DNA of 64,000 bases from Alphaproteobacteria bacterium (GTDB taxonomy: Bacteria > Pseudomonadota > Alphaproteobacteria > Micavibrionales > Micavibrionaceae): NCBI GenBank assembly GCA_017302165.1, contig JAFLCW010000001.1, positions 992,001 to 1,056,000 of the forward strand, read 5' to 3'. Position 1 is the first letter of the stretch. Every line of letters starts with the position of its first letter. Made by a program: the position numbers and the translations under genes. Below, piece by piece: positions 1-64,000 of this stretch. The notes beneath the pieces were generated by a model that worked only from the letters and a program-made list of their open reading frames with translations, did not search any database and was not told the origin of the DNA.

Positions 1-25
1 ATGTCATTTTATTTCGGTTTAATGT
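1..25 (+). repeat. 25-bp direct repeat, copy 1 (ychF 3' end)
   Basis: The sequence is identical over 25 bases to 681-705 and diverges at the next base (C versus T in the Val codon before the stop). The repeat may extend to the left beyond the window. The two copies bracket the orphan gene at 91-552. Confidence 0.9.
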
Positions 26-29
26 CTAA
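1..29 (+). CDS. ychF: 3' end of a ychF-like GTPase gene (partial, enters from the left)
   Basis: Only the last eight complete codons and a TAA stop (27-29) are inside the window. They read V-I-L-F-R-F-N-V, which matches the usual end of the universally conserved ribosome-binding ATPase/GTPase YchF (family ending in GDV-x-x-F-x-F-N-V). The assignment rests mainly on the longer displaced copy at 581-709, which shows about 40 codons of the same C-terminal TGS-domain tail. The first 25 bases are repeated exactly at 681-705. The body of the gene lies outside the window and was not seen. Confidence 0.6.
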
Positions 30-33
30 CGAG

Positions 34-62
34 TTGACAAATTTAGAATACATAAATATATT
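34..62 (+). promoter_or_regulatory. strong sigma-70-type promoter for the orphan gene
   Basis: TTGACA (34-39) and TATATT (57-62) are separated by 17 bases, close to the vegetative consensus. Transcription would start near position 69, giving a short leader with the ribosome site AGAAAGG at 77-83. The promoter lies directly after the ychF stop and inside the repeat-bounded segment, so the orphan gene carries its own signals. Confidence 0.65.
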
Positions 63-90
63 TTCGTAATATTTTTAGAAAGGCGTGTAT

Positions 91-552
91 ATGTTTCAAA
101 TATTGAGAGATACAATCGGATCTTTGACAAAACACTTCAAAAATTCTCCCCGAGTTTCCTCTGACTTCGATACCAATAAAAGACACGCGTTTATTGTGGA
201 TGTATTTGCTCCTTGTAACGGTGGTGTAGCCCATTGCGGCCTTCCCCATCCTGCAGTGACACACGAAGAGATATTACCAGATGTTCTAGGGGATGATCGT
301 CCACTTTACTATTACTTCATTGATGCCGACGGAACTGAAAGTCCAAAAACATATGTGGGATTTGCGCATGGTAAAGATGCAAAAACAGGTGCAGATGCGG
401 CGGGTATCTTGTACGACGATGGAAGTCACTACGCTGTACTCTTGAATCCGGGAGATCGGATGCTGAATAAAGAGGGGCAGTTGATTGTTGAAATACCAGT
501 GGTGGCTAAAGTGACGCCACCTGACCCTCCTTCGCCATCGTCAACGATATAA
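91..552 (+). CDS. orphan hypothetical protein between duplicated ychF 3' ends
   Basis: I do not recognise this 153-residue protein. It has no signal peptide or membrane segment. The middle contains a PCNGGVAHCGLPHP stretch with two Cys and two His, and a YYYFIDADGTE segment that looks like a beta strand. The last 15 residues are Pro/Ser-rich and probably unstructured. The ATG at 91 is preferred over a GTG at 85 because AGAAAGG ends seven bases upstream. Base composition is more AT-rich than the housekeeping genes nearby. The gene stands alone between two copies of the ychF tail, which suggests it arrived as an insertion. Its function is unknown. Confidence 0.75.
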   Translation: MFQILRDTIGSLTKHFKNSPRVSSDFDTNKRHAFIVDVFAPCNGGVAHCGLPHPAVTHEEILPDVLGDDRPLYYYFIDADGTESPKTYVGFAHGKDAKTGADAAGILYDDGSHYAVLLNPGDRMLNKEGQLIVEIPVVAKVTPPDPPSPSSTI

Positions 553-580
553 CTTTTATAAGTTGATCGATCTTTTTTAA

Positions 581-709
581 GCCGCCTTTGCCGATTACAT
601 GGCCTTAAAAGGTGAACAGGCCGCCTAGGACGCCGGAAAACTCCGCCAAGAAGGTAAGGAATATGTCGTTGCCGACGGGGATGTCATTTTATTTCGGTTT
701 AATGTTTGA
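581..709 (+). pseudogene. ychF: displaced ychF C-terminal fragment
   Basis: In one frame this stretch reads as the C-terminal tail of YchF. It begins A-A-F-A-D-Y-M-A-L-K-G-E-Q-A-A, then has an in-frame TAG at 626-628 where the family normally has Lys, and continues D-A-G-K-L-R-Q-E-G-K-E-Y-V-V and G-D-V-I-L-F-R-F-N-V to a TGA at 707-709. Homology stops abruptly upstream of 581. It is a non-coding remnant of the original gene end, separated from the functional end (1-29) by about 550 bases holding one gene. The hydroxylase gene on the other strand ends inside it at 699. Confidence 0.8.
681..705 (+). repeat. 25-bp direct repeat, copy 2 (displaced ychF 3' end)
   Basis: This is an exact copy of bases 1-25, lying at the end of the displaced ychF fragment. 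A segment of about 680 bases is bounded by the two copies. The arrangement resembles integration into a gene 3' end in which the incoming element supplies a replacement end, but no integrase gene is present. Confidence 0.9.
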
Positions 710-1184
710 TTTCAGTTTTAAATAATTTATCCCAAATGACAAAAATTGACGAATAATTCCCAATTATTTTTTGGTGATGAAGCATATGATATTGGCCTAT
801 AGCTAAAAAATTGGTAATTGGTTTACCGATTTTTTTGTTATGTTCTAGGGCTTCATCTGCTAAAAATACTTCATATATATAATGAAAAATAATTAAAAAA
901 TACGCGCCCCCACCTATTAAAAATGAAATGGTAAGAGCTGGTATTGTATAAAGGATAAGGACATCCCCTGTCTTTCCCCAAGAGCCAAACCAGAAGAAGA
1001 AATTTTTCCATTCTGGTAGTGTTCTTTTTCCTTCGTATTTATTTAAATGGTGATGTTTGTGAGTTTTCCAGAGAAGGTTGTTTTTAAATTTCATGTGGGA
1101 AACATAATGCAGAGTATAGCTGACTAAAGACCATATTATCAAAGCCCCTATAAATTGCAATATATATATAACAACTGTTGTCAT
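699..1184 (-). CDS. fatty acid hydroxylase / sterol desaturase-like membrane protein
   Basis: The 161-residue protein has three His clusters typical of the di-iron fatty acid hydroxylase superfamily: HYVSH near residue 26, HKHHH near 42 and HMLHH near 136. Hydrophobic segments lie at about residues 4-25 and 75-108. It probably oxidises a lipid or carotenoid-type substrate at the membrane, but the substrate cannot be read from sequence. Its ATG overlaps the ilvE stop by four bases (ATGA), so it is translationally coupled to ilvE although the pathways look unrelated. It is clearly more AT-rich than ilvE, which hints at acquisition. The 3' end runs into the displaced ychF fragment. Confidence 0.75.
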   Translation of the reverse strand: MTTVVIYILQFIGALIIWSLVSYTLHYVSHMKFKNNLLWKTHKHHHLNKYEGKRTLPEWKNFFFWFGSWGKTGDVLILYTIPALTISFLIGGGAYFLIIFHYIYEVFLADEALEHNKKIGKPITNFLAIGQYHMLHHQKIIGNYSSIFVIWDKLFKTEIKH

Positions 1185-2065
1185 GAGATATTATTTTTAG
1201 ACCTCACTAAATCCTCATAAGTGCTACGCAGGCGGCGGGTAACATCGCCGACCGTAAAGGTGGTGTCGTCAATTTTGCCCACGGCCGTGACTTCGGCGGC
1301 GGTGCCGGTTAAGAAAATCTCATCGGCCTGTTTTAATTCATCCGGCATGATGCGTGTTTCTTCGAACGGAATTTTTAATTCATGCGCCAGTTCAATTACG
1401 GTCTGGCGGGTGAGGCCGTTCAGGAAACAATCCGGCGTCGGCGTTTTCAGGACGCCATTTTTAACCATGAAAATATTGGCGCCTGTGGCTTCGGCCACGA
1501 ACCCGCGATAATCCAGCATAAGGGCGTCGGTAAACCCGGCCGCTTCGGCCGCGTGTTTGGACATGGTATGGGTGCAGTACAGGCAAGAGGCCTTGCTGGC
1601 CGTGGGGGCGGTTTCGGTCATGGGCGCGCGCCATTTGGCGGTCTGGAGGCTGATGCCTTTTTCCCGAACCTCTGGTGCGAAATAAGACGGCCATTCCCAG
1701 CAGGCAATCGCTACATGGGTGAGGGTGGCTTGCGCCGAAATCCCCATTTGCTCTGACCCCCGCCACGCCACCGGGCGTAAATACGCATCCGTCAGTTTGT
1801 TGGCCGATAAAATTTCGGCCTTGGCGGTCTCTAAATCCGCCACCGTCAGGGGCATTTTCATGTCAATCAATTCGGCCGACCGGATCAGGCGTTCGGAATG
1901 CAGGCGGGATTTGAAAATCTGGCCGCTATAGCATCGCTCTCCTTCGAACACCGCGCTGGCGTAATGCAGGCCGTGGGTCAGGATATGCACATTGGCCTCG
2001 CGCCAGGGGACGATTTTGCCATCCATCCAAATTAATCCGTCGCGGTCGTGAAAGGCCTGAGCCAT
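1181..2065 (-). CDS. ilvE: branched-chain amino acid aminotransferase
   Basis: This is a class IV pyridoxal-phosphate aminotransferase of 294 residues, the usual length. It would transfer the amino group between glutamate and the 2-oxo acids of Leu, Ile and Val, the last step of their synthesis. The start is typical (LIWMDGKIVPW). The likely PLP lysine is K158 in the TASKASCLY segment, equivalent to the catalytic Lys of E. coli IlvE. The GFVAEATGANIF stretch is the conserved cofactor-phosphate region. The gene is divergent from the OmpR-type regulator with about 66 bases between start codons. ilvD for the same pathway is in this window at 32266. Confidence 0.93.
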   Translation of the reverse strand: MAQAFHDRDGLIWMDGKIVPWREANVHILTHGLHYASAVFEGERCYSGQIFKSRLHSERLIRSAELIDMKMPLTVADLETAKAEILSANKLTDAYLRPVAWRGSEQMGISAQATLTHVAIACWEWPSYFAPEVREKGISLQTAKWRAPMTETAPTASKASCLYCTHTMSKHAAEAAGFTDALMLDYRGFVAEATGANIFMVKNGVLKTPTPDCFLNGLTRQTVIELAHELKIPFEETRIMPDELKQADEIFLTGTAAEVTAVGKIDDTTFTVGDVTRRLRSTYEDLVRSKNNIS

Positions 2066-2131
2066 GGGGAACTCCTTAAAAACGTTAAATTCATCTATAT
2101 CTTTTCTAATTTTGCCTTAAAATGCAAGGCC

Positions 2132-2848
2132 ATGGCGGAAAATAACGGATCTTGGGCGGCGCGTCCTCATATTCTGGTTGTCGATGATGATGACCGGATA
2201 CGCGCGCTGGTGTGCCGATACCTGAACGACCATGGTTTTCTGGCCTTGAGCGCGGCGAACTCTGCCGAAGCACACGAGACTTTGTCGCAGACCGTTTTTG
2301 ATGCATTAGTCGTGGATGTGATGATGCCGGGGCAAGATGGGCGGGCATTGACCGCCGAGATCCGTCAAACCCAAGACATTCCCATCCTTCTGCTGACGGC
2401 CTTGTCCGAAGTAGAAGACAAAATCAAAGGGTTGACGGCGGGGGCGGATGATTATCTCCCCAAGCCGTTTGATCCGCGGGAATTGGTGCTTCGGCTTCAG
2501 GCCATTTTGCGTCGGCGTCCTAAATTTAAGCCGGGGGGAGAGCATTTTAAAATCGGGGATTGGATATTTAATCCGGCAGAAAATGATCTGGTGGACGGGG
2601 CGGTAAGTGTCCGTCTGACGGATGTCGAACTCACTTTGCTTCGGGCGTTATGTGGTCATCCGAATGATATTTTGTCTCGGGAGGTGCTGGCGGAAAAATG
2701 CGGACTGGATGCGTCAGAACGCACCATTGATGTTCAGGTGGCCCGCCTTCGCCGCAAACTGGGCGAGGATAGTAAAACCCCCAAATACCTTCAGACCGTG
2801 CGGGGTAAGGGGTATATGCTGCGCGCAGAGCGGATAGAGGCCCCATGA
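2132..2848 (+). CDS. OmpR-family response regulator
   Basis: The 238-residue protein has an N-terminal receiver domain (about 12-125) with the acidic pair in VVDDDDR, phosphoacceptor D62 in VVDVMMPGQDG and the conserved K111 in LPKPFD. A C-terminal winged-helix domain (about 140-235) carries the RTIDVQVARLRRKLG recognition helix. I chose the ATG at 2132 because the longer frame from 2048 would run over the ilvE start region and adds 28 residues unlike the family. It overlaps the following kinase by four bases (ATGA), forming a two-component operon. Placement next to ilvE resembles PetR-type regulators of alphaproteobacteria, but the symbol is not certain. Confidence 0.92.
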   Translation: MAENNGSWAARPHILVVDDDDRIRALVCRYLNDHGFLALSAANSAEAHETLSQTVFDALVVDVMMPGQDGRALTAEIRQTQDIPILLLTALSEVEDKIKGLTAGADDYLPKPFDPRELVLRLQAILRRRPKFKPGGEHFKIGDWIFNPAENDLVDGAVSVRLTDVELTLLRALCGHPNDILSREVLAEKCGLDASERTIDVQVARLRRKLGEDSKTPKYLQTVRGKGYMLRAERIEAP

Positions 2849-4164
2849 AATTAAAACAATTCCTGCCGCGTTCCTTGCTGGGTCGATCATTACTGATCCT
2901 GATCACGCCTGTTATTTTGATACAGGTTGTGGCGACCTATATGTTTTTTACCCGTCATTGGGATGTCATGACAGAACGCCTCGCGCTGGCGGTGGCCGGT
3001 GAAGTGGCCTTGTTCGCCGATAGCGTGGAGCGCGGTGCTTCGCAAAAAGAACTTCAGCGCATGGCCAATGACATGGCGCGTTTTTTGGATCTTGAAGTCA
3101 CCTATCAGGATGGAAAAGTGCTGGAGAACGTGACGCGTCATCACCGTGACTGGGGGTCTGTGGTGGCACAAACGCTCTCTTATGCCATTCAAAAACGGGT
3201 GCAGAAACCCTATGACATTCAAACTGATGTCGGGGGTAAATTCGTCAAGATTTCGCTTCAGTTAACGGATGGCGTGCTAGAGGTAATCTCGCCGCAGAAC
3301 CGGTTATTTTCGGCCTCGGCGCGGATTTACATTCTGTGGGTGATTGGGTCGTCTGCGTTTTTGCTGTTGATTGCTGTGCTGTTCATGCGAAACCAGATAC
3401 GTCCGATCCGGCGGCTTGCCATTGCGGCGGAAAAACTGGGTAAGGGACGGGATGTTCCTTTCTTTAAGCCGGAAGGGGCACAAGAGGTTCGCGCGGCGGC
3501 TCAGGCTTTTATTGACATGCGGGCGCGCATAGATCGTCAAATTCAGCAACGCACATCGATGCTGGCAGGGGTATCGCATGATTTACGCACGCCGTTGACC
3601 CGCATGAAACTTCAGGCGGAATTAATGGGAAATTCGCCCGATGTGCAGGATTTAAAATCGGATATCGCCGATATGGAGCGCATGATATCCGCGTATCTGG
3701 ATTTTGTCCGGGGGCAGGGCGATGAAGAACCTCAACGCACCGCGCTGGAGCCACTGCTAACGCGCCTTGTGGCCTCGGCAGGACGTGAGGGAGGGGCGGT
3801 GACTTTGGACATAAGGGATGACGATATATCGCTTATGGTGCGTCCCATTGCCCTTGAACGTGCGCTGGTTAACCTTATCGGCAATGCCGCCAAATATGCC
3901 CCCCAAAGCCGTGTTACGGTCACCCGTGAAGAAGACGGTGTTCGTCTCATTTTCGATGATAACGGCCCCGGTATCCCCCCCGCGCTCCGAGACGATGTCT
4001 TTAAACCGTTTTTCCGGGTGGAAACATCGCGTAACCCGCAAACAGGGGGTGTGGGGTTAGGTCTCCCCATCGCGCAAGACATCATCCATGCCCATGGCGG
4101 GACAATTGATCTAGGCGATAGCCCCATGGGCGGTCTTCGGATCAACGTTTTTCTTCCGGCTTAA
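2845..4164 (+). CDS. EnvZ-type sensor histidine kinase, partner of the upstream regulator
   Basis: The 439-residue membrane kinase has transmembrane segments at about 13-34 and 161-181 enclosing a roughly 125-residue periplasmic sensor. A HAMP linker follows (about 182-235), then a dimerisation domain with phospho-accepting H245 in GVSHDLRTPLTR. The ATP-binding domain shows the N box (NLIGNAAKYAP), the DDNGPGIPP G1 box and GGVGLGLPIAQ. It is translated in overlap with the response regulator, so the two almost certainly form a phosphorelay pair. The signal sensed cannot be inferred. Confidence 0.92.
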   Translation: MKLKQFLPRSLLGRSLLILITPVILIQVVATYMFFTRHWDVMTERLALAVAGEVALFADSVERGASQKELQRMANDMARFLDLEVTYQDGKVLENVTRHHRDWGSVVAQTLSYAIQKRVQKPYDIQTDVGGKFVKISLQLTDGVLEVISPQNRLFSASARIYILWVIGSSAFLLLIAVLFMRNQIRPIRRLAIAAEKLGKGRDVPFFKPEGAQEVRAAAQAFIDMRARIDRQIQQRTSMLAGVSHDLRTPLTRMKLQAELMGNSPDVQDLKSDIADMERMISAYLDFVRGQGDEEPQRTALEPLLTRLVASAGREGGAVTLDIRDDDISLMVRPIALERALVNLIGNAAKYAPQSRVTVTREEDGVRLIFDDNGPGIPPALRDDVFKPFFRVETSRNPQTGGVGLGLPIAQDIIHAHGGTIDLGDSPMGGLRINVFLPA

Positions 4165-4173
4165 GAACGCCCG

Positions 4174-4509
4174 TTAATACAGACGCCCCCCCAAAGGAAC
4201 GGTTTGTTCGGGTTCAATTAACACCACATGACCCGCATCGCAGGGGACGCCTAAAGTTAAAACCTCGGACATGAATTGTCCAATCTGGCGTGGCGGGAAA
4301 TTGACTACCGCTAACACTTGCCGGCCGATAAGGGTTTCTTTTGTGTAATGCTGGGTGATCTGTGCCGAACTTTTTTTAACACCAATCTCGGCGCCGAAAT
4401 CAATCTTCAGTTTAAAGGCAGGCTTACGAGCTTCGGGAAAGTCCTGAACGTCGATGATTTTGCCGACCCGGATATCCAGTTTTAAAAAATCGTCAAAAGT
4501 GATCGACAT
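4174..4509 (-). CDS. csaA: CsaA-type tRNA-binding / export chaperone protein
   Basis: The 111-residue protein consists entirely of a tRNA-binding OB fold, as in CsaA. Family features are FDDFLKLDIRVGKI, KLKIDFG, KSSAQIT and the C-terminal VLIEPEQTVPLGGR. CsaA of Bacillus acts as a secretion-associated chaperone, and related domains bind tRNA at the ends of synthetases. The ATG at 4509 gives the standard N-terminus MSITFDDF. An upstream TTG would add six unlikely residues. It converges on the kinase gene, ten bases away, and lies downstream of the phasin gene on the same strand. Confidence 0.88.
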   Translation of the reverse strand: MSITFDDFLKLDIRVGKIIDVQDFPEARKPAFKLKIDFGAEIGVKKSSAQITQHYTKETLIGRQVLAVVNFPPRQIGQFMSEVLTLGVPCDAGHVVLIEPEQTVPLGGRLY

Positions 4510-4532
4510 CAGGGTGCCTGAAATCAAACCGT

Positions 4533-4946
4533 CTAGGCGGCGTCTTCGGCGTTTACCATCATCCCGCGTAGATCATTCAAGGTACCCTTGACACGTTTTT
4601 GAAGCATGTCCGAAGCCTCGCGGTTCGTCTTCATCATCATGTCTGCCATGTCACGGGATGTCTCAAGGGACATTTCATAGGCGCGTTTAAACATATCGGC
4701 CTGACGCGCCATTTTATCTTCAGGGGTTCCCTCTTTCATGGACTCGCGGAAAATCTCGCTCTGTGTCTGGGCAAAGGTTGATACCATATCGGCCTGACGC
4801 TGAGCCAAGGCCTGCCAGCTGGTCATGGCCAATTTTCCGGCTTCGCTTAAGGCTTGAAAATTAAGACGCTGTGCTTCCATCATCTGGCGCATATCAGGAA
4901 CACTCATCAGGGGGGGGATCATCTGTTCTGTGCTTTTTTTGGTCAT
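4533..4946 (-). CDS. phaP: phasin family protein (PHA granule surface)
   Basis: This 137-residue protein is all helical and rich in Met, Gln and Ala, with the phasin pattern FQALSEAGKLAMTSWQALAQRQ and a TNREASDMLQKR tail. Phasins coat polyhydroxyalkanoate granules and control their size. The ribosome site GGGAG lies about seven bases before the ATG. The gene is 12 kb from the phaR-phaC-phaA-phaB cluster, yet the shared pathway supports the call. It is followed on the same strand by csaA with a 23-base gap. A run of eight C (G on the plus strand) encodes the early Pro-Pro. Confidence 0.85.
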   Translation of the reverse strand: MTKKSTEQMIPPLMSVPDMRQMMEAQRLNFQALSEAGKLAMTSWQALAQRQADMVSTFAQTQSEIFRESMKEGTPEDKMARQADMFKRAYEMSLETSRDMADMMMKTNREASDMLQKRVKGTLNDLRGMMVNAEDAA

Positions 4947-5190
4947 AGGTATCTCCCACTAAAAATTGTCATAATTTATGCGCATAGCATCTATCAAAAT
5001 ATAGGTTTTCCCGTCAGCGGCGTCAATCGCCCCAATGTACGGGGGTGCAGGTGTATTCTCATAAAGGATAGCAGAGGGAACGTGCTGAAAATAATAGGAA
5101 AATATCCGTCCTTAAACCTCTGTTAACCTTGATGGGGCACAATCGGGATGGGGTATTCTATCATTCACATCACGTAGGGCATTTTTCGCC

Positions 5191-7644
5191 ATGGCCTTTA
5201 TCGGCAACGATAATTTTCGACCCGGACTTAAATCGCCTGAACCCATCCGTCAGGGCGGGTGGCTGACGTCGCACATGGCGCAGGTCATGGTGTTTTTAAA
5301 TGGTTTGATACTGACCGCCACGGCCTATGCGACCCTCAATGTTTTTATTCAGGAAATCGTGAATGAGAGTCTGGCATCTTCGCATCGTCAAACGCAGACT
5401 GAAATCAAAAGTTATTTTTCCGATATCGAAGATGATATTTACACATTATCGGTACTGATCCAAACGGGTGAATGGCATTATACGGGCGACGTTATTCATC
5501 CCAATTTATTCAAGGCCATTTATTTTGTTCCTAAAGATACCAGCGCACCTCAGATTTTATGGCCGGCGGGTCAGGCTCAATCTTTACTCAAATTATGGCC
5601 TAGCCTGTCGAGCTATCCAAAAACAGGTGAGGGTGAAGCCTCGTTGATTTCAATGCCCGGCAAACATCTTCTGGCACGTTTGCCTGTTCATGTCGAAAAT
5701 GGCATATCAGGGGATCTTGTCGCGCTTTTACAACCCTCTGAGATTTTTAACCAAACCTGGTTAAAAAATCATCCATCTGTGACGAACCTGACGATTGGAT
5801 TCAAGGATAATCTGGGCGTAATTGTCAAACTTGAGGCCGAAGGTGGCCGCACTAACACCATCTACAAAAATGATATGGAGATATTGTTTGATGAAACCCA
5901 GACATTATTAATTTCTTCTGGATATCAGCTTGAAGCGCGAGAGAGTTTCCTCAAGAAAATACCCATTCTGATGCTGTTGTTTGGTGTAACACTGACATTG
6001 ATCGGCACGCTCTATGTTCGCAACAACCAAAAACAATCCTATCGCCTTGCCCTAATGAACCGTGAACTCGCTCATAAAAATTATGAGTTAGGCCAGGAAA
6101 TTACGGAGCGCGAGCGATTACATCATGCTTTGGAAAAAGCAGAAAAAGAAAATCGCGCGATTATTGATTCCGTCAGCGATATTATCTTTGAAACATCTAC
6201 CGAAGGCGAAATTCTATTTTTAAGTAAGACATGGGCACAAGTGACCGGATTTAAAATGGAACATTCTCTCCACCGTAACTTGTTTGATCTGCTTTACCCC
6301 CAAGATCAAGAAGACCAGCGTCGGAATATGGATTTACTGGTGCGCGGGCATAAATCAGCCTATCGCGCGTTTACACGATTAAAAACGAGTGATGGCGGTT
6401 TTCGGGCGGTAGAGCTGGCGGTGTCGATGCTACGGGTGGATGAGAATAAAAATCTGCGCGTGGTCGGCACTATCACGGATGTCGAAGAACGGCGGCGTAC
6501 GGAACGGGCACTTAGCGAGACAGAAAAAAAATATCGGACGATTGTGGAGAACGCCGCAGGCGGTATCTATCAAGTAGACCCGCAAGGGGTATTTCTAAGT
6601 GCCAATAAATCTATGGCGCGTATTTTGGGATATGACATGCCAGAAGACATATTAAGAGAAATTCGTAATGCAACAACACAGTTATATGTGGATGTGAAAG
6701 AACGCCGTGAATTCTTTGCCCAAGTCTCTCGGGAGAGAAATAATTTGAATGCTGAGTTTGAAGTGCGCAAAAAAGATGGCGCGTTGATATGGGTATCTGA
6801 AAATATGCGTCCTGTTTTTGATCAGGAAGGGGAGATTTTATATTTCGAAGGCAGTATGGAAGATATCACCCAACGAAAAAAAGCAGAAATTAACCTGCGT
6901 CAGGCGATGATCCAATCTGATTTAGCCAACCGGGCGAAATCAGAATTTTTGACGAATATGAGCCATGAGCTTCGAACACCCTTGAACTCAATTATCGGGT
7001 TTTCTGAAATCATACGAGACCAGTTATTCGGATCGATAGGCCGGAATGAATATATTGACTACGCCCGTGATATCCACGAAGGCGGCAAGCGGCTATTGAA
7101 CGTGATTAATGAAATTCTGGATATATCCCGGATTGAAATGGGCGACCGCAAGTTAAACGAAGGCGTTGTGGATATTGGAAAAATTGTTAAGTCTTGTCTG
7201 GATCTGCTTGAGGGTAAAATTACATCGGCTTCTTTAACGCTTGAAAATAGTATCATGGCGGATACACCTAAATTGGTGGGTGAAGCGCAGGCGATCAAAC
7301 AAATTTTGATGAACCTGCTCTCGAATGCGGTAAAATTTACCCCAGCCCAAGGACGCATTACGATCTCCCATGAAATAGATGCTCGGGGTGAGTTCAGGTT
7401 ATCCGTTTCGGATACGGGAATTGGATTGTCTGAAGATGAAATCGCCAAAGCTATGGCGCCTTTTGCCCAAATTGATACGGATCTGGATCGCGATAATTCG
7501 GGGGCAGGTCTGGGGCTGACGATTGTCAATTCACTCATGGCGTTGCATGGGGGGCGTTTAGAAATGTTTTCGCAAAAAGGCCTTGGAACAACTGCATCGG
7601 TCGTGTTTCCTGCGTCTCGCCTGTATCAGGGGAGCCGGGGATAA
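5191..7644 (+). CDS. membrane PAS-domain sensor histidine kinase
   Basis: The 817-residue kinase has transmembrane segments at about 30-54 and 253-275 enclosing an extracytoplasmic sensor of about 200 residues. A coiled coil leads to two PAS domains (about 320-440 and 445-570), then HisKA with H592 in NMSHELRTPLNS, then an ATPase domain with NLLSNAVKFTP, DTGIGL and GAGLGLTIV. It has no receiver domain of its own and no regulator gene beside it, so it is an orphan kinase whose partner is elsewhere. It converges on recX. Confidence 0.92.
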   Translation: MAFIGNDNFRPGLKSPEPIRQGGWLTSHMAQVMVFLNGLILTATAYATLNVFIQEIVNESLASSHRQTQTEIKSYFSDIEDDIYTLSVLIQTGEWHYTGDVIHPNLFKAIYFVPKDTSAPQILWPAGQAQSLLKLWPSLSSYPKTGEGEASLISMPGKHLLARLPVHVENGISGDLVALLQPSEIFNQTWLKNHPSVTNLTIGFKDNLGVIVKLEAEGGRTNTIYKNDMEILFDETQTLLISSGYQLEARESFLKKIPILMLLFGVTLTLIGTLYVRNNQKQSYRLALMNRELAHKNYELGQEITERERLHHALEKAEKENRAIIDSVSDIIFETSTEGEILFLSKTWAQVTGFKMEHSLHRNLFDLLYPQDQEDQRRNMDLLVRGHKSAYRAFTRLKTSDGGFRAVELAVSMLRVDENKNLRVVGTITDVEERRRTERALSETEKKYRTIVENAAGGIYQVDPQGVFLSANKSMARILGYDMPEDILREIRNATTQLYVDVKERREFFAQVSRERNNLNAEFEVRKKDGALIWVSENMRPVFDQEGEILYFEGSMEDITQRKKAEINLRQAMIQSDLANRAKSEFLTNMSHELRTPLNSIIGFSEIIRDQLFGSIGRNEYIDYARDIHEGGKRLLNVINEILDISRIEMGDRKLNEGVVDIGKIVKSCLDLLEGKITSASLTLENSIMADTPKLVGEAQAIKQILMNLLSNAVKFTPAQGRITISHEIDARGEFRLSVSDTGIGLSEDEIAKAMAPFAQIDTDLDRDNSGAGLGLTIVNSLMALHGGRLEMFSQKGLGTTASVVFPASRLYQGSRG

Positions 7645-7658
7645 AAATAGGTTTTGGC

Positions 7659-8279
7659 CTATCCGAATTCTTTCAGGATAGATTCTGCTTCATCTAAATC
7701 CATGTCTAGGGCGACGCGTGCCATATCAAACCCATAGCCCTGACGCGCCAGCGAGGCCAATTCCTTATCGGGATTTTTGGGCTCGCGCGTACGAAACGCG
7801 CCCAGACGTTTGCGTGCGCAATACCGGATGGCGGCACGAAGTTCGGCATTGATCGTATCGTCAAGCGATTGCGCGTGGTCAGACAAAGCTGTTTTGATAT
7901 CATCTGGTACTAATCCCTGTGCGCTTAGTCGCAAGGTGATGAGGCTTGACGATAATCCCCGCCGCCTTAAGGATGACACCATACCCTTGAGATATCCGGG
8001 GTCATTCAAAAGTCCCATCTGGGTCAATTTTTGAACGAGCGCGTCCAGCATATCCCGGCAGGCTTCGCGCGAGAGGTCAGTATGATGACGGCAGGAACGA
8101 TCAATCTTACGGTTCATCACTTGCCGGAACCGATGGGTACTGGCAGGGAAACGCTGAAGATAGACCAACGCAGAATTATATAGATATGTTTCCGTGATCT
8201 TTTTCGGGGGGCGTCGTTCTTTTTGCCCGTTTCTGGACTTGATCTTTGTACCGGCAGGGATATCTTGTGTGTCTATCAT
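7659..8279 (-). CDS. recX: RecX-family regulator of RecA
   Basis: The 206-residue protein matches RecX, which binds RecA filaments and limits recombinase activity. Visible features are the LYNSALVYLQRFPAS N-terminal helix, the repeated three-helix units (LTQMGLLNDPGYLKGMVSS, RRRGLSSSLITLRL) and the C-terminal repeat with RQGYGFDMARVAL. A basic N-terminal extension of about 25 residues is typical of alphaproteobacterial members. recA is not nearby. The gene is divergent from the ABC-2 permease with a 29-base gap. Confidence 0.88.
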   Translation of the reverse strand: MIDTQDIPAGTKIKSRNGQKERRPPKKITETYLYNSALVYLQRFPASTHRFRQVMNRKIDRSCRHHTDLSREACRDMLDALVQKLTQMGLLNDPGYLKGMVSSLRRRGLSSSLITLRLSAQGLVPDDIKTALSDHAQSLDDTINAELRAAIRYCARKRLGAFRTREPKNPDKELASLARQGYGFDMARVALDMDLDEAESILKEFG

Positions 8280-8308
8280 TTAATAATAAGGCTTAACTTT
8301 AAACAATC

Positions 8309-9124
8309 ATGTCAGACTCTCCCCCCCTCTGCCAAGACTTAACACCTCGAAAAATTGGGCTCGTGAACTGGATTGGCCTTCAGACCTTAGTCCGTAAGGA
8401 AGTGGGGCGGTTTTTGAATGTCTATAGCCAGACCATCATCGCCCCGATGGTCACCACCCTGCTTTTTTACGCCGTATTTTCATTGGCACTCGGTGGTGAG
8501 AGCCGTATGATTGGCGACATTCATTACATGACCTTTTTGGCACCGGGTCTTTTGATGATGACCATGGTGCAGAATGCCTTTGCGAATACATCGTCTTCCA
8601 TGGTGATCGCCAAGGTTCAGGGCAATATTGTCGATATCTTGATGCCGCCTTTGTCACCACTTGAATTCTTTTTAGGCTTTGTCGTCGGCGGTTTGCTTCG
8701 CGGGTTGATGGTGGGTATCGCCACAGGATTGGTGATTTATCTGGTTGTGGGCCTATCCGTTCATGCGTGGGGATATGTTCTAGCTTTTGCTATTTTAGGC
8801 AATCTTTTATTATCGACTATTGGGCTTTGTGCCGGGATATGGTCTGAGAAATTTGACCATATCGCGGCCGTGACGAATTTTTTGGTAACACCACTTACCT
8901 TTTTGTCAGGAACATTTTATTCTGTCTCACAACTTCCGCCAGCGTGGGATTTTGTGGCGCATCTCAACCCGTTTTTTTACATGATTGACGGGTTTCGATA
9001 TGGTTTCACGGGACATGCCGATGGCAACGTCCTGATTGGGATTTATTTGCTCGTGGCCGTGAATGTCATCCTGGGTCTGGGGGCATATCTCATGATCCGC
9101 CAGGGATATAAAATCAAAGGCTAG
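8309..9124 (+). CDS. ABC-2 type transporter permease
   Basis: The 271-residue integral membrane protein has about six hydrophobic segments and the ABC-2 permease signature around residues 200-230 (TFLSGTFYSVSQLPP followed by LNPFFYMIDGFRYG). It resembles the YadH/NodJ-like exporters for lipids, polysaccharides or drugs. The N-terminal WIGLQTLVRKEVGRFLNV segment is the usual cytoplasmic start. No ATPase gene is adjacent, so its energising subunit must be encoded elsewhere. It is followed by hslO in the same direction after 36 bases. Confidence 0.88.
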   Translation: MSDSPPLCQDLTPRKIGLVNWIGLQTLVRKEVGRFLNVYSQTIIAPMVTTLLFYAVFSLALGGESRMIGDIHYMTFLAPGLLMMTMVQNAFANTSSSMVIAKVQGNIVDILMPPLSPLEFFLGFVVGGLLRGLMVGIATGLVIYLVVGLSVHAWGYVLAFAILGNLLLSTIGLCAGIWSEKFDHIAAVTNFLVTPLTFLSGTFYSVSQLPPAWDFVAHLNPFFYMIDGFRYGFTGHADGNVLIGIYLLVAVNVILGLGAYLMIRQGYKIKG

Positions 9125-9160
9125 ATTATTGTCGTGTCTGTTTGATATACTTAAAACCAG

Positions 9161-10075
9161 ATGGACACACATGACCCTGACCAGCCGCCCCTCACAGACC
9201 TGATTATCCCGTTTCAGCTGGAAAGTTCCGGCCTGAGGGGGCGCATTGTCTCCTTAAGCTCTGTCATCAACCAGATACTGGCGCCTCATGGCTATCCGGC
9301 GGTCGTCAATCAATTATTGGGGGAAACGGTGACGCTCTGCGCGCTTTTATCCTCTATGCTGAAATACGAAGGCATTTTCACCCTTCAGACCTCGGGCGAT
9401 GGGCCCATCCCCATGTTGATATCCGATATGACGTATGAGGGGCATGTCCGGGGGTGCGCCAGTTTTCATGAGGACAGGTTACAGGCATTGACAGCAGAGA
9501 TATCCTCAAGCCCCGGCGGCCTGTCTGGGGCATCTTTATCGTCATGGCTGGGGAAGGGGTATATCGCTTTTACCGTCGATCAGGGGCAACATGCGGAGCG
9601 TTATCAGGGGATCGTCGAACTTCAGGGACAGTCACTGGTGTCCTGTGTTCAGCATTACTTTACGCAGTCCGAACAGATTGGAAGCGGGATCGTGCTGGCC
9701 GTCGGGCAGGGGCAAGATGGCATATGGTATGCACAGGGTATTATGCTCCAGCAAATGCCCGAAGACCGAAACAAAAATCACCTGAGCCATACCGAAGAAG
9801 ATGATTGGCGCCGGGCGATGATGTTGCTTCAGACCTGCACAGAGTCCGAGCTTTTGGATCCTTCCCTCTCCCCCTATGATGTCTTGCACCGTTTGTTCCA
9901 TGAAGAGGGCGTGCGCGTTTACACCCCCATGCCGATCACCAAGGGGTGCCGGTGTAATCGTGCTAAGGTTGAAGGTATTTTGGCCATGATGTCAGAAGAC
10001 GATAAACAGGAAATGCGCGTGAACGGAGAAATCCGCATGACGTGTGAATTTTGTAATCAGGATTTTGTGTTTTAA
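9161..10075 (+). CDS. hslO: redox-regulated chaperone Hsp33
   Basis: At 304 residues it is the normal Hsp33 size. The C-terminal redox switch is complete: C263 and C265 in GCRCNR and C295 and C298 in CEFCNQDF form the zinc site that is oxidised to activate the holdase. The N-terminal chaperone core includes GETVTLCALLSSMLKYEG and LQTSGDGPIPMLISD. It protects unfolding proteins in the cytoplasm during oxidative stress. It follows the ABC permease and may be co-transcribed with it. The downstream gene is convergent. Confidence 0.95.
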   Translation: MDTHDPDQPPLTDLIIPFQLESSGLRGRIVSLSSVINQILAPHGYPAVVNQLLGETVTLCALLSSMLKYEGIFTLQTSGDGPIPMLISDMTYEGHVRGCASFHEDRLQALTAEISSSPGGLSGASLSSWLGKGYIAFTVDQGQHAERYQGIVELQGQSLVSCVQHYFTQSEQIGSGIVLAVGQGQDGIWYAQGIMLQQMPEDRNKNHLSHTEEDDWRRAMMLLQTCTESELLDPSLSPYDVLHRLFHEEGVRVYTPMPITKGCRCNRAKVEGILAMMSEDDKQEMRVNGEIRMTCEFCNQDFVF

Positions 10076-10105
10076 AAAAGAAAAAAAGATCGACTTTCAA
10101 TTGTA

Positions 10106-10534
10106 TTATTTTTTGAGAGCAATCGTGATACCTACGGCGGCAATGGCTAATCCCACAACATAACGCCAAGATAAAGGTTCTTGCAGGATGAGAAAGGCTA
10201 GAAGCCCGCCAATAAGGGGGGTTACTACTGCCATAATCTGATATTCAGCAACGGGCAATCGAGCTAAAACCCATAAATGAACTGAAAAAGCAATAAAGTT
10301 GGTAACAGCAAATAAAACAACCCATCCCCATGTACTGGGCGTTAAAGATGACATCTGAAAATTTTTGTCATACATGAAGGCCGCAATCCCAGAGAGTGTG
10401 GTCAGCATAAACATTGTGATTGCAATAAAAGAAAAGCCGGGAATATCGGCAAAAACGCGTTTGGCCAACACACCTAAAGATGCGTAGAGCGCAATGGCTG
10501 AGCCCGCGGCTAAATATATAAACAATGAATGCAT
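10106..10534 (-). CDS. half-size EamA/DMT family membrane protein
   Basis: The 142-residue protein has about five hydrophobic segments and one EamA domain (ending LLAFLILQEPLSWRYVVGLAIAAVGI), half the length of the usual ten-helix drug/metabolite transporters. Such single-domain members probably dimerise like small multidrug-resistance proteins. The start at 10534 (MHSLFIYLAAG) is preferred to an upstream frame extension beginning at 10579, because it places the first membrane helix at the N-terminus. The substrate is unknown. It converges on hslO and lies downstream of the terminator that ends the OmpA lipoprotein gene. Confidence 0.8.
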   Translation of the reverse strand: MHSLFIYLAAGSAIALYASLGVLAKRVFADIPGFSFIAITMFMLTTLSGIAAFMYDKNFQMSSLTPSTWGWVVLFAVTNFIAFSVHLWVLARLPVAEYQIMAVVTPLIGGLLAFLILQEPLSWRYVVGLAIAAVGITIALKK

Positions 10535-10640
10535 TGGCTTTATTCTGTGACTTAAGTATGAGGTAGGCTTTGATACCATGTCAATCTTATGATGTGAAAG
10601 ATGTCCTGCTCGCTTGTTTTGTTAAAATAATGAATCCATA

Positions 10641-10670
10641 AAAAAACCCGGCGCGAGGCCGGGTTTTTTG
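10641..10670 (-). terminator. bidirectional intrinsic terminator after the OmpA lipoprotein gene
   Basis: The stem CCCGGC / GCCGGG (10647-10663) with a five-base loop is flanked by A6-7 on the left and T6 on the right, so it works as a rho-independent terminator in both directions. It sits 15 bases after the stop of the minus-strand OmpA-type gene. Confidence 0.85.
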
Positions 10671-10684
10671 TGACGTCATATATT

Positions 10685-11584
10685 TTACTCGAACGAGATC
10701 TGGGCTCTGCGGTTGGCGGGTTCACGCACGCCATCGGCGGTTTGAACCATCAACTCGTTTTCGCCTCGGCCATCCACCTGAAGCAGGCTGGCATTAACGC
10801 CGCGCTGGATCAAGGCTTCACGAACGGCATTCGCGCGTTTCATCGCCAGTTTGTCGTTATAGGCGTTAGAACCCGATGTATCGGCGTGTCCAACGATACG
10901 AACGGCATTCACCGTGCGTCCGCTGACTTCGCTCGCCACTGAGTCAAGCACGCTGGCAGCACCGGGGCCTAAGGTTGATTCATCAAAGTCAAAGAAGACT
11001 AGATACATGGAGTTCTCAGGCTTCATGGGCTGAGAGGCATCCACATCAAACGGCGCCGGCTCAGGCGCGGGTTCCGGCGCTTTGGCGGGCATGGCCGCTT
11101 CCAGTTGGTTCAGCGCATCCATAAATTGATTTTTACAGGCGGCAATGTCATCAGACTGCCATCCTTCTTCCTGCTGTTCGATCCAGCAGTCAAAGCGGGC
11201 TTGCGCGACGGCTGACAGATCCGGGTTCGTTTCGCGGGCACCCAGATCAAACACATTGATCAAACGGGCACGTGCCGCCGATAATTCCTGAACGGCACCG
11301 GCTTGAAGGTTCCAGTCCGCAATCTGTTCGGGCATTACCACATCCCCTCTAGCGGCGGAGAGGCCTTTACGGGCGAAATGAAGGCCATCAGCATGGTCGT
11401 GCATCTGATCAACTTCGTAATTCACGAAGGTCTTGTATTCGGACACCAGTTTTTGGGTGAACGGGCTTCCTGAGCCTGAAGCGGCATTCAGTGCTTTGAC
11501 CTCATCAAAATCCTTGAAGTTGGCCGAGCAGGCACCCAGTGCCGCGACCGAGGCCAAAAGAACCAAGTTACGTGTCATATTCAT
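10685..11584 (-). CDS. OmpA-domain outer membrane lipoprotein
   Basis: The 299-residue protein begins with a lipoprotein signal (MNMTRNLVLLASVAALGAC) whose lipobox Cys follows L-G-A. The middle is helical, with a Pro/Ala/Glu hinge near residues 175-185. The last 115 residues form an OmpA peptidoglycan-binding domain with the VGHADTSGSNAYNDKLAMKR motif and REPANRRAQISFE end. It should tether the outer membrane to the wall, though it is longer than Pal. The ATG at 11584 has GGGAG nine bases upstream; a second ATG at 11578 is also possible. It is monocistronic and ends at a strong terminator. Confidence 0.88.
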   Translation of the reverse strand: MNMTRNLVLLASVAALGACSANFKDFDEVKALNAASGSGSPFTQKLVSEYKTFVNYEVDQMHDHADGLHFARKGLSAARGDVVMPEQIADWNLQAGAVQELSAARARLINVFDLGARETNPDLSAVAQARFDCWIEQQEEGWQSDDIAACKNQFMDALNQLEAAMPAKAPEPAPEPAPFDVDASQPMKPENSMYLVFFDFDESTLGPGAASVLDSVASEVSGRTVNAVRIVGHADTSGSNAYNDKLAMKRANAVREALIQRGVNASLLQVDGRGENELMVQTADGVREPANRRAQISFE

Positions 11585-11772
11585 GTAAAAAAACTCCCGG
11601 ATAAATGAAACCAAAGGCTTAACGTGTTATAGCCTGACTAGATTCTTATACGCTAGTCCCTTTAAAAGTAAAGCCATTTTCAGATAATCTCCCCCCGTTA
11701 TAAACCTGAAATCACCCTTGCCATTGGCTTAAGTCTTGGATAGACACATGGTAACAATATCGTCTTCGGAGC

Positions 11773-11847
11773 GCGGGCGTAGCTCAGTGGTAGAGCATCA
11801 GCTTCCCAAGCTGAGGGCCGCGGGTTCGACCCCCGTCGCCCGCTCCA
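11773..11847 (+). tRNA. tRNA-Gly (anticodon CCC)
   Basis: A complete cloverleaf can be drawn: acceptor GCGGGCG/CGCCCGC, D arm GCTC/GAGC, anticodon stem TCAGC/GCTGA with loop TTCCCAA (anticodon CCC, reading GGG), a five-base variable loop, T arm with TTCGACC, discriminator T and an encoded CCA at 11845-11847. Confidence 0.96.
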
Positions 11848-11888
11848 AATTTAAAGAAATATCCGTCATCAATAAATTTTCCACGCCT

Positions 11889-11926
11889 CTTTTGATTAAC
11901 CCTCCGATCAAAAGCTTGACTTTTTT
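11889..11926 (+). terminator. probable terminator of the tRNA-Gly transcript
   Basis: The perfect inverted repeat CTTTTGAT / ATCAAAAG (11889-11896 and 11907-11914) with a ten-base loop is followed six bases later by a run of six T. The stem is AT-rich and the T run is offset, so it is a weaker terminator than those at 10641 or 58229. Confidence 0.45.
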
Positions 11927-12025
11927 ATCGCACTGCGACATCTTCTCGCGCACCTTGCGCCTGTTTTCATAAATATAAAAAACTGACAGGTTGTCCGATA
12001 ACCGAATAGAGGAATTAAAATTCAC

Positions 12026-12592
12026 ATGAATAAACCAATGGTAGGCACAAAAGTGGCCATTCTTGTTGCGAATGGCTTTGATCAAAAACAAATGACCGCC
12101 GTTCAGCGCGCTATGGTGGCCCAAGGTGCCAGTGTCAAAATCATCAGCACGGATAATGGTCTGGTAAATGGCTGGGATGGGGAAGGCTGGGGGCATAATT
12201 TTGCCGTGGATGCGCCCTTAAATACCGCATTGGGTGTGGATTATGCTTGTCTGGTGGTTGTGGGGGGACAGCGTAGCCTGGACAAATTAAAACTGACGGC
12301 ACATACCAAACGCTTCATCGGAAGTTTTATGTCTGCGCAAAAACCTGTCGCCATCATGGGCGATGCGCCGATGTTGATGGCGCATGTCGAACACGCCTCG
12401 GGACGTCATATGACAGGTGCAGAAACCAGCAAGATGATGGCCACCAAGGCTGGCGCGCTCTGGTCAGATGACGCGATCTGTTTTGATGGAAATATGATTT
12501 CATGTGCCTGCGCGGCAGAACATATGGAAGAGTTTATCAAAACCATGGTTTCCCATTTTCAGCAAAACGCCCAAATCCCTCAAGCGGCCTAG
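12026..12592 (+). CDS. DJ-1/PfpI family protein lacking the nucleophile cysteine
   Basis: The 188-residue protein has the DJ-1/PfpI fold pattern: KVAILVANGFDQKQM at the start, VDYACLVVVGG in the middle and KPVAIMGDAPMLM at the nucleophile elbow. In protease- and glyoxalase-type members that elbow reads I-C-H/G-G, whereas here Gly-Asp replaces Cys-His, so ordinary Cys chemistry is excluded. The sequence is closer to the non-catalytic PfpI-like domain at the C-terminus of large catalases. Two adjacent cysteines occur near residue 157 (SCACAAEH). Its role is unknown. It precedes prfB by 34 bases. Confidence 0.75.
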   Translation: MNKPMVGTKVAILVANGFDQKQMTAVQRAMVAQGASVKIISTDNGLVNGWDGEGWGHNFAVDAPLNTALGVDYACLVVVGGQRSLDKLKLTAHTKRFIGSFMSAQKPVAIMGDAPMLMAHVEHASGRHMTGAETSKMMATKAGALWSDDAICFDGNMISCACAAEHMEEFIKTMVSHFQQNAQIPQAA

Positions 12593-12626
12593 TCAAGATC
12601 GCCCCGAAAGTATAAATTAAGACACC

Positions 12627-13734
12627 ATGAAAGCCGAAACAGAGCAGGTCATCAGCGATATCAAGGCGGCGCTTAGCTTGCTCAGGAGGCATCTTTGACT
12701 GGGATCAAGCTCTAGCGCAACTGGATGAATTCAACCGTCAGGCCGAAGACCCTAGCCTGTGGGAAGATTCTCAAAAAGCACAGAATGTGATGAAAGAACG
12801 CACGCGTCTTCAGGCGCAGGTTGAGGGTGTGCGTCACATCGAAACCACATTGAATGATAATATTGGTTTTATTGAACTGGGTGAAGAAGAGGGCGATGAC
12901 AGTATTATTGCCGAAGCTGAATCGGCGTTGGCGTCGTTAAAAATTCTGGCACGAAAAAAACAGCTCGAAAGTCTGCTTTCGGGCGAAGCCGATGGCAATG
13001 ATGCGTTCCTTGAAGTCAATGCGGGTGCTGGCGGCACCGAAGCACAGGACTGGGGGCAGATTTTATTACGCATGTACACACGCTGGGCGGAACAACATGG
13101 ATATAGTGTGTCCTTGCTGGACATGAGTCAGGGTGAAGAAGCGGGCATTAAATCGGCCACGATTCGAATTTCCGGCGCTCAGGCTTATGGCTGGCTTAAA
13201 ACCGAAACGGGCGTACATCGTTTGGTGCGCATTTCCCCGTTTGATTCCAACGCGCGCCGCCACACCAGCTTTGCTTCGGTGTCTGTGTCGCCTGTGGTGG
13301 ATGATAATATCGATATCGAAATTCTGGATAAGGATTTAAAGGTGGATACCTACCGGTCATCCGGCGCGGGCGGACAGCACGTCAACACGACCGACAGTGC
13401 GGTGCGCATTACCCACATCCCCACCGGTATTATCGTGGCCTGTCAGGGGGAACGGTCTCAACATAAAAACCGCGCGGCCGCGATGTCGATGCTCAAAGCC
13501 CGTCTGTATGAAGCCGAGATTAGAAAGCGCGAAGAAGCCACCTTGGCCGCCCATAGTGAAAAAAGCGATATTGGCTGGGGGCACCAGATTAGATCCTATG
13601 TGCTTCAACCCTATCAAATGGTCAAAGATGCTCGGACAGGGGTTGAAAACACCAATTCTTCTGCGGTGTTGGACGGGGATTTGGATTTGTTTTTGGAAAC
13701 ATCGCTCTCCCACCGCGTGGGCGGCGCGACCTAA
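12627..13734 (+). CDS. prfB: peptide chain release factor 2, with programmed +1 frameshift
   Basis: RF2 ends translation at UGA and UAA. The gene is read as 12627-12695 joined to 12697-13734, giving 368 residues. The zero frame reaches an in-frame TGA at 12696-12698 in the context AGGAGG CAT CTT TGA C, the classical autoregulatory frameshift site: an internal Shine-Dalgarno element three bases before the CTT slip codon. The +1 frame continues D-W-D-Q-A-L. The SPFD recognition motif and the SSGAGGQHVNTT catalytic GGQ loop are present. When RF2 is scarce ribosomes shift and make more RF2. The gene follows the DJ-1-like gene and precedes the secreted TcpQ-type gene. Confidence 0.95.
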
Positions 13735-13828
13735 GGGAAAAATCACCAAACAGACTTGCGAAACAGGGCGGGGATGCGTATTGTCCCTCTCATCTCAAAT
13801 GATAATGTTTTTGGATAGGGGTTTCGCC

Positions 13829-14998
13829 GTGAGACAGATTTTTATCAGGTCTTTAGTTCTTCTGATGTTGGGGTCGGCGTCGCCGGCACTGGCGCAAGGC
13901 GTTATGGCCGGTTCCGGTATGCCTGAATTCATGATGTCTTCGGACTGGAAAATTGGCCCCTCGGGGATCGAAGCGGTGCGGGGTATGCGCGGTACCAAGC
14001 TCCCCTGTGTGATGGCGGGGGAATATAATAATGGCTTTGTGGTGCGCTTTTCCGGCGGGAATAACGAGATGCTGGCGATGGCGGTTGACTTCCGTCAGGA
14101 TATTTTCCGCCAAGGGGCACGCTACGGGGCACAGTTATCTGTGGATGGCGCGGCTTCGGCAAATATAACGGGGTCTGCTTTCACACCATCCATTCTGGTC
14201 TTTAACTTGCGTCAGGCGGGTAACATTTATGGTGCGCTGGCGGGGGCGCGAACAATGGAACTCTCGGTGGGGAATAACCCCATGCGCTTTTTCCTCAGCA
14301 ATTTTAATGACGGTCTGCAAAAACTTGAAGCCTGTTTTCATGGCGGACTTCAGTCTGGTTCCGCGCCGGTTGAATCCGCATCGGCCTCTGACAGCTTCAA
14401 GATGCCAAATGTGAATACCCCGCCCACATCGCTGGCCGAAATTCAAACCCAAGCACCGCGTCAGGAGACACCGGATTGGGAAGATGGCCTGAAAAACACC
14501 CCCAGTGGACAGGAAGTTTATATTCCCCGTAATACCAAGGCGTCGGCACCTGTGAAACAACAGCCTGACTCACCTGCCATGACGACAGACAGCACACTGA
14601 CCCAGCCTTACGAGGGCGTATCATCTTCTCCGCGTTACTCTGCTGGTATGAATGCCTCTTATGCACCGGTGTCCTTAACGGATCAGGCCGGGGCAACCTC
14701 CGGTGGCCGGATGGGCGGGGCTATGTCGTCTGGCGGGGGGCTCTCTGCCGCGACGGGCACGTCTTTAAAAACCGCGCTGGAGCAATGGAGTGCCCAGAAC
14801 GGCGTCACTTTAATCTGGAACGGGGTCTATAATTACCCGCTTAAATCCGCCATATCCGGGGCTGGAAGCTATGAATCCGCGGTGGAATCGGCCTTGTCCC
14901 AATATCAAAACGATCCCCAAAGACCCGTGGGACGCCTGAACACAGACCCTGATACAGGGGCTAGACTTCTGGTAATAGATACGGATTTTTCGCTCTAG
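13829..14998 (+). CDS. secreted protein with N-terminal module shared with its neighbour and C-terminal TcpQ-like domain
   Basis: The 389-residue protein starts with a clear signal peptide if GTG 13829 is used (RQIFIRSLVLLMLGSASPALA, cleavage before QG). GGGG ends seven bases before that GTG, while upstream ATGs at 13799 and 13805 lack a good site. Residues about 35-175 form a module (SDWKIG, PCVMAGEYNNGFVV, MAVDFRQ, LQKLEACFHGG) that aligns with the next gene. A Pro/Ser/Thr-rich linker follows. The last 80 residues (ALEQWSAQNGVTLIWNGVYN onward) resemble the TcpQ/PilL pilus-assembly domain. It is probably periplasmic or outer-membrane associated. Its exact function is unknown. Confidence 0.78.
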   Translation: MRQIFIRSLVLLMLGSASPALAQGVMAGSGMPEFMMSSDWKIGPSGIEAVRGMRGTKLPCVMAGEYNNGFVVRFSGGNNEMLAMAVDFRQDIFRQGARYGAQLSVDGAASANITGSAFTPSILVFNLRQAGNIYGALAGARTMELSVGNNPMRFFLSNFNDGLQKLEACFHGGLQSGSAPVESASASDSFKMPNVNTPPTSLAEIQTQAPRQETPDWEDGLKNTPSGQEVYIPRNTKASAPVKQQPDSPAMTTDSTLTQPYEGVSSSPRYSAGMNASYAPVSLTDQAGATSGGRMGGAMSSGGGLSAATGTSLKTALEQWSAQNGVTLIWNGVYNYPLKSAISGAGSYESAVESALSQYQNDPQRPVGRLNTDPDTGARLLVIDTDFSL

Positions 14999-15138
14999 TT
15001 TTACGAAAAATAACTTGGCGTTTCCCTGATTTTCTGTGTATTCTACCCCCCGTAATGGCAGGTTAAGGCCTTTTGGGCAAAACCTGTATTGTCTTGGGAA
15101 TACAGCGTAACAACTTGGGCACAACTGGGATTAATCAT

Positions 15139-17403
15139 ATGGCTTCTTCTAAAAGACTCTCTCTTACCTGTCTGATGGCTTTACTGGGCGGGGTGTCGCC
15201 TGCTTATTCTGCCGCCACACAGGACCTGAAGCCCACATCCGACTGGTCAATTACCAAAATCGAAGCTTCCCAAAACAATTCCGGTGCTTATTGCACCTTA
15301 TCCCGCCAATATGCCAATGGGCTGGTGCTCACGCTGGGGCGTAACATGACAGAAGAATATTCTCTGGCGGTTGATTTTCGCAAAGAACGCTTTGATGTTG
15401 ATAATCCTTATACCATCACGCTTCAACCGGGGCCGGGGCAGATCCGTTCCTTTGAAATGATGCCCGTATCGCCCAGTGCGATGGTCGTTCGGCTGGGATG
15501 GGACGACACATTTTTTGCGGCACTCAAGAAATCTAAAAATTTGAAAATGGGGATTTCGGGCGAAGAATATAATTTCGCCCTGTCGGATATTGATTCTGGC
15601 CAGTCTGACCTGACATCGTGTCTTAAGGGCTTAAAAACCGCCTCGGCGGATACAGTGGCGGATATTGCACCAGCCTCAGGCGGGACGGATGTGCTCTCCG
15701 CCGAAGCCGGGCAAAAGGATGAATCTTTTGCGGCACGTAAAGTGAAAGACGAAACACCGAAAGCCCAAGCCCCCGTGGTGGCACAAGCTCCGGTGAAAGC
15801 GGCGCCTGTGGCGGTGCCTTCTGAACCTGCGGTGGCAAAAACGCCAGCGCTCGATGTGTCACAACAGAACAAAATGGCTGAACTGGAAAAGACCATACAG
15901 TCTCTTAACCAAAGAAACACAATGTTAACTCAGGATCTTAAGGCTAAACAATCCGCGCTTGAGTCTGCACAAAAAGAATTATCTTCGGCCAAGGCACCTG
16001 CCTCTGCGCCTTCTGTCTCTCCAGCAGAAATCGATCAACTACGTCAAAAACTGACGGTGGCTGAACAGGACCTGAAAGCCAAAACAACAGCGTTTGAAAC
16101 GGCTCAGGCAACTATTTCTGCACAAAAGACGGAAATTGACAGTCTTAAATCCAAACCTGCCCCGCAACCTCAGACAGTTTCGAAAATTCCGCCAGCCGTC
16201 GAAAAGGAATTGGCAGATCTGAAAAAGACCTTGGCAGATATCACCCGTCAAAAAGAACAATTGGCGCAGGATCTCACCGCCAAACAATCTGCACTTGAAT
16301 CTGCACAAAAGGCTTTGGCCGCGCCGAAGGTGTCCACAGCCCCCGCCGCTGGATCGGTTGACGCGGGCAAAATCGCTGAACTTGAAAAAACCATGACCCG
16401 GCTGACTCAGGATGTGGCGGCCAAACAATCCGCGCTGGATGCCGCCTTGAAAGCAAATGCCGAAAAAGACGCGGCACTGTCTTCTGCCTTGAAACAGGTA
16501 GAACAAATCAGCGCACAACAAAAAGATCAATCGAGCAAGACTGTTTCCTCGGCGCAACATGACGCGGCGGCACTTCAGAAAACCAAACAGGATCTTGAGG
16601 CACTTCAGGCGGAAAAGACAGCCCTAGAGCAAAAAGTATCAGCCTATAAAGCCGAGGCTGACCGGGCACGACTGGAACTTAATAACCAGCAAGCGTCGGT
16701 CACGACCCGGGCGGATCAAACGGCCTCTATTCAACTGCAACTCGAAAAACTTAAAAACCAACTTTCCTTAAAAGAAACCGAAGCGCGCACCTACCGCAAT
16801 CAACTGATGACCATGCAACAAAACATGGCTTCTGCGGATACGGTATCGGCTGGGGCGTTGAACGAGATGACCCCGGCGGCAGGGGCGGCGACGATTGTGC
16901 CCAAGCCTCAAGTCCCCGCGCCGTCTCCGGCCAAGCCGCCCGTGACCAAAACATCCTTGGCACCTTCTGCACCTGTTCAGCCCTCGTATCAATATGAACT
17001 GGCGAACACGCTGAAGAAGGCGGGAATAAGCTTAAATGATCAGGTGAGACAGGGTGCGTCATCTGCGGGGATCGATGTGTATAGCTGGAAAGCCAATCAT
17101 CTGCATGGCAGAGCCGAAGTGGCCGCGGCATCCGCGGGCGGAGACTTAAAGCGTTTCATGGCGCGTCACATTGACGCCGCCAAGTCACGTTGTGCGGGAG
17201 ATTTTGCCGCCATGCCGTCGGCGCAAAATGCCGGTAAAACTTTCTACGAAGTGGCCTGCGTTACGCCATCCGGCAATACGGCGGCATCCGTTGTCTTTTT
17301 TGAGCAAAAGGGCCGTTATGTGGCCGTTTCACATGAAACCAGCGCCGAAGACATGGATACAGCCATGGAAATGCGGGATCGGTTCGCCGGAAGCCTGAAT
17401 TAG
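15139..17403 (+). CDS. large secreted coiled-coil protein, paralogous N-terminal module
   Basis: The 754-residue protein has a signal peptide (MASSKRLSLTCLMALLGG, cleaved near PAYSA). The ATG at 15139 has GGGA eight bases upstream. Residues about 30-170 match the preceding protein (SDWSI, QYANGLVL, LAVDFRKERF, LTSCLKGLK). Residues 250-600 are long coiled coil with imperfect repeats of the type LAQDLTAKQSALESAQKAL separated by Ala/Pro linkers. The final 130 residues form a globular domain with Cys residues (SRCAGDF, YEVACVTPSG) and an alternating strand pattern. It probably spans the periplasm with the neighbour. Its function is unknown. It is followed by an intrinsic terminator. Confidence 0.8.
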   Translation: MASSKRLSLTCLMALLGGVSPAYSAATQDLKPTSDWSITKIEASQNNSGAYCTLSRQYANGLVLTLGRNMTEEYSLAVDFRKERFDVDNPYTITLQPGPGQIRSFEMMPVSPSAMVVRLGWDDTFFAALKKSKNLKMGISGEEYNFALSDIDSGQSDLTSCLKGLKTASADTVADIAPASGGTDVLSAEAGQKDESFAARKVKDETPKAQAPVVAQAPVKAAPVAVPSEPAVAKTPALDVSQQNKMAELEKTIQSLNQRNTMLTQDLKAKQSALESAQKELSSAKAPASAPSVSPAEIDQLRQKLTVAEQDLKAKTTAFETAQATISAQKTEIDSLKSKPAPQPQTVSKIPPAVEKELADLKKTLADITRQKEQLAQDLTAKQSALESAQKALAAPKVSTAPAAGSVDAGKIAELEKTMTRLTQDVAAKQSALDAALKANAEKDAALSSALKQVEQISAQQKDQSSKTVSSAQHDAAALQKTKQDLEALQAEKTALEQKVSAYKAEADRARLELNNQQASVTTRADQTASIQLQLEKLKNQLSLKETEARTYRNQLMTMQQNMASADTVSAGALNEMTPAAGAATIVPKPQVPAPSPAKPPVTKTSLAPSAPVQPSYQYELANTLKKAGISLNDQVRQGASSAGIDVYSWKANHLHGRAEVAAASAGGDLKRFMARHIDAAKSRCAGDFAAMPSAQNAGKTFYEVACVTPSGNTAASVVFFEQKGRYVAVSHETSAEDMDTAMEMRDRFAGSLN

Positions 17404-17416
17404 TCTGAAAGACATT

Positions 17417-17446
17417 AAAAAACCCTGCGGCTGGCGGGGTTTTCTT
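17417..17446 (+). terminator. bidirectional terminator between the coiled-coil gene and phaR
   Basis: The stem CCCTGC / GCGGGG (17423-17428 with 17434-17439, one U-G pair) is flanked by A6 and T4. It lies 19 bases after the plus-strand stop and 26 bases beyond the minus-strand phaR stop. In the minus direction the T6 run makes it the stronger terminator. Confidence 0.75.
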
Positions 17447-17471
17447 TATCTTATCAAATATCGGAAAAAGA

Positions 17472-17957
17472 CTATTTCGGGTCGCCGCCTTTGCCGAACG
17501 GGGTGAACATCCGCATCGCGTTTTCAAACATTTCCATGTTCTTTTTGTTCAGTTCTTCCAGATTGGAGAGTGGGAAAATCCCCTCAATCGATTTATTGAT
17601 CTGGGATCTCAATTCTTCCTGATTTTTGGAAAAATTACCGATTGTGTGTTCCAGATAATTCGGCACTAACGCGCCCAAATTGTCACCATAAAACCCGATG
17701 ATTTGTTTCAGGAAGTTAACGGGGAGCAAGCTTTGGCCGCCATTGGATTCCTGATCCACGATAATTTGTGTTAAAACCTGACGGGTCAGGTCTTCCCCGG
17801 ATTTCGCATCATACACAACGAAGTCATGGCCTTCTTTGACCATGTCGCACAAATCACTGAGTGTCACATATGAACTGCGGCCTGTGTCGTAAAGACGGCG
17901 GTTCGCATATTTTTTGATGACGGTGGGTTCATCGCGTCTGTTTTTCGGGCTGGCCAT
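17472..17957 (-). CDS. phaR: polyhydroxyalkanoate synthesis repressor PhaR
   Basis: The 161-residue protein starts with the conserved PHB/PHA DNA-binding module (VIKKYANRRLYDTGRSSYVTL, SDLCDMV) and continues with the accumulation-regulator region (RQVLTQIIVDQE, LLPVNFLKQIIGFYG). PhaR represses phasin and synthase genes and is released when it binds nascent PHA. It is divergent from phaC with 146 bases between. That gap contains small palindromes such as ATTGCAAT at 17980-17987, which could be operator half-sites. The C-terminus is Met/Phe-rich. Confidence 0.93.
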   Translation of the reverse strand: MASPKNRRDEPTVIKKYANRRLYDTGRSSYVTLSDLCDMVKEGHDFVVYDAKSGEDLTRQVLTQIIVDQESNGGQSLLPVNFLKQIIGFYGDNLGALVPNYLEHTIGNFSKNQEELRSQINKSIEGIFPLSNLEELNKKNMEMFENAMRMFTPFGKGGDPK

Positions 17958-18103
17958 AGGCTCTCCTTACGTCTTGTTTATTGCAATTTGAATTTAACTA
18001 TTATGCATCAAATTGACGCGCCGCGAAAGATAAAAATTAACCTTTTTTAACGCCGGATGATTTGTTGCGCCAGAAACAGGTCTTTTCCGCTATAGTGCAG
18101 GTC

Positions 18104-19180
18104 ATGAACAGAACGGGTCCTACGCCGCTGGCGCTTCACCTGTCTTTGGCGGCTATGTCTGCCGGGGGGGATGATGCTCGGCTTGAATCCTATATGGCCG
18201 GGGTGCGGAAATATCAACTCAGTTCGTATCAGCGTGATCTTACGCCCCTGCCAGAAATCTGGCGATTGGGGACGGTTACACTCTCTCGTATTCAAGGGGC
18301 GGCGGCACCAGAACTTCCCCCTTTGCTGGTGATCCCCTCGATGATCAACCGGTCTTATATTCTGGATCTTATGTCCGGGTTTTCTTGTGTGCGGTGGCTG
18401 GCCGGGCAGGGACGGGATGTCATTCTACTGGATTGGGGAAATAGTCCCCAAGACCCAGGTCAGGCAACATTGGATCAGGTTGTGATGGAACGTTTGATCC
18501 CGGCTATCGCCTATGTCCATGAACAGTATCAAACGCCCGTGGATATGATGGGATATTGCATGGGGGGCACCTTATTAGTGTCCGCCGCCTGTCATGCGCC
18601 CGAGGTCATGCGCCGGCTTGTTTTTCTGGCAACGCCTTGGGATTTTGATGCGGGGGATCGTGCCTTGCAGGCGCAGGTTCTGGCATGGGCGATTTCGGGA
18701 CAATCCCTGATGGCGACCACCGGGGTGCTTCCGGCATCATGGGCGCAGACGGTTTTTGCCTGCGTCGATCCGGCGCAGGTTTTGAATAAATTTTCGGCTT
18801 TTGCTGATAAACCGGATGAGGATCCTGATATTGCCCGGTTTGTGGCGGTCGAAGATTGGCTGAATGATGCGGCGGATCTGCCGGCGGGGGTGGCGCGCGC
18901 CTGCATTCACGATTGGTACACGCATAACCAGACGCAACATCAAAAATGGCGGTTGGGGGGTAAGGTTATTTTGCCGCAACATATCTCACATGAAACGCTG
19001 GTGGTGTCCGCTCAAAATGACCGGCTGGTGCCGCCTCAATCTTCCCAATCTCTGGCTCGGTCTTTGTTGCGGTTCCAAGAATTATCTGTGGCTACCGGAC
19101 ATATTGGTCTTTTGGCTGGACGCAAGGCCGTGGCGCAGGTGTGGAAACCAATCTCTGATTTTTTGCAGACAGAATCATAA
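18104..19180 (+). CDS. phaC: short PHA synthase-like alpha/beta hydrolase (class III size)
   Basis: The 358-residue protein has the PHA synthase lipase-like box GYCMGG with nucleophile C152, then D306 in AQNDRLVPP and H333 in ATGHIGLLAG. The order and spacing closely match the C149-D302-H331 triad known from class III PhaC. It would polymerise 3-hydroxyacyl-CoA. The ATG at 18104 gives the common start NRTGPTPLALHL; the open frame reaches back to 18062. Class I enzymes are much longer, and class III enzymes need PhaE, which I do not see here. phaA follows after 90 bases. Confidence 0.85.
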   Translation: MNRTGPTPLALHLSLAAMSAGGDDARLESYMAGVRKYQLSSYQRDLTPLPEIWRLGTVTLSRIQGAAAPELPPLLVIPSMINRSYILDLMSGFSCVRWLAGQGRDVILLDWGNSPQDPGQATLDQVVMERLIPAIAYVHEQYQTPVDMMGYCMGGTLLVSAACHAPEVMRRLVFLATPWDFDAGDRALQAQVLAWAISGQSLMATTGVLPASWAQTVFACVDPAQVLNKFSAFADKPDEDPDIARFVAVEDWLNDAADLPAGVARACIHDWYTHNQTQHQKWRLGGKVILPQHISHETLVVSAQNDRLVPPQSSQSLARSLLRFQELSVATGHIGLLAGRKAVAQVWKPISDFLQTES

Positions 19181-19270
19181 AGTTTACGTCATACATTGGC
19201 CTGATCCGGCTTGAACCTGTGGGGGTTTCGTTCTATCTTTTTTTAGGTCACTCACCCTCGGAGATATTCT

Positions 19271-20458
19271 ATGTCCTCATCTGCTTCTGATCCTGTTGTC
19301 ATTGTCTCGGCCAAACGCACGGCAATTGGGTCGTTTAATGGTGTTTTTTCGAACACATCCGCTGTGGAACTCGGCAAGGCGGTCATCACCGCCCTGCTTC
19401 AGGAAACGGGTATCAAGCCCGAGGCGGTAGATGATGTCATATTAGGTCAGGTGCTCACCGCTGGCGCGGGACAGAACCCCGCCCGCCAAAGTGCGATGGC
19501 GGCAGGTATCCCCTTCGATAAAACAGCGATCACGATTAATCAGGTCTGTGGCTCTGGTCTTCGGGCGGTGGCGATGGGGGCTCAGGCGATTGCGCTGGGG
19601 GATGCCGATATTGTGGTGGCCGGCGGTCAGGAAAATATGACGCTCTCACCTCATGCCATGGCACTTCGGGCGGGGACAAAAATGGGGCATGCCGAAATGG
19701 TGGATACCATGATCCGTGATGGGTTGTGGGACATTTTTAACGGGTATCATATGGGTATCACGGCAGAAAATGTGGCGGCGGCCTACGATATCACCCGCGC
19801 CCAGCAGGATGAATTTGCGGCGCAGTCCCAAAACAAGGCCGAGGCCGCCATTAAGGCTGGATATTTTGAGGGGCAGATTGTTCCCGTCATGGTCAAGGTG
19901 AAGCGTGAAGACGTGCAGGTGACGCGGGATGAATTTCCGCGCGACGGGGTCACGGCAGATGCGCTGGCGAAATTGAAACCCGCCTTTAAACCGGATGGGT
20001 CTGTGACGGCGGGTAACGCGTCTGGGATTAATGATGGGGCGGCGTGCACCTTACTTATGCGCCGAAGTCTGGCGGAAAAACGGGGGCTTAAAATATTAGG
20101 GCAGATCACCAGCTGGGCGACGGCTGGGGTTGCCCCCTCTGTGATGGGGACGGGGCCTATTCCGGCCGCGCAGAAAGCCCTGGCCAAGGCGGGATGGCAA
20201 GCCGGAGATCTGGATTTAGTCGAATCAAACGAAGCGTTCGCGGCGCAGGCCTGTGCGGTCATGAAATCACTGGCGTTACCGCAGGAAAAGGTCAATGTGA
20301 ATGGCGGGGCGATTGCGCTGGGGCACCCGATTGGGGCGTCCGGGTGCCGCGTTCTGGTTACCTTGTTGCATGAAATGAACCGCCGGGATGTTAAAAAAGG
20401 TCTGGCGACCTTGTGCATTGGTGGCGGGATGGGTATAGCCATGTGTATTGAACGATAA
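19271..20458 (+). CDS. phaA: acetyl-CoA acetyltransferase (beta-ketothiolase)
   Basis: The 395-residue thiolase condenses two acetyl-CoA to acetoacetyl-CoA, the first step of polyhydroxybutyrate synthesis. The active residues are visible: C93 in NQVCGSGLRAV, H352 in GHPIGASGCR and C382 in CIGGGMG. GGAG lies about eight bases before the ATG. It sits between phaC and phaB, and phaB follows after 22 bases, so the three form one PHA operon. It could also serve in fatty acid or ketone metabolism. Confidence 0.95.
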   Translation: MSSSASDPVVIVSAKRTAIGSFNGVFSNTSAVELGKAVITALLQETGIKPEAVDDVILGQVLTAGAGQNPARQSAMAAGIPFDKTAITINQVCGSGLRAVAMGAQAIALGDADIVVAGGQENMTLSPHAMALRAGTKMGHAEMVDTMIRDGLWDIFNGYHMGITAENVAAAYDITRAQQDEFAAQSQNKAEAAIKAGYFEGQIVPVMVKVKREDVQVTRDEFPRDGVTADALAKLKPAFKPDGSVTAGNASGINDGAACTLLMRRSLAEKRGLKILGQITSWATAGVAPSVMGTGPIPAAQKALAKAGWQAGDLDLVESNEAFAAQACAVMKSLALPQEKVNVNGGAIALGHPIGASGCRVLVTLLHEMNRRDVKKGLATLCIGGGMGIAMCIER

Positions 20459-20480
20459 ACGGATAACATAGGGTTTAAAA

Positions 20481-21209
20481 ATGTCTGCACAAAAATTGGC
20501 GATTGTGACCGGGGGAACCCGCGGGATTGGCCTGGAGATTACCCGTCAATTACGCGCCGAAGGCTATCAGGTGGCGGCTACGTATCATGGGAACGAAGAC
20601 GCGGCCAGAGCTTGCAGCGAACAGACTGGCGCACAGGTTTTTAAATTTGATGTCTCCGATTTTGCGGCCACACAGGCTGGGGTCAAGGACATTGAAACCC
20701 GTATGGGAGCCGTATCCGTCTTGGTGAATAATGCAGGCATTACCCAAGATTCAACCCTGCACAAAATGACCGAGGCGGCCTGGGATACCGTGATCCGTAC
20801 CAACCTATCGTCTTGTTTTTATATGTGCCGTGCCGTCATTAATGGCATGCGGGATCGAAGCTATGGCCGGATCATCAATATTTCATCGATCAACGGCCAG
20901 AAAGGCCAATTCGGCCAAGCGAATTATGCCGCGGCCAAGGCAGGCCTGTTGGGGTTCACGAAGGCCTTGGCACTCGAGAGTGCGGCCAAGGGGATCACCG
21001 TCAACGCCATTTGCCCTGGATATATTGCCACCGATATGACGGCGTCGATGAAGCAGGAAGTGCTGGAATCCATCATTCGTCAAATTCCCACGGCACGGAT
21101 GGGAACCCCTCAGGAAATTGCCGATCTGGTTGTTTTTCTGGCCAGTGATAAGGCCGGTTTCATCACCGGGTCAACGCTCACCGCCAATGGCGGCCAGTAC
21201 ATGGTTTAA
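20481..21209 (+). CDS. phaB: acetoacetyl-CoA reductase
   Basis: The 242-residue short-chain dehydrogenase has TGGTRGIG near residues 10-17 for NADPH, the NNAG motif, the catalytic Ser in ISSINGQKG and Tyr/Lys in QANYAAAKAG. The GQFGQANYAAAKAG and PGYIATDM segments are characteristic of PhaB rather than FabG, and the position after phaA supports it. It makes (R)-3-hydroxybutyryl-CoA for PhaC. The cyclic-nucleotide-binding gene follows after 41 AT-rich bases. Confidence 0.94.
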   Translation: MSAQKLAIVTGGTRGIGLEITRQLRAEGYQVAATYHGNEDAARACSEQTGAQVFKFDVSDFAATQAGVKDIETRMGAVSVLVNNAGITQDSTLHKMTEAAWDTVIRTNLSSCFYMCRAVINGMRDRSYGRIINISSINGQKGQFGQANYAAAKAGLLGFTKALALESAAKGITVNAICPGYIATDMTASMKQEVLESIIRQIPTARMGTPQEIADLVVFLASDKAGFITGSTLTANGGQYMV

Positions 21210-21250
21210 TATTTACATAATATTAATATTTTTAAGGCAGTTTACAATCT

Positions 21251-21778
21251 ATGCGTGTTCGAAAAAATAATATTATTCTGGAACGCCAGTTTATTGCCAA
21301 AGGTACCGTGGTGATTGCGGAAGGGGAATATGGCTCTAACGCGTTTCTGATTCAGTCAGGGTCGGTGCGCGTCTATACACGCCATGATGGACGCGAAGTG
21401 GAACTGGCACAACTGGGCACGGGTCAGATATTTGGGGAAATGGCCATGGTGTTTGATGGCCCCCGGACGGCCAGCGTGCAGGCGACAGAAGATTGCAATC
21501 TCATTGTGATATCGCGGCATCAGTTTATCAAAAAACTTGAGGAGTCAGATGCCACGGTGCGTGCGATTGTTCATATGTTGACCCAGCGCATTATTGATTC
21601 CAATAATACCCTGATTAATAAAAAATCTGATTTTCAGGATCTCAAGGAGACGGCGCAAACTATCTATCAGAATATTGCCTTTGGGTTATCGCCGCAGGAG
21701 AAAATCAGTTTTCAGAATAAAGTCCTGCCACATCTTGAGTCTCTTCTTCACGCGCTTGATCAATTTCGCGCCTCTTAA
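21251..21778 (+). CDS. cyclic nucleotide-binding domain protein without DNA-binding domain
   Basis: The 175-residue protein has a complete cNMP-binding beta roll (about 8-120) with the phosphate-binding cassette FGEMAMVFDGPRTASV, including the Arg that contacts the cyclic phosphate. The remaining 55 residues are helical and carry no winged helix, so this is not a Crp/Fnr transcription factor. It may be a stand-alone sensor acting through protein contacts. It follows phaB in the same direction, hinting at a role connected with storage metabolism. That link is inference. Confidence 0.82.
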   Translation: MRVRKNNIILERQFIAKGTVVIAEGEYGSNAFLIQSGSVRVYTRHDGREVELAQLGTGQIFGEMAMVFDGPRTASVQATEDCNLIVISRHQFIKKLEESDATVRAIVHMLTQRIIDSNNTLINKKSDFQDLKETAQTIYQNIAFGLSPQEKISFQNKVLPHLESLLHALDQFRAS

Positions 21779-21878
21779 GCCTGACAGCATCTTCTATCAT
21801 TTGCCTTTGAGATTTATGGTCGTTGGGCTTATATAGCCCTCATATCCTGTTTTGATGTCTAACCCGAAGGTGATCTGA

Positions 21879-24800
21879 ATGATAAGGCTGATTGGTGTGG
21901 TATTGTCTGTGGTGGTTCTGGCGTTGGCGGGGCTATTGATCGCACCGGCCTTTATGGACTGGAACGCCTATAAACCCCAGATTATTTCACAGATAAAATC
22001 GGCCACAGGCTATTCCGTTCAAATTGGCGGGGATATCAAACTGGCCTTATTGCCGTCGCCCACGGTGGATATTGCCGATGTCCAGATCGAAGCCCCCTTA
22101 AAGGTTAAATCCGAACATCTGGCAGTGATGAAACGGGCGAAAGTCTCGCTGGATTTATGGCCGTTGCTGGAGCGTCAAGTGTCGGTCAACACGGTTCGCT
22201 TGGTTGAACCCACCATTCGGCTAGAAATCCTGAAAGACGGACGCCAAGGCTGGATGAGCCCAGAAATGCAGACCGTGTCAGACGCCGTCCCCGCCGATGT
22301 CAAAAACGAGGCCGCAAAAGCGGTCTCAAAAGGGGCTTCAAATATCGCCCTTCAAAGTATCGAAATTGAAAATGGCCGTTTCGAATTTTCAGATTACACA
22401 AAGAATACCTCATACCTTGTTGAAAAAATTAACATCGATCTCTCGGCTAATACGTTAAATGGCCCCTTCACGGTAGCGGGGGATGTTGTGTATCTGGGGC
22501 AAAAAATAGGTCTGGATGCCAATACGAAACAGATCAACCCGGAATCGCGTGACCTTGAACTCTCGGCGCAGATAGACATGCCGGGTCTGAATACCGCCCT
22601 TCGGTATGACGGGGTGGTGGGATTACGTTCCACGGATGCACAGGGTACAATCGATATCCGGTCTGGTAATCTGGCCAAAGCTATCGCGACGTTTAATGGT
22701 GGAAAACCCATCGCGGCCTTATCGGATAAGGTCGCGATCAAAGGGATACTGACCAAAACAAAAGACGCGATATCCTTGACAGATTCTGAACTGGAACTCT
22801 TTAAAACCAAGGGGTCTGGCCGTATCGAAATATCAAATCTCATCTCCCGTGATCCCGTCAAGGCGATGATTGATTTGGATGTGAAAGGGGTGTTGGATCT
22901 TGAGGCGTTAACTTCAGCCCCCCCGGCACAAAAAACATCATCTCTAATTTCTCCCGCTTATGCGGCGGCCGCTCAGGCTAAGGCTGGGACGGTGGTGCCA
23001 GATGTCCTGACCCTGCCGATGGCCGTGGACGGAACGCTCCGTTTGACCGCTGAGGGGGTTAAAGTATCCGGTCAAAGCCTGAAAGGCGTTGTGCTCGAAA
23101 GCACAAAACTCGGCGGACGGTTCAATACGGCTTTTAAACTGCTGGAGGTGCCGGGCGGCGGTAAACTGGACGGCAAGGTCAATATTGCCTACGGAGCGTC
23201 TTCTGTGTCTGAAAAGACGGGGGCGATTACCTATAGTCAGCCCATGACCGGCTTTACGCTCACGGGGGCGTCAGATCAACTGCCCACCCTTCTGGCGTCA
23301 TTGGGACAAAAGGGGGATAACACCAAATTGTTCAACACCGCCCAATTCAATATCAACGGGGATATGGGGGCAGACCGTATCAACGTTAAGAATGCCAATA
23401 TTAAACTGGATGACATGACGGGCACCCTCAGCGGGTCATACCGTCCTGCCGGGCAGGGCGCCAAGCCCGATGTCACGCTCAACCTCTCCATGGATTCGCT
23501 TAATCTGGATGCCTTAAAGGCGCGTATGGGGGGCAAACCCACCCCGAAGCCAGCATCTTCTGGGGATTCTCAAAGCGCAGAAACGTCGGCGAGCCAGAAA
23601 GTAGATATGCGCTCCGCCGTGAAGCCGCTTCAGGATTTCTCGCTCCCGGTTAACCTGACGTTTGATATTTCGCTGGGTCAACTCAGAAGTAATAATATGG
23701 ATATTTCTGGCGTGCGCCTCAGTGGGGTCAGCAAAGGGTCATCCTTGATCCTGAACTCGGTCTCTGCCGATAACCTGATGGGGGCGAGCGTCATCCTGAA
23801 GGGTCAGGTGGCAAACCTGACAGACCTCTCCGGGATTGACATGGATTTCTATGGTAAGACATCAGATGCGCAAGCGTTGATGACCTCGCTCAAGGTGCCC
23901 ACCGACAAGCTACCTGCCAAAATAGGCCCTGCCGAAGCCAAGGTGAACCTGACAGGAAATCCAGATAATCTCCACTTTGTCGCCAATATTGACGCCTTGT
24001 CGGGTCAAGTGAGTGCGCAGGGGAATCTGCGCGATGCATTGGGCGCACGCACCTTTGGGGATATGACTTTCGGGTTGAAGCACCCGAACTTTGTTCAGGC
24101 GATGAAATTGGTGTCACCGGGGTTCAGCGGGTCACCTTCTCTCGCACGTCCATTCGATTTTTACACTAAAACCAAGCGTATCGAAAATGGCTATGACCTG
24201 TCCGATATCAAGGGCAATTTCGGGTCAACATCACTGTCGGGTGCCCTGCGGGTGATCACCGGTGGGGCGCGTCCTGACATCTCAGGGACGCTAATCGTAG
24301 GTCAGTTGCCCCTTGATACCTATCTAGCGAATAAGGGGGGGGCGGGCACATCGTCCTCTGGTTCAGGTTCGGCTTCGGCCGGATCAGCACAAAAGACCGG
24401 GGGCTCGGGTGCGTGGTCGTCGGCACCCCTGGATATGGGCTGGATTCGGGCGGCGGATATGAATCTGGATCTATCGGCGCAGACCATTACCTATGGCGGC
24501 TGGAAATTCGATCAACCAAAAACCAACATTCTGACGCAAAATGGCGTTCTAAAGGTACAGGACATGACGGCCGGCCTTTTTGGCGGGCAGGCGGGCTTGA
24601 ACGCCGAGGTGAAGGCGGGTGCCGCTCCGGGTGATGCCGTTAGCTTAAGCGTGAAGACCGACATGAAAAACGTATCCATTGAACCTTTGGTCTTTGCGAT
24701 GAGCGGCTCTCGCCGGGTCAGGGCACAAGGGGATATCTCGATGGATATGTCTGTGGCTGGCGTGGGGGGCTCGGCGCAGGCCTTGGTGAGTGCGTTGGAC

Positions 24801-25508
24801 GGCAACGCGCGTGTCCGGGGGCAAGATGTAGTGTTTGACGGGTTCGATTTTGCGGCCATCTCCCAAGCTATTATGGATAGCGCCAAGCCGCTCGACCGTA
24901 TTTCCCAGATTGTTTCAGCCTCATCCAGCGGCGGGCAAACCCGTTTTGATACGATTGTCGGGGATTATAATATCGATAATGGTCTTGTGGCCATCCAGAC
25001 CATGAAAATGGATGGTCAATCGGCGAACATAGTCTCGCAAGGGACGGTCAGCTTGCCGCAAAAATATATTGATACTACGCATATGATTACCCTGCCTCAG
25101 GCGAAAAAAATGCAGCCCTTCAAGGTCGAAATCAAAGGCCCGCTCAGTAACCCGGTCAATACCTTCGGAAGCGGTATCTTTGATACGATATTGCGCGAAA
25201 AAGTGCAGGACAAGGTGATCGAAAAACTGCCTGATCTTTTGGGGGATAAAACAACCGACAAGCTTCGGAAGTTTGGCATTCTCCCCCCGCAGCAAAATAC
25301 GGCAGAATTACCGGAATCTGAGCCTTCTGCTCCGGCTGAAGGGCAAAGCGGCTGGTCTGATCCGGCGCAGGCGCCTGCCCCTGAAACGGCGCCCGAGCCC
25401 GCACAACAAGCTCCCGCGCCAGCCAAAGACCCACTCTCGCAAATCCTGCAAAATCCGGACAAACCGGAAGAAGCCCTTAAAGGTGTATTAGATGGATTGT
25501 TGCGCTAA
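21879..25508 (+). CDS. asmA: AsmA family protein
   Basis: The 1209-residue protein has an N-terminal membrane anchor (about 2-24) followed by the AsmA N-terminal domain (YKPQIISQIKSATGYSVQIG, LLPSPTVDIADVQIEAP). Long beta-rich repeats and the C-terminal AsmA_2 region (about 880-1090) follow. AsmA-like proteins form periplasmic grooves that help move lipids toward the outer membrane. The last 70 residues are Pro/Ala/Glu-rich. A Ser/Gly-rich linker lies near residue 830. Its stop codon overlaps that of the convergent RHH gene (25505-25508). Confidence 0.92.
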   Translation: MIRLIGVVLSVVVLALAGLLIAPAFMDWNAYKPQIISQIKSATGYSVQIGGDIKLALLPSPTVDIADVQIEAPLKVKSEHLAVMKRAKVSLDLWPLLERQVSVNTVRLVEPTIRLEILKDGRQGWMSPEMQTVSDAVPADVKNEAAKAVSKGASNIALQSIEIENGRFEFSDYTKNTSYLVEKINIDLSANTLNGPFTVAGDVVYLGQKIGLDANTKQINPESRDLELSAQIDMPGLNTALRYDGVVGLRSTDAQGTIDIRSGNLAKAIATFNGGKPIAALSDKVAIKGILTKTKDAISLTDSELELFKTKGSGRIEISNLISRDPVKAMIDLDVKGVLDLEALTSAPPAQKTSSLISPAYAAAAQAKAGTVVPDVLTLPMAVDGTLRLTAEGVKVSGQSLKGVVLESTKLGGRFNTAFKLLEVPGGGKLDGKVNIAYGASSVSEKTGAITYSQPMTGFTLTGASDQLPTLLASLGQKGDNTKLFNTAQFNINGDMGADRINVKNANIKLDDMTGTLSGSYRPAGQGAKPDVTLNLSMDSLNLDALKARMGGKPTPKPASSGDSQSAETSASQKVDMRSAVKPLQDFSLPVNLTFDISLGQLRSNNMDISGVRLSGVSKGSSLILNSVSADNLMGASVILKGQVANLTDLSGIDMDFYGKTSDAQALMTSLKVPTDKLPAKIGPAEAKVNLTGNPDNLHFVANIDALSGQVSAQGNLRDALGARTFGDMTFGLKHPNFVQAMKLVSPGFSGSPSLARPFDFYTKTKRIENGYDLSDIKGNFGSTSLSGALRVITGGARPDISGTLIVGQLPLDTYLANKGGAGTSSSGSGSASAGSAQKTGGSGAWSSAPLDMGWIRAADMNLDLSAQTITYGGWKFDQPKTNILTQNGVLKVQDMTAGLFGGQAGLNAEVKAGAAPGDAVSLSVKTDMKNVSIEPLVFAMSGSRRVRAQGDISMDMSVAGVGGSAQALVSALDGNARVRGQDVVFDGFDFAAISQAIMDSAKPLDRISQIVSASSSGGQTRFDTIVGDYNIDNGLVAIQTMKMDGQSANIVSQGTVSLPQKYIDTTHMITLPQAKKMQPFKVEIKGPLSNPVNTFGSGIFDTILREKVQDKVIEKLPDLLGDKTTDKLRKFGILPPQQNTAELPESEPSAPAEGQSGWSDPAQAPAPETAPEPAQQAPAPAKDPLSQILQNPDKPEEALKGVLDGLLR

Positions 25509-25750
25509 TGGGGCTTGTTATTGTGCGTATCCTGAAGGGCGCCCAGGATAAATAACCGCACAGCACTCGAGAGGGTGTTTTGTCCCCGTGTCCGGTCAAC
25601 CTGATTGATTAGGGTGGTGACGGTTACGCCCTTTTTTTGTGCAAGAGATTTTAACGCCGCCCAGAACGGATCTTCCAGTGTGATGCTGGTGGCATGGCCG
25701 CTCAAGATCACAGATCTTTTTCGGGCAGGGGCACTGATATCTACGGACAT
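25505..25750 (-). CDS. ribbon-helix-helix domain protein
   Basis: The 81-residue protein has the pattern of small alphaproteobacterial RHH proteins: SGHATSITLEDPFWAALKSL, then a two-helix region, ending LSSAVRLFILGALQD. It probably binds DNA as a dimer, but targets are unknown. The start at 25750 overlaps the fumC stop by one base (TAATG), so translation is coupled to fumC. A longer frame from 25789 would lie inside fumC and is less likely. Confidence 0.85.
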   Translation of the reverse strand: MSVDISAPARKRSVILSGHATSITLEDPFWAALKSLAQKKGVTVTTLINQVDRTRGQNTLSSAVRLFILGALQDTHNNKPH

Positions 25751-27168
25751 TATTGCTGGGGTCCGATCATATCCTCGGGCTTCACCCACGCATCAAATTG
25801 CTCTGACGTGAGCAGACCCAGCGCAATCCCCGCTTCACGCAAGGATGTGCCCTCAACGTTAGCTTTTTTGGCAATCTTGGCGGCATTGTCATATCCGATA
25901 TGAGGGTTGAGTGCCGTCACCAGCATCAGGGAATTTTCCATGAGCAATGTAATGCGTTTGCGATCCGGCTCAATCCCGTCTACACAACGCGCCGCAAAAC
26001 TGCGGCATCCCCCAGCGATCAGCCGGATCGATTGAAGCACGTTGTGAATGATCACCGGCTTAAATACGTTCAATTCAAAATGCCCGTTGCTACCGGCCAC
26101 CGTGACCGCCACATGATTGCCCATAATTTGAGCGCAGACCATGGTCAACGCTTCACACTGGGTTGGGTTGACCTTACCCGGCATGATGGACGACCCGGGT
26201 TCATTGGCGGGAAGCACAATTTCCCCAATCCCTGACCGGGGGCCAGAGGCCATTAAACGAATGTCATTGGCAATCTTCATCAAGGACACGGCCAGTACAT
26301 TCAATGCGCCGGACAGCTCCACCAGCGCATCATGCGCGGCCAAGGCTTCAAATTTGTTGGGGGCGGTTACAAAAGGCAGGCCGGTCATGTTGGCCACTTC
26401 CTGGGCAAATCCTTCGGCAAACCCGACCTTACAGTTGATCCCGGTGCCCACGGCTGTGCCACCCTGCGCCAGTTCCATCACCCGCGGCAGAGCCGATTTT
26501 ACGCGGGCAATCCCATATTTGACCTGCGCCGCATAGCCGGAAAACTCCTGCCCCAGCGTGAGCGGCGTAGCATCCTGAAGATGGGTTCGGCCGTTTTTCA
26601 CCAACGGGGCGAATTCTTTGGATTTAGCGTCAAGCGACTTCATGAGTTGTTCAAGCGCCGGAATCAGGTCACGGGTCGTGGCTTCGGCGGCCGCGATATG
26701 CATCACCGTCGGGAAACTATCATTCGACGATTGACCCATATTGACATGGTCATTGGGGTGCACCGGGGTTTTGCCGCCGCGGGTGCCCGACAGCATCTCA
26801 TTGGCACGACCTGCGATGACCTCATTTGCGTTCATATTGCTCTGGGTACCTGACCCGGTCTGCCACACAGACAGGGGGAATTGTTGCGCCAGAACGCCGT
26901 TGATGATTTCATCGGCGGCCGAGGCGATAGCACCGCCGATTTTGGCGTCCAGAACCCCCAATTTCATATTGGTCAGCGCGGCGGATTTCTTTTGAATCCC
27001 AAAGGCACGAACGAGTTCAGCCGGCATTTTTTCCGTGCCAATATCAAAGTTCTGGATTGATCTTTGTGTCTGCGCGCCCCAATACGCATCAGCCGGAACA
27101 TCGACTGCACCCAGCGAGTCAGTTTCACTTCGGGTCAGGGCGTGACGGGCAGGAGCAGAGGATGTCAT
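25750..27168 (-). CDS. fumC: fumarate hydratase class II
   Basis: The 472-residue enzyme converts fumarate to L-malate in the TCA cycle without an iron-sulfur cluster. It has the fumarase/aspartase signature [13 protein letters not shown], the substrate-binding [13 protein letters not shown]-type segment near residue 105 (GSGTQSNMN) and [17 protein letters not shown] with the catalytic His region. Length and order match FumC. The RHH gene is coupled downstream. The 147-base gap to purK holds no evident gene. Confidence 0.95.
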
Positions 27169-27315
27169 AAGAGAGCCTTTCGTAGTAAGTTGGGTGAGGT
27201 GAAATGAGGATAAAATACGCCAAAAATGATTAGAAATAACCGTATCGAAATTAGGATATTTTGAACCCCATGATCCGAAAAAGATGATAGTCTTGCCTTC
27301 ATGAAACGATTCGCC

Positions 27316-28380
27316 TTAACGGTTCAACAGGGTCACATGCCCCATCTTGCGCCCAGGCTTGACGTCTTGTTTCCCATACAGATGGACGCAGGCATTGGGC
27401 ATCTCCAGGTAACGGGGCAGGTTTTTGACGTCCTCCCCGATCAAATTAATCATGGTGGCCGGCGAGTGCATGTCTGGCATGCCCACCGGAAGTCCGCAGA
27501 CGGTGCGGATATGTTGTTCAAACTGGCTGACGGCGCAGGCATCAATCGTCCAATGGCCAGAATTGTGGGTACGTGGCGCGATTTCATTGGCCAAAATCTG
27601 TTCATCCCGGGTCACAAACAGCTCGAGCGCCATAACCCCAATCAAATCAACGGCTTCAGCCAAATTATGCGCCATATCGGACGCTTTTATTGCCAATTTC
27701 TTGGAAATAGGGGCAGGCGCATGGGTTTTTGACAGGATATGGTTCTGATGTTCGTTCAGCACAGCTGGGTAGGCCGCCGTTTGACCTAATCTATCTCGGC
27801 CGACGATCACAGACACTTCGCAAGCAAAATCGACTATGCCTTCAATAACAGCGGATTGGGTATTAAGTTTTGACCATGTTTCTTCAATAGAGCTGTTAGC
27901 TTTATGATAAACCTGACCTTTGCCGTCATATCCGAAACGTGCCGTCTTAACGATACATTCTGACATATTCCAGTCAGCCAAAGTTTTACGTATGTCGTCT
28001 GCCTGAGTGCAGGGTACCCACGGGGCGGTCGGGATGCCGATATCGTTTAAAAACTTTTTTTCTTTCAGCCGATCTTGAGAAACCTCGAGCAGGCGATCGT
28101 CAGGATAAACCGGTTTGAATTTTTGAAGAAAGCGAACGGTTTCAAGGGGAATATTCTCAAATTCATACGTAATAACATCGACTTGGCGGGCAAAAGCTTC
28201 GAGTGCGGAGGTATCCTCATAGGCGGAACAGGTGAATAAATCCGTTACCTGAGAGGCCGGACAGTCTTTTTCCGGACAATATATATGTGCCCGAAACCCG
28301 AGGCGTGCCGCGGCCAGTGCACTCATGCGCCCCAGTTGACCCCCACCGAGAATACCTATTATTTTTGATTCTAAAATCAT
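27316..28380 (-). CDS. purK: N5-carboxyaminoimidazole ribonucleotide synthase
   Basis: The 354-residue ATP-grasp enzyme makes N5-CAIR from AIR, ATP and bicarbonate in purine synthesis. It begins with IGILGGGQLGRMSALAAARLG, the PurK nucleotide-binding loop, and has VITYEFENIP, IVKTARFGYDGKGQ and APRTHNSGHWTIDAC, all diagnostic. It lies 30 bases downstream of purE on the same strand, so the two steps are co-expressed. Confidence 0.96.
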   Translation of the reverse strand: MILESKIIGILGGGQLGRMSALAAARLGFRAHIYCPEKDCPASQVTDLFTCSAYEDTSALEAFARQVDVITYEFENIPLETVRFLQKFKPVYPDDRLLEVSQDRLKEKKFLNDIGIPTAPWVPCTQADDIRKTLADWNMSECIVKTARFGYDGKGQVYHKANSSIEETWSKLNTQSAVIEGIVDFACEVSVIVGRDRLGQTAAYPAVLNEHQNHILSKTHAPAPISKKLAIKASDMAHNLAEAVDLIGVMALELFVTRDEQILANEIAPRTHNSGHWTIDACAVSQFEQHIRTVCGLPVGMPDMHSPATMINLIGEDVKNLPRYLEMPNACVHLYGKQDVKPGRKMGHVTLLNR

Positions 28381-28410
28381 GATAATCTACTGAAACATAT
28401 TAATAAATAT

Positions 28411-28905
28411 CTAGACTGGATGTTCTGTGACGGCATCGGTCTGTTTGGCGCGATACGCTTCAAGACGGGTCATTATCGCGTCATTTGAGGTTCCTAAAAT
28501 AGCCGCTGACAGCAGAGCGGCGTTTTTGGCACCAGCTTCGCCAATCGCCAGTGTCCCGACGGGAATGCCGCCGGGCATTTGGGCAATGGAGAGCAAGCTA
28601 TCCATACCTTTTAGCGCCTGACTTTTAACGGGAACCCCCAATACCGGAAGCGGCGTCATAGAAGCGACCATCCCCGGCAGATGTGCCGCACCGCCCGCCC
28701 CGGCGATGATAACTTTGAGACCCCGGGATTTCGCAGTTTTGGCATAGGCCACCATACGGTCTGGCGTGCGGTGCGCCGAGACGATTTTGACTTCATGCGG
28801 GATATCAAGTTCGTGAAGTATCTCATGGGCTTTGATCAAAGTATCCCAATCAGATTGTGAACCCATAATGACCCCGACGAGCGGGTGTGGATCGGCGTGC
28901 GTCAT
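28411..28905 (-). CDS. purE: N5-carboxyaminoimidazole ribonucleotide mutase
   Basis: The 164-residue class I PurE moves the carboxylate of N5-CAIR to C4, the step after PurK. Diagnostic motifs are [24 protein letters not shown] with the catalytic His, and [12 protein letters not shown]. It is the first gene of the purE-purK pair. The ydcH-type gene lies 32 bases upstream on the same strand, so all three may form one transcript. Confidence 0.96.
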
Positions 28906-28937
28906 GGGGGATAAGATGACTTATCCACAAGGGGACG

Positions 28938-29138
28938 TCAAGCAATGATGTCGGGGAGGATGGCGCTTTTTATCTTTTGAATCTGATCTTTGAGTGCCAG
29001 TTTCTTTTTTTTGTAACGTTGAAGTTGCATAAAATCAACTTGAGTCATGCGGGTGAGTTGCTCGATCGTGGCATCAAGTTCCCTGTGCTCCGCCTCAAGT
29101 TCGGCGAGCTTTTCTTTTAAATCTTCAATTTCTTCCAT
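28938..29138 (-). CDS. YdcH/DUF465 small coiled-coil protein
   Basis: The 66-residue protein is entirely helical and charged, with heptad patterning through LKEKLAELEAEHRELDATIE and the basic YKKKKLALKDQI end, as in DUF465 proteins. Their function is not established. It lies upstream of purE on the same strand and is divergent from pfk. Small DUF465 genes often sit near purE in alphaproteobacteria, which fits. Confidence 0.85.
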   Translation of the reverse strand: MEEIEDLKEKLAELEAEHRELDATIEQLTRMTQVDFMQLQRYKKKKLALKDQIQKIKSAILPDIIA

Positions 29139-29306
29139 GGAGCCTGTGGAATATCTATTCTTTCAACTGAAGGCAATAGAATATCACAAAAAATGAGATT
29201 TTGTAACAAAAAGAAGGGGCTGGCGTGGAAATTCATTTGGTTTTGGGCGGGCTTTCATATAAAAAAAGTGAAGGTCTTTTTTTATATTTTATTCAGGCGG
29301 TCTATC

Positions 29307-30380
29307 ATGAAAATCGGAATTCTTACGAGCGGCGGCGATTGTGCGGGCCTGAATGCGGCCATTGGCGCGGTCACGGTTAACGCGGCCTTAAAAGGATATC
29401 AGGTGCTGGGGCTCCGCGGGGGGACGCGCGGTTTGATGGGGACGGAGCCAAATTTTGAAGTGCTTCAGCCTGCCCATTTTACCAGCGATGTCATGCGTTC
29501 TCCCTCGACGTTCCTGGGAACAACAAACCGCGGGAACCCGTTTGCCTATCCCATGGATGACGGCACGGTGGTTGATCGTTCCGATGAAATCATTGGCAAT
29601 ATCAAAAAACTGGGTATTGAAACTTTGATCGGGATAGGTGGGGATGGGTCTTTGGACATTCTCAATCAACTAACCCGCAAGGGCGGCATTAATTTGATGT
29701 GGATGCCCAAGACCATCGATAATGATGTTTGTGAAACCGAGGTCGCCATTGGGTTTTATTCCGCTGTTGCCACCGCCTTCCGTTTTTTGAACGATCTGCA
29801 CGCCACCGCGCAGACGCATGACATGATTATGGTCACCGAAATCATGGGGCGGGATGCCGGGCACCTAGCGCTTCATTCCGGTGTGGCGGCGCATGTGGAT
29901 ATTATTCTGATCCCTGAGATTGAGTATGCGTTTGAGAATCTTGTGAAAAAATATGAACAGGTTCGCGCTTCGGGTCGGTCATATATGCAGGTATTGGTAT
30001 CCGAGGCGGTGAAAACGCCCGATGGCGAAGCAGTCACGGTGGCGCATAACACAGGCTCTGTCCGGTATGGGGGTATCGGCCAGCATTTGAAACGCAAACT
30101 TCAAGAGGCGCTTAAGGTTGAAGTGCGGGTGCAAAGCCCCGGCCACACGCTTCGTGGATGCTCCCCCACGGCTGGTGACATTATTTTGGCTCAACAATTT
30201 GGGGTGAAGGTGATTGATCTGATCTCTCAGAAAAAATTTGGCCGCATGGCCGCCATGCAGTACGGAAGCATTGTCGATGTCCCAGTTGAAAAAGTGGCTG
30301 GCCGAAGCAGACCCGTCACGGCGTCTGATGCGATGGTGCATACGGCGCGGGGACTTAATATTTCACTCGGGGATCAATAG
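29307..30380 (+). CDS. pfkA: 6-phosphofructokinase (group III type)
   Basis: The 357-residue enzyme phosphorylates fructose 6-phosphate. The start at 29307 gives MKIGILTSGGDCAGLNAAIG with AGGCGG six bases upstream; a longer frame from 29193 adds 38 residues unlike the family. The phosphate-donor motif is GIGGDGS (Gly at the 104-equivalent), which favours ATP. The 124-equivalent is Lys in MPKTIDND, as in pyrophosphate enzymes and the actinobacterial ATP enzymes of the mixed group. The donor is therefore probably ATP but not certain. A PH-domain gene follows after two bases. Confidence 0.9.
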   Translation: MKIGILTSGGDCAGLNAAIGAVTVNAALKGYQVLGLRGGTRGLMGTEPNFEVLQPAHFTSDVMRSPSTFLGTTNRGNPFAYPMDDGTVVDRSDEIIGNIKKLGIETLIGIGGDGSLDILNQLTRKGGINLMWMPKTIDNDVCETEVAIGFYSAVATAFRFLNDLHATAQTHDMIMVTEIMGRDAGHLALHSGVAAHVDIILIPEIEYAFENLVKKYEQVRASGRSYMQVLVSEAVKTPDGEAVTVAHNTGSVRYGGIGQHLKRKLQEALKVEVRVQSPGHTLRGCSPTAGDIILAQQFGVKVIDLISQKKFGRMAAMQYGSIVDVPVEKVAGRSRPVTASDAMVHTARGLNISLGDQ

Positions 30381-30382
30381 CC

Positions 30383-30922
30383 ATGCAATATATTCAACAA
30401 TCCTTGGCCGAGGGTGAAGAGCTGGTGCATGTCGGGCATTTTCACTGGATGTATAGCGTCAGCGCGATCATCAATATTATCTTCGGGTTTGTCCTGGCGA
30501 TCGGCGTGATTGTATTGGCGATCAAATTTGAACCCGTATTGTTTGGCGTTCCGGCCGGATATGACATGATGTCATGGATTGATAAGGTCAGAAATCTGCA
30601 TGCGGGGGTTAAAATTGTCGCTTTCTTCATGATCTTGATGGGTCTGTTGCGATTTGCACGGATGATGATCGATAAGGCTACCACCGAAATTGGGATTACG
30701 AATAAGCGTCTGGTGTTTAAACGGGGTCTGATCGCCCGGTATGTAGGTGAAATGAATATTGACCGGATCGAAGGCGTGAATGTGCTTCAGGGTGTTTTTG
30801 GCCGCATCTTTGGTTACGGAAGCATTATGGTTCGCGGGATGGGTGTTGGCGAGGTGATTTTGCCCCCCATCGCTGACCCGATCAAATTTCGCCGCGCCAT
30901 TGAAAAGGCACGTAACGTATAA
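30383..30922 (+). CDS. membrane protein with bacterial PH domain
   Basis: The 179-residue protein has two hydrophobic segments (about 24-48 and 74-94) followed by a bacterial PH (bPH2) domain with TEIGITNKRLVFKRGLIAR and INIDRIEGV-type core (NIDRIEGVNVLQGVFGRIF). The domain probably faces the cytoplasm. Its role is unknown. It starts two bases after the pfk stop and precedes a hydrolase gene by 12 bases, so the three appear to be co-transcribed. Confidence 0.85.
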   Translation: MQYIQQSLAEGEELVHVGHFHWMYSVSAIINIIFGFVLAIGVIVLAIKFEPVLFGVPAGYDMMSWIDKVRNLHAGVKIVAFFMILMGLLRFARMMIDKATTEIGITNKRLVFKRGLIARYVGEMNIDRIEGVNVLQGVFGRIFGYGSIMVRGMGVGEVILPPIADPIKFRRAIEKARNV

Positions 30923-30934
30923 GGGTTTTAGGTT

Positions 30935-31819
30935 ATGATTGATCGGCGTGCGCTGTTATTATCTTTTGCCGGATCAATGATGGCACCTCGGGTCGTCAGG
31001 GCAGATCAACCGTCATCTTCCTTGCCGCGTTCTCAAAAATTTTTAATCGGGTCTGAAGTTCCGGGGCAGTTTTCCCATTCTGTGACCGCCCATTTTTTCA
31101 CGGCGTATGCGGGACATTCGTTTGAAAAATTGGCGGTGGTCATGCCCGGACGAAATGGCCATACACAGGCACCCCATATGACCCCCATCATCGACGCTTT
31201 GTTGGCGCAAGGTTTTTCGGTGATATCCGTTGATCCCCATCATTCCGAAAAACCCGCCGAAAAATCAAAAACGCATGATTTCACGATGACCGCGCATATT
31301 GATGATTTGCGCCGTGCGTTGATGTGGGTCTTTGCGAATAAAACGCAGATCGGATGGCGGGGCGAAACGCTTTTTCTCTCCGGGCATAGCATGGGCGGGT
31401 ATGCCGCTTTGTCTTTGGCGGCCACGGAATTTAAAGGACGTATCCGCCATGTGCTGGCCGTTAACCCCGTTATACGCGGACAAAACCAGATTGACCGATT
31501 CACGAATCCAGAACATTTGAAAAACTATTTGGCCGAAGTGCCGTCTGCGCTCCGTGATTATCCGCGTCATGACATGTATCATCATGTGGGCAGTCTTGAT
31601 GTCCCGGTGTCGATCGTCACGGCCGAGCAGGATACCGTGACCCCGCCACAGCCATTAAGACAATTTTTTAAGGCATTACCTGTCCCGAGTGATCTGTCTA
31701 TTTTGCCGGGCGAGGGACATTGCATGATTAGTCCGGCTTACCGGGAAGCACTCACAAAGGCCATCAAGGTTTCGCCCGGATATTACCCGGTATATGCCAG
31801 CCATCTGGATTACAAATAA
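30935..31819 (+). CDS. exported alpha/beta hydrolase
   Basis: The 294-residue protein begins with a short twin-arginine-like leader (IDRRALLLSFAGSMMAPRVVRA) and has an alpha/beta-hydrolase core. The nucleophile Ser is in LSGHSMGGYAA, the acid is likely in TAEQDTVTPP and the His in PGEGHCM. It is probably a periplasmic esterase or lipase-like enzyme of unknown substrate. It follows the PH-domain gene and converges on a small orphan gene with a two-base gap. Confidence 0.83.
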   Translation: MIDRRALLLSFAGSMMAPRVVRADQPSSSLPRSQKFLIGSEVPGQFSHSVTAHFFTAYAGHSFEKLAVVMPGRNGHTQAPHMTPIIDALLAQGFSVISVDPHHSEKPAEKSKTHDFTMTAHIDDLRRALMWVFANKTQIGWRGETLFLSGHSMGGYAALSLAATEFKGRIRHVLAVNPVIRGQNQIDRFTNPEHLKNYLAEVPSALRDYPRHDMYHHVGSLDVPVSIVTAEQDTVTPPQPLRQFFKALPVPSDLSILPGEGHCMISPAYREALTKAIKVSPGYYPVYASHLDYK

Positions 31820-31821
31820 AG

Positions 31822-32127
31822 CTAACCTTGAACTAGCTCAGGCGGTTTCCCGTGGATGATCTTGGCTTTAGCCGTTACGACAGGCTTTCCTTCTTCAAGA
31901 TAGCCAATCTCTGTTTTTCCCACTGGTTCTGTTGGGCTAGGGCTTTGCTCTCTGACAAACAGTCCATTGGGTGCGATGTGATAGGGCACGCCTGATTTTC
32001 CGCCATCGAGATGCTTTGTGCACCATTTGGGGAATCCTTTAATGGCCTCGACGGCTTCTATGAAACTTTTGGAACAAGAAATACTCGCGACGATTCCGCG
32101 CACGTCGTCTGTGGCTGTTATATTCAT
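31822..32127 (-). CDS. orphan hypothetical protein
   Basis: I do not recognise this 101-residue protein. It is soluble, with a KGFPKWCTKHLDGGKSG segment holding Cys and His, and a KTEIGYLEEGKPVVTAKAK region likely to form strands. The ribosome site AGAGGG lies seven bases before the ATG. A possible promoter on the minus strand lies at 32184-32212. The gene stands alone between convergent and divergent neighbours. Confidence 0.65.
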   Translation of the reverse strand: MNITATDDVRGIVASISCSKSFIEAVEAIKGFPKWCTKHLDGGKSGVPYHIAPNGLFVREQSPSPTEPVGKTEIGYLEEGKPVVTAKAKIIHGKPPELVQG

Positions 32128-32183
32128 TTTTACACCCTCTTAAGTTTGTTTTTTCATAAAGTTACTTATTTTTGAGGTTTCTG

Positions 32184-32212
32184 GCAATAAAAATATGCAT
32201 TTGCCAAGTCAA
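32184..32212 (-). promoter_or_regulatory. possible sigma-70 promoter for the orphan at 31822-32127
   Basis: Reading the minus strand, TTGACT (32212-32207) and TATTGC (32189-32184) are spaced by 17 bases, about 57 bases before the start codon. The -35 match is good and the -10 match is moderate. Confidence 0.4.
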
Positions 32213-32265
32213 AAATTTTTCTGTTAACTGCCAGCATCAATTTTTTAAAAGGGAATCAATGCGCT

Positions 32266-33984
32266 ATGGCCAAATGGGATAAATCCAAACTCGTCAGTCG
32301 TTACACCACACAAGGGCCGAAATCCGCTCCGCATCGCGCCATGTTATACGCGATGGGATTGACGGAAGATGAAATTAACCAGCCCTTGGTGGGGGTGGCC
32401 ACCTGCTGGAACGAGGCCGCGCCGTGTAACATTGCCCTGTCGCGTCAGGCACAATCCGTGAAAAAAGGCGTGAAGGAATGTTTCGGCACGCCACGCGAAT
32501 TCACCACCATCACCGTAACCGACGGTATTGCCATGGGGCATGACGGGATGCGGTCATCCCTGCCGAGCCGGGATGCGATTACCGATACCGTAGAACTGAC
32601 GATGCGCGGACATTGTTATGATGCCATGGTGGGGCTGGCGGGATGTGATAAATCCCTGCCGGGCATGATGATGTCGATGATCCGGCTGAATGTCCCGTCT
32701 ATCTTCATGTATGGTGGGTCGATTTTGCCCGGAAAATTCCGGGGTCAGGATGTCACCATCATTGATGTGTTCGAAGGCGTGGGCAAACATGCCAGCGGTG
32801 AATTTTCGGATGCTGACCTCAAGGAAATGGAATGTTGTGCGTGTCCCGGTTCCGGGGCATGCGGGGGGCAATTTACCGCCAATACCATGGCCTGCGTGTC
32901 CGAAGCCATAGGCCTGGCACTTCCGGGGTCTGCCGGGGCACCTGCGCCATATGAATCACGCGATGAATATGCCTATCAATCGGGTCGCGCGGTGATGAAC
33001 CTGATCGAAAAAAATATTCGTCCACGCGATATTGTCACCCTGAAGGCACTGGAAAATGCGGCGGCGATTGTATCGGCCACTGGGGGATCAACGAATGCCG
33101 CCTTGCATTTACCCGCCATGGCACATGAAGCTGGGATTGATTTTGATCTTTTTGCCGTGGCCGAAATTTTCAAACGCACACCCTTGATCGCTGATTTAAA
33201 ACCCGGCGGCAAATATGTCGCGCGCGATATGTTCGAAGCTGGCGGGGTGCAGGTGGTGATCCGCGAATTGTTAAAGGGCGGTTATATCCACGGGGATTGC
33301 CTGACGGTAACGGGCAAAACGATCGAAGAAAACTGCCGGGATGCGGTGCTACGCCCCGATCAAAAGGTGATCTATCCGCTCTCCAACCCTATTTCAACCA
33401 CAGGCGGGGTGGTAGGTTTACAAGGCAATCTGGCCACGGATGGCGCGATTGTTAAAATTGCGGGATTAAAGGAACTGGTCTTCGAAGGTCCCGCCCGGTG
33501 TTTTGATTCCGAAGAAGAATGCCTGAAAGCCGTGCTGGACATGAAGTACAAAGAAGGCGATGTGCTGGTGGTTCGATATGAAGGCCCCAAAGGCGGACCC
33601 GGGATGCGGGAAATGCTCTCGACGACAGGCGCGCTCTATGGGCAGGGGATGGGCGGAAAGGTGGCCTTAATTACGGATGGCCGTTTTTCCGGGGGCACAA
33701 GGGGTTTTTGTATCGGCCATGTCGGGCCCGAAGCCGCCGTGGGCGGGGTGATTGGTCTGCTGAAGGATGGGGACATCATCCGGATCGACGCCGAAGCCGG
33801 GACTCTGGATGTCAAACTGACGGATCAGGAATTGGCCGAACGCCGCAAACATTGGAAACCACGCCCCCATAATTATAATGCGGGTGCTATCTGGAAATTC
33901 GCCCAGTTGGTCGGGTCTGCCCGATATGGCGCCGTGACCCATCCAGGCGCCAAAGGCGAAACACATACGTTCGTGGATTTATAA
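32266..33984 (+). CDS. ilvD: dihydroxy-acid dehydratase
   Basis: The 572-residue iron-sulfur enzyme dehydrates dihydroxy acids to the 2-oxo acids that IlvE aminates. Cluster cysteines lie in [23 protein letters not shown] and [16 protein letters not shown]. The C-terminal [19 protein letters not shown] is diagnostic. The GGGA ribosome site is rather far (11 bases) from the ATG at 32266 and is better spaced for an out-of-frame ATG at 32259, which would encode only seven residues overlapping the ilvD start. Confidence 0.96.
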
Positions 33985-33988
33985 TTTA

Positions 33989-34015
33989 TTGACATATTGC
34001 TAGTATTCGTATAAT
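33989..34015 (+). promoter_or_regulatory. sigma-70-type promoter for the orphan at 34043
   Basis: A perfect TTGACA lies at 33989-33994. A perfect TATAAT lies at 34010-34015 with a short 15-base spacer; TAATTT at 34012-34017 gives a 17-base spacer instead. It begins five bases after the ilvD stop. Confidence 0.55.
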
Positions 34016-34042
34016 TTCCTCAAGCTAAAGTTGAGGAAAAAC

Positions 34043-34813
34043 ATGAATCAGCACGGAAACTTAATTGAAACGCCAGAAATTATCCGGGTATTTTCAAGGC
34101 AAAAAAGTGTATGGAGCTTTGAAGGGAATAGCGGAGAAAAAACCTTTTTGTTTCCAAAGGGTTCGGACAGGCATACAAGAATTAATCTTGCTAAAGACTT
34201 CGCCGCGGCCGCGAATATTAAGACAGTAGGCTACGGACGTTTTTTTGGTGTTAGTTTTGATCGGGAAAGCTATCATTCCTCATTTGGAGATAAAAGTATC
34301 TTTAAGTATTTCGGCCAAGTAAGTTTTGATCCTAAGATATTCGAAGCTGTAGAAGAAAAATTAGGGGTTCTTCCAAAAGCTATTTTTGCCATTCCGGAAG
34401 ACTATCTATATCCTAATCATCCTGCGCCATGTCATATTGGCATTATTCTCCCAGTTGAAGGTTTGGGTGCTTTTTATGATCGTGTTTTCAAATTTATTCC
34501 AGGTCCTCCTGATGGCCCTTACTGGAAAAAAGAAACTTTGTTCCCAGATAGAGTTATTAATCAAAGATTGGATCAACATTTTAATCTAATCATCAATGTG
34601 TTGAATACTAGTAACGATTTTGGAATGGTTAAAAAACCAATATTTAACGAAAATGCTAGGGCTCATTTACCAGAAAAAACCGCTATGGTTACAATCTGTC
34701 CTATACTCTTTGATAGACTGTTTTCGATCCCTAACAACCAGAGTTTACAGCAACAGCTTTTAGATTTTTTTCAATCCAAACCTGAAACTGAAAGAAGTCT
34801 CTCTTTAGCTTAA
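34043..34813 (+). CDS. orphan hypothetical protein with its own promoter
   Basis: I do not recognise this 256-residue soluble protein. The ATG at 34043 has GAGG six bases upstream. Segments such as VGYGRFFGVSFDRESYHSSFG, HIGIILPVEGLGAFYDRVF and TAMVTICPILFDRLFSIP suggest an alpha/beta fold. There is no signal peptide or membrane helix. The gene is visibly more AT-rich than ilvD and the L,D-transpeptidase gene that flank it, has its own strong promoter, and has no operon partners, all consistent with acquisition. No function is claimed. Confidence 0.72.
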   Translation: MNQHGNLIETPEIIRVFSRQKSVWSFEGNSGEKTFLFPKGSDRHTRINLAKDFAAAANIKTVGYGRFFGVSFDRESYHSSFGDKSIFKYFGQVSFDPKIFEAVEEKLGVLPKAIFAIPEDYLYPNHPAPCHIGIILPVEGLGAFYDRVFKFIPGPPDGPYWKKETLFPDRVINQRLDQHFNLIINVLNTSNDFGMVKKPIFNENARAHLPEKTAMVTICPILFDRLFSIPNNQSLQQQLLDFFQSKPETERSLSLA

Positions 34814-34902
34814 AAAAAGAGACATCGTAATTTTACAAAAACAGATGAATCGGGGTAGTATCTGCTCTAAGCTCGGCATTCTGCTGGGCTCATAGGATTA
34901 TC

Positions 34903-36636
34903 ATGCCTGCCCGCCGATCTTTTTTTACCCGGTTGCGTTTTATCCTGCCCCTGACGGCTCTTCTGCTAGGGCTGTGGGGTGTTTTTTCTGTTATATCGCC
35001 GGGTTCTGCCATTTCTTACGCCTTTGCAGGTCAACAAGGGGCAGAATCGGGTCTTGAGGCCGTCTTGACCCGGGGCAAGGCCATAGGGGCGGAGTTATCC
35101 AATCTTTCAACATTACGGTCTTTTTATCAGGAAAACGGGTATCAAACGCTCTGGGTCACGGCGTGGGGTAAGGGGTATCAAAGAAAGGTCAGTGATATCT
35201 TATCCGTGCTAGAAGATAGCTGGTCTCACGGGTTAAATCCCATTGATTATCATGTGGTTGAAATACGTTCTGCACTTGATGATAAAGATGGGTCATTGAA
35301 CCGAAATGAGCTTGAAGTGATCCTTTCAGATGCAGTCATTCAATATGGCCGCGATTTATCTGGCGACCGAATTCACCGTCTTACCGGGATTAAGAAAAAA
35401 GACCGTTATTGGCGCCAGCCGGTTCATCCGCTGGATATTTTGGAACATGTGGCAGGTTCATCGAATATTAAAAACGCCCTGAAGGGGCTAGAGCCGGAAG
35501 GTAAATTATATGCAGAGTTACGCGAGGCGCTACGCGAAGAAGTGGCGCAATCCCGTCCTGAAACCGTGCGGATACCCTCTGGCGGGTTGATCCGTCCCGG
35601 GGATAGTAGTCCCCGAATTCCGAAGGTTCGGGAAAGGCTGAAAACCGGGGGTCAGGGGACGTTATATGATGAGGATCTGGCACGGCGGGTCATGGATTTT
35701 CAGGAGGATCACGGACTGGCACCGGATGGCGTGATTGGCGGTCAGACGCTTCAGTTATTGAATGCCACGCAGGCCGACCGGATCGACCAGATTCTGGTCA
35801 ATCTGGAGCGTTTAAAATGGATCGATCAAAATAAACCCGAGCGATATGTGCTGGTGAATATCCCGTCTGCCACCTTATGGGCGGTCGAAAGTGGGCGAAG
35901 CGTCCTTCAGATGCCCGTTATTGTGGGCAAGGAAAAACGGCAGACAGTGGCCTTTCGAACGGATATTACGGGGGTTCGGTTTAACCCCAACTGGACGGTG
36001 CCCCCCACCATCAAAGAAGAGGATTTCCTGCCTGAACTTCAAAATGACCCGCTTTATCTCTCTAAGCGCGGGATCGAACTTCAGACCGGCTATGGCCGGG
36101 ATGCTCAAACCCTTGATCCCACCACGGTGGACTGGACAACGGTGACCCCTGAAGATTTAGGCGGCATTACCATGGTTCAAAGCCCGGGCGCGAGTAACCC
36201 GCTGGGGCGCGTGCGGGTGATTATGCCTAACGGGTACAATATTTATCTGCATGATACCAATACGCCGTCTTATTTTGGCCGGAGCAACCGAACCTTAAGT
36301 TCCGGGTGCATTCGGGTGGCAGAGCCGATCAAACTGGCGGATTTTATTTTGAAAAATAAAAGTGGCTGGACGCAGGCGGATACGGATAAATATCTGGCCA
36401 AGGGGCGCATGGCCGATATCATGGTGGATCAAGCCTTGCCTGTATATTTGATGTACCAAACCATCTGGCAGGGGGAAAATGGCCGGATTATCTTTGGCCC
36501 CGATGTGTATGGCGAAGATGCGATGCTGGCGCGGCAACTGAGGGCGATGAAGGCCGTTCACATCCCTTCATTTTCAATAAAAAATACATCAAATGCCGGA
36601 TATTCTATCCTTGCGCCGGGGCGCGTAAATTCATAA
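34903..36636 (+). CDS. L,D-transpeptidase with peptidoglycan-binding domain (YcbB/LdtD type)
   Basis: The 577-residue exported enzyme has a membrane/signal segment (about 10-40), an alpha-helical scaffold domain, a PG_binding_1 domain near 225-290 (MDFQEDHGLAPDGVIGGQTL) and a YkuD catalytic domain with NIYLHDTNTP and SSGCIRV (catalytic C469). Enzymes of this type make 3-3 cross-links in the wall or attach proteins to it. The scaffold plus capping subdomain match the large YcbB class. The next gene is an M15-type peptidase in the same direction, and an LdtR-type regulator is at 48217. Confidence 0.92.
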   Translation: MPARRSFFTRLRFILPLTALLLGLWGVFSVISPGSAISYAFAGQQGAESGLEAVLTRGKAIGAELSNLSTLRSFYQENGYQTLWVTAWGKGYQRKVSDILSVLEDSWSHGLNPIDYHVVEIRSALDDKDGSLNRNELEVILSDAVIQYGRDLSGDRIHRLTGIKKKDRYWRQPVHPLDILEHVAGSSNIKNALKGLEPEGKLYAELREALREEVAQSRPETVRIPSGGLIRPGDSSPRIPKVRERLKTGGQGTLYDEDLARRVMDFQEDHGLAPDGVIGGQTLQLLNATQADRIDQILVNLERLKWIDQNKPERYVLVNIPSATLWAVESGRSVLQMPVIVGKEKRQTVAFRTDITGVRFNPNWTVPPTIKEEDFLPELQNDPLYLSKRGIELQTGYGRDAQTLDPTTVDWTTVTPEDLGGITMVQSPGASNPLGRVRVIMPNGYNIYLHDTNTPSYFGRSNRTLSSGCIRVAEPIKLADFILKNKSGWTQADTDKYLAKGRMADIMVDQALPVYLMYQTIWQGENGRIIFGPDVYGEDAMLARQLRAMKAVHIPSFSIKNTSNAGYSILAPGRVNS

Positions 36637-36738
36637 AATAGGGATAGATTGTCGTGCGGGGTTTCAGTCCCCCGTCTTTTTTGGTATTTCTTTATCCCAC
36701 AGAGCGAATCCTTAAATTTACCTAACGTTAGAGGTTAC

Positions 36739-37323
36739 ATGTCAGAGTCATCGTCTTTGGTTTCTTCTCGCCGAAATTTTTTAGGCCTGATTGGATCGGC
36801 AACGTTGGGCGCGTTAATGGTGCCCGGATTATCATCCGACGCGTTGGCAGGTGTCGCCGGGAATGCCCGGATTGAACGAGGTGTTCGCCGTATTTCATTT
36901 CGCAATCAACACACAGGCGAAATTTTCTCGGGTGTTTACCGGGTGGGGGATAAATATCTGCCGGACGCGTTTGACAAGATCAATGTGGTGCTTCGTGATT
37001 TCCGGTCGGATGAAATTTTTCCGATTGATCCCCGTGTGATTGACATTATTTATTCCGTCCACCAGATGACCGGACGCTCAGACCCGTATGAAGTTTTATC
37101 CGGGTATCGTTGTCCCAAAACCAACAAACAACTTCGGAGCAATTCCGAAGGCGTTGCCAAAAATTCTCTGCATATGACGGGTCAGGCGATTGATCTGCGG
37201 ATGCCGGGTTATTCATCCTACAACATACGGTCTCTCGCCGTCAGCCTGAAGGCCGGCGGTGTGGGGTATTACCCCAAGAGCGACTTTGTCCATATGGACT
37301 CCGGCATTGTTCGGGAGTGGTAG
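36739..37323 (+). CDS. Tat-exported M15/DUF882 family peptidase-like protein (YcbK type)
   Basis: The 194-residue protein starts with a twin-arginine signal (SSRRNFLGLIGSATLGAL, then SSDALAG). The ATG at 36739 has GAGG five bases upstream. The C-terminal domain has the metal-site pattern of M15 peptidases: SLHMTGQAIDLRMPG with His and Asp, and FVHMDSG with the third ligand. It probably trims wall peptides in the periplasm. It follows the L,D-transpeptidase by 102 bases, the arrangement seen for ycbB-ycbK in enterobacteria. Confidence 0.9.
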   Translation: MSESSSLVSSRRNFLGLIGSATLGALMVPGLSSDALAGVAGNARIERGVRRISFRNQHTGEIFSGVYRVGDKYLPDAFDKINVVLRDFRSDEIFPIDPRVIDIIYSVHQMTGRSDPYEVLSGYRCPKTNKQLRSNSEGVAKNSLHMTGQAIDLRMPGYSSYNIRSLAVSLKAGGVGYYPKSDFVHMDSGIVREW

Positions 37324-37353
37324 TTTTTAAACGATTAGCGCGCGGAGTTATAT

Positions 37354-38358
37354 ATGGACATGCTGGCACAAAGTCTGGCGGTTTTGACCGCGCCGGCCAG
37401 CCTGTTTTTCATTCTGGGTTTTTTCGCCGCGTATTTCCGGTCTGACTTAAGTTTCCCTGAATCAATCGGCAAGGCCATGGCCATTTTCCTGATGGTGTCG
37501 ATTGGTCTTAAGGGCGGGGTCTCGCTCTCGCAATCCTTGGAACAGGTCAATGCCGTGATGATTTATGCCTGCCTGATGGGGCTGGCGTTAAGTTTCCTGA
37601 TCCCGGTGTTGGCGTATGGATTTTTGAATCTGACAACGCGGATTGAGATGCCGGATAAAGTGGCGGTCGCCGCTCATTATGGTTCCGTGAGTGTGGTGAC
37701 ATTTGTGACCGCCATGGCCGTACTTGAGGAAATGGGCATTGATTTTAGCGGTTACATGCTGGCGGTGATGGCCTTGATGGAAGCGCCGGCCATTTTAAGC
37801 GCGCTGTATTTATATCGCCGAGCCTTGGCGCGCGCGGGTGAAACAGAACGTGCCGCGGATCAAGGCCATCTTTTGCGGGAAATTTTCTTTAACGGCAGTA
37901 TCGTGTTGATTGTCGGGTCATTTTTAATTGGCGTGTTTATCGGTCAGGAAGGGTTAGAGCCGATCAAACCCTTTTTCATGGACCCTTTCCGGGGGGTGTT
38001 GTGCCTGTTCTTGCTCGATATTGGTCTTCAGGCGGCGCGGCGTCTGCGCGAATCTAAAGGCGCGATGAAAGCCCCGCTGGTGGCGTTTGGGATATATATG
38101 CCCATCTTCAGTGCCGTTATCGGCGCGTTGGCGGGGGCATGGATTGGTTTGTCGGCGGGGGATATTGCTTTGCTCGCGACGTTATCCGCGAGTGCGTCCT
38201 ATATCGTGGTGCCCGCGGCCATGCGCCTGGCGGTACCCGAAAGTAACCCGGCTATTTACATGACCTTGTCTTTGGCGATTACTTTTCCGTTTAACATTAT
38301 TGTCGGAATTCCTTTATACATCAATTTGGCGGAATATGTTTCCGGCTGGATACAATAA
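37354..38358 (+). CDS. SbtA-type sodium-dependent bicarbonate permease
   Basis: The 334-residue membrane protein has about ten hydrophobic segments and the family start PASLFFILGFFAAYFRSDL and MVSIGLKGGVSLSQS, with a second inverted repeat ending PAAMRLAVPESNPAIYMTLS. SbtA imports bicarbonate with sodium in cyanobacteria, and relatives occur in heterotrophs. No SbtB (PII-like) gene is adjacent; the next gene is folK after 12 bases. In this setting it may supply bicarbonate for carboxylations such as PurK, but that is inference. Confidence 0.88.
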   Translation: MDMLAQSLAVLTAPASLFFILGFFAAYFRSDLSFPESIGKAMAIFLMVSIGLKGGVSLSQSLEQVNAVMIYACLMGLALSFLIPVLAYGFLNLTTRIEMPDKVAVAAHYGSVSVVTFVTAMAVLEEMGIDFSGYMLAVMALMEAPAILSALYLYRRALARAGETERAADQGHLLREIFFNGSIVLIVGSFLIGVFIGQEGLEPIKPFFMDPFRGVLCLFLLDIGLQAARRLRESKGAMKAPLVAFGIYMPIFSAVIGALAGAWIGLSAGDIALLATLSASASYIVVPAAMRLAVPESNPAIYMTLSLAITFPFNIIVGIPLYINLAEYVSGWIQ

Positions 38359-38370
38359 AGGATTATTCGC

Positions 38371-38880
38371 GTGATTTATGTGGCTTTGGGGGCGAACTTG
38401 CCCTCACGCTTTGGTGAACCGGTGCAGACGCTGACACAGGCACTTCAGGACATGGCGGATCACGGCATCCACGTGATGGCGAGGTCGCGTCTGTGGGGGA
38501 CAGCACCCGTGCCGCTTGATCCGGCACAACCTGATTTTATCAATGCCGTGGTGGCGGTGGATACCGCCTTACATCCAGACGATTTGATGAATGCCTTGCT
38601 GTCGGTGGAACAAAAATATGGGCGGGTGCGTTCTGTGCCGAATGCCGCGCGGCTTTTGGATCTGGATATGATTGCCTATCATGATCTTCAGATGGCGACG
38701 CCATTGGTTACCCTGCCGCATCCGCGACTAAAGGATCGGGCGTTTGTGTTAAAACCGATGGCGGATATTGCCCCAGCATGGTGCCATCCGGTCACGGGCG
38801 AAAGCTTATCTGTCTTAATATCCCGCCTGCCGCCTGAACAAATGGCGGTACCGCTGGGGCACGGGTGGTCAGATGATTAA
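38371..38880 (+). CDS. folK: 6-hydroxymethyl-7,8-dihydropterin pyrophosphokinase
   Basis: The 169-residue HPPK activates the pterin for folate synthesis. Start GTG 38371 gives IYVALGANLP. Motifs are FINAVVAVDT, LLDLDMIAYHD and LPHPRLKDRAFVLKPMADIAP, the substrate and magnesium sites. It overlaps folP by eight bases, so the two consecutive enzymes are translated together. Confidence 0.93.
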   Translation: MIYVALGANLPSRFGEPVQTLTQALQDMADHGIHVMARSRLWGTAPVPLDPAQPDFINAVVAVDTALHPDDLMNALLSVEQKYGRVRSVPNAARLLDLDMIAYHDLQMATPLVTLPHPRLKDRAFVLKPMADIAPAWCHPVTGESLSVLISRLPPEQMAVPLGHGWSDD

Positions 38881-39691
38881 AATAAATCTGCGCGCCGCCC
38901 CAATGATCATGGGGGTTTTGAATGTCACCCCCGATAGTTTTTCGGATGGGGGGCAGTTTTTATCCCCCAACGCGGCCATCCATCAAGGTATATTGATGGC
39001 GGAAGACGGCGCGCAGATTATTGATGTCGGCGGGGAGTCAACCCGTCCCGGTGCCGCCCCCATCACGCCAGAAGAAGAACGCGCGCGCATTTTACCCGTG
39101 GTCAAAGCACTTTCGGGACAGGGTATCTGTGTGTCCGTAGATACGCGTCATGCGACGACGATGGCAGAGGCGCTTGAGCACGGCGCCTCGATGATCAATG
39201 ACATCACGGCCTTGACGCATGACCCGTCAGCGATTGAGGTCATCCGCACCTATCGCCCGATGGTGTGTTTGATGCATATGCAGGGGACTCCCCAGACTAT
39301 GCAGAAAAATCCCCTCTATACGGATGTGGTAACGGAGGTTTTTCAGTATTTAAACGACCGTGTTGCGGCGTGTCTATTGACCGGGATTGAACCGGATATG
39401 ATCTTGGCTGACCCGGGGATTGGGTTTGGCAAGACATTAGAACATAATTTGATGTTGTTGAATCAGATTGAAAAATTCCATGCGCTGGGTGTGCCTCTCC
39501 TGATGGGGGTATCCCGAAAAAGTTTCATCGATAAAATATGTCCCGGCACGCCTCCCGACGCGCGATTGCCGGGGTCGCTGGCATCCGTCATCTGGGGGTA
39601 TCAAAAGGGGGTTCAGGTGTTCCGGGTGCACGATGTGCGTGAAACCCGTCAGGCACTGGCGGTCTTTAAGGGGATATCCAGCGTCACGTGA
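38873..39691 (+). CDS. folP: dihydropteroate synthase
   Basis: The 272-residue enzyme joins p-aminobenzoate to the activated pterin and is the sulfonamide target. It has GVLNVTPDSFSDGG, DVGGESTRPGA, INDITAL, LMHMQGTPQTMQ, ILADPGIGFGKT and the phosphate-binding GVSRKSF. The start overlaps folK. The final 43 bases overlap, tail to tail, the phosphatase gene on the other strand. Confidence 0.95.
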   Translation: MIKINLRAAPMIMGVLNVTPDSFSDGGQFLSPNAAIHQGILMAEDGAQIIDVGGESTRPGAAPITPEEERARILPVVKALSGQGICVSVDTRHATTMAEALEHGASMINDITALTHDPSAIEVIRTYRPMVCLMHMQGTPQTMQKNPLYTDVVTEVFQYLNDRVAACLLTGIEPDMILADPGIGFGKTLEHNLMLLNQIEKFHALGVPLLMGVSRKSFIDKICPGTPPDARLPGSLASVIWGYQKGVQVFRVHDVRETRQALAVFKGISSVT

Positions 39692-40263
39692 TCTTGGCCA
39701 TCTTGTCCATGGCGTAAAATTTGCCATGGGAAAGGGGCATCAATGGGCGTAAATTGATACAACACACAATTATCAATCCGGTGAAACCGAAGCCCATATA
39801 AATCCCCCAGTCCCCGGAACACACCGCCATGACAGACAATCAAGACTGGGTCATCTGAATGCGCTATCGCATGGGTAATGCCGCGTTTGACCCGGTTTCG
39901 AAAGGTCACATGACTTTCACCGCCCGGCGGGTCGATCCGTTGATCTAGAAGTGGTCTCGTGATGTCCCATGGCTGACCTTCCCATTCCCCGACATTATGT
40001 TCGGCCACATCCGGGATTTCATGCAGGGGCAGATGTAAGGTCTCGTTGATGATCCGCGCTGTATCCCGTGCCCGGATCAGGTGGGAGTGAATAATCACAG
40101 ATGGCTTGATGGCCAGATTTTGAAATATCGACTGCGTGTCTTTTGCCTGCTGGCGGCCTAGATCCGTCAGTTCGGCATCCCAGCCGCCGCCCGCCAATAA
40201 TTCCTGCGCGTTGGCCGTGCTCTGGCCATGACGGATCATGTAAAAAGGCCGGGCAGGGAGCAT
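39649..40263 (-). CDS. histidine phosphatase family protein
   Basis: The 204-residue protein has the catalytic FYMIRHGQSTANA (residues about 7-19), the second Arg in SHLIRARDTA, Glu in EHNVGEWEG and the late His in IVCHGGVFRGLGD. This is the phosphoglycerate-mutase-like superfamily; the substrate is unknown (sugar phosphate, cobalamin precursor or protein phosphohistidine are all possible). It starts directly after the stop of a small upstream gene (TAAATG). Its 3' end overlaps folP by 43 bases. Confidence 0.88.
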   Translation of the reverse strand: MLPARPFYMIRHGQSTANAQELLAGGGWDAELTDLGRQQAKDTQSIFQNLAIKPSVIIHSHLIRARDTARIINETLHLPLHEIPDVAEHNVGEWEGQPWDITRPLLDQRIDPPGGESHVTFRNRVKRGITHAIAHSDDPVLIVCHGGVFRGLGDLYGLRFHRIDNCVLYQFTPIDAPFPWQILRHGQDGQDHVTLDIPLKTASA

Positions 40264-40506
40264 TTAGACGAGGCCAAGTTCAACGCGCATACGGGCATAT
40301 ATGGTCATCGCCGTTTCGGCAACGCCTTGATAGGGATTACCCGCGAGCGGTGCGACACCACTTCGCGAATCTTGAGATATTTTTTGTTCCTTGGGCACTA
40401 AAACGCTCTGGCCATCTTGCGTAATACGGATCAAGCCATGCCGTTCTTCGGCTTCGGCAAAGGCGGCGGCCAAAACAGGGTCTTTTTCTTTGGGGTCAAG
40501 CATCAC
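40264..40506 (-). CDS. small hypothetical protein upstream of the phosphatase
   Basis: The 80-residue soluble protein is not recognised. It has an acidic Ala/Glu-rich helix (DPVLAAAFAEAEERHGLI), a short strand region around QSVLVPKEQK and a C-terminal helix AETAMTIYARMRVELGLV. Its stop is immediately followed by the phosphatase start and it follows the aspartate dehydrogenase gene by 18 bases, so it is probably a genuine operon member. Confidence 0.65.
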   Translation of the reverse strand: MMLDPKEKDPVLAAAFAEAEERHGLIRITQDGQSVLVPKEQKISQDSRSGVAPLAGNPYQGVAETAMTIYARMRVELGLV

Positions 40507-40524
40507 ACACCTCTTATTATTATG

Positions 40525-41301
40525 TCAAAATACGGTAACGGATTGGTTGAGCTTTTTCAAGCAGGAAATAAGGGAATATCCCGCCAATAAAGAGCTTTTG
40601 GGGTTGGCCGGGTCGGGCGTGTTATCCACCCGCAGATGAAGCGTGCTGTGTTTACCTTTGACCGTCATCTCGTGTGAATTGCCGGGCGCGGCGGGGTCTG
40701 CCCACACTTCGACCTTGGTTTTATCAGGGCCAATCCCCGCGAGGCTTAAGGTGGCGGCCACATTCACGTTGGCCGGAAAGGCCAAGGCGGCTTCACGGGC
40801 AGATCCGGCAAAGATCAATGTTTTTTCGGTGATCAGATTCAATTCAATTTTATGCTGAACCACCCACGGCGCGCCGGTAAATCCTTTGGGGGGTTTGGTC
40901 GACGCGATTAGCGCGGTTTCGATCCCATGAACGCCTAATGCCATGATCCCGTCCAGTCCGGCAATGGCACCGGAGGGGATCAAGATGCGTCCTTTGGAGG
41001 CTTGAGCCATATCAAAAATCTCGGGGTAGATCATCAACGCCGCCGAGGATATGGCCATCAGGATTTTCCCGCGCGAGAGGACTTCAGAGGCCAGTGCCGG
41101 AACCGCCGCCGCCGGTAAACATTCAATCACGATATCCGAGGCTTCGGCCAATTCGGCAAAAGACATCATCGGCACATTGAAAGGGGCCGGTGTGAGGTCA
41201 GAGATGCCGATCAATCGATACCCGTCCAGACCCTGTGTCAGGGATTTGGCGACAATCCGCCCTAAGGCACCACATCCGGCAATCCCGATTTTTTTTGTCA
41301 T
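40525..41301 (-). CDS. nadX: aspartate dehydrogenase
   Basis: The 258-residue protein has an N-terminal dinucleotide site (KKIGIAGCGALGRIVAKSL), a family motif around IVIECLPAAAVPALASEVL, PSGAIAGLDGIMALG and the FAGSAREAALAFPANVNVAATLSLAG segment that binds substrate. It would oxidise L-aspartate to iminoaspartate for NAD synthesis, or act in reverse. nadA and nadC are not adjacent, so the pathway link is inferred. The ATG at 41301 is 62 bases from the divergent recO start; an upstream extension to 41373 would run into recO and is rejected. Confidence 0.87.
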   Translation of the reverse strand: MTKKIGIAGCGALGRIVAKSLTQGLDGYRLIGISDLTPAPFNVPMMSFAELAEASDIVIECLPAAAVPALASEVLSRGKILMAISSAALMIYPEIFDMAQASKGRILIPSGAIAGLDGIMALGVHGIETALIASTKPPKGFTGAPWVVQHKIELNLITEKTLIFAGSAREAALAFPANVNVAATLSLAGIGPDKTKVEVWADPAAPGNSHEMTVKGKHSTLHLRVDNTPDPANPKSSLLAGYSLISCLKKLNQSVTVF

Positions 41302-41363
41302 GGTTTTTATTAACGCGAAGAAACCCGTCTGCGAAGCGTTTTTTGCTATGGTATAAAAAACAG

Positions 41364-42122
41364 ATGGAATCATTCACCGATCACGGGATTGTGTTAAGCG
41401 CGCGGGCACATGGTGAAGGCGGGGCGATTGTGGCCTTGCTGACCCAGGAAAATGGCCGCCATGCCGGATATGTGCATGGGGCGCATTCGTCGCGCAAGCG
41501 CGGGATGTTAGAGCCGGGATCGGCCGTCAAGGTGGAATGGCGCGCGCGGGTTTCTGATTCGCTAGGGACGTATACGATGGAAGCGGATCGGGGTCTTCCG
41601 CCCGGTGTGCTCGAAGATCCCTTAAAACTCTCGGCGTTGATGTCGGCCTGTGCGTTATGCGATTCGGCGTTGCCGGAACGCGAAGGCCATGCCGGGTTAT
41701 ATTATGGGCTTCAGGCTTTAATGACGGCACTGGGGGAAGAGCATTGGGAGCCTGTGTATGTCATGTGGGAAATTGCCTTGCTGAAGGAATTGGGATTCGG
41801 TCTTGATCTCACACGGTGTGCGGGGGGCGGAGATCCCCGCGATTTAACCCATGTGTCCCCCAAATCCGGCCGGGCAATCAGTGCCGGGATGGCAGAGCCA
41901 TATCTGGCGCGCCTGCTTCCGTTGCCCCAATTCTTGATGCCGGGGGGGGGCGGGGGTGACCGGGCGGATATGGTCACAGGACTTAAGCTCACGGCGCATT
42001 TTCTAGAACATTGGGTTTTTGCCCATCATACCAAAGGCGTCCCCGAAGCCCGTATCCGGTTTCAAGAACGTGCCGAAAAATCCGTGATCTCCAATAAATC
42101 TCTTGGCGTTGAGGCCCTATAA
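41364..42122 (+). CDS. recO: DNA repair protein RecO
   Basis: The 252-residue protein loads RecA onto SSB-coated DNA with RecR. It begins with the OB-fold signature [22 protein letters not shown] and [12 protein letters not shown], and ends with the helical domain. The ATG at 41364 gives the standard N-terminus; the frame extends to 41235 but overlaps the divergent gene. A run of nine G (41942-41950) followed by C and five G encodes PGGGGG within the gene. parC follows after 17 bases. Confidence 0.93.
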
Positions 42123-42139
42123 ACGCTACAAAATATGCC

Positions 42140-44377
42140 ATGGCCAAGAAACCCGTCATTATTGAACATAAAGTCATCGAACAGGGGATCAGCGAGATTC
42201 TCTCGGAACGATATTTGTCCTATGCCCTGTCGACCATCATGTCGCGTTCGCTCCCGGATGTTCGGGATGGCATGAAACCGGTTCATCGCCGGTTGTTGTT
42301 TGCGATGTCCCAGCTTCAGTTGAAACATGATACGCCGCCCAAAAAATCAGCGCGGGTCGTGGGGGATGTGATTGGTAAATACCATCCGCATGGTGACTCA
42401 TCGGTTTATGACGCGCTGGTGCGTTTGGCACAGGATTTTTCCGTGCGCTATCCACTGGTCGATGGTCAGGGCAATTTTGGAAATATTGACGGCGATAATG
42501 CGGCCGCCATGCGGTACACCGAGGCACGTTTGACCCGCGTTGCGCAATTATTACTGGACGGCATTGATGAAGACGCGGTTGATTTCCGTCCCACCTATGA
42601 CGGCAGTGAAAATGAACCTATTGTTCTTCCGGCTGGCTTCCCCAATTTGCTGGCGAATGGCGCGAGCGGGATTGCCGTCGGTATGGCCACCAATATTCCG
42701 CCGTTCAATGTGGCTGAATTATGCGCTGCGATGCTGGCGATGCTGGAGGGCGATATTGATTCCAAAACCCTTCATAAATTAATCCCGGGGCCGGATTTCC
42801 CCACGGGCGGCGTGTTGGTGGAACCCAAGGAAAATATTATATCCGCGTACGAAACCGGGCGCGGGTCTTTCCGCATGCGGGCAAAATGGAACGTCGAAGA
42901 ATTAAAGGGCGGCGGGTACCAGATTATTGTGACCGAAATCCCGTATCAGGTGCAGAAATCAAAACTCATCGAAAAAATTGCCGACCTGATTAATAACAAA
43001 AAAATCCCCCTGCTGGATGATGTGCGCGACGAGAGCGCAGAAGATATTCGCTTGGTGCTGGTGCCAAAGTCTCGGAATGTTGAGGCGGAATTATTAATGG
43101 AAGCCCTGTTCCGGAATACGGATTTGGAAACACGGTTTTCGCTCAACATGAATGTGCTGGATGGCGGCGTGACCCCCAAGGTCATGGGGATTAAAGACGT
43201 GCTTCAGTGCTGGCTTAACCATCAACAGGAAGTGCTGGTGCGGCGTTCATCCCACCGCCTTGAAAAGGTCAAACACCGGATTGAGGTACTCGAAGGGTAT
43301 CTGATTGTTTACCTGAACATCGACAAGGTGATCAAAATCATCCGCGAAAAAGATGATCCAAAAGCCGAGTTGATGAAGGTGTTTAAATTGACCGAAATTC
43401 AGGCCGAAGCGATCTTGAACATGCGGCTTCGCTCCCTACGCAAGCTGGAAGAAATGGAAATCAAGGGTGAGCATGACAGTTTATCCAAAGAACGGGATGA
43501 ACTCGAAAAACTCATCGGTTCCGAAGCGCGTCAATGGACACGGATTAAAAAACAGGTGGCTGACCTTCAGAAAATGTTTGGCGCCGATACCGATCTAGGC
43601 AAACGCAGAACCCGTATCGGTAAAGTGCCGGGCCCGGTCGCGATTGAGGCACTGGAAGAAGCGTTGAGCGTGAAAGAGCCGATTACCGTCATCCTGTCCA
43701 CCAAAGGATGGATACGTGCGATGAAAGGCCATGGGCATGATCCCAAGGAATTCAAATATAAAGAAGGTGACCGGGGTGGATTTGTGATCGAATCCCAAAG
43801 TACGGATAAAATATTGATTTTCGGAAGCAACGGGCGTTTTTACACCATAGCGGGCGATAAATTACCACCCGGGCGCGGCTTTGGGGAACCTGTGCGATTA
43901 ATGGTGGATCTGCCCAATGATGCCGATGTCGTGGATGTCGAAGTGTATGACCCGAATGTCCGGTTGATTGTGGCCGCGGATGACGGGCGCGGGTTTATCG
44001 TCAAGATGACAGATGTATTGGCGCAAACCAAAAACGGCAAGCAGGTCTTGAACGTTGAAGGCAAAACCGAAGCGCGTTTATGCCGTCCTGTCGCCGAAGG
44101 GCACGACCATGTCGCGATTATTGGGACGAACCGGAAAATGCTGGCCTTCAAGCTTGAGGAAATTCCCGAAATGGCCAAGGGCAGGGGCGTTATTCTTCAG
44201 AAATATAAAGATGCGGGTGTGGCGGATATAAAAACCTTTAATCTTAAGGAAGGTTTGTCCTTTAAATATGGTGCCGGTGAAACGCAGGTGCCAGATATCA
44301 AGCCATGGATTGGCACCCGCGCCGATGCCGGCAAATTACCGCCCAATGGCTTTCCGAAGAGTAACCGATTTTTTTAA
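42140..44377 (+). CDS. parC: DNA topoisomerase IV subunit A
   Basis: The 745-residue subunit cuts and rejoins DNA during chromosome decatenation. It has [20 protein letters not shown], the quinolone region [20 protein letters not shown] with the usual Ser, and catalytic Y126 in [11 protein letters not shown]. The C-terminal domain has fewer blades than GyrA and the GyrA box is not evident, supporting ParC over GyrA. It follows recO closely and converges on a small orphan gene. Confidence 0.94.
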
Positions 44378-44383
44378 TCAGAA

Positions 44384-44752
44384 TTAAGGTTGGTTAGGTT
44401 CAGGTAATACTTGTCTAGGGCCGTAACGATCAGGCGTTCCATGATTAGAACCAATTGCTCGAAAGAATCCCTCGGTTATCGGATCTTTGAAAGACATTCT
44501 GAGTGATCCATCCTTCTCCCAGGATGTATGGACAGCATCATCACCAATACCGCTGGCTCTCCCGAGCGCTGCTGCCTTTTTAAGCCATTCCTGAGGAGTC
44601 TGGGCAAGTTCCTCTCCAATCTGGTAAGGGGGTGGGTAATCGAATTTTCGAATGCTCTGAAACGAAAAATGAGGTTCTCGACCGCTCCAGCGATTGAATA
44701 TCTGCTCAAGCTTAGACACTATGCGTGTTGAAAGGTAAAGTATCCCGTCCAT
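44384..44752 (-). CDS. orphan hypothetical protein
   Basis: The 122-residue protein is not recognised. It has a basic, aromatic N-terminal half (LEQIFNRWSGREPHFSFQS), a helix around TPQEWLKKAAALGRASGIGDD and a Pro-rich end. There is no signal peptide. It lies between convergent parC and the co-directional motB gene, with about 35 bases to motB. It has no evident partners and is more AT-rich at its start. Confidence 0.6.
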   Translation of the reverse strand: MDGILYLSTRIVSKLEQIFNRWSGREPHFSFQSIRKFDYPPPYQIGEELAQTPQEWLKKAAALGRASGIGDDAVHTSWEKDGSLRMSFKDPITEGFFRAIGSNHGTPDRYGPRQVLPEPNQP

Positions 44753-44786
44753 GTGGTGATTTTATGTCAAATCCCTTAATAAAAGG

Positions 44787-45767
44787 TTAGGGGAAATCAA
44801 CGCTTCCGGATGATTTCTGATACAGGCGTTTTTCCTGAACCGTCTGGGATTTGACAGCCTGCGTGCTTCGGTTCGCGCCTTCTTGAACGGTCAATTCTTT
44901 GCGCAGAAGAATAATGGACACACGCCGGTTTTTGGCATCGCCCGGTTTGTCACCCACCAGATGGTCGGTATCGGCCTTGCCCACGACGTTGTTAATCCGC
45001 TTGGCAGGAAGTCCGGCAGATTGCACCACGCGGCGCGACGCATTGGCGCGGTCTGAGGATAATTCCCAGTTCGTATAATTCGCCCCGGCATTATAGGGAG
45101 ATGAATCCGTGTGCCCGCGAATGGAAATTTCATTCGGCATGGGGATAATAACCTTGGCGACCTGCGCCATCAGGTTTTTCGTGCGGTCATACATTTCCGC
45201 ACTTCCCGACGGGAACATGGGTTTGCCTTCTTGATCCACGATTTGAATCCGAAGCCCTTCAGGGGTCATGTCCATCATCACGTTCTTAGCCAGATCCTGC
45301 AATTCAGGCGTGGCCTGCATGGCGGATTTAATCTCGGCTTCGGCCTGTTTAAAACTTTCTTCCTCACGCGCCCGCAATTCTTCGCGGAGTTTTTCTTCTT
45401 CCATCTGTGAGGGATCTGCGCCGGGTCTCAAGGCGGGGTCAGTTTCCGCGGGGGTGGATATGGGCTGTGTGTCACGTACCATCGCGCCGTCTGGCGAAAT
45501 CGTCAGTCCCCCCATCACGCCGCCCGCACCGCTTTTGCTTTCGGCAATTTTGGGGTTGGGGTCAAAATAATCAGCGATCCCCATTTTTTGTTCATCTGTC
45601 GTGACATTCAACAGCCAAAGCAAAAGAAAGAACGCCATCATCGCCGTCACGAAATCGGCATACGCCACTTTCCACGCGCCGCCATGGTGGCCGCCGCCGC
45701 CCTTTTTGACTTTCTTGACGATGATCGGTTGAAGTTCGTCCTGTTTTTTATCGGCTTTGTCGGCCAT
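44787..45767 (-). CDS. motB: flagellar motor stator protein MotB
   Basis: The 326-residue protein has a short basic N-terminus, one membrane helix with the proton/ion-carrying D38 (AWKVAYADFVTAMMAFFLLL), a plug/linker region and a C-terminal OmpA-like peptidoglycan-binding domain (ISIRGHTDSSPYNAGANY, ELSSDRANASRRVV). It anchors the stator to the wall. It follows motA by 35 bases. Other flagellar genes are not in the window. Confidence 0.95.
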   Translation of the reverse strand: MADKADKKQDELQPIIVKKVKKGGGGHHGGAWKVAYADFVTAMMAFFLLLWLLNVTTDEQKMGIADYFDPNPKIAESKSGAGGVMGGLTISPDGAMVRDTQPISTPAETDPALRPGADPSQMEEEKLREELRAREEESFKQAEAEIKSAMQATPELQDLAKNVMMDMTPEGLRIQIVDQEGKPMFPSGSAEMYDRTKNLMAQVAKVIIPMPNEISIRGHTDSSPYNAGANYTNWELSSDRANASRRVVQSAGLPAKRINNVVGKADTDHLVGDKPGDAKNRRVSIILLRKELTVQEGANRSTQAVKSQTVQEKRLYQKSSGSVDFP

Positions 45768-45802
45768 GGCGTCATCTTCCCCTTAAGGGTGTCTTAGAAG
45801 GG

Positions 45803-46690
45803 TTATCCGGGCGCGGGCAGGGAGTTGAGTTTTTCTTCGAGTTCCGCAAACGTTGGCTGAACTTCATGGGGAAGTAACTTACGTGAAAATTCAACCGCGA
45901 CCTGCGGCGCGGCGCCATTTAAAAAGGCCACCACCCCCGCCTTCATGACGCGGTAATACATGACTTCAGTGGCGGCTCTGGATGTCATCGCACCCGCGAT
46001 CGGGGCCACAAATCCATACGCCAGCCAGACCCCCAAGAATGTTCCCACTAACGCTCCGCCGATCATTTTTCCCAAGACTTCCGGGGGCTCAGAGATGGAC
46101 GCCATGGTTTTAATAACGCCCAAAACCGCCGCGACAATCCCCAGGGCTGGAATACCATCGGCCATGGTCTGGACGGCGTGGCCGGGATGTCCTTCGTGAT
46201 GTGCGATCACTTCGATTTCTTCATCCATCAAGGCTTCGATATGATGGGGGTTATCATTCCCCAACGAAATGATACGCAAGTAATCGCATAAAAATGTCGT
46301 GGCATGATGATTGTGATGAAAAATCGGGAATTGTTGGAATAACGTGCTTTCCTCGGGCTTTTCGATATGCTGTTCCATCGCCAGCCATCCCTTTGTCCGG
46401 GCGAGTTTGAACACAGAAAAAAGCATCGAGAGCAGATCGACGTAATCTTCCTTGGAATAGGCAGAAGGCTGTTTCAACGCCTTGAAATATTTCATCGTGT
46501 ATTTCACGACTTCGGGCGGGTTGGCGATCAAAAAGGCCGCGACCGCGCACCCGAAAATAATGACGAATTCTCCGGGCGCCGCCGGCAAAATGGCGTGGAG
46601 GATGAGGCCAATCGCCTTGTCCACACCTGCGGCCATCATCAACCCGCCGACGGTACAGACAAAGACGAGGGCAATACCGATAAATTTCAT
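45803..46690 (-). CDS. motA: flagellar motor stator protein MotA
   Basis: The 295-residue protein has four hydrophobic segments and the MotA signature in IPALGIVAAVLGVIKTMASI and IGGALVGTFLGVWLAYGFVAPI, including the conserved Pro and Gly residues of helices 3 and 4. The cytoplasmic loop contains the charged region that contacts FliG. With MotB it forms the ion channel that drives flagellar rotation. The length fits the proteobacterial MotA rather than the shorter PomA. Confidence 0.94.
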   Translation of the reverse strand: MKFIGIALVFVCTVGGLMMAAGVDKAIGLILHAILPAAPGEFVIIFGCAVAAFLIANPPEVVKYTMKYFKALKQPSAYSKEDYVDLLSMLFSVFKLARTKGWLAMEQHIEKPEESTLFQQFPIFHHNHHATTFLCDYLRIISLGNDNPHHIEALMDEEIEVIAHHEGHPGHAVQTMADGIPALGIVAAVLGVIKTMASISEPPEVLGKMIGGALVGTFLGVWLAYGFVAPIAGAMTSRAATEVMYYRVMKAGVVAFLNGAAPQVAVEFSRKLLPHEVQPTFAELEEKLNSLPAPG

Positions 46691-46832
46691 GGGATTAAGC
46701 GAGCCTTAAAAAGTCAGGGGCGTGAAGACGATTCATATAAAGGTTAATATCGCCTGATTTTACCCGCTAATCAAGGTATTCAGGCGAGACGTGTCTGAAT
46801 TTTTTAAACGGACAGTTTATTGACATATGGAC

Positions 46833-47963
46833 TTAGGTGTTATTCTTGATCCACCCGGCGGCATCCTGTGCGCCATAGGTCAAAATCAGGTCGGCGCCGG
46901 CGCGTTTAAAGGCCAGAAGGCTTTCCATCATCGCTTGTTCGTAATTCAAGGCACCCGCGGCGGCGGCAAATTTCATCATCGCATATTCCCCGCTGACCTG
47001 ATAGACGGCGAGCGGCAAACGCGTTTCCCGGCGCAGATTGGCCAGCACATCCAGATACGGCATGCCGGGTTTAATCATCAACATGTCGGCACCTTCGGCT
47101 TCGTCCAGAGCGGCCTCACGCAGGGCTTCTCTCGCATTGGCCGGATCCATCTGATAGGTTTTGCGGTCGGTGCGTACCTTATGCGTGGATTTGCCGAGCG
47201 CACATCCGGCGGCATCCCGGAAGGGGCCATAAAAGACAGATGCAAATTTCGCGGCATAGGCCATGATGGGAATATGGTTGAACCCGGTGACATCCAGCGC
47301 ATGGCGAATGGCGGCAACCTGACCATCCATCATCCCGGACGGGGCAATGATATCCGCGCCGGCTTCGGCGGCGATCACGGATTGCATGGCGATATTTTCG
47401 ACCGTGCGGTCATTATCAACATCGCCTTTGTCATTGAGCGGGCCGCAATGACCATGGTCGGTATATTCACAAAAACAGGCATCGGCGATGACCACCATAT
47501 CCGGCGCGGCCTGCTTGGCGCGGTCAATCATCCGTGCCAACAGCCCGTTGGGGTCACAGGAATCAGATCCTGTATGATCTTTGTGATGCGATACCCCGAA
47601 CAGCATGATGGATTTAAGCCCCGCGGCGGCGGCGTTTTTAACCGCGATCTCAAGTGATTTTTCCGTTTCGCGGAACACACCGGGCATGGACGCAATCGGC
47701 AGACGCTCACTCACATCTTCTTCGACAAACAAGGGATAAACCAGATCTTCCACCCGGACATGATGTTCACGTACCATATCGCGAAGCGCATCCATCCCGC
47801 GCAGACGGCGCATCCGCACGTGGGGATAGGCAGAACTGCTTAAGGCTTTGACTGGGGCATCACCGCGCCCGTGAACATGGCTGTGTCCGTGCGGGTGGTC
47901 ATGTGTGTGGTCATGAGCAGGTGCAGACATCACGGAAGCGGCGTTTTTGGTTTTCATGGTCAT
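46833..47963 (-). CDS. hemB: porphobilinogen synthase (delta-aminolevulinate dehydratase) with histidine-repeat tail
   Basis: The 376-residue enzyme condenses two 5-aminolevulinate molecules in haem synthesis. Catalytic lysines are K239 (AAKFASVFYGP) and K298 (MIKPGMPYLD). The zinc-type cysteines C163, C165 and C173 lie in DACFCEYTDHGHCG. The unusual part is residues 17-31, where His occurs at every second position (eight His: HDHTHDHPHGHSHVH), before the normal core begins near 45. I chose the ATG at 47963 (another at 47957). The frame extends to a TTG at 48032 without a ribosome site. Confidence 0.93.
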   Translation of the reverse strand: MTMKTKNAASVMSAPAHDHTHDHPHGHSHVHGRGDAPVKALSSSAYPHVRMRRLRGMDALRDMVREHHVRVEDLVYPLFVEEDVSERLPIASMPGVFRETEKSLEIAVKNAAAAGLKSIMLFGVSHHKDHTGSDSCDPNGLLARMIDRAKQAAPDMVVIADACFCEYTDHGHCGPLNDKGDVDNDRTVENIAMQSVIAAEAGADIIAPSGMMDGQVAAIRHALDVTGFNHIPIMAYAAKFASVFYGPFRDAAGCALGKSTHKVRTDRKTYQMDPANAREALREAALDEAEGADMLMIKPGMPYLDVLANLRRETRLPLAVYQVSGEYAMMKFAAAAGALNYEQAMMESLLAFKRAGADLILTYGAQDAAGWIKNNT

Positions 47964-48156
47964 CCAGTCTTTTTCAGTCCAATCTGATAATGGGTTATGC
48001 CAACAATGGGCAAAAGTAAACGGTTTTTGCAAAAAAATACCTGACTTTGGTCAAGTCTCAGTCCCCGGAAATCTGCGGGATTGCCGAAAAACATAGAATT
48101 CGTTAATATTTTGATCTTACAATGGTATTTGTCCCTTTTTATGCCAAGGGATCCTT

Positions 48157-48183
48157 AAGTCTATGTACACTTCAAGTCTATGT
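48157..48183 (+). repeat. pair of 10-bp direct repeats upstream of the MarR-type gene
   Basis: AAGTCTATGT occurs at 48157-48166 and again at 48174-48183, a period of 17 bases, ending 33 bases before the GTG start of the MarR-type regulator. The placement suggests an operator for autoregulation, but I cannot show binding. Confidence 0.6.
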
Positions 48184-48216
48184 GAGATTCCCTGAGATTA
48201 ACCGGAGAGACAGATC

Positions 48217-48696
48217 GTGACCACAACACCATATTTCGAATCGATTCAGCTGATTGAACGTCTTCACCGTTATTTTCTGGATGTGGTGAAGGTCGAACTT
48301 GACCGGAAATCCATTCAGGACATCAACAACGTTCAGGCCATGATCCTCTATAACATCGGTCATGATGATATGACGGTGGGTGAATTGACGCTTCGCGGAT
48401 ATTATCTGGGGTCTAACGTATCCTATAACGTCAAAAAAATGTCTGAAAACGGGTATATCGAACAGGAACGGTCTGTTCATGATAAACGTTCTATCCGCGT
48501 CAAGCTGTCGTCCAAGGGCAAGGATTTATACAAGATGCTGGAAGACATGTTTATCCGGCACGAGACCAAATTAAAAGGCGGGGAACTTAGCCCCGAGCGC
48601 ATGACCGAGGTCAACAAGACCTTGAAAATGTTTGAGCGTTTCTGGACATCCCAGTCCCAGTTCACCGGGCTGGCGTCTTTGGATGATGAAGACTAG
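48217..48696 (+). CDS. ldtR: LdtR-type MarR family transcriptional regulator
   Basis: The 159-residue winged-helix protein has the MarR pattern: helix QAMILYNIGHDDMTVGELT, recognition helix GSNVSYNVKKMSENGYI and the wing ERSVHDKRSIRVKLSSKG. The sequence closely follows the alphaproteobacterial LdtR/PetP group, in which LdtR controls L,D-transpeptidase genes. Start GTG 48217 has GGAG ten bases upstream. A large L,D-transpeptidase gene is in this window at 34903, but I see no copy of the 48157 repeat in front of it. Confidence 0.85.
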   Translation: MTTTPYFESIQLIERLHRYFLDVVKVELDRKSIQDINNVQAMILYNIGHDDMTVGELTLRGYYLGSNVSYNVKKMSENGYIEQERSVHDKRSIRVKLSSKGKDLYKMLEDMFIRHETKLKGGELSPERMTEVNKTLKMFERFWTSQSQFTGLASLDDED

Positions 48697-48702
48697 GCCA
48701 AA

Positions 48703-48743
48703 AGATAATCATAACTAGGTGTGCCCTGCTTTTTTGATTATCT
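48703..48743 (+). repeat. inverted repeat between ldtR and the following orphan gene
   Basis: AGATAATCA (48703-48711) and TGATTATCT (48735-48743) are exact inverted copies separated by 23 bases that include a T6 run. The spacing is too wide for a tight terminator. It could be an operator or a weak RNA hairpin just upstream of the gene at 48769. Confidence 0.5.
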
Positions 48744-48768
48744 GGCGTATATTTTTTGGGTAGAAAAA

Positions 48769-49374
48769 ATGCTCACGTCTATCAATAAAAAGAAACTTCT
48801 ACTCATTTTTTTGGGTTTAATCTTTATTGTAACGATAGATATCATTCGTCCACGATTTGATCCAATACCTCAAAAATACTGTCAGCCTGCCGGCGGTGAT
48901 ACATATTGTATACCTGTCGAATATTTCAGCTTGCCGCCCATCGACCCGACTGGGTTTGGTATTACCATTAACTATCCGGCCATGACCCCAGGAGATAAAG
49001 CACCCAGAATGCTTATCACGGTCGGCGATGCTGACTCATATGGCCGGAACGATGATGTAGTCGAACTTCTGCGTGCTCAGAATCCGGTTACCGACACCGT
49101 TAGATATGGTCTACGTGAAGCCCCCTCGCGTCTTAAGCCTGGTATTAGGGATATTTTTTACGAACCGAATACCGATCCGTTTGGATCTCAGCCCTCTGCA
49201 ATCAGTTGTGGAATTGAAGACAGCACATTGCCGCCATCTCAGAACATTATATGCACACATCATTTCATCAATAGAGGTATAGCCATTACCATTGCGTATC
49301 GTAAGGAGAACCTTGCCAACTGGGCCACGATCAAGGCCGATGTGCTGACATTCATTGAAAGTTTTAAACAGTAA
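48769..49374 (+). CDS. orphan membrane-anchored hypothetical protein
   Basis: The 201-residue protein is not recognised. It has an N-terminal membrane anchor (NKKKLLLIFLGLIFIVTIDI), then an extracytoplasmic domain with Cys pairs (KYCQPAGGDTYCIP; SCGIEDS and IICTHHF) that could form disulfides. The start at 48769 puts the anchor near the N-terminus. The size and layout resemble small periplasmic immunity or inhibitor proteins, but there is no toxin gene nearby and no function is claimed. It lies alone between ldtR and the RNA methyltransferase gene. Confidence 0.68.
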   Translation: MLTSINKKKLLLIFLGLIFIVTIDIIRPRFDPIPQKYCQPAGGDTYCIPVEYFSLPPIDPTGFGITINYPAMTPGDKAPRMLITVGDADSYGRNDDVVELLRAQNPVTDTVRYGLREAPSRLKPGIRDIFYEPNTDPFGSQPSAISCGIEDSTLPPSQNIICTHHFINRGIAITIAYRKENLANWATIKADVLTFIESFKQ

Positions 49375-49417
49375 TCATTGCGTACATTGTTTTCATGTTC
49401 TGTGATACAAACATCGC

Positions 49418-50671
49418 ATGAGTGAAACCATGACGATCACCGATATCGGGCAGGGGGGCGACGGGATTGCCCGCCGCCCCGATGGCGCGGTTGTGTTTAT
49501 CCCGCTGACGGTGCCGGGGGATGTGGTGCGTGCATCGGTACGCATGCATCCAGATGGGCAGAACCGGGGACAGATTCAGGAGATTGTAACACCCGGCGTA
49601 GATCGTGTGACACCGCCTTGTTCCCATTTTGGGGTATGCGGGGGGTGCACACTCCAACATTTCTCGCCGCCCGCCTATCTTGATGTGAAAACCAGATGGC
49701 TTCGGGAGGTGTTGTCCCGCGCCCAGATATCCTGCCCCGATATCCGCCCTATGATGGCCATTCCTGCGCACACGCGCCGAAGATCAAGTTTTTCCGTCTG
49801 CCGGACGGCAAAAGACGTGATCATCGGGTTTAATAAACGCCTGTCAGATGAGGTGGTGAATATTTCCGCCTGCCAGATTTTGCACCCGGACATCATGACC
49901 CTGCGTGAAAGATTAAAACCCTATCTCATGTCCCTGATGACCCCGCGTCAGACAGTTGATCTGATGATTCAAAAGGTGGATCATCAGGTCGAAATGTCTG
50001 TGACCGGGCGTTTGACCATCAATCTCACATCTCAGGAAATTTTGGCTGATATGGCGCATACCTTAAAAATTTCGCGTATCAATTTGCGGGCGCGTGACCG
50101 GGATATGTTTGAGCCGCTTTTGTCTCTGACACCGTTTCAAAAAAGATTCGGGGATTTAACTGTCGATCTACCCCCGGGAACGTTCCTTCAGGCTAGCGAT
50201 GAAGCCGAGCAGATTCTAGCAGAGCAGGTGACCCGGTTTGCCATAGGGGCGCGTCATGTGGCCGACCTGTTTTCAGGAAGCGGTCTTTTTACCGGGCATT
50301 TGATGTCGCAGGTGCAATCCATTACGGCGGTGGATGTGGATGCCCCGGCGATATCTGCGCTCACCTCTCGCGGGATCAAGGCGCAGGTACGCAATTTATT
50401 TAAAGACCCGTTATCTCCCGCCGAACTTAAACGATTTGATACCGTGATATTAGACCCGCCGCGTGCCGGAGCTAGTGCCCAGTCTTCCGCGTTGGCTTTA
50501 TCGAGTGTGTCTAAGGTCATTTATGTGTCGTGTTCCCCAACGTCTTTTGCGCGGGATGCACGGGTGCTGACGGCCGGAGGATATGCGTTAAAAACGATTC
50601 AGCCGTTAGACCCATTCATCTGGTCAGCGCATACAGAACTGGTCAGCGTTTTTGAAAAAAAACAGGCGTAA
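49418..50671 (+). CDS. RNA uracil-C5 methyltransferase (RlmD/TrmA family)
   Basis: The 417-residue enzyme has an N-terminal TRAM domain, an iron-sulfur motif CSHFGVCGGCTLQHF, a SAM-binding core (VADLFSGSGLFTGHL), the DPPRAGA segment and catalytic Cys in VIYVSCSPTSFARD. It methylates uridine in 23S rRNA or tRNA. The cysteine cluster favours the RlmD/RumA-type. The exact target is uncertain because alphaproteobacteria often carry a single enzyme of this family. Confidence 0.9.
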   Translation: MSETMTITDIGQGGDGIARRPDGAVVFIPLTVPGDVVRASVRMHPDGQNRGQIQEIVTPGVDRVTPPCSHFGVCGGCTLQHFSPPAYLDVKTRWLREVLSRAQISCPDIRPMMAIPAHTRRRSSFSVCRTAKDVIIGFNKRLSDEVVNISACQILHPDIMTLRERLKPYLMSLMTPRQTVDLMIQKVDHQVEMSVTGRLTINLTSQEILADMAHTLKISRINLRARDRDMFEPLLSLTPFQKRFGDLTVDLPPGTFLQASDEAEQILAEQVTRFAIGARHVADLFSGSGLFTGHLMSQVQSITAVDVDAPAISALTSRGIKAQVRNLFKDPLSPAELKRFDTVILDPPRAGASAQSSALALSSVSKVIYVSCSPTSFARDARVLTAGGYALKTIQPLDPFIWSAHTELVSVFEKKQA

Positions 50672-50674
50672 TCC

Positions 50675-51115
50675 TTATCGCGCCGCTTCGTCTGCTGGGC
50701 GGTTAAACCGTCCCAGATTCCCCATGAGCTGTTGCATAACCGTGACTTCGTTTCCGCCGGTGGGGGTCTTGCGCCGGGCGATGGGCACGTTGATCTGGCT
50801 GGCGTCAATCGGTTCCACCAGTTCGACGGTACCTTCCGGGGTAAAGGCAACAACGACAACTTTTTGTTCGATAACCTCGGGGTCTAACACGCCGCGCTGT
50901 TCTGTTTTCTGACCGATATAATACCAAATCGTATCGTCAAAAGGCGCAACGGTCGTGGGGGAGCCTAAGGTCTGAAGAACGTTCTGACGCGTGCTAATGC
51001 CCGGCACCAGTTCGGCCATGCGGTCCGGATCCACCATGTTGCCGCGCGTGGCTTGTGTGGGGGTGCAGGCCGCCATCATCAGACCCAAGACCAAAAATAA
51101 ACCCACCTGTTTCAT
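50675..51115 (-). CDS. bamE: outer membrane assembly lipoprotein BamE (SmpA/OmlA)
   Basis: The 146-residue lipoprotein has the signal KQVGLFLVLGLMMAAC with lipobox Cys after M-A-A, then the SmpA/OmlA fold with VPGISTRQNVLQTLGSPTT and WYYIGQKTEQRG. BamE is part of the complex that inserts outer membrane proteins. The ATG at 51115 gives a proper signal peptide. It is divergent from the bc1 chaperone gene, an arrangement common in alphaproteobacteria, and converges on the methyltransferase gene with three bases between stops. Confidence 0.92.
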   Translation of the reverse strand: MKQVGLFLVLGLMMAACTPTQATRGNMVDPDRMAELVPGISTRQNVLQTLGSPTTVAPFDDTIWYYIGQKTEQRGVLDPEVIEQKVVVVAFTPEGTVELVEPIDASQINVPIARRKTPTGGNEVTVMQQLMGNLGRFNRPADEAAR

Positions 51116-51248
51116 CAATATTTTTCCTTTATCGTTCAAGATATAAACGCTTGCTAGATTTAAGACATCTAACCCTGATTTTCAATCATGTCTATTTTGA
51201 GGTGACTTAAGGTTTGTTTTTTTGAATTTTACTTATATATTGCCGAGT

Positions 51249-51740
51249 ATGTTCTGGATTTTTGACCCCAAACGGCGTGCCCGGCGGCTAGAGGCCGACC
51301 GTCTTTATACCCGTATTGCCAAAACAGCACTGAACCCTGTTTTGTTTCAGGATTTTGGTGTTCCGGATACGCTGGATGGACGTTTTGATATCACCAGCCT
51401 GTTCATGATTCTGGCTATGCAGAATATGGATAAAAAAGACTCTCAGGCGTTGTTTGACCGTTTTTTTGTCGGCGTGGATCGATCCCTGCGTGAAATGGGG
51501 ATTGGGGATTTAAGTGTGCCGCGTCACATGAAACGGATGATGACGGCGTTTAATGGCCGAAGAGAGGCTTATGCATCTGCGCTGGCTTCGGGGAATGCGT
51601 TAATGCTGGCAGAAGCCATCCGCCGAAACGTGTATGGAACGGTACCGGGTGTATCACCTGAAACAGTGCGCAAGCTGACGGACTATGTACAAGGTCAAGT
51701 TGTGGGGGCGATATCTGATATCGTCCGAAAGGCGGCGTGA
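51249..51740 (+). CDS. ubiquinol-cytochrome c chaperone (CBP3 family)
   Basis: The 163-residue protein has the Cbp3 pattern: YTRIAKTALNPVLFQDFGVP, DTLDGRFDITSLFMILAMQ and the DRSLREMGIGDLSVPRHMK segment. In mitochondria Cbp3 assists cytochrome b synthesis, and the bacterial relatives are thought to help bc1 complex assembly. The ATG at 51249 is preferred to a TTG at 51222. The yceD gene starts one base after its stop. Confidence 0.88.
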   Translation: MFWIFDPKRRARRLEADRLYTRIAKTALNPVLFQDFGVPDTLDGRFDITSLFMILAMQNMDKKDSQALFDRFFVGVDRSLREMGIGDLSVPRHMKRMMTAFNGRREAYASALASGNALMLAEAIRRNVYGTVPGVSPETVRKLTDYVQGQVVGAISDIVRKAA

Positions 51741-51741
51741 C

Positions 51742-52371
51742 ATGGCACGAAGCCGTAAACCTGCACCCAATATTCAATCAGAATGGCCGTATCTATTGGA
51801 TATCGAAGATTTAGCTTCAACGACACTCGAGGTTACATTTTCTGCAAACCAAGAGGAGTGCCGTGCCCTGTCTCGCCGTTTTGCGGTGGAAGGCTTAAGC
51901 CACGTGACCGCGAATCTTGAGGTTTCCCCCGTTCAAGCCGGATTGATACGGATCACGGGTTCCGTCACGGCACGTGTCCATCAGTTATGTGTGGTCACCC
52001 AAGAGCCCGTGGAAACGGATATTGAGGAACCTGTCGAAGGCTGTTTTGCCGAAGAGGTCAAGGCTGTGTCCTTCGCCAAGGCACGAAAAGAGCGTGATAT
52101 GGCCAAAGGCCACGCTGAGCAGGAAATTTTGAATGAAGTGGATGACCCGGAGCCGGTGGTAAACGGGCAGATTGATCTGGGGGAGTTGGCCGCCCAGCAT
52201 CTTTCCTTGGGGATCCCCGCATTCCCGCGCCGCCCGGGGGTGACTTCCCCCCTGACGGATGAGGATTTAAAGCAAGGTAAGCCCTTGCCGGGGCGTAAAA
52301 ATCCCTTCGAAGCCCTGAAGGATTGGAAAATTCAGGTTAAAGGTAAGCCCACGGATACGGACCCGGCCTGA
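51742..52371 (+). CDS. yceD: YceD/DUF177 family protein
   Basis: The 209-residue acidic protein has the DUF177 core around QLCVVTQEPVETDIEEPVEG and the C-terminal PRRPG-type region typical of the family. YceD is implicated in 23S rRNA accumulation and is nearly always encoded just before rpmF, as here (71 bases upstream). The ATG at 51742 follows the chaperone stop directly; the longer frame from 51685 would overlap it. Confidence 0.9.
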   Translation: MARSRKPAPNIQSEWPYLLDIEDLASTTLEVTFSANQEECRALSRRFAVEGLSHVTANLEVSPVQAGLIRITGSVTARVHQLCVVTQEPVETDIEEPVEGCFAEEVKAVSFAKARKERDMAKGHAEQEILNEVDDPEPVVNGQIDLGELAAQHLSLGIPAFPRRPGVTSPLTDEDLKQGKPLPGRKNPFEALKDWKIQVKGKPTDTDPA

Positions 52372-52442
52372 TAATTTACTTGCTTTCCCCCTGTTTTTTG
52401 TTTAATTAAGCCCCAGAATTTGACCGAATAAGGAATATAACC

Positions 52443-52622
52443 ATGGCCGTTCCCAAGAGAAAAACATCGAAAGCTCGCAGAGATAAGCGTCGTTCTCACC
52501 ATGCGCTGACCGCCACGAACTGGGTTGAAGATGCCCAAACCGGCGAAGCCGTGCGCCCGCACCATATCGACCTGAAAAGTGGCACCTATAAAGGTCGTCA
52601 GGTTCTGAAAGCGCGGGGCTAA
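52443..52622 (+). CDS. rpmF: 50S ribosomal protein L32
   Basis: The 59-residue protein begins [20 protein letters not shown], the classic L32 start, and ends in basic residues ([10 protein letters not shown]). It belongs to the large ribosomal subunit. It has the conserved position between yceD and plsX. Confidence 0.97.
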
Positions 52623-52651
52623 TCCCCTTTACCGTTTAAAATAATTTGCAC

Positions 52652-52687
52652 TCCGGCGATTTTGTACTAAAGTCGCCGGATATTTTT
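52652..52687 (+). terminator. hairpin between rpmF and plsX
   Basis: The perfect inverted repeat TCCGGCGA / TCGCCGGA (52652-52659 and 52673-52680) with a 13-base loop is followed by TATTTTT. It is a partial terminator or attenuator that could set a higher level of L32 than PlsX. Confidence 0.6.
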
Positions 52688-52718
52688 CGTTAACCAGACG
52701 GTTTCCCCACCCCTTATC

Positions 52719-53780
52719 ATGACACCCGTTCAAACTATTGCGATTGATGCCATGGGGGGTGATTTTGGCCCATCCGTATTCGTGCCTGCCGCGGCGGCGG
52801 CGTTTCAGAAAACATCCTCGCTTCGGTTTATCTTCTTCGGGGATCAGACCTTGATTGCCGAACAGATGGCACAGTATCCGAGTTTGTCTGCGGCCTCGCG
52901 TGTCGTGCATACGGATAAAAAAATATCGAGTGATGATAAAGCCTCAAGTGCTATCCGCAAAAGCAAAGACAGCAGTATGCGTCTGGCGATTGAATCCGTG
53001 GCCGAAGGTCAGGCCGATGGGGTGATATCGGCGGGGAATACGGGCGCATTGATGGCACTGTCGAAAATGATTTTAAAATGCCTGCCCGGCATTTCGCGTC
53101 CGGCCATCGCTAGCACGTTTCCAACCCTGACAGGCCGTACCTTGATGCTGGATCTGGGGGCCAATCTGGAATGTGATGCCGAGGTGTTAACCCAGTTTGC
53201 GGTTTTAGGTGCGATTTATGCGCGTGTGGTGATGGGGGTGGATTCGCCCTCTGTGGGATTGCTGAATGTCGGCACCGAAGAGATGAAAGGGCACGAAGAA
53301 GTGCGCTCTGCCGCGGCGATATTGTCCACGGGACAATTCCCTGGACGGTATCACGGGTTCATCGAAGGCACCGATATCACCAAAGGGACGGTCGATGTGG
53401 TGGTCACAGACGGGTTTACGGGCAATGTCGCGCTGAAGACTGCCGAAGGGGTGGGCAAGCTAACCTCCCAGTTTTTAAAGGACGCCTTTAAATCATCGCC
53501 CTTGGCCATGTTGGGATATTTTCTGGCATCCGGAGCCATGAAACGCATGAAAGACCGCGTTGACCCGCGCAAATATAATGGGGGCATGTTTTTGGGTTTG
53601 AACGGCATTTGTGTCAAAAGTCACGGCGGCAGTGATGTGATCGCCACTGAAAATGCCATTCACGTATCCGCGCATTTGGTCAGCGGCGGGTTTAATAAAA
53701 AAGTTGCCGAAGAAATGGATCGTCTGATCGCCCAGAACGTTATCTCCGCCGCGCCTGTCCCCGAAACGGCTCAAGCTTGA
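52719..53780 (+). CDS. plsX: phosphate acyltransferase PlsX
   Basis: The 353-residue enzyme makes acyl phosphate from acyl-ACP for phospholipid synthesis. Its signature includes IAIDAMGGDFGPSV, SAGNTGALMALS, MLDLGANLECDA and VVTDGFTGNVALKTAEG. It is followed by fabH after 17 bases in the standard lipid-synthesis cluster. Confidence 0.96.
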   Translation: MTPVQTIAIDAMGGDFGPSVFVPAAAAAFQKTSSLRFIFFGDQTLIAEQMAQYPSLSAASRVVHTDKKISSDDKASSAIRKSKDSSMRLAIESVAEGQADGVISAGNTGALMALSKMILKCLPGISRPAIASTFPTLTGRTLMLDLGANLECDAEVLTQFAVLGAIYARVVMGVDSPSVGLLNVGTEEMKGHEEVRSAAAILSTGQFPGRYHGFIEGTDITKGTVDVVVTDGFTGNVALKTAEGVGKLTSQFLKDAFKSSPLAMLGYFLASGAMKRMKDRVDPRKYNGGMFLGLNGICVKSHGGSDVIATENAIHVSAHLVSGGFNKKVAEEMDRLIAQNVISAAPVPETAQA

Positions 53781-53797
53781 AAGGGTGATGTCAGAAC

Positions 53798-54775
53798 ATG
53801 TCGATCAAAAGCATCATCACAGGTACCGGGTCATACCTGCCGGAAAAAATACTGACCAACGCTGATCTTGAAAAAATGGTCGATACCACCGATGAGTGGA
53901 TCGTTCAGCGAAGCGGGATCCAGCAACGCCACATCGCGTCGCCCGATCAAACCACGGGCGACATGGCGATCAACGCCGGACGCATGGCTGTTCAATCTGC
54001 GGGCATAGACCCATCGCATATTGATGGGGTGATTGTGGCCACGACAACACCCGATAATACCTTTCCGTCGGTGGCGGTGAAGGTTCAGGCGGCACTGGGT
54101 ATTCCCCCCGGACTGGCGTTCGATATTCAGGCCGTATGTACGGGGTTTGTCTATGCGCTGTCGGTTGCTGACAATTTCATTAAGGCTGGACAGGCCAAAC
54201 GTATTCTCGTGATCGGCGCCGAAAAAATGTCCTCTATCGTCAACTGGCAAGATCGTACGACTTGCGTGCTTTTTGCCGATGGGGCAGGCGCGGTTATTTT
54301 AGAATCTCACGATGAACCCACACCTGGCGTGGCCGGGAGAGGCATTCACTCCACGCATCTTTATGCGAATGGTCATCACCGGGATATTCTGATGACCAGT
54401 GGAGGGCCTTCCAGCACCGGCAAGGCCGGACATATCCTGATGGAAGGCAAGGAAGTTTTTAAATATGCCGTGAATTATATGGCGGATATCGTGGATGAAA
54501 CGTTGGCGTATCACGGCATTACCTCTGCGGATATTGATTGGCTGGTGCCGCATCAGGCCAATATCCGGATTATCGAATCAACGGCCAAAAAACTGGATAT
54601 GCCCATGGAACGGGTAATTGTGACGATTGATCATCATGGGAATACGTCGGCGGCCTCGATCCCGCTGGCGCTGGATGAAGGTGTACGGGCGGGAAAAATC
54701 AAGCGCGGCGACCTGTTGCTGTTCGAGGCCTTAGGCGGCGGCCTGACCTGGGGGTCAGCACTTCTTCGGTTTTAA
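53798..54775 (+). CDS. fabH: beta-ketoacyl-ACP synthase III
   Basis: The 325-residue enzyme starts fatty acid chains by joining acetyl-CoA to malonyl-ACP. The triad is visible: Cys in DIQAVCTGFVYAL, His in WLVPHQANIRI and Asn in DHHGNTSAAS. The GGGLTWGSALLRF end is typical. It is followed by ihfA, which has its own promoter. Confidence 0.96.
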   Translation: MSIKSIITGTGSYLPEKILTNADLEKMVDTTDEWIVQRSGIQQRHIASPDQTTGDMAINAGRMAVQSAGIDPSHIDGVIVATTTPDNTFPSVAVKVQAALGIPPGLAFDIQAVCTGFVYALSVADNFIKAGQAKRILVIGAEKMSSIVNWQDRTTCVLFADGAGAVILESHDEPTPGVAGRGIHSTHLYANGHHRDILMTSGGPSSTGKAGHILMEGKEVFKYAVNYMADIVDETLAYHGITSADIDWLVPHQANIRIIESTAKKLDMPMERVIVTIDHHGNTSAASIPLALDEGVRAGKIKRGDLLLFEALGGGLTWGSALLRF

Positions 54776-54817
54776 GGCGAAATCCACGTCTTTTTTGTAT
54801 CTAACCCATTTGATTTA

Positions 54818-54846
54818 TTGACATTTTGGCTTATGTGGGGTACCCT
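54818..54846 (+). promoter_or_regulatory. sigma-70-type promoter upstream of ihfA
   Basis: TTGACA (54818-54823), a 17-base spacer and TACCCT (54841-54846) lie 26 bases before the ihfA start. The -35 element is perfect and the -10 is moderate. Confidence 0.5.
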
Positions 54847-54872
54847 TTATATGTATTTGAAAGGGGATTTCC

Positions 54873-55169
54873 ATGACTGAACGCACCTTAACGCGCGCTG
54901 ACCTTGCCGAAGCGGTCTATGAACAGGTCGGGCTTTCCCGCAACGAATCCTCAGATTTGGTCGAACAGACCCTCGATGAAATCATGAACGCTCTCATTTC
55001 GGGGGATCACGTTAAATTATCCTCTTTCGGGAGCTTTGCGATCCGGGAAAAGGGAGAGCGCATCGGCCGCAATCCAAAAACCGGTGTAGAAGTTCCGATT
55101 AGTCCCCGTAAGGTACTTGTCTTCCGCGCCTCGCACGTCTTAAAAGACAGAATAGCCAAAGGGAAATAG
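54873..55169 (+). CDS. ihfA: integration host factor subunit alpha
   Basis: The 98-residue HU/IHF protein has [38 protein letters not shown] with the DNA-intercalating Pro, and the [11 protein letters not shown] end. It bends DNA with IhfB. Its location between fabH and a MerR gene is conserved in alphaproteobacteria. Confidence 0.94.
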
Positions 55170-55235
55170 ATTCGCATTTACGGCGCGTCCGTTTTTCCTT
55201 CGGGTCTGTAATATCCCTGTCGTGAGAAAAAGGAC

Positions 55236-55772
55236 ATGTCGATGACTTCATTTGCGCATACATCATTCCAAGGAATGCCCGTTTCAGAAGATCCGGCCTT
55301 AGATCAAGATCGCCCCAAAGTTCAAAAATCGGCCAGTGCCTTTCGCACCATCAGCGAAGTGGCCGATGACATGGACATCCCCCAACATGTGCTTCGTTTC
55401 TGGGAAACAAAATTTACACAGGTGCGTCCGCTCAAACGCGGCGGCGGCAGACGTTATTACCGCCCCGAAGATGTGGCGACGTTAAAACGTATCCATCATC
55501 TGCTCTATACCGAAGGATACACCATCAAGGGTGTTCAAAAACTCCTGAAGGGGCAGGGCAGACAGCAAATCGTGAATGCGCAGGTGGCCAGCGTCGCGCC
55601 GGTCTTTGCGACGGAATCAAAAATTCAACCTCCGGCCGATCAGGCAGACAATACGGCTGTTACCTCTGCGCCCGGCCTTAAACGTGACCTGTCAGATACC
55701 CAGCGCGTGATGCTCGAACTGATGCTCGATGATCTTAAATCCCTGCGTCAACTGGTCGATATGGCCGCCTAA
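55236..55772 (+). CDS. MerR family transcriptional regulator
   Basis: The 178-residue protein has a MerR helix-turn-helix (about 36-105): [20 protein letters not shown], then [20 protein letters not shown]. There is no effector-binding Cys set, and the C-terminal helix is short. It follows ihfA in the usual alphaproteobacterial order; targets are unknown. Confidence 0.9.
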
Positions 55773-55801
55773 GGGCAACACCTATCTTTAAGGGGGGGGG
55801 T

Positions 55802-56140
55802 ATGCCGCATATCGTGGCTGAATATTCTGCCAATCTGGTGGGGCGAGTGGATATCCCGGATCTTGTCCGTGGCCTTCACGCGGCACTGGCCGGGGCTGGG
55901 GTGGATGAAACGCGCATCAAGACAAGGGCAGTTCGGATTGACGACTATGTTCTTGGCGGGGGCAAGACGGCAATGATTCATGTTACCTTGTCCTTATTGA
56001 CCGGTCGGGATGAAGCGACCCGGGTGGCCTATGGCACGGCTCTGCATACGTGCCTGAAGGCCAAGGCGGCCGCGTTGGGGGATATATGCGCCCTGACCCT
56101 TGAGGTGCGTGAAATGACCCGGGAAACCTATTTCCTATAG
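55802..56140 (+). CDS. 5-carboxymethyl-2-hydroxymuconate isomerase family protein
   Basis: The 112-residue tautomerase-fold protein has the N-terminal catalytic Pro after Met (MPHIVAEYS), the family motifs RAVRIDDYVLGGG and IHVTLSLLTGRDEATR. CHMI enzymes act in homoprotocatechuate breakdown, but no other genes of that pathway are nearby, so the true substrate is open. The ribosome-binding region is a run of nine G (55792-55800) directly before the ATG. Confidence 0.85.
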   Translation: MPHIVAEYSANLVGRVDIPDLVRGLHAALAGAGVDETRIKTRAVRIDDYVLGGGKTAMIHVTLSLLTGRDEATRVAYGTALHTCLKAKAAALGDICALTLEVREMTRETYFL

Positions 56141-56216
56141 CCTGCAGGCAGATTTTAATTGAAAGAGTTGCCTTTTCCCCCAAAGTCCATTAACACATTC
56201 TCACCAGTCGTCCGGT

Positions 56217-56293
56217 CGGGGTGTAGCGCAGCCTGGTAGCGCACTTGCATGGGGTGCAAGGGGTCGCAAGTTCAAATCTTGTCACCCCGACCA
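56217..56293 (+). tRNA. tRNA-Pro (anticodon GGG)
   Basis: The full cloverleaf includes acceptor CGGGGTG/CACCCCG, D arm GCGC/GCGC, anticodon stem CTTGC/GCAAG with loop ATGGGGT (anticodon GGG, reading CCC), T arm GCAAG TTCAAAT CTTGT, discriminator A and encoded CCA at 56291-56293. Confidence 0.96.
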
Positions 56294-56309
56294 ATTTTTC
56301 CTAAATCCT

Positions 56310-57704
56310 TCACGTCTTGGGCGGTGTTTCCAACTTTCGGTACAAGGTGGATTTCGCCACGCCTAATTCATCTGCCGCCCGGGAAACATTGCCGCCGCAA
56401 TAATCAATCGCATGGCGTATGGCTTCGATTTCAATAACCTCGAGTGTTTTTAACTTTTGGTTCTGCGTCAAAAATTGAGACGTTCCCTTGGTATCGGATG
56501 TGCGCATAGACCCGATGGATCCAGACAGCGATGCTGGCGAAAAATCATCAATTTGTAATTCAGGATGGTCTGATAACACCATGGCGCGGTGAATTTTATT
56601 TTCCAGTTCTCGGACGTTTCCGGTCCAAGGTTGCTGTTGTAAATGTGCCATGGCTTCATCGGAAATACGTCTTAAATGCCGTTTTTCCTGCGCGGCAAAG
56701 CGGCGGATGAAATGATAAGCCAGTGCCGGAATATCTTGAGCCCGATCACGAAGCGCAGGCATGTGAATCTGAAGAACGTTCAACCGGAAAAAAAGATCCT
56801 CACGAAAACGCCCGGCCTTGACGTCTGCGGACAGATCCCTGTGTGTGGCGGCGATAATGCGTACATCCACCGGAAGGGTTTGTCCGGCGCCAACAGGCTC
56901 AACCTCTTTTTCTTGAAGAACACGAAGTAATTTCACTTGAGCGTCTGCGGGTAATTCTCCCACTTCATCCAGAAAAATAGTGCCCCCGTCGGCTTCACGG
57001 AATTTACCCATAGCCTTGGTCACCGCCCCCGTGAAAGCTCCTTTTTCATGGCCAAACAGTGTGCTTTCAACCAATTGTTCGGGGATCGCCCCGCAGTTAA
57101 TAGCCACAAAAGGTTGATGATTGCGCGTGCTTTCACCATGGATCGCCCGAGCCAGAATTTCTTTGCCCGTACCGGTTTCGCCACTGATCAAAACAGGGAT
57201 GTGGGTGGTCGCCGCTTTTCGCGCTACGGTGACGACGTTAGACAAACCGCCCTCATAACCCACCATATCTTCAAATCGTTGCGTCCCGTGTGTTTGCCGT
57301 GTCAGGCGCTGAACTTCGTGCTCAAGATTCTGGCGTTTAAGTGCATTTGTCACACTGACGATAAATCGTTCGGGTTCAATTGGTTTTGAAATAAAATCGG
57401 CGGCGCCGCGTTTCATGGCCTCAACGGCGTCCTGCGTTTTTTGTGAAGCCGTGATCATGATGACGGGGATATCAGGGCGGATGTCCTGAAGGGCGTCCAT
57501 GAATTCAAACCCCGACATTTTCGGCATGTGCAAGTCAAGTATGACGGCGGCAATGGAACGCGCCTGATCCTGACGGATCAGGTCAAGCGCGTCTGGACCA
57601 TTACTGGATTCCATGACCTTAAGCGGAAGCCGTTTCAAAGCCAGCATCGAAAGGCTTTTTCGTTGTGAGGAATCGTCATCAATGATCAGAAGGGTTTGAG
57701 CCAT
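56310..57704 (-). CDS. NtrC-family sigma-54-dependent response regulator
   Basis: The 464-residue activator has a receiver domain with D57 (AVILDLHMPKMSG), an AAA+ domain with Walker A GETGTGKE, the sigma-54-contacting loop GAFTGA and Walker B GGTIFLDEVGE, and a Fis-type helix-turn-helix at the end (NVSRAADELGVAKSTLYRKL). The ATG at 57704 starts directly before the receiver; the frame extends to 57818 without family similarity. It is divergent from the 57940 operon, which has a near-consensus sigma-54 promoter, so it is the likely activator of that promoter. It converges on tRNA-Pro. Confidence 0.93.
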   Translation of the reverse strand: MAQTLLIIDDDSSQRKSLSMLALKRLPLKVMESSNGPDALDLIRQDQARSIAAVILDLHMPKMSGFEFMDALQDIRPDIPVIMITASQKTQDAVEAMKRGAADFISKPIEPERFIVSVTNALKRQNLEHEVQRLTRQTHGTQRFEDMVGYEGGLSNVVTVARKAATTHIPVLISGETGTGKEILARAIHGESTRNHQPFVAINCGAIPEQLVESTLFGHEKGAFTGAVTKAMGKFREADGGTIFLDEVGELPADAQVKLLRVLQEKEVEPVGAGQTLPVDVRIIAATHRDLSADVKAGRFREDLFFRLNVLQIHMPALRDRAQDIPALAYHFIRRFAAQEKRHLRRISDEAMAHLQQQPWTGNVRELENKIHRAMVLSDHPELQIDDFSPASLSGSIGSMRTSDTKGTSQFLTQNQKLKTLEVIEIEAIRHAIDYCGGNVSRAADELGVAKSTLYRKLETPPKT

Positions 57705-57892
57705 GAAGAATGCCACCAGCGCGGAATAGAGGGGTAGAAAAACACAGACGCCATAAGATGTTAGACGCTCTTTGCGACCACGCCAAGGGCAGGCGTTCGA
57801 AATTGCGACACATCTCATCAGTTTATTTTGAATTTGATCTAAATTTCTTGCAGTGCCGTCATCTTAAATTATTGAAAAACAATAATAAATTA

Positions 57893-57908
57893 TGGCACAC
57901 CATTTGCT
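57893..57908 (+). promoter_or_regulatory. sigma-54 (-24/-12) promoter of the response-regulator operon
   Basis: TGGCAC-N5-TTGCT at 57893-57908 has the GG and GC elements (57894-57895 and 57906-57907) ten bases apart, matching the RpoN consensus. Transcription should start near 57918, about 22 bases before the ATG. A TATAAT at 57914-57919 lacks a -35 partner. A palindrome TTATTG-N5-CAATAA at 57869-57885 lies just upstream and could be an activator or IHF site. The divergent gene encodes an NtrC-type activator. Confidence 0.75.
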
Positions 57909-57939
57909 ATAACTATAATGGACAAGAGAGGCACAGATC

Positions 57940-58842
57940 ATGCAATACCAGAATATACCGGTTGTCAGTCGATCCGATGAAGCGCTGTATGCCTTGTTAA
58001 AGGAGTTAAAGGAAACAGCCCCATCCACACGTTGCATTGTGCTTCTGTGTTCGCAGATGACCGATCGTCCCGCGGATTGGCTCATGCGTATAGATCGCGC
58101 GGTGAACGAACGGATGGATGAACCGTCAGTTAAGATCCTACAGAGTAGTGATCAGGATGTTTTTATCTTTTCCAAACACGCGACGCATAAAGTTTTTACG
58201 AGTCTCCTCTCCCACCCCACTCTAGACTGGCTGGCTTCCCACGAAGGGAAGCCAGCCGCTTTTTTTGAAGTCGGGTATGACGGTGACTGGATAGCAGGTC
58301 TGATCAAAAACAAAATTTCCGCCCAGCGTGATAGGCTTAGCGAACTTCAGATGCGCGAGCTTGAGGCTCAGTTACGCCGTCGTGAGCTGGCACTGAATGC
58401 TCCCATTCGGATTGATCTTGTTCGTTCCATTGATACGCGCCGAGATAGCCGCGCAGAGCCACATATTCTTGTTGTCGATGACGATCTTTTCACCCAAAAA
58501 GTTGTCCGAAAGGCGATCCCCTCTACACTTGAGGCATCATTCGCGGACTGCGCGGCAAGTGCCTTCATGACGTATGTTCGTCATGCGCCTGACGTGGTCT
58601 TTCTTGATATTGGTTTGCCGGATGTGGATGGCCATAACGTCCTTAATAAAATATTTGAAATGGATCCTCATGCATACGTCATTATGCTCAGCGCGAACGG
58701 CCACCGTGATAATGTTATGAAGGCGATACAAAAGGGCGCCAAGGGCTTTGTTGGGAAGCCCTTTAATACCAGTAAGCTTATCGAATATATCGAAAAATCT
58801 CCCCATATCAGATCAAAACAAAAGAAAGAAGGTCGTGCATGA
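57940..58842 (+). CDS. response regulator with uncharacterised N-terminal domain
   Basis: The 300-residue protein has an unknown N-terminal domain (about 1-130), a short charged coiled coil (about 130-155, QMRELEAQLRRRELAL) and a C-terminal receiver domain with the acidic pair in HILVVDDDLF, phosphoacceptor D223 (VVFLDIGLPDVDG) and K273 (FVGKPFN). There is no DNA-binding output domain, so the N-terminal part is the likely output or partner site. GAGAGG lies eight bases before the ATG. Its ATGA overlap couples it to the next receiver gene. A strong terminator-like hairpin lies inside the frame at 58229-58266, at residues 97-109. Confidence 0.85.
   Translation: MQYQNIPVVSRSDEALYALLKELKETAPSTRCIVLLCSQMTDRPADWLMRIDRAVNERMDEPSVKILQSSDQDVFIFSKHATHKVFTSLLSHPTLDWLASHEGKPAAFFEVGYDGDWIAGLIKNKISAQRDRLSELQMRELEAQLRRRELALNAPIRIDLVRSIDTRRDSRAEPHILVVDDDLFTQKVVRKAIPSTLEASFADCAASAFMTYVRHAPDVVFLDIGLPDVDGHNVLNKIFEMDPHAYVIMLSANGHRDNVMKAIQKGAKGFVGKPFNTSKLIEYIEKSPHIRSKQKKEGRA
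58229..58266 (+). terminator. intrinsic-terminator-like hairpin inside the response-regulator frame
   Basis: A perfect 12-bp stem (GGCTGGCTTCCC / GGGAAGCCAGCC) with a five-base loop is followed by GC and seven T (58260-58266). It meets every formal criterion for a rho-independent terminator although it lies within an open reading frame. Upstream is a C/T-rich stretch (58203-58223) that resembles an anti-Shine-Dalgarno motif. It could attenuate the operon or form the 3' end of a short RNA from the sigma-54 promoter. Confidence 0.6.
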
Positions 58843-59234
58843 CTGTAACCTTTGATAAAAACTTGACCGTGGAGCAGTTAGAAAAAATCTTACCCAAAGT
58901 CCTTTTGATCGAAGACGAACCTTCGACGCGCTGGATTGTGAGAACGGCATTAAAAGATCATTGCTTTTTAGCCACCGCAACAGGTGTTATGGATGGTATC
59001 CGCCGCATAGAAGAATATGTACCGGACGTCATTTTTCTGGATATCAATTTAATAGATGGATCTGGATTTACAATATTGGAATGGGTTGTTCAAAAATTTC
59101 CGCATATGATTGTCGTCATGTTTAGCGGGAATAATGATGTGACGAACATGTCCAGAGCGTTATTGGCTGGGGCTTATGGTTTTGTTTCCAAGCCTTTTCA
59201 AAAAGAAGAGTTGCTGGAATATCTTCATACCTAA
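58839..59234 (+). CDS. single-domain response regulator
   Basis: The 131-residue protein is a stand-alone receiver domain with VLLIEDEPSTRW, phosphoacceptor D68 (DVIFLDINLIDGSG) and K118 (FVSKPFQKEE). A 20-residue N-terminal helix precedes the domain. It overlaps the preceding gene by four bases and is probably part of a phosphorelay, perhaps taking phosphate from the hybrid kinase encoded convergently 12 bases away. Confidence 0.9.
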   Translation: MTVTFDKNLTVEQLEKILPKVLLIEDEPSTRWIVRTALKDHCFLATATGVMDGIRRIEEYVPDVIFLDINLIDGSGFTILEWVVQKFPHMIVVMFSGNNDVTNMSRALLAGAYGFVSKPFQKEELLEYLHT

Positions 59235-59246
59235 TCTAGATGAGGT

Positions 59247-61871
59247 TTAGGCGTGTAGTTCGCCTAAAAACGCCTGAACCTTGGACAGTTCATTTAGAAT
59301 ATTCTCGTGCATCACGGCTTTATTCTCGGCGGTTGCATCTGCAAGATTCTCTGCTTCCTTGCATAAATTAGACAAGGTATTGGCTCCTAAATTGGCCGCA
59401 GATCCCTTTAACTTATGTGCTGTCCGTTTCCATTCTTCGTTATACTCATCCGTAATATGGCGCGATAAGTGAGTTACGCCTTCTTCGGCTTGGGTTAAGA
59501 AGATGTCAAAAAATTCCTTTTCTTCCTCAGGATTTCCATCTGTAAACTGCCGAAGATGGGTTAAATCCACCGGGGCTTGATCCATCAACGATGTGTGTGT
59601 ATGTGCCTTTACCTGCTGGATCCATTGATCAGAAGGATTGGCGTGTGAATCAGAATTCTTTGTCTTGATAAACAGGGATATGGCATCCCGTACTTGTGCA
59701 ATAGAAATAGGCTTTGTGACATAGTAATCCATACCGGATTCAAGGCATTTCTGCTGTGTGCCCTTCATGGCATCGGCGGTAACCGCAATAATGGGTGTAT
59801 GAGCGCGCGAAGTGGCAGACTCAAGTTCACGAATCCGCCGTGTCGCTAAAAATCCATCGACCCCCGGCATCTGGCAATCCATCAGAATGATGCTGTAGGT
59901 GTTGTTTTGATAACGGGATATGGCTTCTTCCCCGTCGTTTGCGGCGTGAATCACTGAAAATCCAAGTTTCATTAAAAGTTTGCGCATAAAAAGAATATTG
60001 GTAGGGTGGTCATCCACGATCAGTGCATGGTGGTTTCTGAAATAATGTTCGGATGAACCGCCTTCTGTTGTCTCTGCACTATCTTCCTGATAATTCTCTA
60101 AGGATTCAAAGGGAACATCAAACCAAAAAGTAGACCCTAAGCCCACAACACTCTCGACGCCAATACGGCCACCCATCATTTCTACCAACTGTTTGGTGAT
60201 GGTAAGCCCTAGGCCTGTGCCGCCAAATTTTCGTGCTGTCGACACATCTCCTTGCGTAAATTTTTCAAAAATGACATCCAGAAACTCAGGAGATATACCG
60301 ACGCCGGTGTCTTCGATACGAAAGCGTACCGTTGCTTCTCCATTCTCTCTGATGACAGAAACATCTATATGCACTGAGCCTTTTTCCGTGAATTTGACGG
60401 CATTGCCGATCAGGTTATAAAAAATCTGACGGATACGGTTATGATCTCCGATCACCCATGTGGGGACGAGGGGGCTAATAGTGGTCGAAAGGGAAACCAT
60501 TTTTTTGGCGGCCATCGGCCGGAGCATATTGGTCACCTGCATAATAGATCGCGGCACATTCATGGGCACCATTTCGAGCGTTAATTCGCCAGCTTCGATC
60601 TTAGAAAAATCAAGCAAGTCATTAAGCAAGGCCAACAAACCTTCGGCTGAATGGTGGATAGAATACAGGGATTCTTTATCCTCATGCGACATGGGTGTAT
60701 CAAGCAATAATCCGGATAATCCGATAATTCCGTTCATCGGGGTTCTTAGCTCATGGCTCATGTTCGCCAAGAAATTTCCTTTAGCGCGCGAGGCTACTTC
60801 GGCGGCTTCACGGGTGATCATTAATTCTTTCTCGAATGCTTTTTGCTGGGTGATATCACGCTCAATCGCGGCAAAATGGGTGATTTCCCCGCGTTCATTT
60901 TTAACAGGCATAATGCTGATATCCAGCCAATAGGCCTTGCCACTTTTTGTATAGTTTTTTAGCTGACCTTGAAACGGCTTTCCTTCCCGAAGATTATTTC
61001 CTAATTGTGCCGTTACTTTTTTGTCGATATCGCGGCCTTGTAATATTTTGGGTGTTTTTCCGACTACTTCCGCCAGCGTGTATTCTGTCAGGCGCGTAAA
61101 GGCTTCGTTCACGTAAATAATATGAGGACCCGTTTCAAGATTGGCGTCCGTGATGAGAACGGCATCTTTTGCGTTTTCAATGGCGGCTTGCATTAACCTG
61201 GAACGTTCTTGTTCTTTTTTAATACTCGTGATGTCATAAGCATAAATGACAAGTGTTTTTTTACCTTCCACCACGACAGGCATAATCGTTTGATAATAGG
61301 GGGTTTCATTATATAACCATTCTCTGGTCAATGTGTTCATGTGTCTTTGAGAATATTCTAAGGCATATGACTCGAGACCTGCCAGGGCTGGATGTCGAAA
61401 CCCTAGAATTTCTATATCCTGATATCTTTCTCTGGCTGAGGGGTTAGCGAATAAGACCTCTCCGGATACAGAAATCTGTATGGTTGGGCTCGGGTTATTA
61501 ATAGGTATTTGGGCAATTTTCTCGGCGGCCTGTTGTGCGGCGTGAAGGCGTTCTTCTGAGTCTTTGAGTTCAGCATAGGGTTTAATCAAAATCTTTCGTC
61601 CGACATAGCCCATGATGGCAAACGCTACTGTTAAGCCTAAGGACAATGACCCTAGAATTTTGATCGAGAGTTGTTTTAGATATTGACTTTGTATGGCTTC
61701 GTTTTGCGTCAGATTGAGATTATAGAGATGCCGTAATGTTTGTTCCGTACTTGGCAGAACGAAGAGGGATGTCATGCCCAGGCAAATGAAAAACGCCACT
61801 AAAAATACAATTAAAAAAAGCCGAGTGACCGAGGCTTTGTTGGATGTTCGCTGACTTAAAGCGTTGTTCAC
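59247..61871 (-). CDS. hybrid sensor histidine kinase with PAS, REC and HPt domains
   Basis: The 874-residue membrane kinase has hydrophobic segments at about 17-40 and 72-92, a PAS-like region (about 125-215), a PAS/PAC pair (about 225-345), HisKA with H373 (NMSHELRTPMNG), an ATPase domain (NLIGNAVKFTEKG, DTGVGISP, GGTGLGLTITKQ), a receiver with D665 (IILMDCQMPGVDG) and a C-terminal HPt with H819 (TAHKLKGSAANLG). It could run a full His-Asp-His relay and hand phosphate to the nearby receivers. It starts with GTG 61871 with GAGGG upstream, downstream of recN on the same strand. Confidence 0.93.
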   Translation of the reverse strand: MNNALSQRTSNKASVTRLFLIVFLVAFFICLGMTSLFVLPSTEQTLRHLYNLNLTQNEAIQSQYLKQLSIKILGSLSLGLTVAFAIMGYVGRKILIKPYAELKDSEERLHAAQQAAEKIAQIPINNPSPTIQISVSGEVLFANPSARERYQDIEILGFRHPALAGLESYALEYSQRHMNTLTREWLYNETPYYQTIMPVVVEGKKTLVIYAYDITSIKKEQERSRLMQAAIENAKDAVLITDANLETGPHIIYVNEAFTRLTEYTLAEVVGKTPKILQGRDIDKKVTAQLGNNLREGKPFQGQLKNYTKSGKAYWLDISIMPVKNERGEITHFAAIERDITQQKAFEKELMITREAAEVASRAKGNFLANMSHELRTPMNGIIGLSGLLLDTPMSHEDKESLYSIHHSAEGLLALLNDLLDFSKIEAGELTLEMVPMNVPRSIMQVTNMLRPMAAKKMVSLSTTISPLVPTWVIGDHNRIRQIFYNLIGNAVKFTEKGSVHIDVSVIRENGEATVRFRIEDTGVGISPEFLDVIFEKFTQGDVSTARKFGGTGLGLTITKQLVEMMGGRIGVESVVGLGSTFWFDVPFESLENYQEDSAETTEGGSSEHYFRNHHALIVDDHPTNILFMRKLLMKLGFSVIHAANDGEEAISRYQNNTYSIILMDCQMPGVDGFLATRRIRELESATSRAHTPIIAVTADAMKGTQQKCLESGMDYYVTKPISIAQVRDAISLFIKTKNSDSHANPSDQWIQQVKAHTHTSLMDQAPVDLTHLRQFTDGNPEEEKEFFDIFLTQAEEGVTHLSRHITDEYNEEWKRTAHKLKGSAANLGANTLSNLCKEAENLADATAENKAVMHENILNELSKVQAFLGELHA

Positions 61872-61986
61872 ATCACCCTCATTCTCAAAGAATACCTATT
61901 AATTTTATAAAAAACGGGTGAATTTCAGGTTAATACAACACATGTGTATGCATCCTATTAAAGGCTTTGTGTGTCAAAGGGTTATT

Positions 61987-63771
61987 CTATGCGGCAGGAG
62001 CCTCAGTTGCAGGAGAAGGCGGAGGCGTGATAGCTTCCTGTGCGGCCATCGCGGCGGCTTGTTCGGCCAGTTGTTTTCGGATGATGGCGGCTTCTTTGGC
62101 TTCGTTGATTAAGCTTTGTGCGGCGGCATTCGATTCCTGTGTGAGTTTTTCGCCCGCCAACATACGGGATACTTCTTCGATCCGCTGATCCATTGTGAGT
62201 TCGCGTACCTGAGATGTTGTGCTGGCGCCGTCTGTTTTTTTGCTAATGTATAAATGTTGATGTCCACGAGAGGCAACCTGCGGGCTGTGGGTGATAACCA
62301 GAACCTGCGTGTTATCCGCCAAAAGGGCAATGCGGTCACCCACCGCGGCCGCGGCGGCACCGCCGATCCCCGTATCAATTTCGTCGAAGACTAATGTTGG
62401 GGTTGCCTGAACGCGTTGAAGAACGACTTTAAGTGCCAAGATAAGACGTGCCAATTCCCCCCCTGAAGCCGTTTCTGAAATAGGGCTAAAGGGCATCCCC
62501 GGGTTCATGCGGGCGGTAAAGGTTACTTCGTTAAGACCCCGTTCTGTCCAAGGCATATTGACGTTTTCAACGACATCCACCACAAATTCCGCCTTGAGCA
62601 ATTTGATCGGCGCCAATTCTTTGGTGATGGCTTTGCTGAGGGCTTTGCCAGCTACTTTACGTTTTTCAGACAGGATATGCGCATGGTGGCGGTAATTATT
62701 TTTGGCCTGTATCAGGCTTTCCTGCAGGCGTTTGATGGTTTCCTGCCCGCGGGCGACCCGTTCCAGTTTTCCGGTCACCTCTTCGTAAAAATCTGAGAGA
62801 TCCTCAAAAGGAATTTTATTGTCCTTACAAATTTTATTCATCGTGTTCAGGATGTCCTGAAACCGGTAAATCGGCGCGGTGTCGATCTCGTATTCAGGAG
62901 ATACTAACCCCATTTCCGTGACCGCATCCCGCGCATTGGCCAGAGAGGATTCAAGTAATTGCCCCAGCCGCGCCACTTTTTCCTTATCCACATTTTGCTG
63001 ACGCGCCAGAATTTTATTGGCTGTTGATAATGACACTACCACGCCGTTGGCTGAAACCAGTTGACCCAAAATAGATTGAAAAGCCTCCATCGTTTCTTTG
63101 GCGGTGAGAAGCCGTGCATATTCTTCTTTGGCTTCGATATGAAAGTTTTTCTTCATCCCGATTTTATCGAATTCCTTGCCAATCCCCTGAAGCCGGATTA
63201 ACTCCCGGCCTTTATGCCGCGCCAGAAAGACGTTTTCGTCTTCAAGTTCTTGCGTGTAACGATTGACATCACGAAGGGCATCAATAACGTTGGTAAAAAC
63301 TTCTTTCGGGAAGGCCCCGGAAAGATCGAGCCATGTGAGCTGGTTCTGAGGGTCCATAATGCTCTGGTTGGCGAACTGCCCATGAATTTCAACAATCGTG
63401 ACGCCGATTTTTTTCAACGTCTCATCATCAATCGGTTTACCGTTTAAACGGATTTCCCCGCCGCCGCCTGATTTCAGCGTGCGGTATACCATGAATTCAC
63501 CGCCGGGTTTTGATACCAAACCGTTTTGCATCAAAATAGACCAGACCGGATGTGTCGGGATCGGATTAAATGTCGCTTCGAAAATTGATTCTGTGGCACC
63601 GGCGCGAATGGAATCAGGATTGGCGTCCTCGCCTAGAATATATCCCAGCGCATCCAGCAGGATTGATTTACCCGCGCCCGTTTCCCCGGTCAGGATGGTG
63701 AGGCCGGATTGAAAATCCAGCTCCAGCTTGTCGATGATAACGAATTGTTCAATCTTGAATTTTTTAAGCAT
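61987..63771 (-). CDS. recN: DNA repair protein RecN
   Basis: The 594-residue SMC-like ATPase has Walker A GETGAGKS at residues 29-36, the coiled-coil arms, the signature ETASGGELARLILALK and Walker B VFDEIDTGIGGA, followed by the His-containing VITHSPQVASRGHQH. It helps recombinational repair of double-strand breaks. The C-terminus carries a roughly 35-residue Ala/Gln/Pro tail beyond the usual end. The hybrid kinase gene follows after 115 bases. Confidence 0.95.
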   Translation of the reverse strand: MLKKFKIEQFVIIDKLELDFQSGLTILTGETGAGKSILLDALGYILGEDANPDSIRAGATESIFEATFNPIPTHPVWSILMQNGLVSKPGGEFMVYRTLKSGGGGEIRLNGKPIDDETLKKIGVTIVEIHGQFANQSIMDPQNQLTWLDLSGAFPKEVFTNVIDALRDVNRYTQELEDENVFLARHKGRELIRLQGIGKEFDKIGMKKNFHIEAKEEYARLLTAKETMEAFQSILGQLVSANGVVVSLSTANKILARQQNVDKEKVARLGQLLESSLANARDAVTEMGLVSPEYEIDTAPIYRFQDILNTMNKICKDNKIPFEDLSDFYEEVTGKLERVARGQETIKRLQESLIQAKNNYRHHAHILSEKRKVAGKALSKAITKELAPIKLLKAEFVVDVVENVNMPWTERGLNEVTFTARMNPGMPFSPISETASGGELARLILALKVVLQRVQATPTLVFDEIDTGIGGAAAAAVGDRIALLADNTQVLVITHSPQVASRGHQHLYISKKTDGASTTSQVRELTMDQRIEEVSRMLAGEKLTQESNAAAQSLINEAKEAAIIRKQLAEQAAAMAAQEAITPPPSPATEAPAA

Positions 63772-63924
63772 CGGGCGTTTGGCGTTTGAAGGACAGGGAA
63801 GAATGACTCTCTCTTCAGGATATGATATTCTTTGTTTCTTTACAAAGTCTTAAGCATGTTTAGGATGAGGGATAATAAAAATCCTGTGAAAATCCTCGTG
63901 TTTAGCCCGTTCCAAGGAGCCTAT

Positions 63925-64000
63925 ATGTCCCGCCTTCATATGATCGCCCTTTCGTTAAGCGTCACGTTATTCTGTGCCGGGTGCCAGACTTCGGCTACAA
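63925..64000 (+). CDS. start of a lipoprotein gene (partial, runs out of the window)
   Basis: The first 25 codons are visible: SRLHMIALSLSVTLFCAGC, then QTSAT. This is a lipoprotein signal with lipobox Cys after C-A-G. AAGGAG lies five bases before the ATG at 63925. It is divergent from recN, so it is not in the bamD-recN arrangement common in some bacteria. The product cannot be identified from this fragment. Confidence 0.7.
   Translation, partial: MSRLHMIALSLSVTLFCAGCQTSAT

Follow-up and report, generated by a model that had tools for sequence, protein, structure and literature searches.

Inside a response-regulator gene of a Micavibrionaceae bacterium we identified signals that quite probably give rise to a sigma-54-dependent small RNA by termination within the gene, the full-length mRNA being made by read-through. 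The gene lies in the window, which is the whole analyzed stretch of 64,000 nucleotides of contig JAFLCW010000001.1 (Table 1). Comparison of related sequences shows promoter, C-rich motif, stem and U-tract to be conserved together as one RNA module, with or without the protein. On balance, though with less assurance, we lean towards seeing it as a family of small RNAs not described before, sigma-54-dependent and acting in trans, which one alphaproteobacterial family carries within a response-regulator gene and which was set free several times as the coding part decayed. The core of this idea, a sigma-54-driven short RNA ending in frame with the regulators made on read-through, comes from the first-pass annotation of the window; it gains support, at the sequence level, from stem covariation, a peak of synonymous conservation, conserved promoters and four copies without a coding gene. 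The length of about 350 bases given there for the RNA agrees with the distance from promoter to U-tract.

Table 1. Coordinates of features in the window, and copies of the module outside response-regulator genes (last four lines)
Feature	Position	Strand	Sequence or size	Basis or remark
NtrC-type sigma-54 activator gene (receiver, AAA+, Fis-type HTH)	56310..57701	-		Pfam; divergent from host gene
AT-rich element shared with relatives	57871..57883	+	ATTGAAAAACAAT	Same or similar before the promoter in L100, L103, L104, L106
Sigma-54 promoter	57893..57908	+	TGGCACACCATTTGCT	Close consensus match; conserved upstream of orthologs and out-of-gene copies
Predicted short RNA	57919..58266	+	~350 nt	Putative start to U-tract end, from promoter and terminator positions
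Response-regulator CDS hosting the predicted RNA	57940..58842	+	300 aa	Pfam, homologs, structure model
C-rich motif	58204..58218	+	CTCCTCTCCCACCCC	Variant of family motif TTTTAGCCCACCTATCCC; candidate pairing site
Terminator hairpin	58228..58258	+		Sequence, fold rank, covariation, synonymous-shuffle test
U-tract	58260..58266	+	T7	Sequence; most relatives have CTTTTTGA here
Second receiver-domain protein	58839..59234	+		ORF overlaps first stop by 4 bases; Pfam
L231 (G087)	Divergent to NtrC gene		TGGCACGCCATTTGC	Predicted RNA ~115 nt
L232 (G103)	Divergent to NtrC gene		TGGCATGGCTATTGC	Predicted RNA ~420 nt
L257 (G071)	Divergent to NtrC gene		TGGCACGCTATGTGC, then TTTTTAGCCCACTTAGCCCTAAACTCGG, hairpin, T8
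L230 (G097)	Elsewhere in genome		TGGCACGCCCCTTGC	Predicted RNA ~290 nt, T7

The host ORF is a real gene, as full-length homologs occur across the family and the order; the continuing 300-codon frame around the hairpin, claimed earlier, is thereby established. Its product has a receiver domain at residues 176-284 (Pfam) and a predicted structure with a mean pLDDT of 91.7. For residues 1-150 (57940-58390) the Pfam search returned no match. This N-terminal domain is conserved among homologs. The fold predicted for it bears a weak resemblance to GGDEF/ferredoxin-like domains (best E 0.038), and at the place where GGDEF would sit relatives have HDND-like residues. The initial contig search with the single host protein as query gave 0 matches; the family search found the N-terminal domain in 31 genomes. 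Synthesis of the second receiver protein should depend on read-through, and further downstream of its gene lies a convergent hybrid kinase.

The hairpin, TGGCTGGCTTCCC-ACGAA-GGGAAGCCAGCCG, is followed by a single C and the T7 tract. Its arms (58229-58240 and 58246-58257) form 12 Watson-Crick pairs, or 13 if the outer T-G pair is counted, around the loop ACGAA; hairpin and T-tract together reach from codon 97 into codon 109. A stable G+C-rich stem thus stands directly before a U-tract, as in intrinsic terminators, and the perfect stem, five-base loop and T7 described earlier at 58229-58266 hold in both coordinates and pairing. With -26.9 kcal/mol it ranks first among 385 terminator-like hairpins in a census of 1.2 of the 2.0 Mb of the source genome, taken as stretches and with crude ORF calls, so that its earlier placing among the best terminators in the window extends to a much larger region. 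The runner-up on the sense strand within an ORF is imperfect and reaches -17.4 kcal/mol. None of 2000 synonymous recodings of the window peptide folds as well as the real hairpin (z -5.0). Two other hairpins were noted in passing. One, with 13 pairs at 52652-52680, is the other strong terminator-like hairpin that the scan of the region gave; the second, a perfect 12-bp hairpin with a T-rich tail (-23.1) at G000:C1:763648-763678 (-), is antisense to a 1.7-kb ORF and is a possible antisense terminator.

The first-pass annotation had also remarked on a pyrimidine run just before the hairpin. This run, CTCCTCTCCC at 58204-58213, is a variant of a motif that recurs in relatives, usually as CCCACCU, and the C-rich motif of the window is the most divergent one in the family.

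Conservation of these elements exceeds what the protein requires. Among the genes of the 31 genomes with the N-terminal domain, the stem is found at the same codons in 21 orthologs from 11 genera, and its sequence varies: most relatives have GCCAGCC...GGCTGGC, and in the window, where the peptide differs, the arms read GGCTGGC...GCCAGCC. When the stem structure is counted in 19 sequences, 95.2% of its cells pair and 8 of 11 stem pairs are altered on both sides. The covariation score is 0.465 versus 0.04-0.19 in slid controls, and none of 500 shuffles reaches it. With the protein held fixed, all 17 orthologs that can be tested in this manner, the window included, lie outside their synonymous null distributions (z from -2.8 to -6.0, with no more than 8 of 2000 recodings); the four other orthologs have long or interrupted loops, which the script scores improperly. 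The U-tract deviates from the prevailing form in a few orthologs (two with CTTTATGA, one with CTTTTCGA, one with the tract lost).

At the codon level, 22 clade members show a peak of conservation at codons ~91-110, where the observed/expected ratio is 1.7-2.9, compared with ~1.1 over most of the rest of the gene and ~1.0, without a peak, in homologs lacking the hairpin. The peak begins upstream of the hairpin, at the C-rich motif. Wobble-site conservation is restricted to the RNA part, as in ORF-internal small RNAs of the FtsO type. The Leu codon of the motif is the rare CTA in 11 of 19 sequences (p 2e-10) and that of the U-tract is CTT in all 19; these p-values ignore shared ancestry, but the clade proteins are only ~33-42% identical to the window protein. 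Smaller synonymous-conservation peaks occur at ~58684 (codon 249) and ~58828 (codon 297), the latter near the start of the next gene. Judged by these comparisons, selection beyond the protein on promoter, motif, stem and U-tract is well supported. The first-pass annotation had named conservation of the hairpin in excess of the protein's need as the sign to look for, and stem-breaking synonymous changes in relatives as the sign against it. The synonymous peak and the compensatory pairs supply the former; the opposite of the latter was seen, the stem being kept with differing sequences.

The unit has a sigma-54 promoter of the form TGGCA-N6/7-TTGC (-24/-12), conserved upstream. From its sequence, the AT-rich element before it resembles an IHF site. 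Most hairpin-bearing orthologs are preceded by a sigma-54 site, an AT-rich IHF-like element and a AACGTTTGATTTTGAGAAT-like element. Counting only homologs whose upstream DNA is present in the data, a sigma-54 site lies near the start in 19 of 20 with the hairpin versus 1 of 10 without (p 6.7e-6). In the hairpin-bearing exception, L118, the site precedes a small ORF and is ~610 nt away from the hairpin on its upstream side, and the hairpin is absent from some sigma-54-driven orthologs (L112, L011 and L015). Presence of the module is also strongly associated with the NtrC gene, which occurs in 31 of 104 family genomes (E<=1e-120): 23 of these 31 carry the module, compared with 1 of the 73 others (p 2.5e-15). 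The divergent NtrC-type regulator therefore probably activates the promoter at 57893-57908.

Other observations concern the same intergenic position. A sigma-70-like match (ATGGCA, spacer of 16, TATAAT; 10/12) at 57892-57919 overlaps the sigma-54 site of the window, and its conservation was not seen. In three genomes of one genus (L239, L241, L252), a different, well conserved stretch, AATGCGGCTGAATGCA...CTACCTCAGCTCTCATAACCTACGTCT... and then a hairpin, follows a sigma-54-like site divergent to the NtrC gene; a further sigma-54 small RNA may be encoded at this place. At L253, L266 and L242 a small ORF follows the sigma-54 site divergent to the NtrC gene, replacing or preceding the response regulator.

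Covariance models of motif and hairpin (R1, then R2) were searched over the family genomes. Four copies of the module, each with a sigma-54 promoter, C-rich motif and terminator, lie outside any response-regulator gene, and three of the four are divergent to an NtrC gene. L230-L232 were found by R1, which had been built without them; L257 was found by inspection and then included in R2, so its R2 match is not independent. With R1, L232 scores just 30.4 bits (per-genome E 0.05), but it is backed by its promoter and position. At all four loci no continuing response-regulator frame is present. L230 retains a remnant of coding sequence that can be aligned with residues 75-105 (E 3.5e-4), and in L231, L232 and L257 a remnant is visible by eye only. 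At these loci the protein, as read from the remaining sequence, is lost and the RNA module kept.

In G097 the in-gene copy has lost the U-tract and motif, both of which are present in its separate copy, L230. In G053 (L117) the frame has just 146 codons and no receiver domain, with promoter, motif and hairpin kept. Together with the out-of-gene copies, these cases mean that protein and RNA can be lost separately; as the RNA signals are kept where the protein gene decayed, the RNA seems to be of importance apart from the protein. In the NtrC tree the out-of-gene cases fall among the in-gene ones, and many forks are unsupported, so that the tree does not rigorously support a number of independent protein losses. 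Five weak R1/R2 matches (L233 and L300-L303, E 0.003-0.09) have no convincing upstream sigma-54 site, and their count is near chance expectation. R2 gave no match at E<=0.003 in the 384 further genomes that sample the rest of the class, and the module therefore appears confined to one bacterial family.

We considered whether the hairpin could act only in cis, tuning the downstream regulators by translation-coupled read-through, with a functionless short RNA. The position of the hairpin within the operon fits such an attenuator, ribosomes might be slowed by the rare CTA codons that precede it, and ribosome-sensitive terminators are known in coding regions, where those in the later part can be repressed by ribosomes (PMC4824070). 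This explanation is nonetheless rather improbable: promoter, C-rich motif and terminator are kept in four copies without any response-regulator frame, and the conserved motif 5' of the hairpin is not needed by a terminator. The same copies, having no long translatable frame, weigh against control through a non-stop mRNA of the brfA/arfA kind, in which termination in frame would yield a truncated protein tagged by tmRNA and expression would depend on ribosome-rescue status. A stop at 58266 would indeed leave a 109-codon frame without a stop codon, and the brfA coding region holds a functional intrinsic terminator (PMC6881298), but here the terminator comes after only a third of the gene and conserved domains follow, which makes this mode of control very unlikely.

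A reading in which the hairpin stimulates transcriptional slippage or -1 frameshifting on the T-tract, producing a truncated N-terminal protein, has still less to recommend it. The window reads UUUUUUUGA, where a slip of one base (one extra U giving UUU UGA) leads immediately to UGA; that UGA, however, follows from the Phe-Glu codons, and the out-of-gene copies keep the tract without the gene. We rejected this reading since U7 is not conserved, relatives having only five consecutive T and some CTTTATGA. Least credible of all is that the hairpin is due to chance or to a peptide that forces self-complementarity, the T-run being just two Phe codons. The CCAGCC and GGGCTGGC codons do match conserved residues in most relatives, but the stem is lost in synonymous shuffles, and in the window the peptide differs (WLASHEGKPA) and the arms are changed with pairing intact. 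Synonymous shuffles, the synonymous-conservation peak and compensatory changes rule this explanation out unless all the comparative results are artifacts, and the copies outside the gene also speak against it. A palindromic insertion element was likewise ruled out, as the hairpin sequence occurs once in the genome and the protein alignment has no insertion.

For the nested small RNA, we propose that the NtrC-type regulator would drive the sigma-54 promoter and that a share of RNA polymerases would stop at the intrinsic terminator in codons 97-109. The released RNA would carry a 3' module composed of the C-rich, single-stranded, anti-Shine-Dalgarno-like motif and the terminator, and would pair through this single strand, probably regulating other mRNAs. 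Polymerases reading through would yield the mRNA for both receiver-domain proteins, and read-through might be favored, for example, when a closely following ribosome covers the hairpin. The parts of the scheme that we infer are that polymerases terminate in vivo and how efficiently, that ribosomes exert control, and that the RNA acts in trans and on which targets. A target pilot on the start regions of the bacterium's own genome gave no signal: the mean duplex energy was -8.7 for its own seed versus -9.6 for shuffled seeds, and the NtrC start region was unremarkable. This negative pilot counts against the scheme, as do the divergent motif of the window, the sigma-54-driven orthologs that have no hairpin, and the possible repression by ribosomes of a terminator placed so deep in a coding sequence (PMC4824070).

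Few functional small RNAs are on record from inside ORFs, and how they originate is unclear. The genomes of this one family show intact dual-use genes, genes minus the RNA and RNA copies minus the protein side by side, so the origin of small-RNA genes from coding genes becomes directly testable. If the RNA was in fact set free repeatedly by coding decay, these genomes document how coding genes gave rise to stand-alone small-RNA genes via a dual-function stage.

As far as tested, the module belongs to no Rfam family. The Rfam search of the window found only tRNAs, and that of related loci at E<=1 nothing relevant. Judging by titles and abstracts, the papers found to name both Micavibrio and small RNA seemingly do not deal with Micavibrio small RNAs. 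The alphaR8 family (MmgR/SisA-D, RF00519) is similar in that a single-stranded anti-Shine-Dalgarno motif, through which these alphaproteobacterial RNAs are thought to pair, precedes a Rho-independent terminator (PMC12559287). Its core single strand is UUUCCUCCCU, whereas the motif here is CCCACCU or CUCCUCUCCC, accompanied by a sigma-54 promoter and a coding host gene. Membership was rejected: the best score, 25.1 bits, is below the 41-bit Rfam cut-off, which is exceeded in none of the 104 family genomes, and such scores occur at background level. B. subtilis brfA, grouped here with E. coli arfA, shares a functional intrinsic terminator within the coding region, but it has 71 codons and its terminator serves trans-translation control (PMC6881298); here the terminator is one third into a 300-codon gene, away from the 3' end, and the product is a receiver-domain protein, not a rescue factor.

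Closer in layout is FtsO, a small RNA inside ftsI of E. coli, described in 2021 as the first ORF-internal small RNA with a shown regulatory role (PMC7815308). There, too, one DNA stretch encodes part of a protein and a regulatory RNA, and wobble conservation reveals the RNA. FtsO lies deep in ftsI and has unclear ends, whereas the present RNA shares the sigma-54 promoter of its host gene, is bounded by an intrinsic terminator within that gene and also occurs in out-of-gene copies. The proposed regulatory design resembles that of the Vibrio Qrr small RNAs, sigma-54-dependent RNAs with a terminator that are controlled by the NtrC-type response regulator LuxO (PMC10162802). The linkage of a sigma-54 promoter to an NtrC-type activator gene is the same; the Qrr RNAs are free-standing genes, unlike this RNA, which most carriers have inside a coding gene, and neither a covariance-model match nor another sequence relation was found between the two. 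Overall, the module appears to represent a new family of RNAs whose dual-use arrangement is unusual, and the analogy suggests an NtrC-type/sigma-54 small-RNA circuit in Micavibrio-like bacteria that is comparable in design to LuxO-Qrr.
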